Under the pieces are notes generated by a model. The model searched no databases. It had not been told where the DNA came from and saw only the letters and a program-made list of their open reading frames with translations. This document shows positions 1 through 64,000 of a stretch of DNA of 64,000 nucleotides, piece after piece. A program made the position numbers and the translations under genes. Every line of letters starts with the position of its first letter. Position 1 is the stretch's first letter. Source of the DNA: Vicia villosa (taxonomy: Eukaryota; Streptophyta; Magnoliopsida; Fabales; Fabaceae); contig NC_081180.1 of NCBI RefSeq assembly GCF_029867415.1, forward strand, positions 24,018,808 to 24,082,807, read 5' to 3'.

Positions 1-151
1 ACCATATTTATTTCAAGTACACACTATCCTAATCCTAAAATCTCACATTTAAAAGGATACTAAAATTTGTCGTTGATCCTTCAATGAAAAGAAGAAGATA
101 TGTCATGTCACTCGATCAAATATCTATAGTTTGTAACTAATATTAAAATTT

Positions 152-668
152 GGGTCCTGCTAACCAATGCCCCGGGGGCACTGGATAAGAAGCATTAAAT
201 GATCTTTAATTGTATTTTTATTCTTTAAAAAAAAACTATAATTAAATATATTTAATTATTAACTTCATTCAAATTAACTCATTTATTCATTTTCTCTTTC
301 ATACACTACAAAATTTATACACGTGAAATGAAATGAAATTTTGGATTAAAATATTAGAATCTCATTTCAATATCATTATCATTACAATATGAGAATAATT
401 TAAAAAGAACTAATAGTATTTTTTAAAATTAAAAATAGTAGGTATTGCAAACGAAATATGCAGCAACAATTAGCAACAATAAATATAATAATTTATAACG
501 TCTCAATTTCTTTATGGTTTATAAAATTTCAATTTTTTTTTTGTCTTAAATAACACTTTTTGTCTTTAATGACACATTTAATAAACTCTTTTTTAATAAT
601 ATTAATGAATTTAAAATATAATTAATGATCCTTAACGAGTGCCCCCGGGGCACTCGTTAGCATTGCCC
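152..668. mobile_element. Mutator-type MITE with 9-bp TSD
   Basis: The ends are inverted copies of each other: the left end begins GGGTCCTGCTAAC and runs into GCCCCGGGGGCACT, and the right end is the near-perfect reverse complement. The element is flanked by a perfect 9-bp duplication, TTAAAATTT, at 143-151 and 669-677. A 9-bp TSD with these long ends fits a non-autonomous Mutator-like element (inference from TSD length). The 517-bp interior is AT-rich and I see no coding potential in it. Confidence 0.85.
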
Positions 669-677
669 TTAAAATTT

Positions 678-1360
678 ATTTTTAAAATTTTAATATATCA
701 TAATAATATTGATGTTGAATAATTATATGATTCGTAGATATCTAACTGAATTTCATAGTAATAAAATGTTCATTAATAAAAAACGGTTTAATATACAGTT
801 TCAATATAAAATATTTTTTGAACGACACCCAATAAATATCACAATATTTCCATTTCTAACTACCTTACAAAAGTGGGATTGTGTGATAATATATCAATAT
901 TTTCATTAAATGTTTACATCAAAAAAGTATATATATCTTTTAACACAAATATAATGATCAACAACACTATGAATTATACACTTTTATACTTTATCTCCAT
1001 AAATCAACTTTTATATTAATTTAATTTATAGAGTGCAATACACTACTAAGAAGCGCGTGTAGAGTTGCATATAAGTATGGATAAGTAATAATGGTACGAG
1101 TAGGATATACAGACAAAACAAATATTAAGATAATGTATAATAATTAATATTAAATTATTATTCATTAATAATATAAATATGATATGTATATATATAGATT
1201 ACTACCGTTGTTCCTGAATTGTAGTTCTAACAAGTCACTGTGAAGGGTCCGTTTACGACACTTCATCTCTTCCTTCAAATTTGAATCTCTAAAATCCAAA
1301 ACAAAAGCATTGAAAAACTGTATACGATTTGTGATTATTCCAGTGATCAAAATCATCAAA
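678..1360 (+). other. Upstream region and 5' leader of the MFP2 gene
   Basis: This stretch between the MITE and the MFP2 start codon has no credible gene. The short open frame at 709-909 is AT-rich chance sequence. A TATA-like run at about 1183-1196 followed by a less AT-rich leader (about 1200-1360) could be the core promoter and 5' UTR, but no transcription start can be read from sequence alone. Confidence 0.4.
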
Positions 1361-4300
1361 ATGAGTAGCAAAAAAGGGCACACGGTGATGAACGTTGGAA
1401 CTGATGGAGTTGCCATCATCACCATCATCAATCCTCCTGTCAATTCTCTCTCCTTTGATGGTATTATCGTCTAGTTTTGATTCCTCCTTTCCATTCTCCG
1501 ATCTGTTTTTCGCGTAATGCTGATTAATTTATTACGAAAATTGAGATGTTTTTATGATGCATGTGGCCAGTATTGCAAAGTTTAAAGGAGAGTTTTGATC
1601 AGGCTGTACTGAGAGATGATGTCAAGGCAATTGTTGTTACAGGTATTGCAATGTGCTTTTGAATTGAATATATTCAATTTTGATGACATAGAGATAATCT
1701 TTGTCAACTGTTTTATAGCTGTAGCATTATAGCTGAATCTTTGTTTCTTTATTAGGTGCAAAGGGAAAATTTTCGGGAGGTTTTGATATTTCCGCATTTG
1801 GTGGTCTTCAAGAGTCAAAAGGTACTTCATATTTTGGAAGTGAAGTGGTGTTTCTCAATTGTATTTGTAGTTATGTTTATATTATAGTAACCCTTACCTT
1901 ATTATATTCATATAGAGCGTCCCAAACCCGGGTGGATATCGATAGAAATCGTCACCGATACAATAGAAGGTAAGTTGATTTTCATAAATTTTTTATTTAC
2001 AATTCCTTTCTCTCATTTTTTGCTATGTTGAATCATTGAATCAATTCATTTCATATTTCAGCGGCAAAGAAACCCTCGGTTGCTGCCATTGATGGCCTTG
2101 CCTTGGGCGGGGGATTAGAAGTTGCAATGGTAAGAGTTACTACCTATTAAGAAAGAAGAAACGTTTTTTCATTATTTTCTACAAATATATTACCGGTTCT
2201 TTCTCATATAGGCATGCAATGCCCGATTATCAACTGCAACTGCTCAACTGGGTTTACCCGAACTTCAGCTTGGGATAATTCCTGGATTCGGAGGTAGTTG
2301 ATTGAACTCAATTAATTCCTTTCTATCTTCAAGTTGACTTATTTTGTGTTTGTGTGTGACTTGAAATTGAGTGCATTGAGAAGATACTGAAGAAGCAATT
2401 GAAATGAGATATCATCACTTAATCGTCATTTATGCGATTAGAACTGTTCATATAAGGAGAGTTCTCTGCCTATAAAGGACTTATTTTCCCGTTGTCTGTA
2501 AACGACTTATTTTCCCTTTGTGTATATACATATTTTTTTTCTTTGGATTATCCCTGTTTAAATTTTATAGACATGCTTTTAATGAGTTTATTAATTAAGT
2601 GAAAGTTCATACCTGAGGTGATGGCTTGCTACCTTGATTCTTATGTTAGATAGAATCATAGACATCAAATAATTTGAAATAAGCAATAAAAACAGAAAGA
2701 AATTCGACCATGAGTGCCAGCGACTGTCTTATGTGTAATTATTCTTATTCATTTTTTTTCTTTAGCAATGTTAACCTTGAGCTGTAAATTTTGTCTTAGG
2801 AACACAGCGACTTCCTCGTCTGGTTGGTCTGACAAAGGCACTTGAAATGATGTTGGTATGCCACAAATTTTGCTCTCTTATATATAATTTTGTGATTCTG
2901 TTGAATATGAAGAACTAAACTTAAAACCTGATCTATCCAATTTCATGGTTGTTGATAGATCAAACAACATATAGACTCTTATCCATTCAAATTTCATCAT
3001 AATAGACAGGTTTTTGGTTCAATTCTCCATTTGGAATGGAATTGCATTTTTCATAAAATATTTAAGAGTTGTGACACCAAAATCACTATCCAATGATTTT
3101 CAAATTAATTTCTTTCATTCTTTTATTCTCTAAATTAAGACTTCCAAGTCAGTGAAAGGGAAGGAAGCTTTTAACTTGGGGCTCGTAGATGCTTTGGTGT
3201 CACCTGATGAGTTGGTGAACACTGCACGCCAGTGGGCCCTGGATATGTTGAACAGCCAACGACCATGGATTGCCAGTCTTTACAAGACTGCAAAATTAGA
3301 ACCTCTTGGGGAAGCTAAAGAGATATTGAAATTCGCACGCGCTCAAGCTCAAAAACAGGCTCCTAATCTCAAGCATCCTCTAGTTTGCATTGATGTTATT
3401 GAAGCGGGAATAGTTTCTGGTCCCCGTGCAGGACTCTGGAAGGTAATATCTATCGCCAGTGTACATTTACCCCATACATATTACTGTTGCAGAAACGCGT
3501 AATGACATTGTTTGATCTTTGAAGGAAGCTGAAGCATTTGATGTACTGGTACAATCAGAAACTTGCAAAAGCTTAGTTCACGTATTTTTTGCTCAAAGAG
3601 GAACAACTAAGGTTTGTTGAAGTTTTGTATTCTAGCTGGAAAACACAGTTTAAACTAATGCATAGAAGTTTTGGGAAGAAATAATCTTCTACTCTTGTTT
3701 CTCTTCTTTTAAGTATTTCTTTTAAAGAAGACTATGATGTACTCCCATCACCCCCTTTGAGTGTGGAACTAATATCTGCCTAAGTGTTGGATTAGCCTGA
3801 CCACAAAATGGTGGGTTTCAAAGCCCTGCCCTGCAAGTAAAGGTCACCCCTAGCTAATGTGGTGCTCGATTTGTGAATTAAGCCTCAAGGAGTTTTTGCT
3901 CTGCTCACTTTTTACATGTAGGGAGCGGATACATGGGACCGAGTCTGACCTTTTAACTCCACTAGATCTTTAACTTAGGGATATATGCCCAACTGGTGGC
4001 TATATAGGAGAATTATGGCCAAAAACTGAATTTGGCCTTTATTTCCCTTGAAGTACCTTTTATTTTAGATTATACGGTAATTGATATAGAGGACTAAATT
4101 GTTGTTTCCTGTGATAAAAGTGATACCGTTTGAGTATTATATTTGGGTGAGTAATTATAGTTCGACAAGATTGTTCATACAGTTTATTTTGAAACTGTAT
4201 TAGTTTATAATCATTGTTTGCAATGCTTAGGCTTGATGTGAATAGGATGATACCTCCTTTCAAGATGGTCATGTTTTCCCCATTTCTATAATTCTGCTGA

Positions 4301-6556
4301 CAATTTCAAATCTTGAAAATTTTGAATCCTAACTCATATTGAATCTTTTCCTATTCACATCTTAAATTTGAAAATAGTGTTTTTAAATAAGGTTGTTAAC
4401 ACGCACTAGCCTGGTTCTGTATACTGTTTTTTGCAAATATTCTATAGATATGAATTTTCCAATATCTTTTGGCATCAACAGGTACCTGGGGTTACTGACC
4501 GTGGTTTGGTTCCAAGACAAGTGAAGAAGGTTGCTATCCTTGGTGGAGGACTAATGGGCTCTGGAATAGCAACAGCTTTAGTGCTTAGTAATTATTCTGT
4601 CATATTGAAAGAAGTAAACCAGAAATTCTTGGATGCCGGTCTCAATAGGATTAAAGGTGAGTACGAATTCTCTCAGTTGGCTTTCCTGGTATTCACACTT
4701 CGCCTTTGATTAAAAACTTCAGTCATGCTATTCTGATATAAATATTTTTCCTTTTTGTGCAGCGAACTTACAGAGCAGTGTTAGGAAAGGTAAATTGACT
4801 CAGGAAAGATTTGAAAAGACCTTCTCTCTAGTCAAAGGTTCACTCGACTATGAAAGTTTCAGAGACGTTGACATGGTGATAGAGGTGCTAGAATGAACTC
4901 CCATATAAATTTTCTTGTGGAGTCTGACATTCATTTACATCATCACATTGTATGTTATCCAAAGCTTCAGCAAAACATAAACTGTTTCATGTTTGGGCAG
5001 GCTGTTATTGAGAATGTTTCCTTGAAGCAACAGATCTTTGCTGATCTTGAAAAGTATTGTCCCCCTCATTGTATACTTGGTAGCAACACTTCCACAATTG
5101 ACTTGAACCTGATCGGAGAGAAGACCAAGTCTCAAGATCGAATTATTGGAGCCCATTTCTTCAGGTGGTATCTTATATCTGATAAACTATTTTCCCGCCT
5201 GCTGTATCTTTCTAACTGATTTTGACTTGTGCTTCTGCAGTCCTGCACATGTTATGCCACTTCTGGAAATTGTACGTACCAAGCAGACATCTCCTCAAGT
5301 AATAGTTGACTTGTTAGACATTTCAAAGAAGATAAAGAAAACTCCAGTGGTGGTTGGAAACTGTACAGGATTTGCTGTTAATAGAATGTTCTTCCCATAT
5401 ACACAAGCAGCTCTCTTGCTTATTGAACGTGGCACAGATGTTTATCAAATTGATAGAGCAATCACCAAATTCGGAATGCCAATGGGGCCTTTAAGGTATT
5501 AATGCCTGGATAAGTTCTTGACATCAACAGCTACTTCTCGAAGGGTCTAGTTTGTAACATAATTAATTTTGCAGATTGGCTGATCTTGTTGGTTTTGGTG
5601 TGGCGGTTGCAACTGGCTCCCAATTTGTTCAGAATTTTCCTGAGCGAACTTACAAATCAATGCTTATTCCCCTTTTGCAAGAGGATAAGAGGGCTGGTAA
5701 TGAACATAAACTCTACATTAGTTTGAAGATACAACTGTGGAATATAACCAATTAAGAATAAATTCCCTGGTGTTTTTATACTAAATAATCCACTGACTTG
5801 CGTTATACAACACTTGTTTCTAACAGGCGAAGCAACTCGCAAAGGCTTTTATTTGTATGATGATAGACGCAAGGCCAGTCCTGATCCTGAACTAAAGAAA
5901 TTTATTGAGAAAGCTAGGAGCATTTCCGGTGTCTCCGTTGACCCCAAGGTATTTTCATTCATCCTTTCATAATTTATGCCATTTTATTGGCTGGTGAGAA
6001 ACAAAATGCAAAGTAAAAGCAAATTCCACAAGAACTGATGTTGTGGATCTGAAACCTGAACAGCTTGTCAAGTTACAAGAGAAGGACATCATTGAGATGA
6101 TCTTCTTTCCAGTGGTGAACGAGGCTTGTCGTGTCCTTGACGAAGGTATTGCAGTCAAAGCAGCAGATCTTGATATATCTGCTCTCATGGGCATGGGTTT
6201 TCCAGCTTACAGGTCTGTCTTGGTAAAATTATTCGGCATGTTTTCCTAAACTTCATAATTGTTCTTAATTTTTGGGATTGATTTCTTCAGGGGAGGTATC
6301 ATATTCTGGGCTGACTCTCTTGGATCTAAATACATATATTCAAGATTAGAGAAATGGTCAGAGTTGTATGGACCTTTCTTCAAGCCCTGTGCCTACTTGG
6401 CTGCAAGAGCTGCCAAAGGAATTCCTCTGGTTAGTAACCTATGTTTGTTTATTTCCATCTATGCATACATGTGGTGCTATTCTTCAATTAGCCTCTAATG
6501 GAATTTGTGCTGTTTATTAGGGTGCCGCGGTGGAGCAATCTAAGTCACGGTTGTAG
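1361..6556 (+). CDS. MFP2: Peroxisomal fatty-acid beta-oxidation multifunctional protein, MFP2 type (18 exons)
   Basis: This enzyme combines 2-trans-enoyl-CoA hydratase and L-3-hydroxyacyl-CoA dehydrogenase activities, the middle steps of peroxisomal beta-oxidation. Exons by GT-AG splicing: 1361-1460, 1571-1642, 1756-1821, 1916-1969, 2062-2129, 2212-2293, 2800-2855, 3140-3442, 3525-3611, 4482-4656, 4763-4884, 5001-5164, 5241-5495, 5575-5696, 5827-5948, 6064-6212, 6291-6429, 6521-6556. They join without frame breaks into 723 residues, the usual family length (about 720-725). The crotonase domain (about 10-190) keeps both catalytic glutamates, E117 in LGGGLEVAM and E137 in GLPELQLG. The dehydrogenase Rossmann motif GGGLMGSG is at 317-324, and the catalytic pair is H447 (GAHFF) and E459 (LLEIV). 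The last three residues, SRL, are a PTS1 peroxisomal import signal. Wording such as VPGVTDRGLVPR matches the MFP2 branch better than AIM1. It is the only intact ordinary host gene here. Confidence 0.96.
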
Positions 6557-7635
6557 GATACTGATAGCCCCGTTACGTGATTATTTAATCGAATTTTATT
6601 TTCCCCTTTCTTTCTCCTAAATCATAATAATATAGTTGGAACTGAAGAAAGATCTAAATAATGTATGATGAGATAATAATTGACTACAACATAAATGTTT
6701 GGTCAAAATAGAAGTACCATAGGATCAGGTATATGAATTTCTCCACTTTTAATGTGTTTGTTGTTGTTACTAGCACCAATAATGGAAGTATGGAGTTGTT
6801 GGCTTAAATGGGATGGTCATTGCGGTATGTGGTGATGAAATGAATGAATTGCTTCTGCCACTAATAATGGCAACATTGATAATCCTAAATAATGCAACAA
6901 TTAGCAGATTGTATCTATATGAGCAACAAGCCTTGTAATTTTCCTTAAAACATGTGATGGTGACTCAGGCTGACATCCTGATTTTGAATACAGAGGAAAT
7001 TCATTTTTTTGCTTAACCCATTAAGCCTTTGATTTAATTGGCTCTTTTAAGAGCGTTATAAGTAATGCTAGCCGTAAGTTCCAAGGTACAACCTGTTGAA
7101 GAATATGGACCATCATAGCCTGACCAGCTACAATCTGCTTAAATTGTTGTCAGGATTGGGCAGTTATTTGGATTGGCTAGCTACATTGGTTTGAGCACCA
7201 TATCTTTGATAACTTTGCCTCTATCTCACTTATATAAATTACAGTCATAATTTATTTAACTAAGTTATCTGTAGTAAAATAGCAATGCTTTCCCCATTTT
7301 CTTCATGTTGGCTCCTGAGCAATAATGTTTTCTTTGGACTACAAAGAGAAAAGAAAAGAATGTTGAAAGAAAGAAAGTGAGGGAAATGGGAATGGAAAAT
7401 GAGGTGGATTTTTCATTGTTTGAAATGAGGGAAAAGAAAGATATATAACTATAAAATAACATAAATACTCTTATATCTATAATTAATATAACTAATATTT
7501 ATATAATTATATTTAATATACAGGCTAATAATATTCATAATAATATGTTTAATTTAATATTTGAATATAATTAAATGGGTTGTGAAATGTGGGGATTCGT
7601 CTGATAAGATTGGAAGATGCAATAGTAGTTGGAAT
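6557..7635. other. 3' flank of MFP2, no gene seen
   Basis: The first few hundred bases should hold the MFP2 3' UTR; AT-rich possible polyadenylation signals are present but none stands out. The remainder, including the AG-rich stretch at 7340-7440, has no recognisable coding, RNA or repeat structure. Confidence 0.5.
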
Positions 7636-7854
7636 TAGGGGTGTTCAAAAATATGGTTAACTGAATTGTATACTAGAACTGAATTGTTTTGCACCATTAA
7701 AACACTGAACCGCTTAAATGGTTAATGAACTGAACCATTTAATTTAAACAATTCAAATTCAGTTTAAAACCGGTTTAGAACCAGTTTCGTTTTATAAACT
7801 GGTTCGAAAATATTTGTTTTTTACTAAAACCAAAAATAATAATTTAGCACAAAA

Positions 7855-7980
7855 AAAATTAAAAAATATTTATTTTCCTGAAAATTAAAAAAATCTAAAA
7901 ATAATTTTTTTCTGAAAATTAAAGAATATTTATTTTCCAAAAAATTAAAAAAACCTAAAAATAATTTTTTTCTAAAAAAT
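7855..7980. repeat. Two tandem copies of a roughly 60-bp A/T unit
   Basis: Two consecutive copies of a unit containing TATTTATTTTCC and AAAAATAATTTTTTTCT can be aligned by eye, with a few substitutions. They lie inside the hAT element. The apparent open frame on the minus strand is a by-product of the repetition. Confidence 0.6.
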
Positions 7981-8089
7981 TTTAAAAAAATCCGTAAAAA
8001 TATATTCACTGTATGTAATATTTTTATGATTCAATAAATTATGTTTACTTACAATTTTAATCAAAATTTTCAAAAATACGAAAAATCAT

Positions 8090-8440
8090 TTTTTTTTTCA
8101 TAAAAAATCGAATTTTTCGAAAATATAAAAAACAAGTGTTTTCGAAAAAAATAAAAAAATCAAATTTTCGGAAACACGAAAAAATCGAGATTTTTGGAAA
8201 TACAAAAAATCGGGTTTTTTCGAAAAAAATTGAGTTTTCTAAAACACGAAAAATTGAATTTTTCGGAAATGCAAAAAATCAGTTTTTTCCAAAATACAAA
8301 AATTTTAGTTTTTTGAAAAAAAAAATGAAAAATTGAGTTTCCAAAAACACGTAAAAATCGAGTTATTTGTAAATATGAAAAAATGAGTTTTTTCGAAAAA
8401 AACAAAAAATCAAATTTTATCGAAAAATATGAATTAAGTG
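8090..8440. repeat. Degenerate tandem array of AAAATCGA-TTTTTCG units
   Basis: About ten imperfect units alternate an A-run plus TCGA with TTTTTCG(A/G)AAA. Each is itself partly palindromic, so open frames appear on both strands (8136-8336 and 8160-8405). These are repeat artefacts and are not annotated as genes. The array sits in the centre of the hAT element. Confidence 0.65.
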
Positions 8441-8832
8441 AGAGGAGTATTTATGGTGAGAGATGAGAGGATCATTTTGCGGCCATTAGATTAATATCAA
8501 CGATTAATATTAAATTAGTCATTAAATAATGTATACACTAAATTGATATTCATTATCCCTTTCCTAAGAATGTGCTGCATGCATTATCAATCAATTGAAT
8601 ATTTTTTTGCTCTAAATTGAGATACTTTCGCGTTACAGTATCCAATTTATTATTCTCCATGGCTTATGATTCCCAATTCAAAATTCATCTTTTAACTTTT
8701 CGTTTTTGTTTTTAACATCGAATAGGCTAATTAATTAAAAACTCCAACTTAGAAAAACTGGAACTGCGACAGAGAAAACCATAAGTGATTTAATATCATT
8801 TCAATACTGGTAGAAAAATTTACTTGGCATAA

Positions 8833-8834
<2 letters not shown>

Positions 8835-8916
<82 letters not shown>
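8835..8916. repeat. (TA)n microsatellite
   Basis: An uninterrupted TA dinucleotide run of about 80 bp lies inside the hAT element at 7636-9186. Confidence 0.97.
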
Positions 8917-8918
<2 letters not shown>

Positions 8919-9839
8919 AGAGGGAGATAAATTTAAAAAAAACAATTTTGAAAATAATTTATAAAATAAATTTGACTTTTTAATATAAACTAGTTTTAAA
9001 CCAGTTTATAACTAGAAATTGATTGTAAACCAGTTTATAGATACAATCTGGTTCAAAACCAATTTAAAACTGAATTAGAACTGCTTTAACAGTTAATTGG
9101 TTTTTTATTAAAGTGGTTTTTAAAAACTGAACTGAACCACTAATTTAGTTCAGTTCAGTGCAGTTCTTGAACCACGAACACCCCTAGTTGGAATCATGTG
9201 TCAGCCTTTTGACTCACATGTTCTTATGTCTACTACGTGGATATTGCTACGAGGATATTTTATATGGGCTTTTTTCTGTGGGTCTTTAATTGGTCCAAAA
9301 TAAATTAAGCTAATGATAGTTATTTTGGGGAATTGCTTCTTCCAGCCTTAGTCGTGGAGAAACACCATAGGGAAGTCCAAAAATACTCTACTAATTCGGA
9401 AGTGCATTTTTGGACTCACCTTTTTCACACCAAATACATGCGTAAATGAATCTCATCTCTTTTCTGCCTAAAATTAGTCCGGAGATGTACTTCCATATTC
9501 ACCTTCACGCACCTTATGCATTCCTAGCTAAGAAACTCTCATTTACACGTAAATTAAATCGGAGATGCATCTCCGTATCAAAATAGGGATATGCACTTTC
9601 GTCTTCACCCTATACAGTAAATTTTAAATTTTTTATAAAAAAAACCGATGTAATTGACCATGTATTATACCTATATTATCATAATAATTTATGTTTATAA
9701 ATTAAACCATATACATATCAAAGAAGATGAAAGTGCCATATAAAAATCCCGAGTTCTTAATAAAGTCAAAATAAATTACAAACGATAACAGTGCTCTTAA
9801 TATTAATAATATACTACTCCATATCCCGAACCCCATGTT

Positions 9840-12060
9840 CCTACATTATCTCTTGTACTACAGTGTCATTCGTGCCTCAGTAAGATTGACATCTACGATG
9901 CCCTCCCAAGAGAGTCTCCCAAAAAGACTACTTTGTCTATACCCATTTGTGCAACATCCATCATACATTAACATGTAGGCAACACATCAACATCATAGTC
10001 TGTCCTAACTTACTCCTCCTTTAATATCTCCTAATGAGATGGTCTAGGTGGATCTTCCGAAGCATCTGGTGCTATATAAGCACGTGACACTCTGAAGTGC
10101 CATTGAACGTAGCAGAATGCATAACCCTAGTCGCTAGGAGCTACGATATATCGTGCTTCAGTTGATACTAGATGATTAAGGAAATTATCATGCATGACAT
10201 TTACATCTTTGCGAAACATAGTTAGAGCAGGAATCTCTTGGCAAAAACTGCAGATACCTGGACTAGCGCATGACGCACTCAGATAAATATGGATACATCA
10301 AACATAACCCACAAGTAAACCACCAAGAGTAAAGTCTATGTCCTCCAAGTGAAGCATCTGATGGTGATTTACGTACGCTTGGAAGTGTATATCCTGCTAC
10401 TATGCGTTCAAGATACACTCTAAAGGCCTCAGTCGCCTGATTCCATCTGAGCAAGAAAAATGCACAAGCACGTGGCATATCCTCGTTGTAGGTATCAACA
10501 TATGACCAGCCAAATATGTTTGGGAAGTAGTGGAGGATCCATGTCTGAAAATTATACATATGAATTATTAGTAATGGCACAACACAAGTGTTATAAAAAT
10601 GGTACATAAACATTGATGGATGCAAATATATTACCGTCAACAGCGTGCAATTAGCTATCAACTATTTGATCTTTCACATATAACTTTCAACTAACTTGGA
10701 GTACAGGTAGACCAAACAAGTGATCCTTAGTTGTACTCATGAATCTGCTCCAAGTTAGCGAAGAATTCAAGGTAAACGACATCCATGTAATTTGCACTAT
10801 TATCCATATATGGACGTGCCAACTAAGTACAACAAGTATACTCTTTATGCATATGCTATATGCTACATAACCTGCTCATTATCACCATCGCTTGCTCTAC
10901 CGCTTTGAATTATTGTAGATACAACCTCTCTAGGAATTCAAATCTAGCATGACACTTTTGGGTGTCTTCTATCTTCTCTTGGCCAGCTCCCAAATAAGTC
11001 AACATCATCTCTAGTACCTCATCTATGATAATCATGGAGTGGCCTCATAGAGTGGCACCCGTCACCATACAAGTTGATTTTGTAGGGATGAGTTATGTTA
11101 AACTCCAATCCTATCATGATATCATAAGCCTATCAATTCAGGTCACCCATCATTTATATATGTGCACCAACTTCAAAAAAAGTGATGGGCGCAAGGGGGT
11201 GTATTGGAAAAACCAAGTCCCACATATCGATAATTCATGTCACCCATTGTTTATATCCACACACCAAGCCCAATAGTGTTGGACATGAAGGGGTGTACTT
11301 GGAAAAACACAAGTCTCACACTAGTTAAAGATAAAGCCAACAAAGGGTTTATATATAGTGGCACCCCTCATCTTACAAGCCATTTTGTAGGGATGAGTTA
11401 GGCCAAACTCTAAATCTACTAGGTCTAATAGTCTTCCCCTGATCGAAAGATGAAGCAGGCATGACACATCCTGTAGTGTGATGGATATCTCACTATGTGG
11501 AAAATGAAAAGATGACGTCTCAAAGTGTCATCTCTCAACGAACGCTGACAACATACCATAGTTAATAGTAGAATAATCGATCATGCATAAGTCTCAACAC
11601 CCAAATAACTACATCACATCGTGAAATCATTGATCTTAAGGGTGATGCAACCTCACAATATTTTGGCCATGGTTGAAGCATTTTAAAGTATCACGCTCAT
11701 TAAAAAATAAATCATCGTCAAAAACTATGAATATCATAACACATGTGTTTCAAAGAATAAATATAGATAAATTTTATCTCTTCGTTTCGCACTTGCCTAG
11801 CAACATGTCCGAATATAGAGGCAAAAACGATAAGTGGTACGTTCCTCCTCCAAACCTCTCGGGAACGACATCAACTTAGGGTGTTCCAACTTGGACCAGC
11901 GAGGCTTCCAGTGTATTAGAATGTGACACCTACCTCCTTTCAGAAGACGAAGATGGAGATGCATGAACCCCAAAAGTTGATGCCTCCACATCAAATGAAT
12001 TAGAACCAGTCGATGCTTGTAGAGTCGTGCTTTTTCCCTACCAACGATTCATGTTATGAC
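9840..12060 (-). pseudogene. MAIN-LIKE / plant mobile domain gene, degenerate
   Basis: On the - strand, 10263-10560 encodes NEDMPRACAFFLLRWNQATE and following residues, the signature block of the PMD domain. 9840-10260 encodes a C-terminal part with YIAPDASEDPPRPSH followed by stops. The N-terminal PMD part (about 11434-11620) can be aligned by eye with 54190-54350 but is broken. A separate dispersed repeat (11040-11430) interrupts the middle. PMD proteins are known both as the host MAIN/MAIL factors and as transposon-carried genes. Here the association with repeats and the many stops argue for a dead transposon-borne copy. Confidence 0.65.
11040..11430. repeat. Dispersed repeat with internal direct duplication
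   Basis: Two copies of a module containing GTGGCACCC and TTTTGTAGGGATGAGTTA occur at 11043-11105 and 11356-11415. Between them is a second repeated module around GTCACCCAT (11140 and 11237). The wording resembles a retroelement terminal region, but no TG/CA ends or primer site were found. Confidence 0.5.
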
Positions 12061-12620
12061 ACTCTGTTGAGCCTCATTCTATCTTGATTATCAGCCATAA
12101 TACCTATAATTAAACCATACAAGCAATACATGGTAGGAAAAATCAAACCCATATGAAACACAATGAAAATAAAGGCAAACAATGCAGACAAACTAAATAC
12201 AGAAATGTATTTCCAAATTTCTAGAAAATCAAAGTTTGGACTAATACTTAAGTGCATTTTCGTACTAACTCGCAAATCAAAAAGAACAAAAATTGCAAAA
12301 ATGCATGGATATCTTACTTTCTAAAAACACACTACTCATCTAAACTACCTATCAAACACATTGCTCCGTTAAATAACTTATCTAAACTACCTATTACACA
12401 ATATGTCAAACACATTGCTCAATTTTTACAAATGTATCGATAAATAAAAAGTGTATGGAGAAATAAAAAACTTACCAAATGTGAGTTTGGTGTTGATCTC
12501 TTTAATTGATTAAATGTTGAGAGTATACATTTGGGAGTGAGCTAAGAGAGTTTGAGAGAGTAAAAGAGAAATGAGGAAGGAGAAGAGTCTGACACATTGT
12601 TGATTAAAAACGTGTTAGTG

Positions 12621-13620
12621 GGTGTTTGCACAGATTTCTGGCAAACAATCTCTAGCCTTTTTTTAAAGTTAACTTGCAGGATCGGCTACAAAAATCCTAG
12701 ACTTGTGTTAAGTTTGCAAATGTTGCTAGGTTGGATTGTAATTTTTGGGTTAATTTCAAACAAGATAAACGCAAGAAAATGAAGTAGAACAAAAAAGATT
12801 CAAACAAAGTAAAAGAGGACTTGTAAAGTATTAACTTGAAATGTAAATTTCTTTGTATGTAAAAGATGGACGCTTACATACATGTCAGAAAAATAGCTCG
12901 TTTCTCTCTTGAATGGGATACTTTAAGCGTTTTCTTTATAATGTAATGAAATGCGACCTTTAAAAATGAAACATGCATCTACTTATATAGACAAATAAAG
13001 CATAATTGTTATTCTATCTTGACCAATCCTAATCTGCCACGTCTTCACCCGTGCAAAACTTCCATATGCCACTTTCCCACATTTTATAACTACATATTAT
13101 TCACTCTCCACTACTTTAACATTTTCTAAAAAAACTCTCTAACTCCTTTTGCTTTCATGTCGACATGACCAACTCTCTTTTGAAAACATTCCCTCCCGCC
13201 TTTGCCATGCTTGCCGACTTCTTTATGTCTATTTTCTTGTCGACGATCCTTTGTTTGGTTTTTTGTATACCTTCCTCAAAGCCTTAGTCGAATTCGAAAA
13301 TTTCTTAGTTAACAAATTGTCACCCAAAAGGCCAACTTCAATTTTCGACCATGCTCGATCTACAAACTGAGCCTTTTTCGCTTGCTTGAAATTTTCGACA
13401 GTCACTTTATGCTACTGACGTCATTAGTCATGATTACCACTTTATACGCTGCAATTTTTTAGGCTTTGCCATTATATTTCATGATTACTATTTACCCTTA
13501 CTCCCTAGATCATGGGTTTTAAAGCTATCACTACCAACTCTCCCACTTCCTAGTAGTGGAACTGTTTCCTGCTGTACACATACCTATCACCCGTTCTATT
13601 TTTGGTATTTGAGCTTCATA
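12621..13620. other. No gene seen
   Basis: I recognise nothing in this kilobase. From about 13140 it is richer in TCGAC and reads like decayed coding or LTR sequence upstream of the PMD pseudogene. A TATA-like CATATAAATATC at about 13617-13628 might have been that gene's promoter. Confidence 0.3.
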
Positions 13621-14202
13621 TAAATATCATTTTCCCTTTTTTTGGCTTTCCCACTCTGGTTCCCATGGGAAAGGGGGACTAGTAATCCAAAGCTTGTGTC
13701 GAGAGGTATGGGCACTAGCCAAGCATTGTTCCCACCTAGGAACCGAACTCGGTATTCCCCGAATTACATTCTTATCAGGAGCTCCTTTACCATTGGAGTC
13801 CAAGTGCTTGGTTTTATTATCCCTCTTAGTTGTGAATTTTGCTTCTTCTTTTCTCTCATTGCATTCAATGAACCAGAAACCCTTTCTTCTCGTCTTGTTT
13901 GCTTTTTTTACCATGGAAATGATGTTAACTCCGATAAACACTCGTGATAACCCCATAGCTTTCTCGTTAACAGAAACAGAAGCCTTGCAAGGCATTCCTC
14001 AACCATCATCTTATGAAGAATCAAGAGCAAAAAAGTGGCAACAACAAATGTTGATTCCCTTCGTGGTGGACAACAAACTTTGTGGTTTCCATGGTCCTTG
14101 CCCATATGCGAAGACGCAACCGTCGAAAGTCAAAAATATTTTCCCTTGTTATACTCCAGCAAAACCCCCAGCTATTGAAACAGGAGTTTTCAATTGAGAA
14201 TC

Positions 14203-17200
14203 ATGGACCCTTCTGCTAAGGTCTTTCGATCTATGCCTGCCCCAAAGAATAAGGAATATTTGGCCTAACTTAACAAAGTCTAGTCGAAATGTAAGGCACA
14301 GTGGGTGGATGCTGGCATTTTTTACGCCATTCAAGTATCAAGGTATGCACACTGAATAAATCCTTGTATGATTCTTTCCTCAATCCTCTTTTGGAAAGGT
14401 TCGATCAACACTTTCCAGTTCCCTTGTGGCATGATGACGCCTACGTTATTCGATGTGGCAGCCATTACTCGCCTTTCTCTTTTGGGTGAAATTTTCGAAC
14501 CCATTTTGGAAACAAACCATGAGTTCGACTTTGAACGTTCCAGCCTCAAACATTATATTACGGATCATCATGTCAAATACCAAGGAAGTCTCCGACTCAA
14601 AGCACATTGCCTTCTTAACTTTGTGGTTCTCATACTTCCTTTTCTGCCCAGGCTCACTGCAAATTGCCAAAGGTTTCTTTTCTTTGGCTATCCAAATCCA
14701 TGAAGGTCGACAGATTTCTTTGGGGTAAACTCTTGTTACCTTATATGTACCATACTCTAGATTGTGCTGCTTTAAATATCAAATTCTTCCTACTGCTAAA
14801 AGGTCATTAGCTTTGTCAGGACCTTATTGGCTCTTGCAACATTGGCTAAATGCCACTTTTGAACATAAACTGCGTTACCCTGTATCGGAGGCTGTCATGT
14901 GCATGAATGATAGCAGACTCATTGAAGGAGTAAGGCTTGCCTTGAGTACACTCCCAGAGACTCCCAACAAGTATATCTTCATGAATTATGTCAACATGTT
15001 CATCGACGCCACAACCTTTATCTCTTTTATGGCTCCCTTTGTGGATCAAAGTGTTGGCCCCTCCTGGATTAGAAACCCTTTTCCTGGTGTTTCCCTAAAA
15101 GTTGTTGCTCAATCAAATGTTGTATGGAGAGCATTTTTTACTCCTACCCTTTTATCTTACAAAATCGACGTTGGTGTAAAAGGGTATAGTTTCATGAGCT
15201 ACTAGCTTATAACTTAGTGGCTCAAAAAATTTGTCTCAGCCAAATGTTACCTAAGTCCCTATTCTCCTACCATCTCGATATTTTTTGGACTGGTCGACAG
15301 CTGGCAGTCGACAACCATATGTCATGTCTTAATTTCACAAAACCACTCAACTGGTGGAGCTTCCCATCTTCCCGTTTCAGCAATCCTTTTTTGACTAAGG
15401 AATTGAACCGTTAGTGGTATGAATATCAAAGGCAGTACCTTGTGGCTCCCGTCCTGTTACAACGATTAATTGATGCTTTCAACTTCTTGGATGCCAAACT
15501 GGCATCTGCTGAGGCTACAATGGATAACCCTAGTGAAACCAATCTGACTCCCTCAAATGATGGTGTCGAGGGCATTCAACCTACAAAGGTACATTTTACT
15601 TTCTTATTTGTATGTTAAAGTGTATTTGAAGTATGCCATCCTTGATTATTGCTTCTAATCTCTTAGGGCCAAAAACGTCCTTTGACTGCTGAAAGTCCTT
15701 CCAATAAAACTCCCTAGAAAAAGAAAGTTGTTAAGTACCCTTTGTAACGCCCCAGACTGGTTTCAGGACTGCTTTCAGGATTATCGATTGACCCCACAAA
15801 CTAACACGGGTATTTTAAGCATGTTTTGACCTCACTCAAACTCTTTCCGGAACTTCCCTGAAGGTCACCCATCCCAATATTACTCCAAGTCAAGCACATT
15901 TAACTATTGAGTTTTTATGGAACGGGCTACCGAAAAGAAGATGCATCTTGTTGTATAGGTAGTACCCATCAATACTTATACGCTTTCCTTCAACCATGCA
16001 GTCCCATACCTGCACGGCCTCAAGATCCCTCTCATTCCGATGTGGCGACCACTCCTTGCCATATTCGTCCTCGAGTGTTACATGCAGTGCAACCACCCCT
16101 TGCCTTCTTCGGCCTCGGGTGTTACATGCCCACCAGCCTCCGCATGCAATCCCATACCTGCACGGCCTCAGATCCCTCTCATTCCAATGTGGCGACCACT
16201 CCTTGCCACATTCGGCCTCGAGTGTTACATGCGGTGCAACCACCCCTCGCCTTCTTTGGCCTCGGGTGTTACATGCCCACTAGATTCCGCATGGTTCGTC
16301 CTCGAACCACATTGTACTTGGAGAGGTCTAGTTTTGATACCATTTGTAACGCCCCAGAGTGCTTTCGGGATTATCGACTGACCCCACAAACCAACACAGG
16401 TCTTTTCATTATGATTTGTCCTCACTCACATGTTTTCCAAGAAACTTCCCAGAAGGTCACCAATCCCTAAATTTCTCCAAGTCAAGCACGCTTAACTGTG
16501 GAGTTCTTATGGAACGGGCTACCGAAAAGAAGATACATCTTGTTTGTATAGGCAGTACCCATCAATCCTTATAAGTTATCCTTCAACCATGCAGTCTCGT
16601 ACCTGCACGACCTCAAGATCCCTCTCATTCTGATGTGGCGACCACTCCTTGCCATATTCGGCCTCGAATGTTACATGCAGTGTAACCACCCATCGTTTTC
16701 TTCGGCCTCGGGTGTTACACCCTCATGTATATTCATTACCTTTTCTCTTATGTTAACTTCATTTTCTTGCTACTTAAACCTCATTATTACAGATTCCTGT
16801 CGAGGTGCCACCCCTAACTGATGATAAGGCCACAAAAATTCCACCCCAACTGAAGATAAGGGAAACTCCGACGATGGCGCTAGCCTTCATATTTTTCCTT
16901 CCACTGTTATTCAAATTCTTACCTAGCCTAAAACCATCAAGAAGAAAAAGAAACATGTTCCCAAAAAATTGACCCCCAAGGTGACTCTATCGACTCCAAC
17001 AGCTTCAGGTGTATTCGACACTACTTTGACTCCACAAGTTAAGGATGTAGAGAATCCACCCGTGAATTCTTCTCAACAAATATTTTCTCCTCCTCTTCGC
17101 CACCTGAGAATAATTCTTCGGATCCTGCTCTACAGGTGTAAAACATACGTTTTTCATTCTGTATAGGTTATGTTTCTTTATTCTAACATTTCTTATATCC

Positions 17201-17805
17201 AGGATCCAAATCAAACCCCCAATGTTCAAAACAACACTATTGATCCCTCTAAGGCTGCTACCATGGTCACTAAGACTCAGGCTGAGGCTGAACCCAGTCC
17301 CGAGAGACAGAATTCTTTCGCAAGTGCTTTGATTGAGAGTCAACCCTAACCTGTGTCTTGTGAAACTGCTGGCAAAAATTCTCAACCCTCCATTGTCTAC
17401 CAAGCTCAATATCAACAAAAGGATCCTCATCCCGATGAAATTCATATTGAGAAAACTACTACTGAGGCAGTGTTTGTTGAGGATTGTGACTTGCAAAATC
17501 TTAACTCTGCTAGTTCTTTGAGTCCAAAATACATCTTGGCTAAGAAGCAAACGGATCCAGCTAAAACCTTGCATCCACTTTAAAAACTTCGACAAGCATC
17601 TACTGACATCTCTTTATCTGATTCGACTTTGGCTCCTGCGCCTGAATTGGAAGCTTCCACTATTCTCAATTTGCAACAACTCAAAGAGTACTTGTTTGAA
17701 AAGGAGTTTCTCGCTGTTGTCAAAGACGGACCAACGCTAGTGGCTGATGTCTTTAAATTGCTTGATGAACTTTCCCAACAGAACCTTCCCAACTCGTTGA
17801 ATTAA
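14203..17805 (+). pseudogene. Plant mobile domain (PMD) protein gene, second subfamily, broken
   Basis: Reading + frames from ATG 14203 gives MDPSAKVF..., then FPCGMMTPTLFDVAAITRL (about 14419-14475), a typical PMD N-terminal block. It continues with FLTLWFSYFLFCPGSLQIAK (about 14609), GPYWLLQHWLNATFEHKLR (14819) and further blocks to about 15590. Coding pieces resume at 15667, 16801 and 17203-17805, the last ending LPNSLN*. The frame shifts near 14580, 14730 and 15200 and contains several stops. GT/AG boundaries near 15590/15667 and 17135/17203 look like introns. A TRIM-like element (15743-16719) splits it. It is not closely similar to the two MAIN-LIKE copies in this window. The PMD assignment is from motif resemblance. 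Confidence 0.6.
15743..16719 (-). mobile_element. TRIM-like non-autonomous LTR retroelement
   Basis: Two LTR-like direct repeats (15743-16126 and 16345-16719) start TGTAACGCCCC and end GTGTTACA. On the - strand the sequence next to the right repeat, TGGTATCAAAAC, resembles a primer-binding site for initiator tRNA-Met, so the element lies on the minus strand. The interior is only about 220 bp, and 16127-16273 is a tandem duplication of the LTR end, giving a third GTGTTACA. Flanks CCCTT and CCCTC are a near-match 5-bp TSD. Open frames here (15890-16574) are not genes. Confidence 0.75.
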
Positions 17806-20319
17806 TTTATTTATTAAATTAAAGTTTTGGTCATTCTATTTTAATTAATTTATTGAATTAATCATTCTATTTTATTTTCAAAAATTTTTATTTCTCTTTT
17901 CTATTTTTTGCTCATAATAAATAATGATGTCTTTCTTTAATAGTTATACAAGAAAGATGATATGTTTGAATATTATTGTTGTTATTTTTTATTTTCATAT
18001 CATTTAAAATTATTTATTAAACATAAAATTATTCATAAAACAATTATATAATTAATAAATATCCATAAAGAAATTTTAACAATAAATCATCACCATCATC
18101 AACAACTTTTTGCTTCTTCATCTTCATTCATATCTATTCCCTACTCATCATCCTCTTTATCATTCTCGATTCTAAAATTGTTTCTAGGGTATCCTTATCC
18201 CTTTAAAGTGTTTTGTTGCTTGTAATCATATTTATTATTTCAGTAAGTAATTGAGTTCATCATACTGGATTGTTGTACATCTCTTAAAAATGATAATTTT
18301 TCATGCATAATCTTTTTTAGTGTATAAAATAAATCTTTGACTAAAATTCAATGCAAATTGATTCAAAACAACAAGTTTGTGACTCATATCACATGATTCG
18401 AAACACGGAGGGCCTTCACTCCAATCATGCAGTTTTTTATTTCTCAAAAGTTGATTCGAGAAACTTGATTTGAATAATGTGAATGCTTGATTTGAATCAT
18501 GAGAATGTTTGTTATTGGAATTTTGTTTCTCAAATGTAATTCAAATTATAATTTGATTTGAATCAAGAGCGAACAATTTGTTTTTTAAGTCATTTCTAAA
18601 AATGTGATTCAAATTATGGTTGAGTGTGATTCAAATCACATGATTTGATTCCAATCACATGATTTGAGTCCGTTAAAAAATCTAAGTTTTCTATTTACTT
18701 AATTTGATTCATTCAATCGCTAAATTGACTCAAATCAAAAGTTCATTTTTCACTATTTTGCGTAAATCTCTAGTACATATATAAACCTTTTCTATCTCAA
18801 TTTTTCAAAAAGAACTTTTGATAACTTTTGTTGTTCATAGTTCACACATTCAATTTCTGGAGTAAAACATTGGTTTGTGTGATATTTTCAGAAACTTCAT
18901 CTTTTACCTCAAACACTAAACACCATTGGCGGGTATGAGTTTTTTTGAACTCTAGGAGAGAGTGTGAGTTTTTGTTGTGAAGTGATTCATTAGAGGTACT
19001 AATGATTTTTTGAATGTTTTTAATATGGAAAATTGGCTGGACTTCATCCGAGTGATTTCCATTGAAGAAAAAGAAGTATTTTCCAAAGAAATTTAGGAGT
19101 ATCTAGAATCTATCATTAAATCAATGACCCCGACAAGGTAATCTCAATGGAATCAAATAAAGATTGATATGGAACGGGAGTTTGGAGTTCTTGTGATGTG
19201 TGAAAAGGGGAATCAACTCAAGATCGTGGATCTTAGATATTTTAGAAACCTTGTGAGTTGTGTACATTTAAAGAATAATCAATAATTAGTCTATATAACT
19301 TAATGATAAATTTTAAATATTTCAGCATTTCATTTTGATTAACATATGTAAAAAAAAGGACATTGTAAACTTCTTAGTGGTAGATTTCAAATTTGTAACA
19401 TTTTATTCTCATAGATTGGATTAGGTATCATGTAAGGACAAAGACACTGAACCAATATAAATCTCGATACATAATCTCTCAAACTCTTTTTCTTTGTTTT
19501 TTTCTTAGATCTTGCTTGATAACTTTATTATTTCCAGTAGTTCGCATGGTTTTAGGTTTATTTCTTGTTCGTAGAGATTTTTTTTTAGTGTATATTTGTT
19601 TAGATTTAGTCTTCTAAATTCCTTTTTTTGCTGATTATACTGAAAAATTATAATATTAGAATTTTTAATCACTTAATCACATTATATTAAAAAAATTATA
19701 TTTGAATTTAAGTATATTAATCCATCCATTGTTATTAGTTAATTCATAATTGTCTTGAAGATCTTATTAACACTTGTTTTCTTCTACTTGTTGAATCTTC
19801 TATTTACTTCCATTTGCAATGTATAAAATTTGTTTCTTTAGCTCTATATAAATTTCTGATGCAAATCTTCTTTGACCTTCTTTTCACTAAATCTTTCATA
19901 CTATCATGAAGTGGTACATATGTTTTCTTCTTTTAGTATGTGTCTTCCTATTCTTCTTTGATAATTCTTCGTCTTCTTTGAGACTTCTTCTTCTTATTTG
20001 AGACTTCTTTCTACTTCTTTGTGTAGCTTCTTCTTTTTGTTGTCTCACTCTTTGGTGTATTTGTATTATCTACATTGTTGTTACACATTTCTTTTACTTT
20101 TCAATCTTCCAATTTCTGTTTAAATAGATAAATAAAATAGATCTGTTGGACAAAGAGAGATTGAGTATTCACACATCATATAGTTGTTAAAGACGTTACC
20201 TATTATGAGAGTAGATTGGTTGCAACAGCACTATGATGAGACATGTGAACAATAACGATACAATGTACAATTTTTTATCTTGATTTGTAGGATAGTGGAT
20301 ATGATATTGTAATGTAGTC
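17806..20319. other. AT-rich region with copia-like debris, no gene
   Basis: Between 18340 and 18760 there are many GATTCAAATCA/TGATTTGAATC words, the same kind as at 29210-29500, suggesting retroelement debris on both sides of the young gypsy insertion. A short readable stretch from ATG 19025 (MENWLDFIRVISIEEKEVF) stops soon after, and I do not recognise it. Nothing else could be supported. Confidence 0.35.
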
Positions 20320-20324
20320 ACGTG

Positions 20325-22854
20325 TGTAACACCCCAAATTCTACCCAAAAATATCATGCGAGAAATCAGAGTATTTTAAAAACTATCAACAATGCATTTG
20401 GGATATCACATTTACTTCCTATAAACAACTCATAAACAGATACATAGCACTTTAATCTCAGAGAAGCACAAAACAACCTATAACAGCTCTTAGACAAACC
20501 AACTTCATTTTAATATGCAGCGGAATCATAACATTCGAATTTATAAACAAATCATCTTATTTAATCGGAAACAACTTCAAACATTATAGTACTTCTCATT
20601 ATCCAATTTGGAACTCAACAACTAAAACATGAACAACATAGAAACAACAATATAGACAACCCCCGAGTGCTACGTATCAGAGAGACACACCAACCAGACA
20701 CGGTGAATCTACAAACTTCCACAGCTATACTTGAGTACCTGCCCATTTCCCATGGTAGGGGAAACATCAGCAGAAGGGGTGAGATATCAAACATTATAAA
20801 GGAAAGTATGATAATACATATAGCAAAGATAAAATCATACACAATTCACAACTTCTCAATATAAGCAATTTGCATCACAACAATAATGTTAACTATCAAC
20901 TATAACAATGTATTCAAGTTTACAAGTATGTCATTCAAGCACATAATAACATATACTTCATAATCACAACGTAAATTAATACAACTATCAACAATGGCAA
21001 AACATGGTTCATATATTCCACATATATACATTTATCATTAATACATATATATATTTGCATTCTCATCATATACGTTTCATTTACATATATCACCAAAATC
21101 ATGTATCAAACATCACCAAATTTAATTATCACATCTCATGCACACATAACAATCACCTAATCACATAATTACATATATTCAAACATCACATAACTCCAAT
21201 GTAACTCAATGCAAGACATGTGACTCTATGCATGTGGTACCCAATATGGACCCAAAGTTCCACCGCTTCCGATTCATATAGAATCTAGCCACGCTTCAGA
21301 TCCGGACAAGACCAAAGCCACCAAATGTAAACATATAGTTTACCGCTTTCCGATTCACTCTAGAATCCAAGCCACGCTTGTGTTTCAAAGCAATTCCACC
21401 TATGTTTCAAGGCACACTATGATATGAATGTATGTACAATCTCACAAATATATGCAATTAAGATCATCTCTACCATCTTAACTTTCCACATATCACAACA
21501 ATTCAACTCTATGAATTATCCACCAATTGTACACAACCTTCACAACACACACACATCATTCACATATGAGAGGCCAATTAATCAATTACGATTCACACAA
21601 TCCAATTAACACTAGTAATCATACTATCCCGTGTTAATTCTCATTTTTGTCAATTATACATGAACACACATTTTCAACATCAAGCAATTAGTCATTAGAA
21701 TTAATGCTAACCAACTAACCATAAAGAATCAATATCAAAACAACATCATTGGCATGACAATATATATTTCTCAACATACATATTCAAGCCAAAACACAAT
21801 TACAAACAATTTCTCAAAATACCGTAATTTACCGATAAACCGAATAATTGGTCCAAGTTCAAGTATATTCCAATCACATAGACTTATTGGAATCAATTCA
21901 ACTAATAATTTAACTATCCAATTAATAATTAAACTATGTTAATTTCAATTCAACTATTATATTTCTATTCCATTATTTTCCAATTCTATAACAAAACCCA
22001 TTATTTCACTATCAATGGTTTACTCACAACAAACATAACAATCTAATACACATAGATTATCAATTGCACACAACTTATCACATTTATATCATCACATTCC
22101 AACAATCATCAAATATCCAAAATTGCAACATAGAAGAACATGGATATCAAAGTATAGAATTAAACCCACTATAACATACTATCATACAACCCTTTAGCAT
22201 GAAAGAACCCCACCCTTACCTTGGCAAATATGAAATCTTTCACCATAGTTCTAAGCTTTTCTCCAAAATAAATCCTTCAAACATAATTTGGAGACACACC
22301 TAAAAACCAGTTCGGAAATCAGCTTATCAGACGAACTTAAAATCCTCAAAATCAAAATCGCTCCGGTCAGAACTTACCTCTATGAGTCAGGAACGTTGTG
22401 TCAAAACCACGCGACGATCCAACGGTTGGATTGAGAGATACATCCGTTTTGCTAAGGTGACTCAATGCTGAAACTTGCTGCGAAAATGAGGTTTCTTCTA
22501 GCTTTTCTCTTCCACCATTGTTCTCTTCCCTTTTGCCTCTTTTCTCTTCTTCCTATCTTTTCCCCCAAATGAAAATAGTAACCTCTAAAACCCTAACCTT
22601 CTCTTACTATCTCACTTATGTCAATTGGGCTTAACCCACCAATCCATCCATTATGTTTCTATCACTTAGGCCCATTTAGTTATATCTCTCTAATAACTCA
22701 ATTAAGTCAAACAACACAAACACTCACATAATTAAATACTTAAATAATTATTATATCACATAATAACTAAATAAATAAGTTATTATTAAAAACACCAAAC
22801 AATATAATTACTAATATAATTAATAAAAATATTAATAAAAATCGGGATGTTACA
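20325..22854 (-). repeat. 3' LTR of the gypsy element (2530 bp)
   Basis: I found only two differences from the other LTR by reading the two copies: C at 20474 versus T at 25463, and C at 21538 versus A at 26527. Small open frames inside (for example 20615-20842) are duplicated in both LTRs and have no protein signature. Confidence 0.95.
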
Positions 22855-23089
22855 ACTCTCCCCCACTTAGAATATTTTCGTCCTCGAAAATACCATCGAC
22901 ACAACCATCTCATCTCCAAAACTACACTTACTCTCCCCAGAATCACACGAACACAAAGGCGTTCCCCACCTTCGACCATACAAAGCTTCAAAATACAAGC
23001 TCTCAAAAGATCCTCAAGTTACTGAATCGTCTTCTCCGTTTGACCATCAGCTTGCGGATGATAAACAAAACTCAAACACAACTTAATAA

Positions 23090-24290
23090 TCAAAGTACTC
23101 TACAAAACTTTCCAAAATCTAGAAGTAAACTTCGGATCTCTATCAGAAACAACACTCGATGGAATACCATGCCAATTCACAATCTTTTCAAAATACAACT
23201 TTGCAAGTCTCTCCATCGGATAATACCTGCTTATCGGAATAGAGTGAGCAAAATTCGTCAATCCATCTACAATGACCCAAATTGCCTCACAATTAATCGA
23301 TTTCCTAGAAAAACCCAAAACAAATCCATAGAAATTCTATCCCACTTCCACTTAGGAATGGACAACGGTTGCATCAAACCAGACGGTTTCTGATGTTGAA
23401 TCTTTGACTTCTGACAAGTCAAACACGAATACACAAATTCCGCAATATCCTTCTTCATACCTCGCCACAAAAATAACTTTCTCAAGTCTTGATACATCTT
23501 AGTAGCACCAGGATAATTACTCAACCACTTTGATGCCCTTCATCCCAAAAATTCTCTTTTTCAAATCCGAAACATCTGGAATACAAATTCAATCACGACA
23601 TCTCATGACACCGTTCTCGTCAATCCGAAAATTATCACCTTATCCTCAATCAATCAATTTCATCTTGTCAACCAATTTCAAATCCGATTTCTGACCTTCT
23701 CTAATCTCATCAAGAATACCACAAGTAAGCTTCAACATACCAAACTCGAATCTCGAAATTATTCCAACAATTCCAATTCTTGAATCATCAACATAGACAT
23801 ATGCAATTATTTCCTACTCAATGCATTGGCTACAACGTTCGCTTTTCCCGGATGATAATTCAAAGCAAAATCCTAGTCCTTCAAGAACTCCAACCACCTT
23901 CTCTGTCTCATATTCAACTCTTTCTGATCAAGCAAATACTTCAAACTCTTGTAGTCACTATACACATCGAATCTCGATCCAAATAAGTATTGCCTTCAAA
24001 GTTTTAAAACAAAAACAACGGAGGCCAACTCAAAATCTTGCGTCAGATAATTTCTCTCATGAATCTTAAGTTGCTTTGGAGCATAAGCTACAACTTGTCC
24101 TTTTTGTTTCAACATAAAGCCTTGCAAAACCTTCCTTCTTCTTAACCAACAAAAACATATGCACCTCTAGACGACACACTCGAACGAATCAACCTCTCCT
24201 CAAACAAATCTTCAAGTTGTCTCTTCAACTCTTTCAACATCATAAGCAGACATCCTATATGGAGTCCTCGATACAAGACTAGTTCCAGGA
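23090..24290 (-). pseudogene. Ty3/gypsy pol remnant (RT edge, RNase H, integrase)
   Basis: Reading the - strand from about 24290 leftwards, SRTPYRMSAYDVERVKRQLE resembles the start of gypsy reverse transcriptase. The catalytic centre is missing and the sequence passes to an RNase H segment (24110-23815; [35 protein letters not shown]) with stop codons. An integrase zinc-binding part (HVSNYPGATKMYQDLRKLF, CLTCQKSK) and core (RISMDLFW, VVSDRDPKFTSRFW) follow to about 23090. The integrase end is also deleted. Gag and protease are not seen. The product cannot be functional. Confidence 0.88.
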
Positions 24291-25297
24291 ACTAAATCGA
24301 TCGAAAACTCAACTTTTCTTTCTGACGGTAAATCACTTACATCTTCAGGAAACACTTATGCAAATGCGCCAACTATCGATAATCCCCCAATCGTTATTTC
24401 CTCATGAACATCCAAAGTTGCAAACAACCTAAACAACATCGCACCATCTTGCACAGACTTATTCACTTCCAATATTATCAAGCTGGTAAGACAAGTCTAT
24501 CTCATTCCAATACGATTCCGTCTACTATCAACAAGAGATTAAGGGTGATCAGTTCCTCAATTTGTCAATAGATAGCCGACAACCATAATGGTAGCGTAAA
24601 CCATCGTTACTTAACTGCAATAGAATCCTTTACGTCACCAAAAGTACCATACTTCATTAACTCCCAAAATCATCTGAACATGCTAACACACACCTTGTGA
24701 TAACATTAGAACATAATTCCTTTACACCACTATCAACACTTTTTATTCTTGGAATCATACTCGTCCCTTCGCATTTCTAACTCCGACTTGAACGTTCCAA
24801 CAACTTCGACAACTTTTCCAATCTCTTGCCAAGGATCCCTTGACAAGGTCTACCGTAATTCGTCGCTTAATAATTATTCTTACGTCAACATCCTACGCAA
24901 CGGTTACTTAAACTGATAACTTCACAGTCCACCAATAATGCTGAATATGACAACTTCCTAAATTCCATCTTATAACAATTGTCCTTATTCCAAGACGTTC
25001 CGACTTGTTAAACAACCAAAATCCTAAATCCATGTTACCTTCGAATTCGGAAACCAACAAACTTCTACATTGCTTGCTCTGTCTCCTTAAGAAATATATT
25101 GCACCAAAAACTTACAACTGAAACATATCCAAGAAGCACAGCTTCTTCCCTACTTCGCTCAAACTAACCCTGCAACAAAACGAACAAGTACCAACAGTGT
25201 TTCACACACATGTCGCGTACTAAGGAATAAAACACTAACATCATTCAACTGTCACACAACTCAACTGACTCGACAACATGGCCGGAAGGACCGACCT

Positions 25298-25309
25298 GCT
25301 CTGATACCA
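25298..25309 (-). other. Primer-binding site (initiator tRNA-Met)
   Basis: On the minus strand these 12 bases read TGGTATCAGAGC, complementary to the 3' end of plant initiator tRNA-Met. They are four bases inside the 5' LTR, as expected for the start of minus-strand DNA synthesis. Confidence 0.9.
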
Positions 25310-25313
25310 CTAA

Positions 25314-27843
25314 TGTAACACCCCAAATTCTACCCAAAAATATCATGCGAGAAATCAGAGTATTTTAAAAACTATCAACAATGCATTTGGGATATCACAT
25401 TTACTTCCTATAAACAACTCATAAACAGATACATAGCACTTTAATCTCAGAGAAGCACAAAATAACCTATAACAGCTCTTAGACAAACCAACTTCATTTT
25501 AATATGCAGCGGAATCATAACATTCGAATTTATAAACAAATCATCTTATTTAATCGGAAACAACTTCAAACATTATAGTACTTCTCATTATCCAATTTGG
25601 AACTCAACAACTAAAACATGAACAACATAGAAACAACAATATAGACAACCCCCGAGTGCTACGTATCAGAGAGACACACCAACCAGACACGGTGAATCTA
25701 CAAACTTCCACAGCTATACTTGAGTACCTGCCCATTTCCCATGGTAGGGGAAACATCAGCAGAAGGGGTGAGATATCAAACATTATAAAGGAAAGTATGA
25801 TAATACATATAGCAAAGATAAAATCATACACAATTCACAACTTCTCAATATAAGCAATTTGCATCACAACAATAATGTTAACTATCAACTATAACAATGT
25901 ATTCAAGTTTACAAGTATGTCATTCAAGCACATAATAACATATACTTCATAATCACAACGTAAATTAATACAACTATCAACAATGGCAAAACATGGTTCA
26001 TATATTCCACATATATACATTTATCATTAATACATATATATATTTGCATTCTCATCATATACGTTTCATTTACATATATCACCAAAATCATGTATCAAAC
26101 ATCACCAAATTTAATTATCACATCTCATGCACACATAACAATCACCTAATCACATAATTACATATATTCAAACATCACATAACTCCAATGTAACTCAATG
26201 CAAGACATGTGACTCTATGCATGTGGTACCCAATATGGACCCAAAGTTCCACCGCTTCCGATTCATATAGAATCTAGCCACGCTTCAGATCCGGACAAGA
26301 CCAAAGCCACCAAATGTAAACATATAGTTTACCGCTTTCCGATTCACTCTAGAATCCAAGCCACGCTTGTGTTTCAAAGCAATTCCACCTATGTTTCAAG
26401 GCACACTATGATATGAATGTATGTACAATCTCACAAATATATGCAATTAAGATCATCTCTACCATCTTAACTTTCCACATATCACAACAATTCAACTCTA
26501 TGAATTATCCACCAATTGTACACAACATTCACAACACACACACATCATTCACATATGAGAGGCCAATTAATCAATTACGATTCACACAATCCAATTAACA
26601 CTAGTAATCATACTATCCCGTGTTAATTCTCATTTTTGTCAATTATACATGAACACACATTTTCAACATCAAGCAATTAGTCATTAGAATTAATGCTAAC
26701 CAACTAACCATAAAGAATCAATATCAAAACAACATCATTGGCATGACAATATATATTTCTCAACATACATATTCAAGCCAAAACACAATTACAAACAATT
26801 TCTCAAAATACCGTAATTTACCGATAAACCGAATAATTGGTCCAAGTTCAAGTATATTCCAATCACATAGACTTATTGGAATCAATTCAACTAATAATTT
26901 AACTATCCAATTAATAATTAAACTATGTTAATTTCAATTCAACTATTATATTTCTATTCCATTATTTTCCAATTCTATAACAAAACCCATTATTTCACTA
27001 TCAATGGTTTACTCACAACAAACATAACAATCTAATACACATAGATTATCAATTGCACACAACTTATCACATTTATATCATCACATTCCAACAATCATCA
27101 AATATCCAAAATTGCAACATAGAAGAACATGGATATCAAAGTATAGAATTAAACCCACTATAACATACTATCATACAACCCTTTAGCATGAAAGAACCCC
27201 ACCCTTACCTTGGCAAATATGAAATCTTTCACCATAGTTCTAAGCTTTTCTCCAAAATAAATCCTTCAAACATAATTTGGAGACACACCTAAAAACCAGT
27301 TCGGAAATCAGCTTATCAGACGAACTTAAAATCCTCAAAATCAAAATCGCTCCGGTCAGAACTTACCTCTATGAGTCAGGAACGTTGTGTCAAAACCACG
27401 CGACGATCCAACGGTTGGATTGAGAGATACATCCGTTTTGCTAAGGTGACTCAATGCTGAAACTTGCTGCGAAAATGAGGTTTCTTCTAGCTTTTCTCTT
27501 CCACCATTGTTCTCTTCCCTTTTGCCTCTTTTCTCTTCTTCCTATCTTTTCCCCCAAATGAAAATAGTAACCTCTAAAACCCTAACCTTCTCTTACTATC
27601 TCACTTATGTCAATTGGGCTTAACCCACCAATCCATCCATTATGTTTCTATCACTTAGGCCCATTTAGTTATATCTCTCTAATAACTCAATTAAGTCAAA
27701 CAACACAAACACTCACATAATTAAATACTTAAATAATTATTATATCACATAATAACTAAATAAATAAGTTATTATTAAAAACACCAAACAATATAATTAC
27801 TAATATAATTAATAAAAATATTAATAAAAATCGGGATGTTACA
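25314..27843 (-). repeat. 5' LTR of the gypsy element (2530 bp)
   Basis: This copy is the same length as, and nearly identical to, 20325-22854, offset by 4989 bases. It lies next to the primer-binding site, so it is the promoter-bearing LTR in the element's own (minus) orientation. Confidence 0.95.
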
Positions 27844-27848
27844 ACGTG

Positions 27849-29600
27849 AAGATGTGATTTAATAATATTTTCACACATACTCCCATTACATCTAACTTCA
27901 TGATTTAGAGGCTTCTGATAGAATTAGATGAAGCTTAATCAGAGGTCAGAGTAATTGTCTTCTTCTTCACACTTAACTTCTTGAGTCAGAGTCTTCTGAT
28001 AGGTTATGATGAAGCTTGATCAGAGTTAGTATTCGATCTTTGAGATATCAGAGTCATAGAGAGTTAGAGTTCATCACAAATGTTTTCTGGACAAATTCTT
28101 ATAGATGCATTGACTTGATAACCTAGATTATGGATTTGATTTGTTGCTTCTTTAAGATATTCTTTCAGACGTTTTCCTTTGAATCAAAGGCTTTTGATAA
28201 ATAGTGATGAAGCTTGTTCAGAGTTCAAAGTCATTCTCTTACATCAGATTTTGCTTGCTTCTAAAGACGCCAAACTTCAGACTTCATCAGTCTTCAGATT
28301 CCGTGGATCTCCGGATTCATCATGTGCTTAGCTCAGCATCTGGTGCATTCAATCTTGACTACTTCAGATTTAGGATTGTTTTCTTAGTTATGCACAATGA
28401 ACAACTGTTAGAGAATAAAAATTTTCTTCATATAAATGTACTTGTTATCATCAAAACTCCAAGGACTAGTTGATGAACCAAAACTTGTTCCAACAATCTC
28501 CCATTTTTTATGATGACAATACCATGTATTTTGATGAAAATATTTCCTTAGATAAACGCATAATTGTTAAAAAGGTCAAAGTTGGGTTTGAAAGCTCCCT
28601 CTGAGTTTAAAACTTATTAAAATTTTCAACTTCAACAGAGTAAGGTTTGCAAGCTCCCCCCTAAGAATAATATCGACAATTTTCTTGTCTACTCCAGAGT
28701 TAAGTTTACAAGCTCCCGCTAAGAGTAAGACTTAGAAAATATTGATAATCCATAAAATTTTAATCAGATGATAGTGTTTGGTTTAATCAAACTGAAAAAT
28801 GCATAATAGTTTAAAACAATAAAGTTAGGTTTGTAAGCTCTCTCTGAGTCTAAACATATTAACATTTCCAATCTCGTTAGAGTGAGGTTTGCAAGCTCGC
28901 TCTAAGAACGAGAAAATCTTAATAAGACTTAAATGTTTGAACAATAAGAGTCTGGGCCAATTTAAGATTATATCAAATTGTCCCACACACATAATTTCTT
29001 CAAGCAAATAAGGATATAGCAAACAAATTATCTCAAATATCATAGTTCCCATAAGATATTTCAAATATCAGATTTCCCATAAGATTTTGAGTTTTCAAGA
29101 TGAAGGTTGTTGATTCTCACTAAATCACTATGAAAACTATTATCAGTTTTGTGAGTTCTTACTTGGAATGAGATCTCATAGAGAAATTGACCTTTTTTTT
29201 GTGTGATTCAAATCAGGTATAAATCTTGATTCGAGTCAATTTGGATAGAGCCAAATTGAAAAATGTGAAAATTAATGTTATTTGGGTCAAGTATAAGGTG
29301 TGATTCAAATCAAATGAGATAGAGACTGACTAGATCTGTCTGATTCGAATCAAGTGCAACATGTGATTCGAGTCACAGAGCATCCTGACTCAAATCAATT
29401 TAAAATTATGATTTGATTCACAGATGTTGAAAAACTTTTGTTTGCCTCTGTTCTTTTTTTATTCTAGTCAGGATATGTACATGATTCGAGTCATGCACAT
29501 AAAATCTCAATTTTTTATGATTTTCAAAATACTTTGAGATTTTCCTTTCCATCTAAATTGAACCAACATCACGTAATTGTTCCACAAACTTAACCTATTG
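27849..29600. mobile_element. Copia-type retroelement debris interrupted by the gypsy insertion
   Basis: Phrases such as TCTTCTGAT, AGCTTGATCAGAG and CTCCCATTTTTTATGATGAC (about 28497) resemble the LTR, purine tract and 3' interior of SIRE/Maximus-type copia elements. From 28570 to 28920 a module with GGTTTGCAAGCTC...CTCTAAGA repeats four or five times imperfectly. Oligomers of GATTCGAGTC/GATTCAAATC occur at 29205-29490. No complete ends could be fixed. Confidence 0.45.
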
Positions 29601-29902
29601 ACTTACAACATCATGATCAAACTCAAATACAAACAATTGAATTATGCATGCTAAAAATGAATCAATTCAAAACTTAATTCAAAAATGTGCAATCATGGAT
29701 GAGACTCAATAAAAAAACATAAACAAAACGAAAACGATAAGACAAGCAACAAGATTTTATGAGGGTTCTCCTCCTGAAAGTATTAGGGACATGCAGCTTA
29801 AATGACAAATCATCAATTTTGTACCCATAATCAACATCTTTGATTTTTTTTTTTCAAATTTAAAAATTGAGATTTAAGGTTTTGATGTTTTAACCTATAG
29901 AT

Positions 29903-30205
29903 CAAATTTCACATGTAAATCAAAACGAATATGAGTAAACAAATTTGGCATGTAAATCAAAACCAATATAAGTAAACAAATTTGGCATGTGAATTAAAAG
30001 TTTAAAACGAATATGAGTAAACAAATTTGGCATGTGAAACAAAACGAATATGGATAAACAAATTTGTCATGTGAATCATAATGAATCTGGATAAACAAAT
30101 TTGACAGGTGCATCAAAATGAATTTGGATAAACAAATTTGGTAGGTCAGTCAAACGAATTTGGGTAAATAAATTTAACATGTGAATCAAAACGAATATGA
30201 GTAAT
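29903..30205. repeat. 37-bp minisatellite, about 8 copies
   Basis: Head-to-tail copies of a 37-bp unit beginning CAAATTTGGCATGTGAATC and continuing AAAACGAATATGAGTAAA can be followed from 29903 to 30205. They carry substitutions and one short insertion (about 30000). No coding or hairpin structure is evident. Confidence 0.85.
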
Positions 30206-30367
30206 CAACAATTTTAGATTTAGTAATTATTTAATTGACATAACAAATTATATGAAATGTTCGAGAATTAACCAATCTGATAATAGTAAAAAATAGCATG
30301 CATTCAATAATTAACCAATTGACACATTTTATTTCACATGTTTAAAAAGTTAGAGTTTAATGGTAAT

Positions 30368-30527
30368 GCACTGTCAATGTAAAAAAATATTACACATACA
30401 ACCATTCAGATTATTTTAAAGTGCCAAATCATATCAGTAATTTAAAATTTAAATGATGACTTGATAAGATACATGATTGTCATTGGTTGACAGTGTAAAA
30501 ATAATTTATACTGTCAGTGCAAATCCC
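30368..30527. mobile_element. MITE of the TGCACTGTCA-GTGTAAAA family
   Basis: The left end GCACTGTCAATGTAAAA and right end TTATACTGTCAGTGC are inverted repeats about 150 bp apart. The same family occurs at 57069-59031, split by a CACTA element, and more distantly at 31795-31970. The TSD was not resolved. Confidence 0.6.
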
Positions 30528-30825
30528 CTTTTCTCAAAAAGTTATACACCAACGCATATTTTTTTTATCAAAATAAAGGCGGTTTAGATTGTTTAAAAAT
30601 AAAGTAGAGAGATTTATTTTGTGAGTTGACTAAATACAAATGAAAACAAAAGTATAAAATTTAATCAATATAATATTGGATATATTATTTTTCATTGAAA
30701 AAGCTAATTAATTAAATATTTTTATTTCTGATTAGTGTCCATATGTCTGTTTGTTCCCTTTCTTAGTAAGCATAAATTTGAAAATATAAACAAAATATAA
30801 ACAGTATTTTTTTGTGTATTTAATT

Positions 30826-31578
30826 CAGTGTTTTAAAACCCGGACCGGACCGGCCGGTTGAACCGGTCCGACCGGGAACCGGTGGCATTACCGGGTTAAT
30901 CATGGCATTAGATCGGATCTGCAATGGAACCGCTATAAACCGGTATGACCGGCCGGTTTAAGTTCAAACCGGTGAACCGGTTCAATATAAATTAAACCGG
31001 TCAGCTAACTGTATTTAAAAAACAATTTTCACTTTATGAAAGTGAAGAATCGAACTGAGGACAAGCAATACAAAAGTCCTTTGATTTAACCACTAAGCCA
31101 TTAGCTTTTTAAATAATAAACTTGGAACTAAATTCTAAATATTTTATAATGATAGTATTTTATAAATGTATAATAATGTATAAAAAAGTATTGGTACGAT
31201 ATTTTGTTTTTCTTGTAATTTTAATTAATTAATTATATTTATATATATACTCATAAAGTAGAATATTAGTTTGTTATTATTTTTTTTCCAAATATAAATT
31301 AATATGTATTTTTAAAGTTGGATAAAATTTGCAACCTCCAATTAAACTATAATAATAAATTAATTACACCTCTTTTAATTGATCTAAAATTAGTTTTAGT
31401 TTAATTTGATATATTTAAATTTTGTATGCATATAATATATATATAATTTTTTAAATATTTTTTTATAAGGCCGGGTCAATAACCATGCGGGTTAATTAAT
31501 GACCCTCCGGTCCGACCAATGATCCATTAACCCAGTGCATTGACCGGATCAATCACCGGTCCGGGTTTTAAAACATTG
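30826..31578. mobile_element. hAT-type element with 8-bp TSD
   Basis: Terminal inverted repeats read CAGTGTTTTAAAACCCGGAC on the left and, after reverse complementing, CAATGTTTTAAAACCCGGAC on the right. Both are followed inside by CCGGTC-rich repeats. A perfect 8-bp TSD, ATTTAATT, is at 30818-30825 and 31579-31586. The 753-bp interior has no transposase and contains a tRNA-like segment. Confidence 0.9.
31035..31110 (-). other. tRNA-like segment with A-box and B-box
   Basis: On the minus strand TGGCTTAGTGG (31090-31100) matches a pol III A-box. CAGTTCGATTC (31047-31057) matches a B-box about 32 bases downstream, the spacing of a tRNA. A complete acceptor stem was not recognised, so this is a tRNA-derived remnant and not a tRNA gene. 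Confidence 0.5.
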
Positions 31579-31794
31579 ATTTAATTATTATTTATAAAAT
31601 GATAAAAAATAATGCAACGAGATGAATATCTAACTAGATTTAATAAAAGAGTGGCTTTTAAGATGGGGTTCAATTATGTACCTCACCTATGTACATTTAA
31701 TTAAACCTTTAGCTTAAATAAGTCTATGAAATATCTTAATTCAGTAGTTTATTGAATAATTCTCTCCATTTTATATTTAAAATTAGGATTTAAT

Positions 31795-31970
31795 GGAAAT
31801 ACACCGACGGTGTAAAACAGTTTTACACCATCGGTAAAATCATAACCGTTAATTTTTGTAAATGTTTGACCTTTTCTTTAAATCACAATAAAAGTATTTC
31901 TTTTTAAAGGTTGTGATGCACTGACCGTGTAAAATATTTTACACCGACAGTACACCACCTTTAAGCTCTT
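31795..31970. mobile_element. Small MITE with paired TTTACACCG palindromes
   Basis: Two inverted modules, CACCGACGGTGTAAAAC...TTTTACACCATCGGT (31802-31835) and GACCGTGTAAAATATTTTACACCGACAG (centre about 31940), bracket an AT-rich stretch. The layout is that of a short non-autonomous TIR element. TSD not fixed. Confidence 0.45.
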
Positions 31971-32189
31971 AAAATTATCTCTCTCCACTAACAAACTTAT
32001 CCTCTATCATCTGTAAAAAAAAAAAAAATCAACTATAACCTCCATGAAAAAGACTACAAATTCTGCGCAACAAAAAATTCAATAAAAAAATGAATTGAAT
32101 TTTTATACTTTGGCGAGTAAATCATATTTTGATTGATTGATATGTGGAGGATCTTGTGGGAAGAATGAAAAAGAATTGGAAATTTCTTA

Positions 32190-33490
32190 AGAGACCTCCT
32201 AACCTTCTTGGTCATCCCTGACGAAATTCTCAAAATACTCCTTGTTTCGGAAATACATTTCCGAAAACGTACTTTTATTGAAAAAAAAATGTGTTTTCAG
32301 AAATGCACTTCCGAAAACACCAAAAAAAGTGTTTTCGGAGATGCATTTCCGAAAACACCCCCTTTTTTGAGTTTTCGGAGATGCATTTCCGAAAACCCCT
32401 TTTTGGGAGAGGGGTGTTTTCGGAGATGCATATCCGAAATATTCCAAGACCAAATTGGTCTGGGAATGTTTCGGATATACACTTCCGAAAGAATTCAATA
32501 ATTATTAAAAAATTAAAATCAAGGTGAATCAATATAATTAATAGGTATAAAATGAAAGTGAATCAATAAAATGAAGGTGAATCAATAAAATCAAGGTAAA
32601 TCAAAATTTCCTAAACAATTTTAAAGTTAAAAATTATTTTACTAACTTATATAAATAAAAAACATCTTAATTTCATAAGTAAATTTTGAATTATATAAAA
32701 TTAAATATAAAATTTATTCATTAAATAAAATTAAGATAAAATCTTTTTTTAATTTTTTTAAACTAAATAAAAAATTATAACTCATTTTTAATTATGAATC
32801 AGAATAGAAATATATAAATATATAATCCTAATTATTAATTTTGTAAGTGAAATATATAAATATATAATATATAAATATATAATAATTATTATATAAATAT
32901 ATAAATATATAATAATTATTATAAATTAAAACACTCATTTTTTAATTTTTATAATTATTATATAAATATATAAATATATAATAATTTTTATAAATATATA
33001 ATAATTATTATATAAATATATAAATTAAAACACGCATTTTTTTAATTTTTTTTATAAATATATAACAATTATTATAAATATATAAATAAAAAATAATAAC
33101 TTATTTTGTAAGTGAAATTATTTTAATTTTTTAATTAAAATTATTTTAAATTTTAAAATATGAATCAGAATAGAAATATATAATAACTATTATTCATAAC
33201 TAATAAATTATATCAAAATATATAATTATTATTATTCATTACTCATAAATTATATCAAATTTATTATATGTGAATTAATTAATATCCTAAAATTAACTTT
33301 TGAGAATTTTTTAGATTTTTTTGTTGTTTCGGAGATGCATCTCCGAATTAGTCAAAATCCTAATTTTGGGATTTTTTTGGAAATCCACTTTCGAAGTCTG
33401 GAAAAATTTAAAAAAAAATATTTTAGAAATGCATTTCCGAATCGGGGTAAAATGAGGTTTTCGCTGGAGTGACCCCATAGGGAGGTGGAT
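32190..33490. mobile_element. Short element bounded by ATGCAT-centred palindromes (no gene)
   Basis: Six imperfect palindromes of type TTTCGGAGATGCATTTCCGAAA lie at 32245-32269, 32291-32320, 32329-32358, 32369-32399, 32414-32445 and 32463-32496. Three more lie at 33326-33349, 33376-33396 and 33420-33443. Between them is about 800 bp of very AT-rich sequence with TATAAATATATAATAATTAT repeats. The outer edges share GGTCA-TCC...GACGAAA-like wording in inverted orientation, suggesting inverted termini. I infer a deletion derivative of the PMD-carrying family. Open frames at 32199-32532 on both strands come from the palindromes. Confidence 0.55.
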
Positions 33491-33622
33491 AAAGAAAAAA
33501 CCAAAGAATTTGAGAGTAAGAAAATATCATATTTGATGCAATGAATAATAAAGCCACGAAAGAAATGAGCATAACATCAGTGTAAACCTTTCTTTGACAA
33601 ATTAAACAAATTAACTTATTTC

Positions 33623-35027
33623 TGTAAGTTTAAGAGTGCGCCTAAGAGGGGGTGAATTAGGATTTTGAAGATTTATCCGGTTTTAGAATACTTGTACTTA
33701 TTTTTGGTTAAGTATTTGAAGATTTTTGAATGGTTCTTTTCTTTTCTTGGTAATAGTGATGAAAGCGGTAAAATGCGGAAAAGTAAAGAACACAATGATG
33801 TATACTGGTTCCCCTCACAATCCGAGAGTACTCCAGTCCCCTTTCAACATGAAAGAGATTTTACTATTGTTAGATCTTTGTACAAACCTATACTAAGACT
33901 CCTCCTACAATCTTCTAACAAAACCACCAAGAACAATCCTCTTGGATTTTCACTAAGTACATTAAGAGAACAATCCTCCCTTAATGACTTTCTTGCTTCC
34001 AACAATCCTGGACAACAAGAACAACCAACCAAGTAGAACAAGAAAACAATCCTTTCCTTTCTACTAACTTGTTTCCAACAATCCTGGACAACAAGAATTT
34101 ACAAAACAAATCTGGAAAATATTTGAGTGATAAAGTTGATGAACATGTATCAATCTATAAGATTGATATTCTCTTTCAAGCAAGACAATTTACAATGATA
34201 TAATAGTGCTCAAGTGTTTATGTATGAATGAGAAACTTTTCTAACAATGTGTAGAAAAAGTTTCAATGAAGGTTCAAGTATGAAACACTTGTATGAAAAT
34301 ATATGATGAAAATATATGATCAAAAAGGTGGTAAATTGTAATGAAAGAGGTGAAATTCAAATATGAAAATATAGAGTATATATAGTGTCTTAACACCCCT
34401 AGGAATGAGTATGATTCAATGAAAAGGTGCAAAGATTGATGGTATTAAAATTGTTCACGTTCAGATTTGAAACATACTGTTTTTTTGACTCTGGTACGCT
34501 GGAAATCGATTTACCATTATAGGAAATCGATTTCCCTGAAGCGTTGTGTCTAAAAATTCAAAAACTGACACTGGAAATCGATTTACCCATATAGGAAATC
34601 GATTTCCATGTTAAAAAACAGTTCTGGGAATCTGTTTCCAAATACAGGAAATCTGTTTCCAGTTCAGGAAATCTGTTTCCAAATACAGGAAATCTGTTTC
34701 CTGACAGCAAACAACTTTGATTTGAAATATAGGAAAAGATTGATATTTTAACCAAAAGGACCATGCATGCAACTAAATATTTAGGAGAATATTGAGCACT
34801 AAGTTATCAATATAAATTGCATGCTTATACCTTAATAAATCAAGATCAATGCTATTCTTCAAAATATAATTCTTGAATTCTTTGATGCTAGCTTTTACGC
34901 ATGATGAATCTTGAGTACTTGATTTGATTAAATTCACTTGAGGCTTTTTCCATACTTTTTGACATGATCTTTTGATTATTACTTTGTCTTCATCAAAACA
35001 AAATAGATGGAGAGTCTTGACTTCACA
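33623..35027 (-). repeat. 3' LTR of the copia element
   Basis: This direct repeat of 37384-38784 contains a series of GGAAATCGATTTCC and GGAAATCTGTTTCC palindromic words (34500-34710). The open frame at 33665-34036 recurs in the other LTR and is not considered a gene. Confidence 0.9.
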
Positions 35028-35639
35028 TTCTCCCCCTTTTTGATGATGACAAACCATTGAAATTTGAAGTGCTTGGATCTCATGAAAAAACTTGAATCTC
35101 TTATGTGAATGCTCCCCCTATCTTTGATAACTCCCTCTTGATCAAATCTCTCCCTTGATTCATATAGATTTTGCATCTTACTTTTGGGCTGCAATAGTTA
35201 GAGACAAGCATACACATACACATATATCTTCTCCCCCTTTGTCATTAGCAAAAAGGATGGGAAAAGACTTTAAAATGTAGAGAAACTTATGAAAGTATCA
35301 GATATGCCTATGAGTTTTACCTCATGAGTGACTTCATCAAAACATTCATCTTTGGTGAATAAGATTTTGAAGCTTTTGTCACAAAGTTGACTTTTGCTTA
35401 GAAGATTTTGCTTTAGTCTTTCAACATAAAGTACATCTTCAATTGATATGAAAATTAGTGTTCCAACTTTGTCAATGCCAAGAATTCTTCCTTTAAGGTA
35501 TTCTCCATATGTGAAATCACCCTTGGACTTTATAACTAGATTTGAAAGTTAGTTTATGTCTCCCATCAAATGCTTAGAACCACCACTTATCAAAACATCA
35601 TAGATTTAAAGTGGTCCAGAAGCAAACCTACAAAACAAA

Positions 35640-37336
35640 TCAAGTTTGATTTGGTACCCAATGTGCTTTGGGTCCATCATAGTTAGTTCCCTTCTTAACC
35701 CACACATAATGTCCACTTGCCACACTAAAGTTTCTAACATAGCAAGCATTAGGTGTATGGCCAACAATACCACAATAAAAACAAGTAGGAACAAAGTTAC
35801 TTTTATATCTAGGAACATATGGTTTCTTTTTAGGAAACCTTTTAGGATGATGATGAACCTTTTGTGCTTTATCCAATTTGTTGAATTGTTCACTTGCCTT
35901 CACAAAAATAGTTTTACTAGTACTTGGTTTGTTAGACTTTGCATATCCAAGACCACTTTTATCATTAGGGAATCTTTGTTGCCTAAGGACACCTTCCAAC
36001 CCAATTTGTCCTTTTTCATACCTTTCAAGTACTCTATTTAATTGAACAATTTGAAAAGAAAGTGATTCACATTTATTAAATGTATATTTTTGTTCAACAT
36101 ATTGTTTCTTTTCAACATCAAAATCTTTCTGCATGGTATCCATTTTCTCTTCAAGAGTTTTGATTTGTTCTTTTGAGTTGATACGGTTTTATACAAGATT
36201 TTGCATTCATTCAATAATTCATTTATAGCACCTTGAACATCATTATCAAAAAGGGAAAATTCATTACTAACCTCATTGTCTTCATCATCAGAATGGTGTG
36301 TTGCTACCAATGCAAGATTCAAATGTTCTTCATCTGAAGATGAACTTATTTCATTGTCATCCCATGCTACATATGCTTTCTTTGATTTTTTATCCTTATT
36401 TTTCTTGAAGTATTTGTTCTTCTTTTCAAGTTTAGGGCATTCACTTTTGACATGTCCTCTTTCTCCACATTCAAAGCATTTAATCTTCCTTATTGGTGCT
36501 TCCTCTTTAATGATCTCCTTTTTCCTTTCTTTTCTTAGAAATTTCTCAAACTTTTTGATAAACTCATTATCTTCTTCACTAGTGGATTCATCCTCTTGAT
36601 TGCTATCATGATGCTTGACTCTTGTCTTCAAGGCAATATCTTTTGAATCTTTTATTTGAATTTCATGCGTTTCAAGTCTTCCGAGTTCTGTTTCATATTC
36701 TTGAAGTTTACCGAACAAGGTTGCAGAAGTCATCTTTGATAGATTCTTTTTCTCGGATATCGCCGTTACTTTCAGTTGTCATTCTCTTGTTAAAGATCTA
36801 AGCACCTTTAGATTTAGTTCTTCGGTAGTGAGGGTCTTACCAAGTGCCTTCAAGTGATTTGTCAAATGAACGAATCGTTTTTGCAATTCGAGAATAGTTT
36901 CTCTGGGCTTCATTCTAAACAGTTCGTATTCTTGACTTAAGGTATTCAATCTTGATCTTTTAACTTCGGTGGTACCTTCATGAGTTTCTACAAGAGTATC
37001 CCATATTTCCTTTGCTGTTGTACATGCCGATACTCGGAAAAATTCATCCATACTAAGAGCACCTTGAAGAAGATTGATAGCCTTTTTGTCAGCAAGAACC
37101 TTCTTTCTATCATCATCATTCCATGAAACTTTAAGCTTTGTTGATTCAACACCATCGACAACAGTTGTAGGAACAAAGGGACCATTTTGGACTACTTCCC
37201 ATACTTCTTCTCCTTGTGCTTCTAAGTGAGCCTTCAATCGGATTTTCCAAAAGTCAAAGTATTCACCACAAAATAATGGAGGCTTGTTGTTACTACCACC
37301 ATCTCTAAAAACTGGATTTTGATTTGCGGAAGCCAT
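35640..37336 (-). pseudogene. Copia gag polyprotein (UBN2-type, two zinc knuckles)
   Basis: The frame starts at ATG 37336 with MASANQNPVF, followed by a UBN2-type capsid region (WKIRLKAHLEAQGEEVWEVV near residue 31; EIWDTLVETHEGTTEVKRSR). After LRSLTRE a TGA stop (36776-36778) interrupts. Reading on in the same frame gives a zinc knuckle CFECGERGHVKSEC (CX2CX4HX4C, about 36440-36480). A frameshift near 36150 precedes a coiled-coil-like segment and a second knuckle, CFYCGIVGHTPNAC (about 35740-35780). Gag forms the virus-like particle that packages retroelement RNA. With one stop and one frameshift this copy is probably inactive. Confidence 0.85.
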
Positions 37337-37383
37337 TCTGGATCTTTAGGAACAGGTTACCTATAACCTGCTCTGATGCCAAT

Positions 37384-38784
37384 TGTAAGTTTAAGAGTGC
37401 GCCTAAGAGGGGGGTGAATTAGGATTTTGAAGATTTATCCGGTTTTAGAATACTTGTACTTATTTTTGGTTAAGTATTTGAAGATTTTTGAATGGTTCTT
37501 TTCTTTTCTTGGTAATAGTGATGAAAGCGGTAAAATACGGAAAAGTAAAGAACACAATGATGTATACTGGTTCCCCTCACAATCCGAGAGTACTTCAGTC
37601 CCCTTTCAACATGAAAGAGATTTTACTATTGTTAGATCTTTGTACAAACCTATACTAAGACTCCTCCTACAATCTTCTAACAAAACCACCAAGAACAATC
37701 CTCTTGGATTTTCACTAAGTACATTAAGAGAACAATCCTCCCTTAATGACTTTCTTGCTTCCAACAATCCTGGACAACAAGAACAACCAACCAAGTAGAA
37801 CAAGAAAACAATCCTTTCCTTTCTACTAACTTGTTTCCAACAATCCTGGACAACAAGAATTTACAAAACAAATCTGGAAAATATTTGAGTGATAAAGTTG
37901 ATGAACATGTATCAATCTATAAGATTGATATTCTCTTTCAAGCAAGACAATTTACAATGATATAATAGTGCTCAAGTGTTTATGTATGAATGAGAAACTT
38001 TTCTAACAATGTGTAGAAAAAGTTTCAATGAAGGTTCAAGTATGAAACACTTGTATGAAAATATATGATGAAAATATATGATCAAAAAGGTGGTAAATTG
38101 TAATGAAAGAGGTGAAATTCAAATATGAAAATATAGAGTATATATAGTGTCTTAACACCCCTAGGAATGAGTATGATTCAATGAAAAGGTGCAAAGATTG
38201 ATGGTATTAAAATTGTTCACGTTCAGATTTGAAACATATTGTTTTTTGACTCTGGTACGCTGGAAATCGATTTACCATTATAGGAAATCGATTTCCCTGA
38301 AGCGTTGTGTCTAAAAATTCAAAAACTGACACTGGAAATCGATTTACCCATATAGGAAATCGATTTCCATGTTAAAAAATAGTTCTGGGAATCTGTTTCC
38401 AAATACAGGAAATCTGTTTCCAGTTCAGGAAATCTGTTTCCAAATACAGGAAATTTGTTTCCTGACAGCAAACAACTTTGATTTGAAATATAGGAAAAGA
38501 TTGATATTTTAACCAAAAGGACCATGCATGCAACTAAATATTTAGGAGAATATTGAGCACTAAGTTATCAATATAAATTGCATGCTTACACCTTAATAAA
38601 TCAAGATCAATGCTATTCTTCAAAATATAATTCTTGAATTCTTTGATGCTTTTACGCATGATGAATCTTGAGTACTTGATTTGATTAAATTCACTTGAGG
38701 CTTTTTCCATACTTTTTGACATGATCTTTTGATTATTACTTTGTCTTCATCAAAACAAAATAGATGGAGAGTCTTGACTTCACA
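37384..38784 (-). repeat. 5' LTR of the copia element
   Basis: This LTR is adjacent to the primer-binding site and is therefore the 5' LTR in the element's minus orientation. It lacks four bases (around 38650) that are present in the other LTR. Confidence 0.9.
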
Positions 38785-38789
38785 ATTTC

Positions 38790-39909
38790 ATATGTCAAGC
38801 TATGTAAGTTTCCAAATAAATTTCTCTCTTAAAACACCTTTCTTAAAACACCTTATTAAAATGAAAATTTGCGCCGCTGCTGCTTCTATGAAGAGAACAC
38901 ATATACATAGATTGGATTTGAAATATAAGATGCGGAGACATAATTCTAGAATGTGTAAGTCTTTTAATTTTAATTTGAACAAATTTAAACCATCAATTAA
39001 ATCTAACGGTATAATTTTTTTAATTTCATTGGTGAGAGACTTAATTGAACCTTCACCTTAAACTTCACCTAATAAAAAAAGGTTATAATTTATAACAAAA
39101 ACTAAAATAATATAATCGGAACAAAAATAGACTATATCAATTGAGTCTTTTAGCATGTAATTAGGAATCAATTACATACTACTGAAAAATATTAACCTTT
39201 ATATGGATCTCAATATCTTGAGAGATTAATTTTTGCAGATATATACCAAGTTAAAAGAAACATATCACGTGTCCTTTTTTTTTAACCGTGTCTTTTTTGC
39301 TAATAGAAATATAAGAAATATGTAATTTACTGAATAATAATTTCAATGCCACATGAAAAATCGGTAAATTTTATTCAGAAAATGTACTATAAAATACGTA
39401 TAAAGAAAGTACAGAAAAGAACTAATCGATATCTCCAAAGTTGATATGTCCTCTAGCTAAAATCTACCTCGCAACTAGTGATCGATATCATGCCATGCTG
39501 GCTAATTAACTCCACCAATCACCATGCATGCTCACAAACATAGGCAAATGAATTGAATAGTTCTTTTGTTGTATTTTTTAGGCAAAGTTTTAATATCATT
39601 GTCTCCCCAAGGTACTAATGGTCCCTATTCTTTCGTTTTATGCATGCATGGCCACACTTAATTTAAAGAATAGACAAAATGTGGTCACTACTTTCACCAT
39701 ATTTAAGACAACTAAGAATATAAAAAATTTATAATTATTAAACTAATACGTACCAATGCTTGTTTTGGACGTGTACTAAGCATTTGCCTCAAAACATTAA
39801 TGTGATATGAGACATGGGGTGTTCCCTTAATATGTTCTTTTGCACTTGTTTATTGTACCCAATCACTATAGAACAATAGTATACATAGCTTTCTTTGGTA
39901 TAGCATATA
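38790..39909. other. AT-rich spacer, no gene seen
   Basis: I see no conserved coding sequence, RNA or terminal repeats between the copia TSD and the TSD of the chimeric LTR element. The open frame at 38729-39061 starts inside the copia LTR and has no recognisable motif. Confidence 0.4.
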
Positions 39910-39914
39910 ATATT

Positions 39915-40171
39915 TGATAGGAGAGTATTATAGAATTTATATTAATAGTTATTAGTATTGTTATTGGATTCTAGTAGTATTTGGGCCTTTAATTAGTTAT
40001 TGGGCTTTTAGTTGCTATCCTTTATTACTATATATGTACTCATTGAGAGGTGGGAAAAATTATCAATGAAATCAAAGTTATCTTTATTTTTAATTTCCTT
40101 TACTTGTAGTGTTCTTCCCCTTTTAGTTAGAAAACCCTAATTTTGTAGTCTTGATAGGAATCTTCCTATCA
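39915..40171 (+). repeat. 5' LTR (257 bp)
   Basis: This LTR contains the TATA-like element at 40028-40036 and lies 16 bases upstream of the first ATG of the chimeric ORF, so it would act as its promoter and leader. It looks identical to 43375-43631. Confidence 0.93.
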
Positions 40172-40187
40172 ATTGGTGCTTTCATCC

Positions 40188-43100
40188 ATGTACTCTTATC
40201 CTCCTATGGATTATGCTTATCATACACCTTCATCTCATCAATGGAGCATTCCTCCAACCTATTCCACACCCACACCAACACCTTCATTTCCATCATTCCC
40301 ATGGGAACTCTTCACACCTTACTACACTCATGGATCTTCATCACCAAAATTTTATCTAAATCATGGATATTCACCTCATACACCTACCTCATATCCACCA
40401 CCACCTAACTCATATTCATCATCTCATTATCCATTCTACTACAATAATCATCATCAACCACTGCAACCAACAAAAACCTATCACACATTTAAAAAAGATT
40501 TTGAGAAGCATTTACAAGTGTCTCATCCTTGTTTTAAGAAAAGATCTCAAAAAAAATCTCAAAACCCATTCCAATGCACAGTACCTCCGGATCGGAAAAA
40601 GTCTCACTTCTCTTTTAAGAAAACGAAACAAAAACAACATAAACTAAAGAACCTCTCACCCCTCAATATCCACTCCAGAGAGCTCGCTTTCACGTTTTCA
40701 GCAGGGTCGTCTTCTTTCACCGCGACTTCCTCTATGTTCCGATCTTCATCGTTTGGAGCACCGTCAACGGATTCTTTGCCATTTGGAGCACCTACCTCGG
40801 CTTCTTCAACACTGTTTAAGGCACCGCCGTCGTCCTCGACTTCTTCGACTCCGTTTGGATTTGCATCTTACACGACACCGTTTGGAGGAACATCATCTAC
40901 GACTGCAACAACAACATCTGTTTTCCACTCGCATGAGAACGACGCGAAGGTATTGTTGTTTAATGATGTTTTAGAACATAATGCATATGAGGTGTTTGAT
41001 AAAATACCTCTCTATGTTTCTGATGAGCTTGCGTTGGAAGATACTGGTTCCATGGTTTCTATTGAAGCTGAGAATGACGAGGAAATGATTGTGGATGGAC
41101 AAGGTCTTCAAATTAGAGTAGATTGTGATGGATACTCTACTGCTTGTTCAATTGATCATGAGAGTTTTAGTGACAACGTGATGCAGCAAGGTTTCACTTT
41201 GAATACCATAGCGAAACTTCCACGACCTCCTGAACCTCCAGTTGAGTTGCATGCCTCAGCAGGCTCATATAATAGCGCCGAGACAGAATCTATACATTGT
41301 GATTTTTCTACAACATTATCACCAAAAGTTCCTTTGACTTCTCAAGAATTTACACCTTCACCGGCAGTAGAATCAAGTTTTGAACCCCCAGGTCAGATCA
41401 ATGCACAAACAGAAATAGAAGAAGGCGAGGAATATCTTGAGGTTCAGAATTGTGGCGTGGAAACAAATGATAATCCACACTCAATCTCATTGGAGTTGCA
41501 CGACCCTACCGGTTCTACGACTAACAACAAAACCGATATTGTGAATTTTGATTCTGCAGCAATAGCAATAGTTATAGAATCACTGATATCAGCATGGCCA
41601 GATTTTACGATGAACACAGACGCATTGAGAAAGCTACATTTTGTTATTCTGGCTCTGCTTAGTGCTTCTATAGTTCAAGATGAAGGTGGTTACAAATATT
41701 TTACATGGACTGTTACTTATGGAACTCTTTCTCCTTTAGGTACTCCTCAGCAGGTGATTCTGATCAATGGTCAATTTCCGGGGCCTCAAATAGACTTAGT
41801 AACTAATGAAAATGTGATTCTCAACCTTGTCAACAAATTGGACCAACCATTTCTACTCACTTGGAATGAATCTATTGGTTCTTGGCATCAGGAGGCTGTA
41901 TCTGTCAGTTTAGAAACAGCTTTTACTTCAGATAGACACTTATATAGTGCTAGAGACGGGACCAGCATCGGAGATCCAACTGTTTCGTTTGAACAAGCCA
42001 AATTCCCTACAAATCCATCAGTTCATTCGCAGGAGGCATTAAGGTTAGTAAACTATGCTGTTGGAAAGTCTGTTGCTGATTTCAGAAGGGAAATGCAGAG
42101 ACATTCAATCGCAATTCGTCAATTATTGCACTACAAGGGACAGTCGGATCCTTTGAAGGGTGGTGCACTAAATAAAGCTGTGCGGGACACTGCAAATGAG
42201 GTTATCTTTGCAATGTTTTCAAAAGATAATGATAATGATGTCGAAGCTTCAGATTCCAGTGCTAAAATATGTAGCCCACTTGAGGCATCATTGCATGAGT
42301 CAATGTTTCAACTAGTTATTTCACAGTGGCGGCAGGTCTATGAAGGTCACTTTGTACCCAACAGTGAGATGGGAGATATTCAAATGGCCAATTCAATACT
42401 GGTTTTAAGGAGTTTCACAAGCAATTTCAGCAGGAAACATATATTTGGACAAGGAGGAACAGTAATGGCTAATAACAGCTTTTCCGATCTTCAAAATCCA
42501 CAATATGCACTTGATGGCAAAGCATGTGCAGCTGTTGGACATAGTAGTCTCATGACTCTCTATGATATCATGTGTAGTCAGCTTGATGTGACTTCAACCC
42601 AACTTGTGAATGATGATACCGTTTTGAGTTTTCCGACTGCTACTCTAAACGTCGTTTCGGTCTTAATCCCAGCCATCATCAATGGAGACTACTATGCTCG
42701 TGTTGAGGGGATGAAAATAATATCTAATCTAAATAAAGCTGTTGAGTCGCATATACACCCTACTGCACCAGTAACTACAAAGACAGGGTTAAGATCAATA
42801 TACACTCAGTTATGTCAGGATGACATGCCTATGGTTATAATATCTGATGCAACAAGTCTAGGAAAATTTGCTGCAACTGTTGAGTATACTCATTTTAAGG
42901 CTGACATCATGTCAATTTTTAACAATTCTGCTCTTGGAAAATTGTTGGAGCCACAAGATTGTGTTGCACATATACTCCTAGTTATGGTTAATTTCTCTCG
43001 GGATAAATTGTGGCGTGTCTGTTACATGGCTGCAAATCAGTTGTTTGAGCTCTATGAAGCTGTAGGCCGGAAACCCACCGGATCGGAGTTGGTCCCTGCT

Positions 43101-43331
43101 TATGTTGGATTGCTTCATGATAATGAGGCTGACGTACGCATAGCAGCTTCTGGGAAAGTGACTAAGTTTTGTCGGATTTTATGTCCCATAGAGACATCTT
43201 TGGATGCAGTGGAATCATCTTACATGAGAAAATTGATTTTTCAAATTCTGGAGTTTGTGTTGCAAATAATCAGTGATAATTTGTTATTCAAGCAATGGGA
43301 TCCAGGAACGATATCTCTACTCTCATATTGA
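40188..43331 (+). CDS. Chimeric ORF (about 1047 aa) assembled from host-gene fragments
   Basis: The frame is open from just after the LTR; the first ATG is 40188. Residues 1-160 are Pro/Ser/Tyr/His-rich, then Lys-rich, and unrecognised. Residues 168-248 are a Ser/Thr/Phe-Gly-rich stretch ([25 protein letters not shown]) like an FG nucleoporin. Residues 479-560 match the signal peptide and first cupredoxin part of SKU5-similar proteins ([35 protein letters not shown]). Residues 612-680 match the VHS/ENTH region of MTV1/tepsin-type proteins ([31 protein letters not shown]). Residues 866-1001 match HEAT repeats of PP2A scaffold subunit A ([44 protein letters not shown]). The parts at 250-478 and 681-865 are unidentified. 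Fragments are fused in frame without visible introns. Function unknown; these assignments rest on motif recognition. Confidence 0.85.
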
Positions 43332-43374
43332 TTTTAGAACCTTGAGGACAAGGTTCAAGTGAACCCCGCGGCAA

Positions 43375-43631
43375 TGATAGGAGAGTATTATAGAATTTAT
43401 ATTAATAGTTATTAGTATTGTTATTGGATTCTAGTAGTATTTGGGCCTTTAATTAGTTATTGGGCTTTTAGTTGCTATCCTTTATTACTATATATGTACT
43501 CATTGAGAGGTGGGAAAAATTATCAATGAAATCAAAGTTATCTTTATTTTTAATTTCCTTTACTTGTAGTGTTCTTCCCCTTTTAGTTAGAAAACCCTAA
43601 TTTTGTAGTCTTGATAGGAATCTTCCTATCA
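43375..43631 (+). repeat. 3' LTR (257 bp)
   Basis: This is an apparently identical copy of 39915-40171, followed directly by the TSD ATATT. Confidence 0.93.
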
Positions 43632-43636
43632 ATATT

Positions 43637-44110
43637 GCAATCTATTATAGTACATTAATGTTTAGTTTATATTAAAGGAAAGAAAAAATTACCACGTTTT
43701 TTCTCCTCTGGTAGACAAGTTTGTGTGACCTGTCTAATCAATGAACATGTAGGAGTAATCTGGAACTATGAAGACCAAACATGAGTGTGAAGATTTATTA
43801 CCGATGTTTTGTCCTTAATTAAAATGGTGGTCACCATCTTAAACTTTCATCCAATAGTTTAAAAACTGGCTCAACTATCGATCTAACAAAGTTAAGGAGT
43901 CAAAGGATCCGGGATCAATAGATATGGTAGCAAAATGGAGCAACTTTTAACTCTTTTTTTTTTAATCAAAAGGAAAAATATTAATTCAAAAGTACAAGAA
44001 ATATACTTTAATTACTACACGATCAATAAGTCATATGGTCTTTCTAGCACTATCGTGACGTTGCTCCCTTTGATTAGAGGCTCCCTCCACTAAGATCCAA
44101 AAGGGGGAAA
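43637..44110. other. No feature recognised
   Basis: This short spacer lies between the chimeric LTR element and the RNase H part of the old Tat-like element. It probably belongs to the decayed left end of that element, but I cannot align it to a domain. Confidence 0.3.
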
Positions 44111-44114
44111 ATCT

Positions 44115-44383
44115 TCTTGTTGATGGGTGTGCTGAACTCTACTAGAAAATTTGTCAGGACCGATGTGATGTCTTTAATTAGGAATATAGTGGACATTGTA
44201 TTCACACAGTTTGACTGTCTAAGATATCATTCTTCCAACCAGGTATGTCTTCTTAAGGACTTGGCATGTATGATAGTTTGTTTTTACCAATATCTGATGT
44301 TCTTGAAGATAAGGTCTAAGCTTTTTTGCGGTCACCACTATCACCAATGTGAGCCTTTCTATCTTCTGATCACTAACAAACAA
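44115..44383 (-). pseudogene. Tat-like gypsy RNase H fragment (left of the CACTA insertion)
   Basis: On the minus strand this reads FVSDQKIERLTLVIVV, TAKKLRPYLQEHQILV, and LVGRMIS followed by a stop. This is the RNase H region of Tat-group Ty3/gypsy polyproteins, which commonly read SARKLRPYFQAH. It continues the RT fragment at 49218-50032 once the CACTA element is removed. Confidence 0.75.
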
Positions 44384-44399
44384 CACTAGTACAAAAATG

Positions 44400-44765
44400 T
44401 TAATTTACACCCGTTTTTTATTAAATTTACACCCATTATTTTTAATAAAAATCGGGTGTATATCCACCGGGTGAGAAATGTCTAACGAATTTACACCCGT
44501 TTAAAACGAGTGTAAATCAGGTGTAAATACGTTCTTAATTACTCCCCATTTTAACAAAAATCGGGTGTAATTGGGCATAATTACGTTTTTAATTACACCC
44601 TATTTTAACAAAAATCGGGTGTAATTGGGCGTAATTACGTTTTTAATTACACCCTATTTTAATAAAAATCAGGTGTAATTGAGCGTAATTACGTTTTTAA
44701 TTACACTCTATTTTAATAAAAATCGGGTGTAGATACGTTCTTAATTACACCCTATTTTAATAAAA
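44400..44765. repeat. CACTA left subterminal repeats
   Basis: From about 44527 a unit of about 60 bp containing AATTACGTTTTTAATTACAC and AAAAATCGGGTGTAA repeats four to five times. The outer part carries TTACACCCG in both orientations. Such arrays are the usual transposase-binding regions of CACTA elements (family knowledge). The matching right-end repeats are at 48990-49200. Confidence 0.85.
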
Positions 44766-45256
44766 ATCATTGTTTAGCTGTAACTGATTTGTCAGATTTA
44801 GCTTAGAATTTAAATATAAAAAATGATGGGTTTTGATAAATTCTATTGCAAATAAACCTCTTTTGTAGTATTTCTTCCAGAAACAGCCTAAGTTTGCTCA
44901 CACCTATATTTGTCTTTCTTGATAAAGAAAAATAGACTAACATATTCAATGACTTTTCATCACTCATACTATATTGCTCTTTTTATAAAGCTAGCTTGGA
45001 ATGAAAACTACAATACCATCTCATATAGACACAAAATGAAAGAAAAACTCTATCAAGAATGAAATCCAGTAATAATAGTGATAAACAACATAGTAGAATG
45101 CACCTTTAGAGACATTTAGTGATATTATCATCTCAGTCATTTGAGATTAAAAGACCTGCATTTTCTCTGAATAGAAAACAAAATAAATCACTTTCATTTC
45201 TACTAGTGTTTGCTTGCTCTTAGTAAATAATATGAACAGAATAATTTCATTCTTAC

Positions 45257-45835
45257 ACAGACACGGACGATCCGGTAATTGTTCCAAACAATCCTGATAA
45301 CAAAATGCCAACTCCCTAACAAACATAAATAAGATGCATGAGGAATTATACTTAAAATTGAAAGTTCTACTTGATAGCTTGGTTAAAAATCAACATTTAT
45401 ATCAAATCAATTATGAAATTTTACCATTATTACAATTATCATTTATAAAAGCAAGATTTAGTTGTGTCTGTACCTGCCAACCGATACCTCGACTAAGAAT
45501 AGAAGGCGGTAATGGTGTTGCACTTGCATGCCTATATACGGCAATGAAAGCTCCGGTAGACTGTGAACCGCAAGAAGCACGTGAGTATATAACTTAATTT
45601 TACTTCAACATAAGTAAGCTTCATTGCACTGATAAAATACCCCATAGTTCCGGAAAATAATAATAACGGAATGTACAATTTAAGAATAATTTCTTCAAGA
45701 ATAACAATTAAACAGAAACCAAATCTTACACCAATTAAAAAAGAGAATATCTTAAAAAAGAAGTCACCTCTACAAGAGCAACAAAAGATGCCATCATCAT
45801 GGCAAACGCTTCGCCTGCATCAAATGTATTAACAG
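45257..45835 (-). pseudogene. Captured nucleobase-ascorbate transporter exons
   Basis: Three minus-strand exons with GT-AG borders encode consecutive parts of a NAT/NCS2 membrane permease. About 45835-45768 reads FDAGEAFAMMMASFVALVE. 45560-45474 (29 codons) reads STGAFIAVYRHASATP through LSRGIGWQ. 45315-45257 reads GVGILLSGLFGTITGSSVS. The phases fit each other (0, 0, 2). They cover about 70 of the usual roughly 530 residues, in the region before the conserved NAT signature, so no transporter can be made. Intron sequence is retained, which indicates DNA-level capture. Confidence 0.85.
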
Positions 45836-45864
45836 ATAAGTGGTAGACACTAAGTAACAGGCAT
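45836..45864. repeat. 29-bp direct repeat, copy 1
   Basis: A 29-bp word containing GTGGTAGACACTAAGTAACA occurs here and again at 47679-47707. One copy lies just upstream of the captured NAT exon and the other just upstream of the captured hydrolase exons, in the same orientation. Confidence 0.9.
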
Positions 45865-46146
45865 GGTTTTGCAGCTGAGTTAACGGTCAATCGGATGAAC
45901 ATTCTAAATTCGATAATGCAGTTAAGATACAGTTCGATTTCGGACAGTGGAAGGTTAGTAAATACAATGTAGGTGGCACACTTTTACCTATATCTCCAAA
46001 AGCTTTTGTGGCTCAAAACTTAAGAATCCTTCTGAATACTGAAAACTCTATCCTTTGAAGCTTTACTGTGTTGCCTATAGGAGCCGCCTGTGTTATTTAC
46101 ATCCAAACCGAACTCGTGTATACCATCAGTTTCACATCATTCCATA

Positions 46147-47626
46147 TCAGAAATCAGAATCAGATACTTGTAAAGCATCTTCCATGTTTTTCTCAAATGC
46201 AGTTTCCTCTTGTCGTTCAAGCGGACCTTGAGGAGTTCCAAAAAGAGTGGAGAATATCTTCTCATGGCATTCATCACAGAAAAAGTAATAGGAGAAGTGA
46301 CCCTCATTAGGAAGCTTGTGAGTTACAGCTTCTGGTAACACCCTTTCTATGTATTCCATCATTGATGGCGGGACCACCCTATCGTCCAATCCCTGATTGA
46401 GAATTCAAAAGGGAAATGTAAGATTCCTAAATTGCATTGAGTTGAACTCCAGTTCAAAAAAATAAGTCGGAAATACTCAAAGAACATGTTCAAACCTGCC
46501 ATATGTGTATACGGCCGAGATATCCTGCGGGTTCAAATTCTGTCTGACCGTACATGGACTTCAACCAAAGAAGCAAGCTTCCTGTTCGACACTTCTTATG
46601 CACACGAAGTTCTTCGATGTCGAAATCCCATTTAGATACCTGCAGTACAGCTTCCTCTATAAATGGTTTCATGTTTCCCTGGCGAACTGACTCCTCTAAA
46701 TCCCTCTGCCAAAACTCTTGGAATGCAGGTTCGTCGACAAGAATTTCATCCTGAACAACATATATGAATTAGATTGTCAACAGATCATAACAGCCCTAAA
46801 TGGCTATTGGCAATAAAGAAAACATTCGCACACGTTGTATCCCTTTCAACATTATTCAATTTCAAGGTTGTCGCAGCTCACCTTCTTTCCTAGTGAAAGT
46901 GAAAATTGCTTGTCAACGCGGTCATGCTTTTCCGGCAAGAAACTTTTCCGATAGAAAAAAGAGAGAAGCTTTGGAAATCTATAAGCCAAGGAATACATAT
47001 ATTTTCTCCTTGGAAGCCACTTCTCCCAAGTTCTTTTCATCTCATCTTTAGTCATGTGTGACTCATATGGATTAACCATAGGGGCTAACATTGCAGCACC
47101 TGTAATTTCATGTAATATACAAGTCATCAACAGCGGGTACACAAACAACTAGAAATTATTACATTGGTATAACCACAATTGACATTTTCTTCACATTAGC
47201 TTACATGAATCGAGATAGAGCCACATATCACCAAAGAAAAACATTATTATCATTTTAAATTTTAAACATTTAAAAAAATGCTCACATACAAATTCGTTAC
47301 TATAACTTATAAGCCGTTTTCAGATGCAAAGTTTAAAATGAATCCTTCAAAGGTATCAAGACAATAAAATTTTGAAAAAAGGGAACCTGCAATTCTCTCG
47401 GGAATATATCTCAGCGAAGCCCAAGCATGAATGCATCCACTTGAATGACACAACACCCAGAACTTATCAGTTACATTGACAGCATCGACTAGATGCAACA
47501 TATCCATAGCTGATGAATTGAAATTTCGGTTGGGATGCGGATCACTCTCCCCAAAACCAGGAAGATCATAAGTGACCAAGCGAACACCATACCCTTCAAG
47601 CAACAATGGTTTAACCCCAGGAATAC
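46147..47626 (-). pseudogene. Captured alpha/beta-hydrolase, C-terminal 319 codons with intact frame
   Basis: Four minus-strand exons, 47626-47387, 47099-46882, 46750-46496 and 46392-46147, join in frame with GT-AG introns. They encode the last 319 residues of an alpha/beta-hydrolase-fold protein and end at TAA. The nucleophile elbow CHSSGC (after NVTDKFWVL), the acid in GLDDRVVPPS and the histidine in LPNEGHFSYYFF form a plausible Ser-Asp-His triad. No stop or frameshift interrupts it. The normal N-terminus is not present upstream, where LTR-like sequence begins, so it is truncated unless fused to another start. The substrate of this plant subfamily is unknown to me. 45865-46146 would be its 3' UTR. 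Confidence 0.85.
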
Positions 47627-47678
47627 CTACCATTAGCCAAATTATAAAAGGCAAAAGAAAAATTATTTGCAGGGGAAG

Positions 47679-47707
47679 ATAAGTGGTAGACACTAAGTAA
47701 CAGGCAT
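47679..47707. repeat. 29-bp direct repeat, copy 2
   Basis: This is the second copy of the word at 45836-45864. It abuts the LTR-like fragment that starts at about 47709. Confidence 0.9.
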
Positions 47708-47708
47708 C

Positions 47709-48090
47709 AAATGTTTTGTGCAGTCAGCAAGGCCCGCAAAGAAAGCTCAATAACAAGCGCCGAAAGGGAAGTCACACCGAACAGGTGAACCCTCACTTCC
47801 CCCAAGAACAAGTGATCACACCCTCCATCATATCTCTCACCGTTGATATCTAATCGAACGGTCATCCGCAAAACTCAAAAGGCGTCGGATTACACGAGGA
47901 CGGTTCTAATGCCTATACTATATAAAGATCGTAGCACGCCGTTTCAGGTATTCAATTCATTCCTAATTTCATATTACCTCTCGCTCAATAACTAACTTGA
48001 GGGTTGGAGTGTTAACCTAGCAGGTCTACCCCTCGCCGCCGTACCGAAAGTTTGACCCACCGTACCAAGACCTCATTTCAATACTTCATC
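47709..48090 (+). repeat. Gypsy LTR-like fragment inside the CACTA element
   Basis: This GC-richer stretch contains a TATA box (ACTATATAAAGATCG, about 47929). Downstream it has GGTTGGAGTGTTAACC and CAGGTCTACCCCTCGCCGCC, wording typical of Tat/Ogre LTR ends. I infer an LTR remnant in plus orientation. Whether it could drive transcription is untested. Confidence 0.5.
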
Positions 48091-48352
48091 GCACACTTCT
48101 TCCAAACAGAATAATTTCAATGAAAGTAAGTGTACAATTGGTTTAGATTGAAGTGACAGTGCAGATGGTTTAAATCCAATCTGTAACCCAAACAAAATAT
48201 GCTTAAAGAAGTGAATGAACATGAATGAAGTTGTTGAAATGTTCTTGATGCAGTGGCATATGTGAATTTAATTCATTATTTACATTACAATCAAACAATG
48301 CATATGGTTTAAATCCAATCTGTAACCCAAACACAAGATAACATTCACATAC

Positions 48353-48690
48353 CATGGCTTCGAGATATCGAAGTCGTTCCCTGCACATTTCCTCTCTAGC
48401 CTGCAAATCAAACAGCACATTTCAGTACCCACCAAACTTTTATTCAATTTATTGGACATTTAACAAAATGGGTCGAGTTTTTAATGATAAAATGAAGCAC
48501 CCATTTTCCAATTATGTGAGGAAATTCAACAAACACATAGAGAGCATTGAGAGAGTATTACGAGTTGTAGATCGTTGTAGAGAGGCTTGGAGATGAGAGA
48601 TCCATCGGGAGCCAAGCAGTGGCGCTCTAGCTGATCGACGACATGTGCTACATCGGCGGGGAGGTCTTGGCTGTGCAAACCCTTAACCAT
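48353..48690 (-). pseudogene. Captured N-terminus of an AUGMIN subunit 4-like protein
   Basis: Minus-strand exon 48690-48562 starts with ATG and encodes 43 residues beginning MVKGLHSQDLPADVAHVV. It is followed by GT and, after an AG at 48402-48401, exon 48400-48353 encodes AREEMCRERLRYLEAM with a GT donor after it. This matches what I recall of plant AUG4 N-termini, where AUG4 is part of the augmin complex that branches microtubules. Only 59 of roughly 420 residues are present. The upstream leader (48691-48901) is retained, so a captured promoter and 5' UTR are possible. Confidence 0.7.
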
Positions 48691-49217
48691 TGATCGAAAC
48701 GGTGTCGTTTTTTGTTACACGATGGTGGTTGGTGGCTCCGAGTCGAAGATGAAGAGAATCAGACGGTGGTGGCGGTTCGGGTTGTGACGAGGTGATGGAA
48801 TCAGAGGGTGGTGGTGTTTCGGGTTGGGAAGAATGATTCATGGTGGATGTGGAATTGAGGTTTGAAACATATGGAGTTGACACGGTGAAAATTAAGAGCA
48901 TAAAAATGGTGATTAGGGTTCAATGAAACGAGGAAGAGAAATATAAATATTAACTTTTACTATTTTACAGAAATTAAATTTATTTTACTTTTCATATTTA
49001 CGCCCATTATTGAAAAAAAATAGGAGTAATAAACACTTGATTATAATATTTTTTTTTTAATTTACACCCATTTTTTAAAAATAGGGTGTCCATGATTACT
49101 TGTTAATACTAAAAATGAGACTTTATTTACAAATTTGCCATCTTATGTCTTATTTACACCCGTTTTTAGTATAATGGGTGTAAATTTATAAATTGTATTG
49201 TCATTTTTGCACTAGTG

Positions 49218-50640
49218 CAAGTAGAGATATAATGGTGAACCAACTATTGGCGTGTTAGAATGGATGGTGACGCTCAGAATGCCTTCAACTTCGAGAACAT
49301 TTGTTCGCATTTGTCCGTCCATTCAAACTTCTCCTTTTTTCTTCAACACGGAGAAGAAGTGGAAAGTCTTGTCACCCGCATAGAAAAGAAAATGAAAGAG
49401 GGCGGCTAAATGCTCGGTTAGCTACTAAACCTCATTGACATTGAAGGGGAACCTCATGTCTATGATGGCTTGACATTTTCCTGGGTTTGCCTCTATGCCT
49501 TTTTGGTGAGCATGAAACCCAAGAATATTACTGCTTGTAGGCCAAATGAACACTTGTATGGATTAAAGCGCATGTTGTAACTCTTGACTAATCCAAGGAT
49601 ATTTACTAAGTCTTCCACATGGCTCCCTCTTCTGATATCTTCACGATCATGTCATTAATGTAAACCTCCAGGTTATGTCCTATTTTCTTGAATAACATTG
49701 TGTCCACGAGCATCTAATAGGTGGCGTCGATGTTATTGAGCCCAAAAGACATGACATTATAGTAATATTTACAATGGTTTGACATGAACGCCGTCTTGGA
49801 TTATCTAAAGGATCCATTTAATATGTTTGTACTCTGAATAGGTATCCATGAAACTCAAGGTTTTGTAACCCGAAGATTCATCAATTAGGTGATCTATGTT
49901 AGGGAGAGGATACAAATATTTGGGACATACAACATTGAGGTCGGCGAAATCAACACACATATGCAACATGTTTGATGCCTTTCTCACGAAAACCATATTA
50001 GCCAACCACGAAGGGTATTTGATCTCTGTCATGAAATTGACGTTTGTCGGCTCTTGAACTTCCTCGTCAATGGTTGTTCTCTTTTATTCCTCAACCTTGT
50101 GTTTTCTCTGAGATACAAGCTTAATTGAGGATCCTATGGCGAGGCAATGATACAACACTATGGTATCTATGCCAGGCACATCCGAGGATGCCCAGGCGAA
50201 CAGGTCAATGTTTTACTTCAGTAGAGTGCTGAAATCATCCTCTTTAGATTCAGACAACGACGTGCCAAACTTTAGTGACTTGACGATGTAAGGGCCCAAT
50301 CTAGACCTGGTAATCATTTCACTTTGTTCCCTAATTTTTGGTCCTACCTTATGGTATCAGTGTCATTCACTTCTGGAGAAGAATGGAAGATAGGGTGAAG
50401 GGTTCCCCCTTTGCTTCCAAGCTACTTAGGTAACACTCTTGGGAGATCCCCTGATCTCATCTGGTTGTACCCACGCGCCCATTAGGTAGTGGATATTTTA
50501 GGCTTAAGTGGATGATGGACATGACCTCCCCAAGTAGGTTAAATGCAGGCCTCCCTAGGATGATGTTGTAGGAGGTGTGGCGTCTACAACGAGATATTTT
50601 ACCTTTATGGTTGTTGACCTGCACCTATTCGCCCGATAGG
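49218..50640 (-). pseudogene. Tat-like gypsy protease-RT fragment (right of the CACTA insertion)
   Basis: On the minus strand, YNIILGRPAFNLLGE (about 50590) is the C-terminal part of a retroviral-type aspartic protease. It is followed by DLFAWASSDVPGID (about 50200), a stop in the linker, TEIKYPSWLANMVFVRKA and the RT block YPLPNIDHLIDESSGYKTLS (49905-49846). It then becomes frameshifted to WTDKCEQMFSKLKAF and PIVGSPLYLYL at the CACTA junction. This is the order and wording of Tat-group Ty3/gypsy elements. Gag is missing and the sequence is old and broken. Confidence 0.8.
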
Positions 50641-51070
50641 CCGATCAAGGACCCCTGGAAAGATCCAATGTTACAGGGATCCATATGGAGCGCTTAGAAG
50701 GTGCTCTGGAACAGGATGTCTGCAGAGCTGTCAAGGTCAATTAACACATGCTTCACGTCCCAGTTGGCATGCAGAACCATGATTACCATGGGATTATTGT
50801 TGTGGGGTAGTACATTGATCGTGTCTTCTCTTTAAAAGGTAATTCTAGGCTCCTAATCCCTACCAGAGACGCTGAGAGCTTTTGTAGGTGTGATGTTTGT
50901 TTATAACACTTGTCATGCATATCTTCTCCAAGAGCAAAATTCTCCTCCTCCAGTGAAACCTCCTATGATGGTGGGTTTCTTTTTGGAACTTTCCCTGAAC
51001 ATCCTCATGAGAATATAATGAAAGAAACTATGGGTAAATGATTTGTGTGTGGCTCATGATAGTTGTACCG

Positions 51071-51540
51071 AAGCCCCCACAATGGATGCCAATTGTACTT
51101 GATAAAAGTATAAATGCTTGACAATCCCTATTGGATAAGAATAGTCAAAGGCTTTAGGGTTGATAAGTAATTGTATCTTGTATTTTCTATTGTTGTTAAG
51201 TTGGGTCCTTTAGTATGATGATACTGATATATTTATAGCCACATGGGTCCAGGCTGAGTCTCCCTAGAATAGAACCACCACCACATGAATGGGTGGTTGA
51301 TTCCCTGAAATCCGGAAGGTGTAATTAAGTTTCACGACTTCATATGCGACATTTGTTGACTTGGTATACACTCTTCACACGATTGAGCATCGTGAATAGA
51401 GAAACAAGAAGTTCGGATGACATATTCGAAAAAAGGGCGTTCGATCTTGAATGTGGACTCTCGAACCCATGAAAGAGCAACTTGCGAAGGACGATTGACA
51501 AAGCGTATGTCGTTCGCCCTGCCTCCTAGATATCTTCCAT
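51071..51540 (-). repeat. Primer-binding site and 5' LTR of the Tat-like element
   Basis: On the minus strand ATTGGCATCCATTGTGGGGG (ending about 51093) resembles the primer-binding region of Tat/Ogre elements. LTR sequence follows to the right from TGTACTTGATAAAAG (51094). The outer end is uncertain (about 51540); the other LTR was not found. Confidence 0.55.
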
Positions 51541-51627
51541 TTATACCACTACAAATTGATTAATTAAATTTTTTGTAAAAAGAGTTAATAAAACTAAAGC
51601 TATAAAAATATAAATATGTTTTATTTA

Positions 51628-51898
51628 GGGTTAATAGTCATTTACCCCCTATAATATAGACATGTTTTGATTTACTCCCCTTTTAAAAAAAGTTTTTAAA
51701 AACTTCCTTGAAATATTAAAATTCTAAGTCTTTTGCCTCCAAAATGGAAAAATTATACCCCTATAAAAGTTTTTTTTTATTTACCATCCTAGTTTTTACA
51801 CGCTTAGGAGGGTACTCCAAAATTATAGGGGGATATTTAAAAAAAAAAGGATAAATCAAAACACGTCTGTATTGCAGTGGGTAAATCATTATTAACCC
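51628..51898. mobile_element. MITE with long inverted ends and 8-bp TSD
   Basis: The ends GGGTTAATAGTCATTTACCC and, reverse-complemented, GGGTTAATAATGATTTACCC continue as inverted repeats for about 45 bp. TTTATTTA flanks both sides (51620-51627 and 51899-51906). The element is 271 bp with no coding content. Family assignment (hAT or Mutator) is open. Confidence 0.8.
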
Positions 51899-52490
51899 TT
51901 TATTTATAATTTTTAATTAATAAATATATGCAAATTCTATTTTTTGTTGGACCCACTTTAAAAATATATAAATATGACATCAAACCTACTAAAAGGTGTT
52001 ATTATTTCATCTAATCTATTGAATTATTTAATTATAAATTCAATAATTTGTGCACCTTAAAGACCTACGGTCTAGCTTTTGTAATGCATGAGTTAAAATA
52101 ATTATAGCAAATTGTTTTTTTTTTGTATAAATATTCAATAATGATATTTTATTTTTTATGCCAAATTAATAGTGATTAAACAAAATGTTACATTTAAAAA
52201 AAATGCTTTAATAATTTAAATGATAATTTTATATTTAAAGTTTTTTTCTAAATGTTTTTTATCTGTCAACTTGTACATTTTAAAGGAAAGAAAATAAAGA
52301 ATTTAAATATGATGTGTGATATTTTGGTAGGATCATCGATTGGCACAGTGAGCTTATATGGAAGCATGTGGAACTTGAATTGAAAGGGAAAGGTCCTTCC
52401 AGTGGTAAATGAAGAAACAATGAAACATTAAATATGAAAAAGAAAAATCCACACATGAGGGACCGTACCGTACCTATGACTACTGTGCTT

Positions 52491-52697
52491 CAGGGGAGGA
52501 GCCAAGGCCCAGCTAGCCCGGGCAAGCGCCCAGGCTCAACCCCTATTTTCTTTGTACTCCCCCCAATTTAATAGTCGACTTTTAGATAAAATCAGGGGCA
52601 AAATTAGTAAAAATAAGGTGTGAAAATTAAAACAGATGAATAATCAATGGTGTAAAATTTTTGCCCAGGCTGCCTAAAATTTCTGGCTCCGCCACTG
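52491..52697. mobile_element. Small hAT-type MITE with 8-bp TSD
   Basis: The left end CAGGGGAGGAGCCAAGG pairs with the right end, which reads CAGTGGCGGAGCCAGAA after reverse complementing. The TSD CTGTGCTT is perfect at 52483-52490 and 52698-52705. The element is 207 bp long. Confidence 0.9.
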
Positions 52698-52930
52698 CTG
52701 TGCTTCCTTAAAACCAATTAAACTACAAATATGTCTGAATTTTAATTTTTTTGAATAAATTTACTTTTGTTTCATTTATTCAATTATACTTTTTTGATTG
52801 CTTTTAATTTATAATATACCTCTTTAGTGTCTGATAGCAGGTTTATTTGTGTGATAGAAAATAAAGAAAGTTTCTCAATGCACCCTGTGCATATTTTATA
52901 CACCATGCAAATTTTTATTTTTGTCCTTGT

Positions 52931-53133
52931 TTCTGTAGATGCATATTCGGAACCACTCTATATTTTAAAAAAATTTGATTCCTTTCGTAGATGCATCTAC
53001 GAAAGCGTATAAAACAAAAGAAGACACAGTTAATTTCACCTTATATTCAGTTTATCAATACTTTTGTAGATGTATCTACGGAAGCACCCAATATTTTTAA
53101 AACAAAGGTACTTCCGTAGATCCATCTACTGAA
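52931..53133. repeat. Left palindrome array
   Basis: Copies at 52931-52952, 52983-53004, 53061-53084 and 53111-53133 all centre on TAGATGCATCTA or one-base variants. The second (TTTCGTAGATGCATCTAC followed by GAAA) is a perfect 22-bp palindrome. Confidence 0.9.
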
Positions 53134-53379
53134 TAATATTATATTTTTTGAATGTATTGTAGATCACCCAATTTTTTGAAATAATCACTCGTTTCTTTGA
53201 AGTTAATTTTATGGCATGTCTGCCATATCTTACTCTCGCCAATTGAGAGTTATTTAAACAGTAATGCATTTAAAAGAGTACATAGACCAATAAAAATGCA
53301 ATATATAAATAATGAAAGTCAAAGTGTCGAGTACATCATCAAAAACATACAAAAATAAAATATACATCATCTAATATAA

Positions 53380-54940
53380 CTACTGAGTATGTCGGGTGTC
53401 CTCCTGCGTACCATCCTGCGCATCCCCTCTGAATCCACCAAAGGCTCTGCTGACTCTACCCCTAGCATCAAATGTCCCACGGGTCCTGGCACGATGTCGA
53501 CGGGACAAAAATGCACTCTCTGCCATCCTGATCATATCATCCAGCACACACCTAGAAGCAGTCCCCTCAGGGAATAAACCCTCTGCAATGGCTCTGATGC
53601 CCCTGTCATCTATCTGACGATACAGAGGAAGAAGATCTTGATTGTGGTCCAACTGAGCTTGTCCCTGATGCGCACGGAGAATCTCCTCGTGGGCTGGTCT
53701 GGGAGGACCTCCCTATGCAGCTGGAAGCATGTATGGATGTGAGACTCTATAGTACCATATGATGTACCCCTCGGCACAGCTCCAATCGTGCTCTGCTAGC
53801 GTCGCTCGTGCCTCCTCAGGGACCATGTGATGCTCCCAGTCTGCAAATACCTCATCTAACTGCCTGCGAGTCATAGCGAGAGGAGCTAAGACCTCAGGTA
53901 GACGACGTCTGTGTACGACGAGCTCGTGTCCACAAAGAGCTGAGTGCCTATCAAATATAGGAAGTAGCATCTCAGCGCCCCCTCTCTGTGTGTAGCCTGC
54001 TCCAACTCGTCCTCCTCAGCCTATTGTGCCGCAGTGAGCTCTGCATCATACTGTCTCTGCAGGAATCTAAACCTGACGTGGGCCCCTCGTGTCCTCTCCA
54101 CCTCCTTAAGGGCGTCATCGATATCAGCCCCCAGCTCAACAATCACCATCTCCTGAGCTTTCACTTTCGTCAGCCTACTATGACAAAGGAGGGTACCCCT
54201 GATAGGTAGATGAAGTAGGCATGCCACATCATCTAGGATGATGGTAATCTCACAGTGGGGTAGATGAAATGAGGATGTCTCAGGATGCCATCTCTCCACA
54301 AAAGCCGCAAGCATACCATTATGTATGGTATCGTAGTCGAGCATACATAGGTCCCTCATGCCTGAAGCTTCCAGTACCTCTTGAAACCATGACTCGTCAG
54401 GTTGCGCGAGATCTTTAATATTCCTCCCATGGTTGTAGAACCTCTGGGCATCCCTACTCTGAAAATTTTAAATAATTCAAATGCTTAGTAATAAGCAAGG
54501 TCAGAACTGACGAAAATAAAAAGTAATTAACAAATAAAATTTACCTCTCCATCCCATATACGCCTAGCTGCATGCTCGTCATACCCTGTCAAAAGGGATG
54601 CGTCTACAGAACTCCCAGGCTCGTCCTCGTGTCCCTGCGTAGGTGGCACAACAGATCTTGCATCGCCCGTCACTGCCACAGGCACAAGAGTAGAAGTAGA
54701 AGTAGTGCCACGACGACATCTGCAGGGTGGTGGCATCTGTGAAGAACTCTTTGCATCATCCCGGGGCCTCTGTGAAGTAGTAGTAGACGGGGAAGGCCCC
54801 TCAATTGGGACAGCTGTAGAATGCCCGACTGTAGCGGGTGTATGAACTGGAACAGGAGCTGAGACCCCCTCAACTGGGACAGATGTAGAAGTCCCGACTG
54901 GAGCGGGTGTATCAGGTGAAACAGCAGCTCCATCAGTCAC
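53380..54940 (-). pseudogene. MAIN-LIKE / plant mobile domain gene with internal deletion
   Basis: On the minus strand the first exon part (about 54940-54545) encodes a Pro/Val/Thr-rich region with near-repeats of VPVEGVSAPVP, then SLLTGYDEHAARRIWDGE before a GT donor. After the AG (54460-54459) it continues SRDAQRFYNHG and the PMD core FVERWHPETSSFHLPHCEIT and ILDDVACLLHLPIRGTLL, up to a TAG at about 54020. The central PMD part (YNEDMPRA region) is missing. A C-terminal part follows in another frame (RRRLPEVLAPLAMTRRQLDE, 53903-53844; EHDWSCAEGYIIWYYRVSHP). The last part ends at 53380. MAIN/MAIL proteins act in nuclear gene silencing. This copy is broken. Confidence 0.75.
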
Positions 54941-55090
54941 CTGAGATATAACACACGCCGTCTGCGACGCACAGATGTGTGTTGCGCAGTCCTCCCATGT
55001 ATATCTCTATTTGGCCCGTGAGTCATAATGTTTGCATAGGTAACCGTACATGAAATATTAATAAATAAGAAATTTAAAAAAAAATACTCT

Positions 55091-55253
55091 TTCCATATAT
55101 GCACCTACGTAAGTATGTTAGTTTAAAAAACATTGGGTACTTCCGTAGATGGACCTACAGAAGCATGTTAGTTGTCAATACATTGGGTACTTCCGTAGAT
55201 GGATCTACGGAAATCCCCAACGTCCATCTCTTCCGTAAATGGATCTACGGAAG
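55091..55253. repeat. Right inner palindrome array with a 52-bp tandem unit
   Basis: Palindromes lie at 55091-55113, 55141-55163, 55191-55213 and 55231-55253 (core CCGTAGATGGATCTACGG). The spacer GTTAGTT...ACATTGGGTAC occurs twice, so palindrome plus spacer forms a roughly 52-bp tandem unit. Confidence 0.9.
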
Positions 55254-55646
55254 CAACTGAAACTCATAAATGTAACAATGGCGTCTGAGTCAGTCCATCC
55301 ACTACAAACTCTTTTTTTGTGGCTTGATCGTCCGTTTAAAACGTCAAACAAACCCTACATTGTCTCTAAACACTATTGTTAAACTTATCAATTCATTTCT
55401 ACTCCTAAATATCACGTTCCAATTGAATTTTAAAACTACTCTAAATTAACTAAAAATTCGAAAAACTTACCGATTAAAATATCGCTTTGAACTTGTTTGA
55501 AGTTGATGTTGACACGAGATTTGAAGTTGAACTTGAAAGAGATTTGAAGTTGAGAGAGTATGAGGAGAGTTTGAGTTTGTGTTTGAGTTTGAGATGAAGA
55601 GACTGAGGGAGGGGAAAAGTCTGACGCGAGTTATAACACCAAACAT

Positions 55647-55743
55647 TTCCGTAGATCCACATACGGAAGACTTCCGTAGATGCATCTACGGAACAAAGCA
55701 ACGTTAAACAAAAAAGGGATGCTTCCAGAGATGCATCTACGGA
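55647..55743. repeat. Right outer palindrome array
   Basis: Three copies (55647-55668, 55671-55692, 55722-55743) share the core CCGTAGATGCATCTACGG with small changes. The first two are nearly adjacent. They lie upstream of the PMD gene's presumed 5' leader (55470-55630). Confidence 0.9.
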
Positions 55744-55799
55744 TGCACGAGGACAAAATAGTCAATTCGGTGGTGCGTGAGAGATGCATGGGATATGTT

Positions 55800-56290
55800 G
55801 ATAAATTGTCAAATAATAAATGGCTTTTGGAGCTAACTCCTCTTTCATCTCTATTTTGTTTAACTCTCATATCTTATTAATTAAAGTTGTTAAATCTCTT
55901 AAAAAAAAATTGGCGCCAAAATTGAGGTTAATTCTGTAATTTGTTATTTATATATTTTTATTTATTTATTTTATTTTATTATTTACACCACTAACTTAAT
56001 TATTTTTTATTTTAATTGATAAACTATTATTTCTTTGATAACTAGTTATTTCTTTGATAATTACCTCCACTAATTTATTATGTCTTCTATATCTTTCCAT
56101 TTTTTTTCTTTTAATAAATAAATAATTTATGGTTTTTAAAAACTATAACTAACTTTTTCTTTTTATTAATTTTATTATTACTTATTTAATTTGTTATTAA
56201 AATCAGCATAACCCAAGTGCTTTTTTTATAAACTACCCTCTTATATACGAAAATGATAACTTAGATATTAACTACTTTTTTTAATGTATA
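55800..56290. other. AT-rich spacer, no gene seen
   Basis: This is very AT-rich sequence between the PMD element and the poly-T end of the LINE fragment. No repeat ends or coding motifs were recognised. Confidence 0.4.
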
Positions 56291-56811
56291 TTTTTTTTTT
56301 AAAGCAAGAATTATATTAATGGGAGAACTAAGGGTTCTTCAACCTTAATACACAAAACCGGAACAAGTCCGGCAAAAAGGATATTACAAACCAATTACAA
56401 TCACGATAAAAAGACTACGGGTCTTTACAAAAATCGTAAAAGTTACAACTGGAATAAGTAATATCACCAAAGAAAGACCATCTCCACACCAAAGTCTTGA
56501 TTTTCCACACTATATCATTTACATTCCAAACCTCTTGTTTAAAGCAAAAGTCATTTCTTGTCAACCAAATTATCCAACAAGTGGCCAACCATAACACCCC
56601 CAATTTACCTTCTTTAATTTTTTTCCTCCTACTTAAAGCATACCATTCCATAAAAAGCGGAGTGCAATCTTCCTCCTTCCATCCCGAGAAATCCACCCAC
56701 TCACCAATATCTTTCCAAACAAGCTTAATTACATTACATTTAATGAAAATATGGTTTATATCTTCCAAATGTAATCCACAAAAAACACAAAGTAATCTAC
56801 ATTTATGAGAA
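56291..56811 (-). mobile_element. 5'-truncated L1-type LINE, 3' end with poly-A
   Basis: On the minus strand 56811-56415 encodes CVFCGLHLEDINHIFIKC, VWKDIGEWVDFSGW and LGVLWLATCWIIWLTRND. This is the zinc-binding domain that follows reverse transcriptase in plant LINEs and the related host-like RT proteins. After the stop comes about 110 bp of 3' UTR and a poly-A tail (poly-T at 56291-56300 on the plus strand). The RT and endonuclease are missing, consistent with 5' truncation. No TSD could be matched. Confidence 0.75.
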
Positions 56812-57068
56812 CAATTTTATTATATTATTAATTTTAAACCATAATGCATCAACTATCTTGATTTCGAAACTCCTCTCCACTCTCTCCACATTCTTTTCTC
56901 TCTATTAACAATCACTAAAAATAATTCGTCACCACTCTCTCCATCTTCTTTTCTATCTATTAACAATCACTAATTTAATTTTACTTTCAAATATACTCTA
57001 TTTCTCAAACATAAAGGTAAAAATATTAATATAAAAAGAGTTTAAAAATAGTGCACTGTTTAAAAATA

Positions 57069-59031
57069 GTGCACTGTCAGTGTAAAACAATTCTACACAT
57101 ACAACCAATAAAAACTCTTACAATTGTCATGTCATTTCAATATTTTAAAAATAAAATTGAGATTTATTGTGATGCATCACTACTAAAAATATGACATTTT
57201 ACATCAGGTATCAAAATATACGATGTGAAAAATATAATTTAGAGAAAAATATAACACATTGGCAGTTTGGTAAATAAAATAAAATTTTGTTATAAAGGAT
57301 TTTACATCGGGCCTAGATTTTCCCCGATGTGAAAAATCGAATGATAAAAAAATAAAATACGGTGGCAGTATTGTAAATAAACTAAAATTTTGTTATAACA
57401 GACCCCCACATCGGGCCATACACACAATCGAAGTGAAAGATTGGCACACATCGGGTTATATTCAAAACCGATGTAAGGATTTTCCACTTTCAAATTTCTA
57501 CCCTCCAAAACCAAGTCATCCAAAAGCTGCGATCCAAAGCTACCAGTTTTGCCAAAACCCTAAAATTTCCAAAATCCCAAAATCTTTACAAATCTCAATC
57601 GAAAATCTTCAAATCCTCTCACGAGTCTAAATTTTTTTTCAGGACTCTAAGATCTTCCTCTCAAATCCTAAGCACCGTGAGTTACCTTATCCCTCAATTT
57701 CTCCGCCTCTCAATCGAAAACCCTTGCAACCGCTGTGATTCGGGAGACCAAGATCGTCATTAAGCTCAGGTAAATCATGTCTCAAACTTTAAATAAAGGA
57801 AGAGTTGAGTTCATTCTAAGATTGTTTGGGTATATCCTTGGGTTCTGTAATAGATTTAGTTTCAGATCTATTATGTTCTATTATCACCATCATCATTCAG
57901 ACTTGTATATACTTGAGTTCATTCTAACGTGGAGTTCTTTCTGTCAATATTTTGGTAAGAACAAATTTACTGTTAATTTGGAATTATTGTGTAACACAAT
58001 GACACAAGAAATAGAATGCAAAACAAGGATGAGAATAGACCAATTATTTTGGTCTATAGTATTAAGAGTGACATTTTAGGTGGAGAACGATATTATATTA
58101 GGTACTGTACATCAAATAAGCTTAATCTCTGTTAAACTTTGCTGATGAAGCAAAATTTACTAGAGTCTAATATATATCATTAAGGATCCTTTAATGATAA
58201 TTTTACTACTACTTTTAGAATCACTCACTATCTCTCACTTCATACCCGCTTTCAGAACATGTGCCCCCTTAGATGAAGGTGTCGAAGTTTGTTGATAAAA
58301 TAGGTGGGAGAGTTTATCTGACTGCTGAGGAAGCTGTTGTTGCAGGCTGCAAGAGTAATCAGTTCTAAAAAAGTTGTAATGTATGAATTAAAGGCTCCTT
58401 ATAATTCAACTTTTCTTATGTCACATTGTATAATTAGGAGATGCATATGCGTGTGTAAAATAAGCTTCGTATAGTTTTTTGTGTTGGATTTCATGTCCCA
58501 TGTTTGTTATGTAAGAAATGTGAGATTGGAATAAATTATGTACTAGTTTTGAAATTCTTGTTAGATGTATGATAAGTTTCTTGTGTACACGTATGAAAAA
58601 TTAGGTACCAAAAATATGAAAAATTAGGTACCAAAAAAAACTACAGGTACTCCACTTCGATTCCGCTAAAAAATAGTCTATTTTTTTAAGAAAGATAGCA
58701 TACATATTACATCGGGTGCACCTTGCAACCGATGTAAAAACTCATATTTTACATCGGGCCAGAAAGGCAACCGATGTAAAAACCTACATTTAAAAAAAAT
58801 TAACCCCATATTTCACATTAGACGTAATAGTCAACTGATGTAGTAGGTGTATTTTTCACATCGGGCTAACGCCGGATGTAAAATGTCTTTGATTTACTAC
58901 ATCGCTTGGATTTACATCGGTCCCAAACCCGATGGAAAATGTGCTTTTCGCCCGATGTAAAAAGTCTTTTCTGCTCTAGTGCATGTTCCTCATTGGTTTA
59001 CAATGTAAACATATTTTACACTGTCAGTGCA
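57069..59031. mobile_element. MITE of the TGCACTGTCA family, split by a CACTA element
   Basis: The left half (57069-57177) starts GTGCACTGTCAGTGTAAAAC. The right half (58982-59031) ends TTTTACACTGTCAGTGC, the inverted counterpart. With the CACTA element and one CAT removed, it aligns with the intact relative at 30368-30527. Confidence 0.75.
57178..58981. mobile_element. Non-autonomous CACTA transposon, 1804 bp
   Basis: The element starts CACTACTAAAAATATGAC and ends, reverse-complemented, CACTAGAGCAGAAAAGAC. The 3-bp TSD CAT is at 57175-57177 and 58982-58984. Subterminal TTACATCGGG/CCCGATGTAA words occur at both ends. The centre (57480-57780) is GC-richer and UTR-like, with a possible donor CAGGTAAATC at about 57768. 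A short frame from ATG 58274 (MKVSKFVDKIGGRVYLTAEE) runs for 31 codons. These could be remnants of a captured gene that I cannot identify. Confidence 0.9.
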
Positions 59032-60100
59032 TTTTCTTTTTTCTCATATAAAAATAACACTTACTAACTTCTTAGAATATTATCATGAAACAATTATTTT
59101 TTGGTAAGAATTGTTAAGTATTTTAAGCAACTTTTAATGCCGAAATTAAGGATAAATTTTTATTTAGTTATCATTATTATTATTATTTTGGTTTTTTTTT
59201 TGTAATTTTTGTAATTTTCAATTTTTATTATTATTTATTCCTTTAATTATTTATTCTTATTTATTATTTTTTAAAATTCTTTTGACTCAATTAATATTTC
59301 TTCCCTTTATTCATGGCCACGTTGGTGGCAGTTGAAATATTGTCCCAACTCTCTATCCATGTTTATAGATATATATAGTGTAAGTTGAGAAGTAATCTAT
59401 TTTATTTTTAATTCTATGTTTCTATATAAATATGTTACCGAAATGGCTTTAAAAAGTGTTTTGCTTTAAACATGTTACGATACTATTTATAGCAAAATAT
59501 TGTGTAGTCATTATTTGTTGAATTTAAAAAAAAAAAAATTGTTGCTAATAATTCTTACTAAATAACGCTATTCTTCTATTAATTATCTTACTTATGATGA
59601 ATTGTTGTGGGTATTGTCGCTTAAAAAGGTGAAAGTGAAAGCTCTAATCTTCTATAGGAATGAGGTGTAACGAGGTTTACACCATCATCATAATTATTTG
59701 TTGTATTCGATTCATATTCATAATATCATGAAATTGAATTTAATTATTTTGTCTTCTTTAATTTCGTAGGTCGCTCTCCGGAATACCATTTGAGAGGTCT
59801 ATTTATAATATTTCATGATGAACCACATAAATGAGTCATTTCTTACCAGTGTTGATTGATGATTTTAAGACTTGGTTATTTTCATAATTTTATATCAACT
59901 TTTTATTTTAATTTTAATTTTTAACTATTGCATTTTTTCGTACTCATTGACATATATAGGTTAAGCAGATATAATAGTATCTTCTATAATTTTTAGAAGC
60001 CTGGAACTCATTTGAGAATGTTTTATATCTTTTTCTCTCAAGTGTTTAGATCGTTAATAGGATGCATAGATAAAAAAATTGAAGTTGTTCGGTGTGATCT
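59032..60100. other. AT-rich sequence, no gene recognised
   Basis: This is probably the decayed 3' part of the copia element to its right, but I could not align it to a domain. Confidence 0.3.
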
Positions 60101-61345
60101 TTTTAGACTGTGATTATAGATATTGAGACAATTCATAATGTCAAGATAATTTTTTTCATCAAGAAGACTTACTCCCAATTTTATTATAGATGTTAGTGTA
60201 TATGTGTTTGTGGTATTTATGATGTTTTTTCTTTGTTCTACTTATAATAGAATATTTAGAGTCACGTGTTTTACTTGCCTTTCTTATCTATAAAGGCATA
60301 TGATAGTGCAAATGCCATTTTCATATTTGTATTAAACGCATCTATCACCTTTATTCACTTTTTACCCATTTGATATCATTAAGTTATCAAACTTTTCATT
60401 TCATTACTTTGGAGCGTGTTTTAGGCTATACAGAGGCTTATCTAACTTACAGACCTTGTGTTTCTTTCCCGTGAATTACAAACCCTTCTATTTGGTCCAT
60501 ATAGATATTTTCTTCTAAGTCACTATTAAAAATTTTTTTAACATCCATTTGGTGTACTATTAAGTTATAAATAACATCAATTGGAATAAGTATTGTAATG
60601 GATGTAATTCTAGTGATTAGAGAAAAATAAATCTATATTTTCTCTTTACCTAAAACCTTCACCAACAATGCAAGATTTGTACTTATCAATTGTTCCATCA
60701 AGTTTTAGTTTCTTTTTTCAAAACCCATTTACAACCAATTGATTTGCGAACAAAAGGCAAGTCTACTAAGTGTCAGGTCTTGTTAGATTCTAGAGAATCT
60801 TTTTAATCGTTAATAGCTTCTTGTTACAAATCTACATCCAGAGATGATAAGGCTTCTTGAAAATTTTATAGATCTTCTTGTATTGTATAGACTGAATAAT
60901 AAGGCCCATAGTATTTAGTAACTCTTACTCTTTTACTTTGATGAAATTATGTTTCTACTTCGTTGTTGTATTCGGTGCTTCTTATCAAAAGAATGTAATT
61001 TGATTTAGTACCCTCACTATTTCTTGATTTGAAAGAAAATTTTCTTCATCAAAATCAACATTATTTGAATCTAAGATCTCTTTAGCATTTATTTCACAAC
61101 ACCTATATGCCTTGTTGTTTGCTGCATACCCATGAATACACATTCATAGGCTCTACAAGCAAGCTTAACTCGTTTCATATATGGAATTTTGACTTAAGCA
61201 AAACAACCCCAAGTTCTAAAGTAAGACAAGTTTGGTTGTATTTTCTTCAATATCTCATAAGGATATATCTTATTTATAGACTTGGGAACTATACTCAGGA
61301 CATATCAAACTGTCAATAAAATCTCCCCCACTATTGAGAAGCAAC
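60100..61345 (-). pseudogene. Degenerate copia integrase end and reverse transcriptase
   Basis: On the minus strand, PKSINKIYPYEILKKIQPNL and FRTWGCFA (about 61290-61200) are the copia integrase C-terminal region. They are followed by KLACRAYECVFMG and, much further on, IVHQMDVKKIF and EGFVIHGKETQGL of reverse transcriptase (about 60540-60440). Stops and frameshifts are frequent throughout. The protease piece of what is probably the same element is at 62126-63250. Confidence 0.6.
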
Positions 61346-61429
61346 ACCAGAATTCAACATAATAGCAACAACTAGTTCAACAAGAGTTCAATTCATTCTT
61401 TCTGTTTAACATTCATTTAGGGTTTGATT

Positions 61430-61985
61430 GGCAATGAGAAGAAATTGAAAAGAGAGAAATAGGTGAAAGAGGGTTAAATTTACCCCCCTGTAATAGAGTT
61501 GATTTGATATATTGATTAGTATAAGAAAAATGTATATAAAATAGAGAAGAAAGAGGTGTTGATTATTTTTAAAAATACCAAAAATACCCTTAGTTAAAAA
61601 AATTTAATAAAAAATTCATTTATTAAATAACTAAATTCAATTCTAGTAATTTAATGGAATTACATTAATTTTAAATTAATTAACATTATTATTATATTAT
61701 AATTAAATTAGTTCCTAAATTAACCAACAAAATAATTTTTTTAAAAATATAATAGAAAATAAGAGAAATAATATTGTAAGAACAAAAATAAGGGTGGAAA
61801 TGAAACAATAATAGTTATCGACTCCTCTCTCATCTTTCTTAGCTAATTTGAGGAGAAGATAAAAAGGTGTGAGACTCACAATTTTTAAGTCTCTCTTGTC
61901 TACTTCACTATATTCCAAACAAGAGAAACATGTCATCTCTTCTCTCTTTCTCTCTTCCTTACTTCTCTCAAAACAAACAGAGGGT
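61430..61985. mobile_element. Candidate TIR element (MITE)
   Basis: The left edge GTTTGATTGGCAATGAGAAG and the right edge, reverse-complemented TGTTTGTTTTGAGAGAAG, can be paired imperfectly for about 40 bp (GAGAGAAA-rich). The interior is AT-rich. TTA flanks on both sides would suit a Harbinger-type TSD, but the extreme ends do not pair well. Confidence 0.4.
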
Positions 61986-62419
61986 TAAGGAGAATATAGT
62001 GCAGTTGTATGATGAATAATTTAATGTTGTTTGTAAAATTAATTAAATAAACTATAATCATACACAACTTTCCAATCACTATAAAACTACTTAATTCATT
62101 ACTAAATATCTTAAACATAGAAATTTCACAACAACAAAAAATCATTCTTAGTGATTGTGCACAAATTTATCCCAATAGACTGACTAAATCCTGCCTTTTT
62201 CAAAAGAAAACCAGAAATAAGATTCTTTATAATCTTAGTTGTATGCATGACATCCTTCAAGATTAAAGTCTTTTCAGAGGTAAACTTCAACCCCATTTCT
62301 CCAATATCACCAACAATATTGGTGTGGGCAACACCCAACAACGCTTTCTTATCGGTGTATGTTTTAAGCATTAATGATCATAACAAACATAACGAATGGG
62401 GCCAATGTCTATCCACCAA

Positions 62420-63020
<601 letters not shown>

Positions 63021-63435
63021 CCCATCAACTATCAGATTCGCCAATCATGTTGATTTTAGTGATCATAGCAATAAATTACTTATCTGTCAAGTTAACATGT
63101 GCATTAAGGGTATCACAAGGTTGTTGCCTATTAGTTGGAGTAATTGGGGCCATTGAAGGGTTCTCATTCTTAATTCAATTTACAACATTGCAATTTTGAT
63201 TCTTTAATTATTTTCCAAATGGCTTCAAAATTATACTGAATTTCTTTTTGTTGTTTGAAATAACCAAGAATTTTTCTTTTTGATCTTGTCCCTAAGATTC
63301 TTCTTCAATTCGAAAGCAAATAATCAGACTCTCAATTATAATTTTTTTATGGTGAAGCAAAAAATTTTAAAAAACTTTCAAACTTTAAAAAGATTATTAA
63401 TCTATTAAAAAAATGAAAGAAAAATAAATGCAAAA

Positions 63436-63602
63436 TAGGTGGGCGGGCAAGGCCGCCGCCGACAAACCCGCCATCTTGACGGGGCGGACATGAATTTTAT
63501 GCTCATTTTACTTGACGGACTTGCCCGTTTCGCTCTCTTTTTGAAGGGCTTAAGGCGGGGTGGACACGGAACGAGACGCACAACCCGTTTTGCCACCCTT
63601 AA
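63436..63602. mobile_element. Partial MITE, GGCGGG-rich, one end visible
   Basis: The right end, reverse-complemented AAGGGTGGCAAAACGGG, is the start of a common plant non-autonomous TIR family. The inner part is rich in GGCGGG/CCCGCC words. The partner end at about 63436 is not clear and no TSD was found. Confidence 0.45.
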
Positions 63603-63689
63603 TGGAGAGATATTAAAGCTATAATCAAAAGGCCTGGAGTTCAAAATTCCTTAGTACCATAGTCAGCAATGTTAGGCACATATGTGTGA

Positions 63690-64000
63690 CGGGGACACAT
63701 TTTGTTCAGGTCTGGGCCAAGCAGGCCCACTACGCACAATGGGGCCGAGCAGGCCCAATTCCATAGCATGGTCAAACAAGCCCAATTATTCAAGGCCCAA
63801 TAAATGCTTCAGCAGCCACTATGGGGTCAATTCCACGTGAGAGCACGTGGTCAAACTAACTGCTAGGGTTTCTGGTAACTACCTCCGAACCCTACGCGTG
63901 CTCATCCAGAACGTGAGAACCACCTGCTGACGCGACCCTAGCATTAGGGGTTCTGGTAGTTTCCTAGCACGTGGGCCTCCAATTGGATCTGACCCAATTG
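63690..64000. other. LTR-like sequence running off the window
   Basis: This GC-richer sequence has repeated GGCCCAAT/AGCAGGCCCA words, CACGTG-type boxes (63835-63850 and 63970) and no coding frame. It reads like the U3 region of an LTR that continues beyond the window. No boundary can be proved. Confidence 0.35.

Follow-up and report, generated by a model that had tools for sequence, protein, structure and literature searches.

The 64,000-nt stretch of Vicia villosa DNA analysed here (the window) contains a 3717-bp LTR element whose interior is a single 1047-codon open reading frame (ORF) composed largely of pieces of host genes. With a probability of about 0.7, in our estimate, it represents a non-autonomous LTR family that repeatedly captures pieces of spliced host mRNA, is mobilised in trans, and in which copies with an open frame are favoured. 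Its features, in window coordinates, are:

39910..39914, no strand: left target-site duplication (TSD) ATATT, read directly
39915..40171, + strand: 5′ LTR, 257 bp, identical to the 3′ LTR
40173..40186, + strand: primer-binding-site-like TTGGTGCTTTCATC, one base past the 5′ LTR
40188..43331, + strand: single chimeric ORF, 1047 aa, with its ATG 16 bases after the 5′ LTR
40188..40517, + strand: head module, residues 1-110 (MYSNPPMDY...), family-wide
40689..40931, + strand: FG-repeat stretch, residues 168-248, common to P0001; weak
41196..41609, + strand: PHD/SPOC (AIPP2-like) gene stretch, residues 337-474, matched by protein
41646..41864, + strand: SKU5-similar stretch, residues 487-559 (multicopper-oxidase match, residues about 487-563), two host exons joined
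41886..42038, + strand: proline/SR-rich gene stretch, residues 567-617, host C2:15143200-15143500
42033..42239, + strand: MTV1 VHS/ENTH stretch, residues 616-684, 1vdy_A 1.3e-24 (PDB phmmer, residues 610-683)
42228..42350, + strand: unnamed host gene stretch, residues 681-721, exon C1:95301440-95301620
42465..42620, + strand: P5CS stretch, residues 760-811, PDB E 8.2e-12
42651..42743, + strand: SF3B1-like stretch, residues 822-852, PDB E 0.034; weak
42756..43187, + strand: PP2A-A scaffold stretch, residues 857-1000, PDB phmmer 1e-58 (residues 856-1000)
43188..43331, + strand: tail module, residues 1001-1047, family-shared
43332..43374, + strand: conserved tail after the stop, AACCTTGAGGACAAGGTT..., no clear polypurine tract
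43375..43631, + strand: 3′ LTR, 257 bp, TG...CA, identical to the 5′ LTR
43632..43636, no strand: right TSD ATATT, read directly

Direct terminal repeats of the form TG...CA, together with a TSD, identify the window element as an LTR retrotransposon, and the same holds for two other loci (L009 and L010). The LTR alignment spans 259 bp because two flanking bases happen to agree, and the identity of the two LTRs indicates a recent insertion. An initial annotation of the window had described identical 257-bp LTRs, the ATATT duplication, one frame of about 1047 codons starting 16 bases past the LTR, the absence of a retroviral enzyme and a recent insertion with the ORF intact, and all of these were borne out (no polymerase domain was seen in the ORF by Pfam at E values up to 1). 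The primer-binding-site-like motif TTGGTGCTTTCATC is exact in 24 of the 27 elements examined. No clear polypurine tract precedes the 3′ LTR of the window element, where GTGAACCCCGCGGCAA is found instead; some other family members carry AAGGGG near the 3′ LTR, and the AACCTTGAGGACAAGGTT... region of the post-stop tail is read by other members in two different frames. The length of the element and of its ORF led us to reject its identification as a TRIM, a class of very short elements with a minimal interior.

The only Pfam matches of the ORF (E up to 1) are Cu-oxidase_3 (1.9e-12), PPP2R1A-like_HEAT (2.2e-7) and HEAT (0.0034). Among the donor families named initially, PP2A-A, MTV1 and SKU5-like proteins (the last through Cu-oxidase_3) were recovered, but the FG nucleoporin was matched weakly only: the domain has no Pfam match in the ORF (E up to 1), and Nucleoporin_FG reaches a weak E of 0.0067 in the related protein P0001. 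The expectation of more donors than in maize Bs1 held, since P5CS, PHD/SPOC, the proline/SR-rich gene, the unnamed gene and a weak SF3B1 piece were found besides those named. Six donors could be assigned to host exons of the Vicia villosa genome: SKU5-similar (C1:63956320-63956840), the proline/SR-rich gene (this stretch also matches Vicia faba P0013), MTV1 (C7:104306600-104307000 being taken as the host gene), the unnamed gene (77% over residues 682-720), P5CS (86% to the exon C6:87554370-87554560 over residues 764-799) and PP2A-A (C1:75549130-75557980; at least three host exons, with introns absent and 17 residues missing). The PHD/SPOC stretch is 58% identical to P0004 and is labelled from the Pfam domains of that protein; its matches at C2 174.57-174.74 Mb presumably form a host cluster. 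The tail module is shared, wholly or partly, with L010, P0001, P0011, P0014 and L027.

The cargo bears the marks of splicing. Exon 1 of the SKU5-similar host gene ends in CAGCAG before GT and exon 2 starts after AG, and the element joins both directly; a PP2A exon (exon B) and the exon of P5CS both finish at a GT donor, and at these points the element runs on into coding sequence. Wherever host splice sites were examined, the introns have thus been removed precisely from the window cargo, and movement through RNA is indicated indirectly by this spliced cargo and by near-identical copies at unrelated sites. Pack-MULEs and Helitrons are DNA transposons that copy genomic DNA, and to our knowledge neither splice-exact intron loss nor a single kept frame is expected of them. 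Capture at the DNA level (by nested insertion, Helitron or Pack-MULE, with the LTRs merely framing the product) could draw on the mass gene capture that the available text of PMC13317346 presents as typical of such elements, but the shared pieces examined are all in sense orientation and the LTRs and TSD stand at the very ends of the element; it is hardly credible, and we rejected it because the introns are missing precisely at splice sites.

The window element is one of many. The search for further copies across the genome, which the initial annotation had called for, gave at least 42 LTR matches (40 of 1307 candidates were scored), and head residues 1-100 matched at 150 of 150 scored places, a lower bound (594 candidates at first look). 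Frames of 700 or more codons were present at 60 of these 150 head matches and shorter ones at 90, with a stop inside the match in 23; the protein matches of the head (8/8) were all from Vicia villosa. Of 27 family proteins and ORFs (30 were scanned, less the host gene P0004 and the repeats P0002 and P0005 of L038 and L041), 18 carry at least two unrelated Pfam host domains, with as many as seven in L033. L052 and the window element agree at 98.2% of positions over 1120 ungapped bp and at 98.6% over 366 bp. They differ by 546 bp, in frame, at a short repeat, and other donors follow in L052 (the stretch examined lacks an LTR pair and includes just the final part of the head). L010 shares window residues 846-1047 at 90%, with a diverged head and a kinase present. 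L009 and L010, which show 99.65% identity across 3751 bp, lie between unrelated flanks and have separate TSDs (AAAAC and AGATA), so one chimera has moved as a unit. By sequence comparison, this is a large family in Vicia villosa with interchangeable cargoes and blocks swapped between members. Members appear at NCBI as Vicia villosa proteins under LOC names (e.g., P0001, P0003 and P0005). Lathyrus sativus P0021 has a similar plan, with a gag-like head, a PPR piece as host cargo and what looks by eye like the tail motif of the family, and the plan may for this reason be tribe-wide in Fabeae. We found no paper on a Vicia retroelement family of this kind in a literature search that missed most subscription papers, and in the Vicia villosa genome papers that we searched, the words “gene fragments” do not appear in the main text.

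The resemblance to maize Bs1 proposed initially is real, in that the window element combines several donor pieces, LTR ends and no enzymes. Bs1 is described in the accessible part of PMC13317346 as an LTR element containing parts of three host genes, whose chimeric gene is said to be transcribed and translated, and in that of PMC4717578 as having pieces without introns. Both are LTR elements with intronless cellular gene fragments in one enzyme-free hybrid ORF, but Bs1 is one element with three donors, whereas the window element is a family member with six donors matched to host exons, and in the Vicia family the cargo differs in most members scanned and blocks are exchanged. The window element is not Bs1 itself, as no ATPase, xylan endohydrolase or glucanase fragments occur among the matches listed. 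Soybean GmaRetroS15, with TSDs and with transcribed pieces, free of introns, from three host genes (PMC4717578, in part), and the gene-carrying TRIMs of soybean and Medicago resemble it as short LTR elements of legumes; these TRIMs are, however, 1,172-1,449 bp long compared with 3717 bp, and the portion of PMC4717578 at hand does not mention a long shared open frame. Host fragments inside LTR elements are also known from maize (425 elements, with no case identified of more than one standard nuclear gene, according to the consulted sections of PMC2774510) and from rice and sorghum (672 and 1,343 captured genes, multi-donor fusions not being mentioned in the corresponding sections of PMC3726574). 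As a mobile family sampling host genes en masse, the Vicia family is comparable to Pack-MULEs and Helitrons (PMC13317346, in part). The precedents Bs1 and GmaRetroS15, as far as these sources present them, are single elements.

The chance of 1048 stop-free codons at this base composition has a natural logarithm of about -65, under a null that ignores that captured pieces are already coding. To compare frames among members we used the 21 longest ORFs, which are stop-free by construction because they were picked as longest. All 155 of the stretches of 90 bp or more that they share agree in strand and frame; 24 of these are beyond the head, and in 20 of the 24 the positions are offset by about 60 bases or more. 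None of 20 off-frame sense stretches of the window element, L033 and L041 matched Pfam at E 0.1. Gap length was dropped as a frame test because just 172 of the 334 gaps in all shared stretches were multiples of three.

An open frame might also be inherited without any selection on it, if pieces captured in frame from coding mRNA are open at the outset, a few master copies are open by chance, and young copies have not yet decayed. Among 23 loci chosen by LTR alone, an ORF of 900 or more aa was present in four, all of them among the nine with a repeat pair of at least 98.9% (L015 being placed there by its 99.8% tandem match), and in none of nine with a lower pair or five with no pair; the frames therefore decay after insertion, as inheritance would predict. 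Moreover, a stop-bearing copy has probably moved, since a stop at codon 119 is common to the insertions L016 and L017, whose LTR pairs are 99.6% alike. These findings, like the 90 shorter frames and the 23 internal stops among the head matches, speak against the reading that we favour. Yet the pieces of the elements differ from their donors by about 0.14 synonymous substitutions per site (97 substitutions over 378 codons) with no stop, where 4.1 are expected (P about 0.014), and the pooled cargo comparisons (543 substitutions) give 19.5 expected stops, although in ORFs that had been chosen open. The in-frame condition is also needed at many junctions, each separately. Inheritance alone is thus an unlikely explanation, and we favour the reading in which openness itself is selected.

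The encoded peptide appears to be under loose constraint in the cargo. The dN/dS among copies, which the initial annotation had suggested computing, is near-neutral in the closest pair (between the L009 and L010 ORFs there are 10 nonsynonymous and 3 synonymous changes, with no internal stop), and omega between the window element and L010 is 0.72-0.91 and L052 1.07 (on 5 changes). Omega against the PP2A donor is 0.68-0.88 for the window element (host PP2A paralogues, 0.04). Other values point the opposite way: omega against the PP2A donor is 0.44 for L010, the pooled element-to-donor value is 0.57 (SKU5-similar, 0.22-0.30; P5CS, 0.39) and that of the cargo between members 0.54 (pairs 0 to 1.82), these values being mixtures of host-branch purifying selection, separate paralogue captures and element drift. 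The head module has an omega of 0.47 (131 overlapping comparisons) and is perhaps the start of gag, a weak reading that rests on L024/P0017 (the gag-like head of related elements matches PF03732 at E 0.078). Both observations would suit a fusion protein that serves the element, e.g., a Gag fusion with the cargo as a spacer or localisation signal, but the cargo is unrelated among most members and changes near-neutrally in the closest pair, and we find this doubtful, slightly more so than inheritance alone. That some members are domesticated host genes under selection for a plant function, as their protein entries at NCBI could suggest, is very improbable in view of the near-neutral change between copies and the identical LTRs and TSD of the window element; no other species yielded an orthologue of the ORF in its full length. 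We rejected the view that this is an ordinary conserved gene with repeats beside it by accident, given the same LTRs and TSD and the element relatives of large parts of the ORF. A gene without LTRs holding the whole ORF, the case that the initial annotation had set against its own proposal, was looked for and not found among 7987 scored candidates sharing most words; the best protein match covers 45% of the ORF and is itself a family member.

In the mechanism that we propose, a helper element would provide in trans the Gag, reverse transcriptase and integrase. Against the proposal stand the search for an autonomous partner, in which the matches listed (150, 127 and 71, to head, gag-like or tail modules) included no frame above 1145 codons, and the lack of a clear polypurine tract. 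Within the particle, the reverse transcriptase might leave the element RNA at a short matching sequence, continue on a host mRNA or sister RNA packaged together with it, and then return to the element RNA. Copies open from head to tail would propagate better, probably since an early stop codon subjects the RNA to decay or disrupts packaging that is coupled to translation, so that openness, and not the peptide sequence, would be selected. Whether the open frame is the only selected coding property, with host mRNA cargo serially drawn, shuffled and ignored as peptide, seems to us evenly balanced.

Accounts of how plant LTR elements capture genes have relied mostly on individual examples such as Bs1. 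With many young chimeras, varied donors and shared blocks, the family makes fusion by template switching measurable (its rate, its short matches and its source mRNAs), and it separates selection on the frame from selection on the peptide. Its members, listed at NCBI as Vicia villosa proteins, can mislead gene-family counts, and they are a ready source of new fusion genes for tests of expression and domestication. If the open frame is indeed the only coding property under selection, the family would be a continuing natural generator of random multi-domain fusion ORFs.

The element and one neighbour in the window are as follows:

39915-43631: LTR element, TSD (target-site duplication) ATATT, bounded by two 257-bp LTRs identical to each other, with an ORF of 1047 codons starting 16 bases past the LTR
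35640-37345, minus strand: remains of Copia-type gag, in which a Retrotran_gag_2 match (5.7e-22) and a zinc knuckle lie in adjacent frames

The LTRs, TSD and ORF are as the initial annotation described them, and the retroviral enzymes that it reported missing were likewise not seen in the Pfam scan of the ORF. A clear polypurine tract is absent from the element.

Donors (host genes of origin) were sought by searching the Vicia villosa genome with three segments of the ORF and by reading exon stretches. Six pieces were matched to host genes, which bears out the proposal of more donors than in maize Bs1. The SKU5-similar and PP2A loci were taken as host genes and not captured copies from introns beside their exons, the other matched loci from short open frames, and the MTV1 locus was assumed to be a host gene.

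Pieces of the window ORF matched to host genes: omega (dN/dS) against the donor, and value of the match to solved structures
SKU5-similar; omega 0.22 or 0.30, depending on which of two host genes is compared (a single one of the two enters the pooled estimate)
Proline/SR-rich; omega 0.70
MTV1; omega 0.89; structures 1.3e-24
Unnamed gene (C1:95301440); omega 0.78
P5CS; omega 0.39; structures 8.2e-12
PP2A-A; omega 0.68, or 0.88 with wider edges; structures 1e-58

Pfam found multicopper oxidase and PP2A-like HEAT in the ORF, a PHD/SPOC gene matches it at the protein level, and a match to SF3B1 among solved structures was weak (0.034). Of the families named initially, PP2A-A, MTV1 and SKU5-similar were thus matched, and the FG nucleoporin assignment is weak. 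No donor was found by the same searches for residues 249-336 and about 722-759.

Exons 1 and 2 of the SKU5-similar gene, between which the host has an intron, are fused without it in the element at exact GT/AG borders; PP2A exon B and the P5CS exon end at GT borders, where the element runs on into coding sequence. At the junction of the proline/SR-rich and MTV1 pieces the same three bases are matched by both donors, and at that of MTV1 and the C1:95301440 gene the same approximately ten bases (GATAATGAT-like); such shared bases would be the expected trace of template switching by reverse transcriptase. A decayed relative, L051 (C6:80294880-80295500), keeps the same PP2A-to-tail junction and still has the 17 PP2A residues that the window element lacks, so their loss probably postdates capture.

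Relatives were searched in the Vicia villosa assembly (2,034,964,285 bases, 1888 contigs), about one third of which, according to its published description, is unplaced owing to heterozygosity (PMC10659084), so that copy counts may include allelic copies. The head common to the family (residues 1-110, searched with residues 1-100) was matched at 150 of 150 scored places, a first look having listed 594, which makes 150 a lower bound. After removal of P0004 (a normal PHD/SPOC host gene), P0002 (repeating L038) and P0005 (repeating L041) from the 30 proteins or ORFs scanned with Pfam, the window ORF included, two or more unrelated host domains were found in 18 of 27 (L033 and L037 are close copies); no Pfam family was found in five of the 27 (L014, L024, L026 and both L018 ORFs), nor in P0016.

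Cargo of three family members
L033: Cse1, RPN1, ClpB-type AAA, Hsp70, formamidase, MCM and RSE1/SF3B3 (Pfam, also PDB)
L015: FKBP, RPN1, sugar transporter and WD40 (Pfam)
L041: Hsp70, Noc2 and, weakly, ABC (Pfam)

Public protein sets list some of the chimeric ORFs as genes of Vicia villosa (P0001-P0003, P0005, P0007, P0010, P0011, P0014, P0016, P0024). L015 shows an LTR-internal-LTR-internal-LTR order (1490-8238), its two internal ORFs being identical across 2907 bases, as unequal recombination would leave, and L025 lies inside a long tandem-repeat array with many direct repeats of ~72-91% identity on both sides. Seven head matches on contig C5 (29.02-29.06 Mb and 33.01-33.09 Mb) have the same short frame of 158 codons and may represent a truncated lineage that has multiplied, or segmental copies. 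A helper (autonomous partner) was not found among the listed matches to the head, gag-like and tail modules.

Members share blocks in different combinations: residues 1-472 of the window ORF are common to P0001 (65%) and residues 846-1047 to L010 (90%). L052, the 5' end of which lies outside the stretch seen, matches the window element at 98.2% across 1120 bp and 98.6% across 366 bp, with a 546-bp in-frame difference and other donors after that. One chimera, L009 and L010, occupies two unrelated sites, each with its own TSD, and so does another, L016 and L017 (96% over 3628 bp; TSDs TGTTC and ATCTT).

All 155 stretches of 90 bp or longer that recur among 21 ORFs agreed in strand and frame, an agreement that carries ascertainment, the ORFs being the longest of their loci, and in which the stretches are mutually dependent through shared descent; of the 24 located past the head, 20 occupy positions offset by ~60 bases or more. 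None of 20 off-frame sense stretches of the window element, L033 and L041 matched Pfam at E 0.1 (of 33 listed; those omitted are seven of L041 and six at or close to the heads of the window element and L033). Pooled over the pieces of the window ORF, each compared with its donor, dN was 0.078, dS 0.137 and omega 0.57, and the 97 substitutions include no stop (4.1 expected). Omega was 0.44 for L010 versus the PP2A donor and 0.04 between host PP2A paralogues; for cargo between family members it was 0.54-0.56 when pooled and 0 to 1.82 in single pairs. L009 and L010 differ by 10 nonsynonymous and 3 synonymous changes, and which of two frames is used to read the tail DNA differs between members. 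These data, with omegas that mix element and host branches, fit selection on openness of the frame more than on the peptide. Frames of at least 700 codons occur at 60 of the 150 scored head matches (57 stop-free within the match) and at 30 of the 40 highest-ranked. Against such selection, however, count the shorter frames at the other 90, the ORFs of at least 900 aa in only 4 of 23 loci picked by LTR alone, and the codon-119 stop common to L016 and L017, which makes it probable that a copy with a stop has moved. An open frame might matter by more than one route. An mRNA with a premature stop can be exposed to decay. In Arabidopsis, translation of retrotransposon RNA is reported to be tied to silencing via ribosome stalling (PMC8892269).

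Proteins with the head were matched in Vicia villosa only (8 of 8), and the gag-like head of related elements was found in six proteins, the query counted: two each from Vicia villosa and Lathyrus sativus, one from Trifolium pratense and one unnamed. In Vicia P0024 it is followed by glutamine amidotransferase, carboxypeptidase and RSN1_TM pieces; Lathyrus P0021 carries a PPR piece (5.2e-26) and ends in FEQWDPGKINLAIRFFTTLRTRLILKG, which resembles the family tail by eye. The build of these two proteins and the species spread of the gag-like head suggest that the head-cargo-tail plan predates Vicia villosa. Nine gag-like matches in a row on contig C762 (177213-210033; six, then three, spaced mostly 2887-2888 bp, with open frames of 316-829 codons) appear to be related elements arrayed in tandem.

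A 2026 review names Bs1 as the example of a plant LTR element that holds more than one host gene (PMC13317346), a maize survey states that more than one standard nuclear gene was identified in no LTR element (PMC2774510), and soybean GmaRetroS15 carries three fragments according to its description (PMC4717578). The mechanism of the Vicia villosa family is Bs1-like; in scale, modular exchange and its single-frame habit the family is new, to the extent that the literature searched shows.
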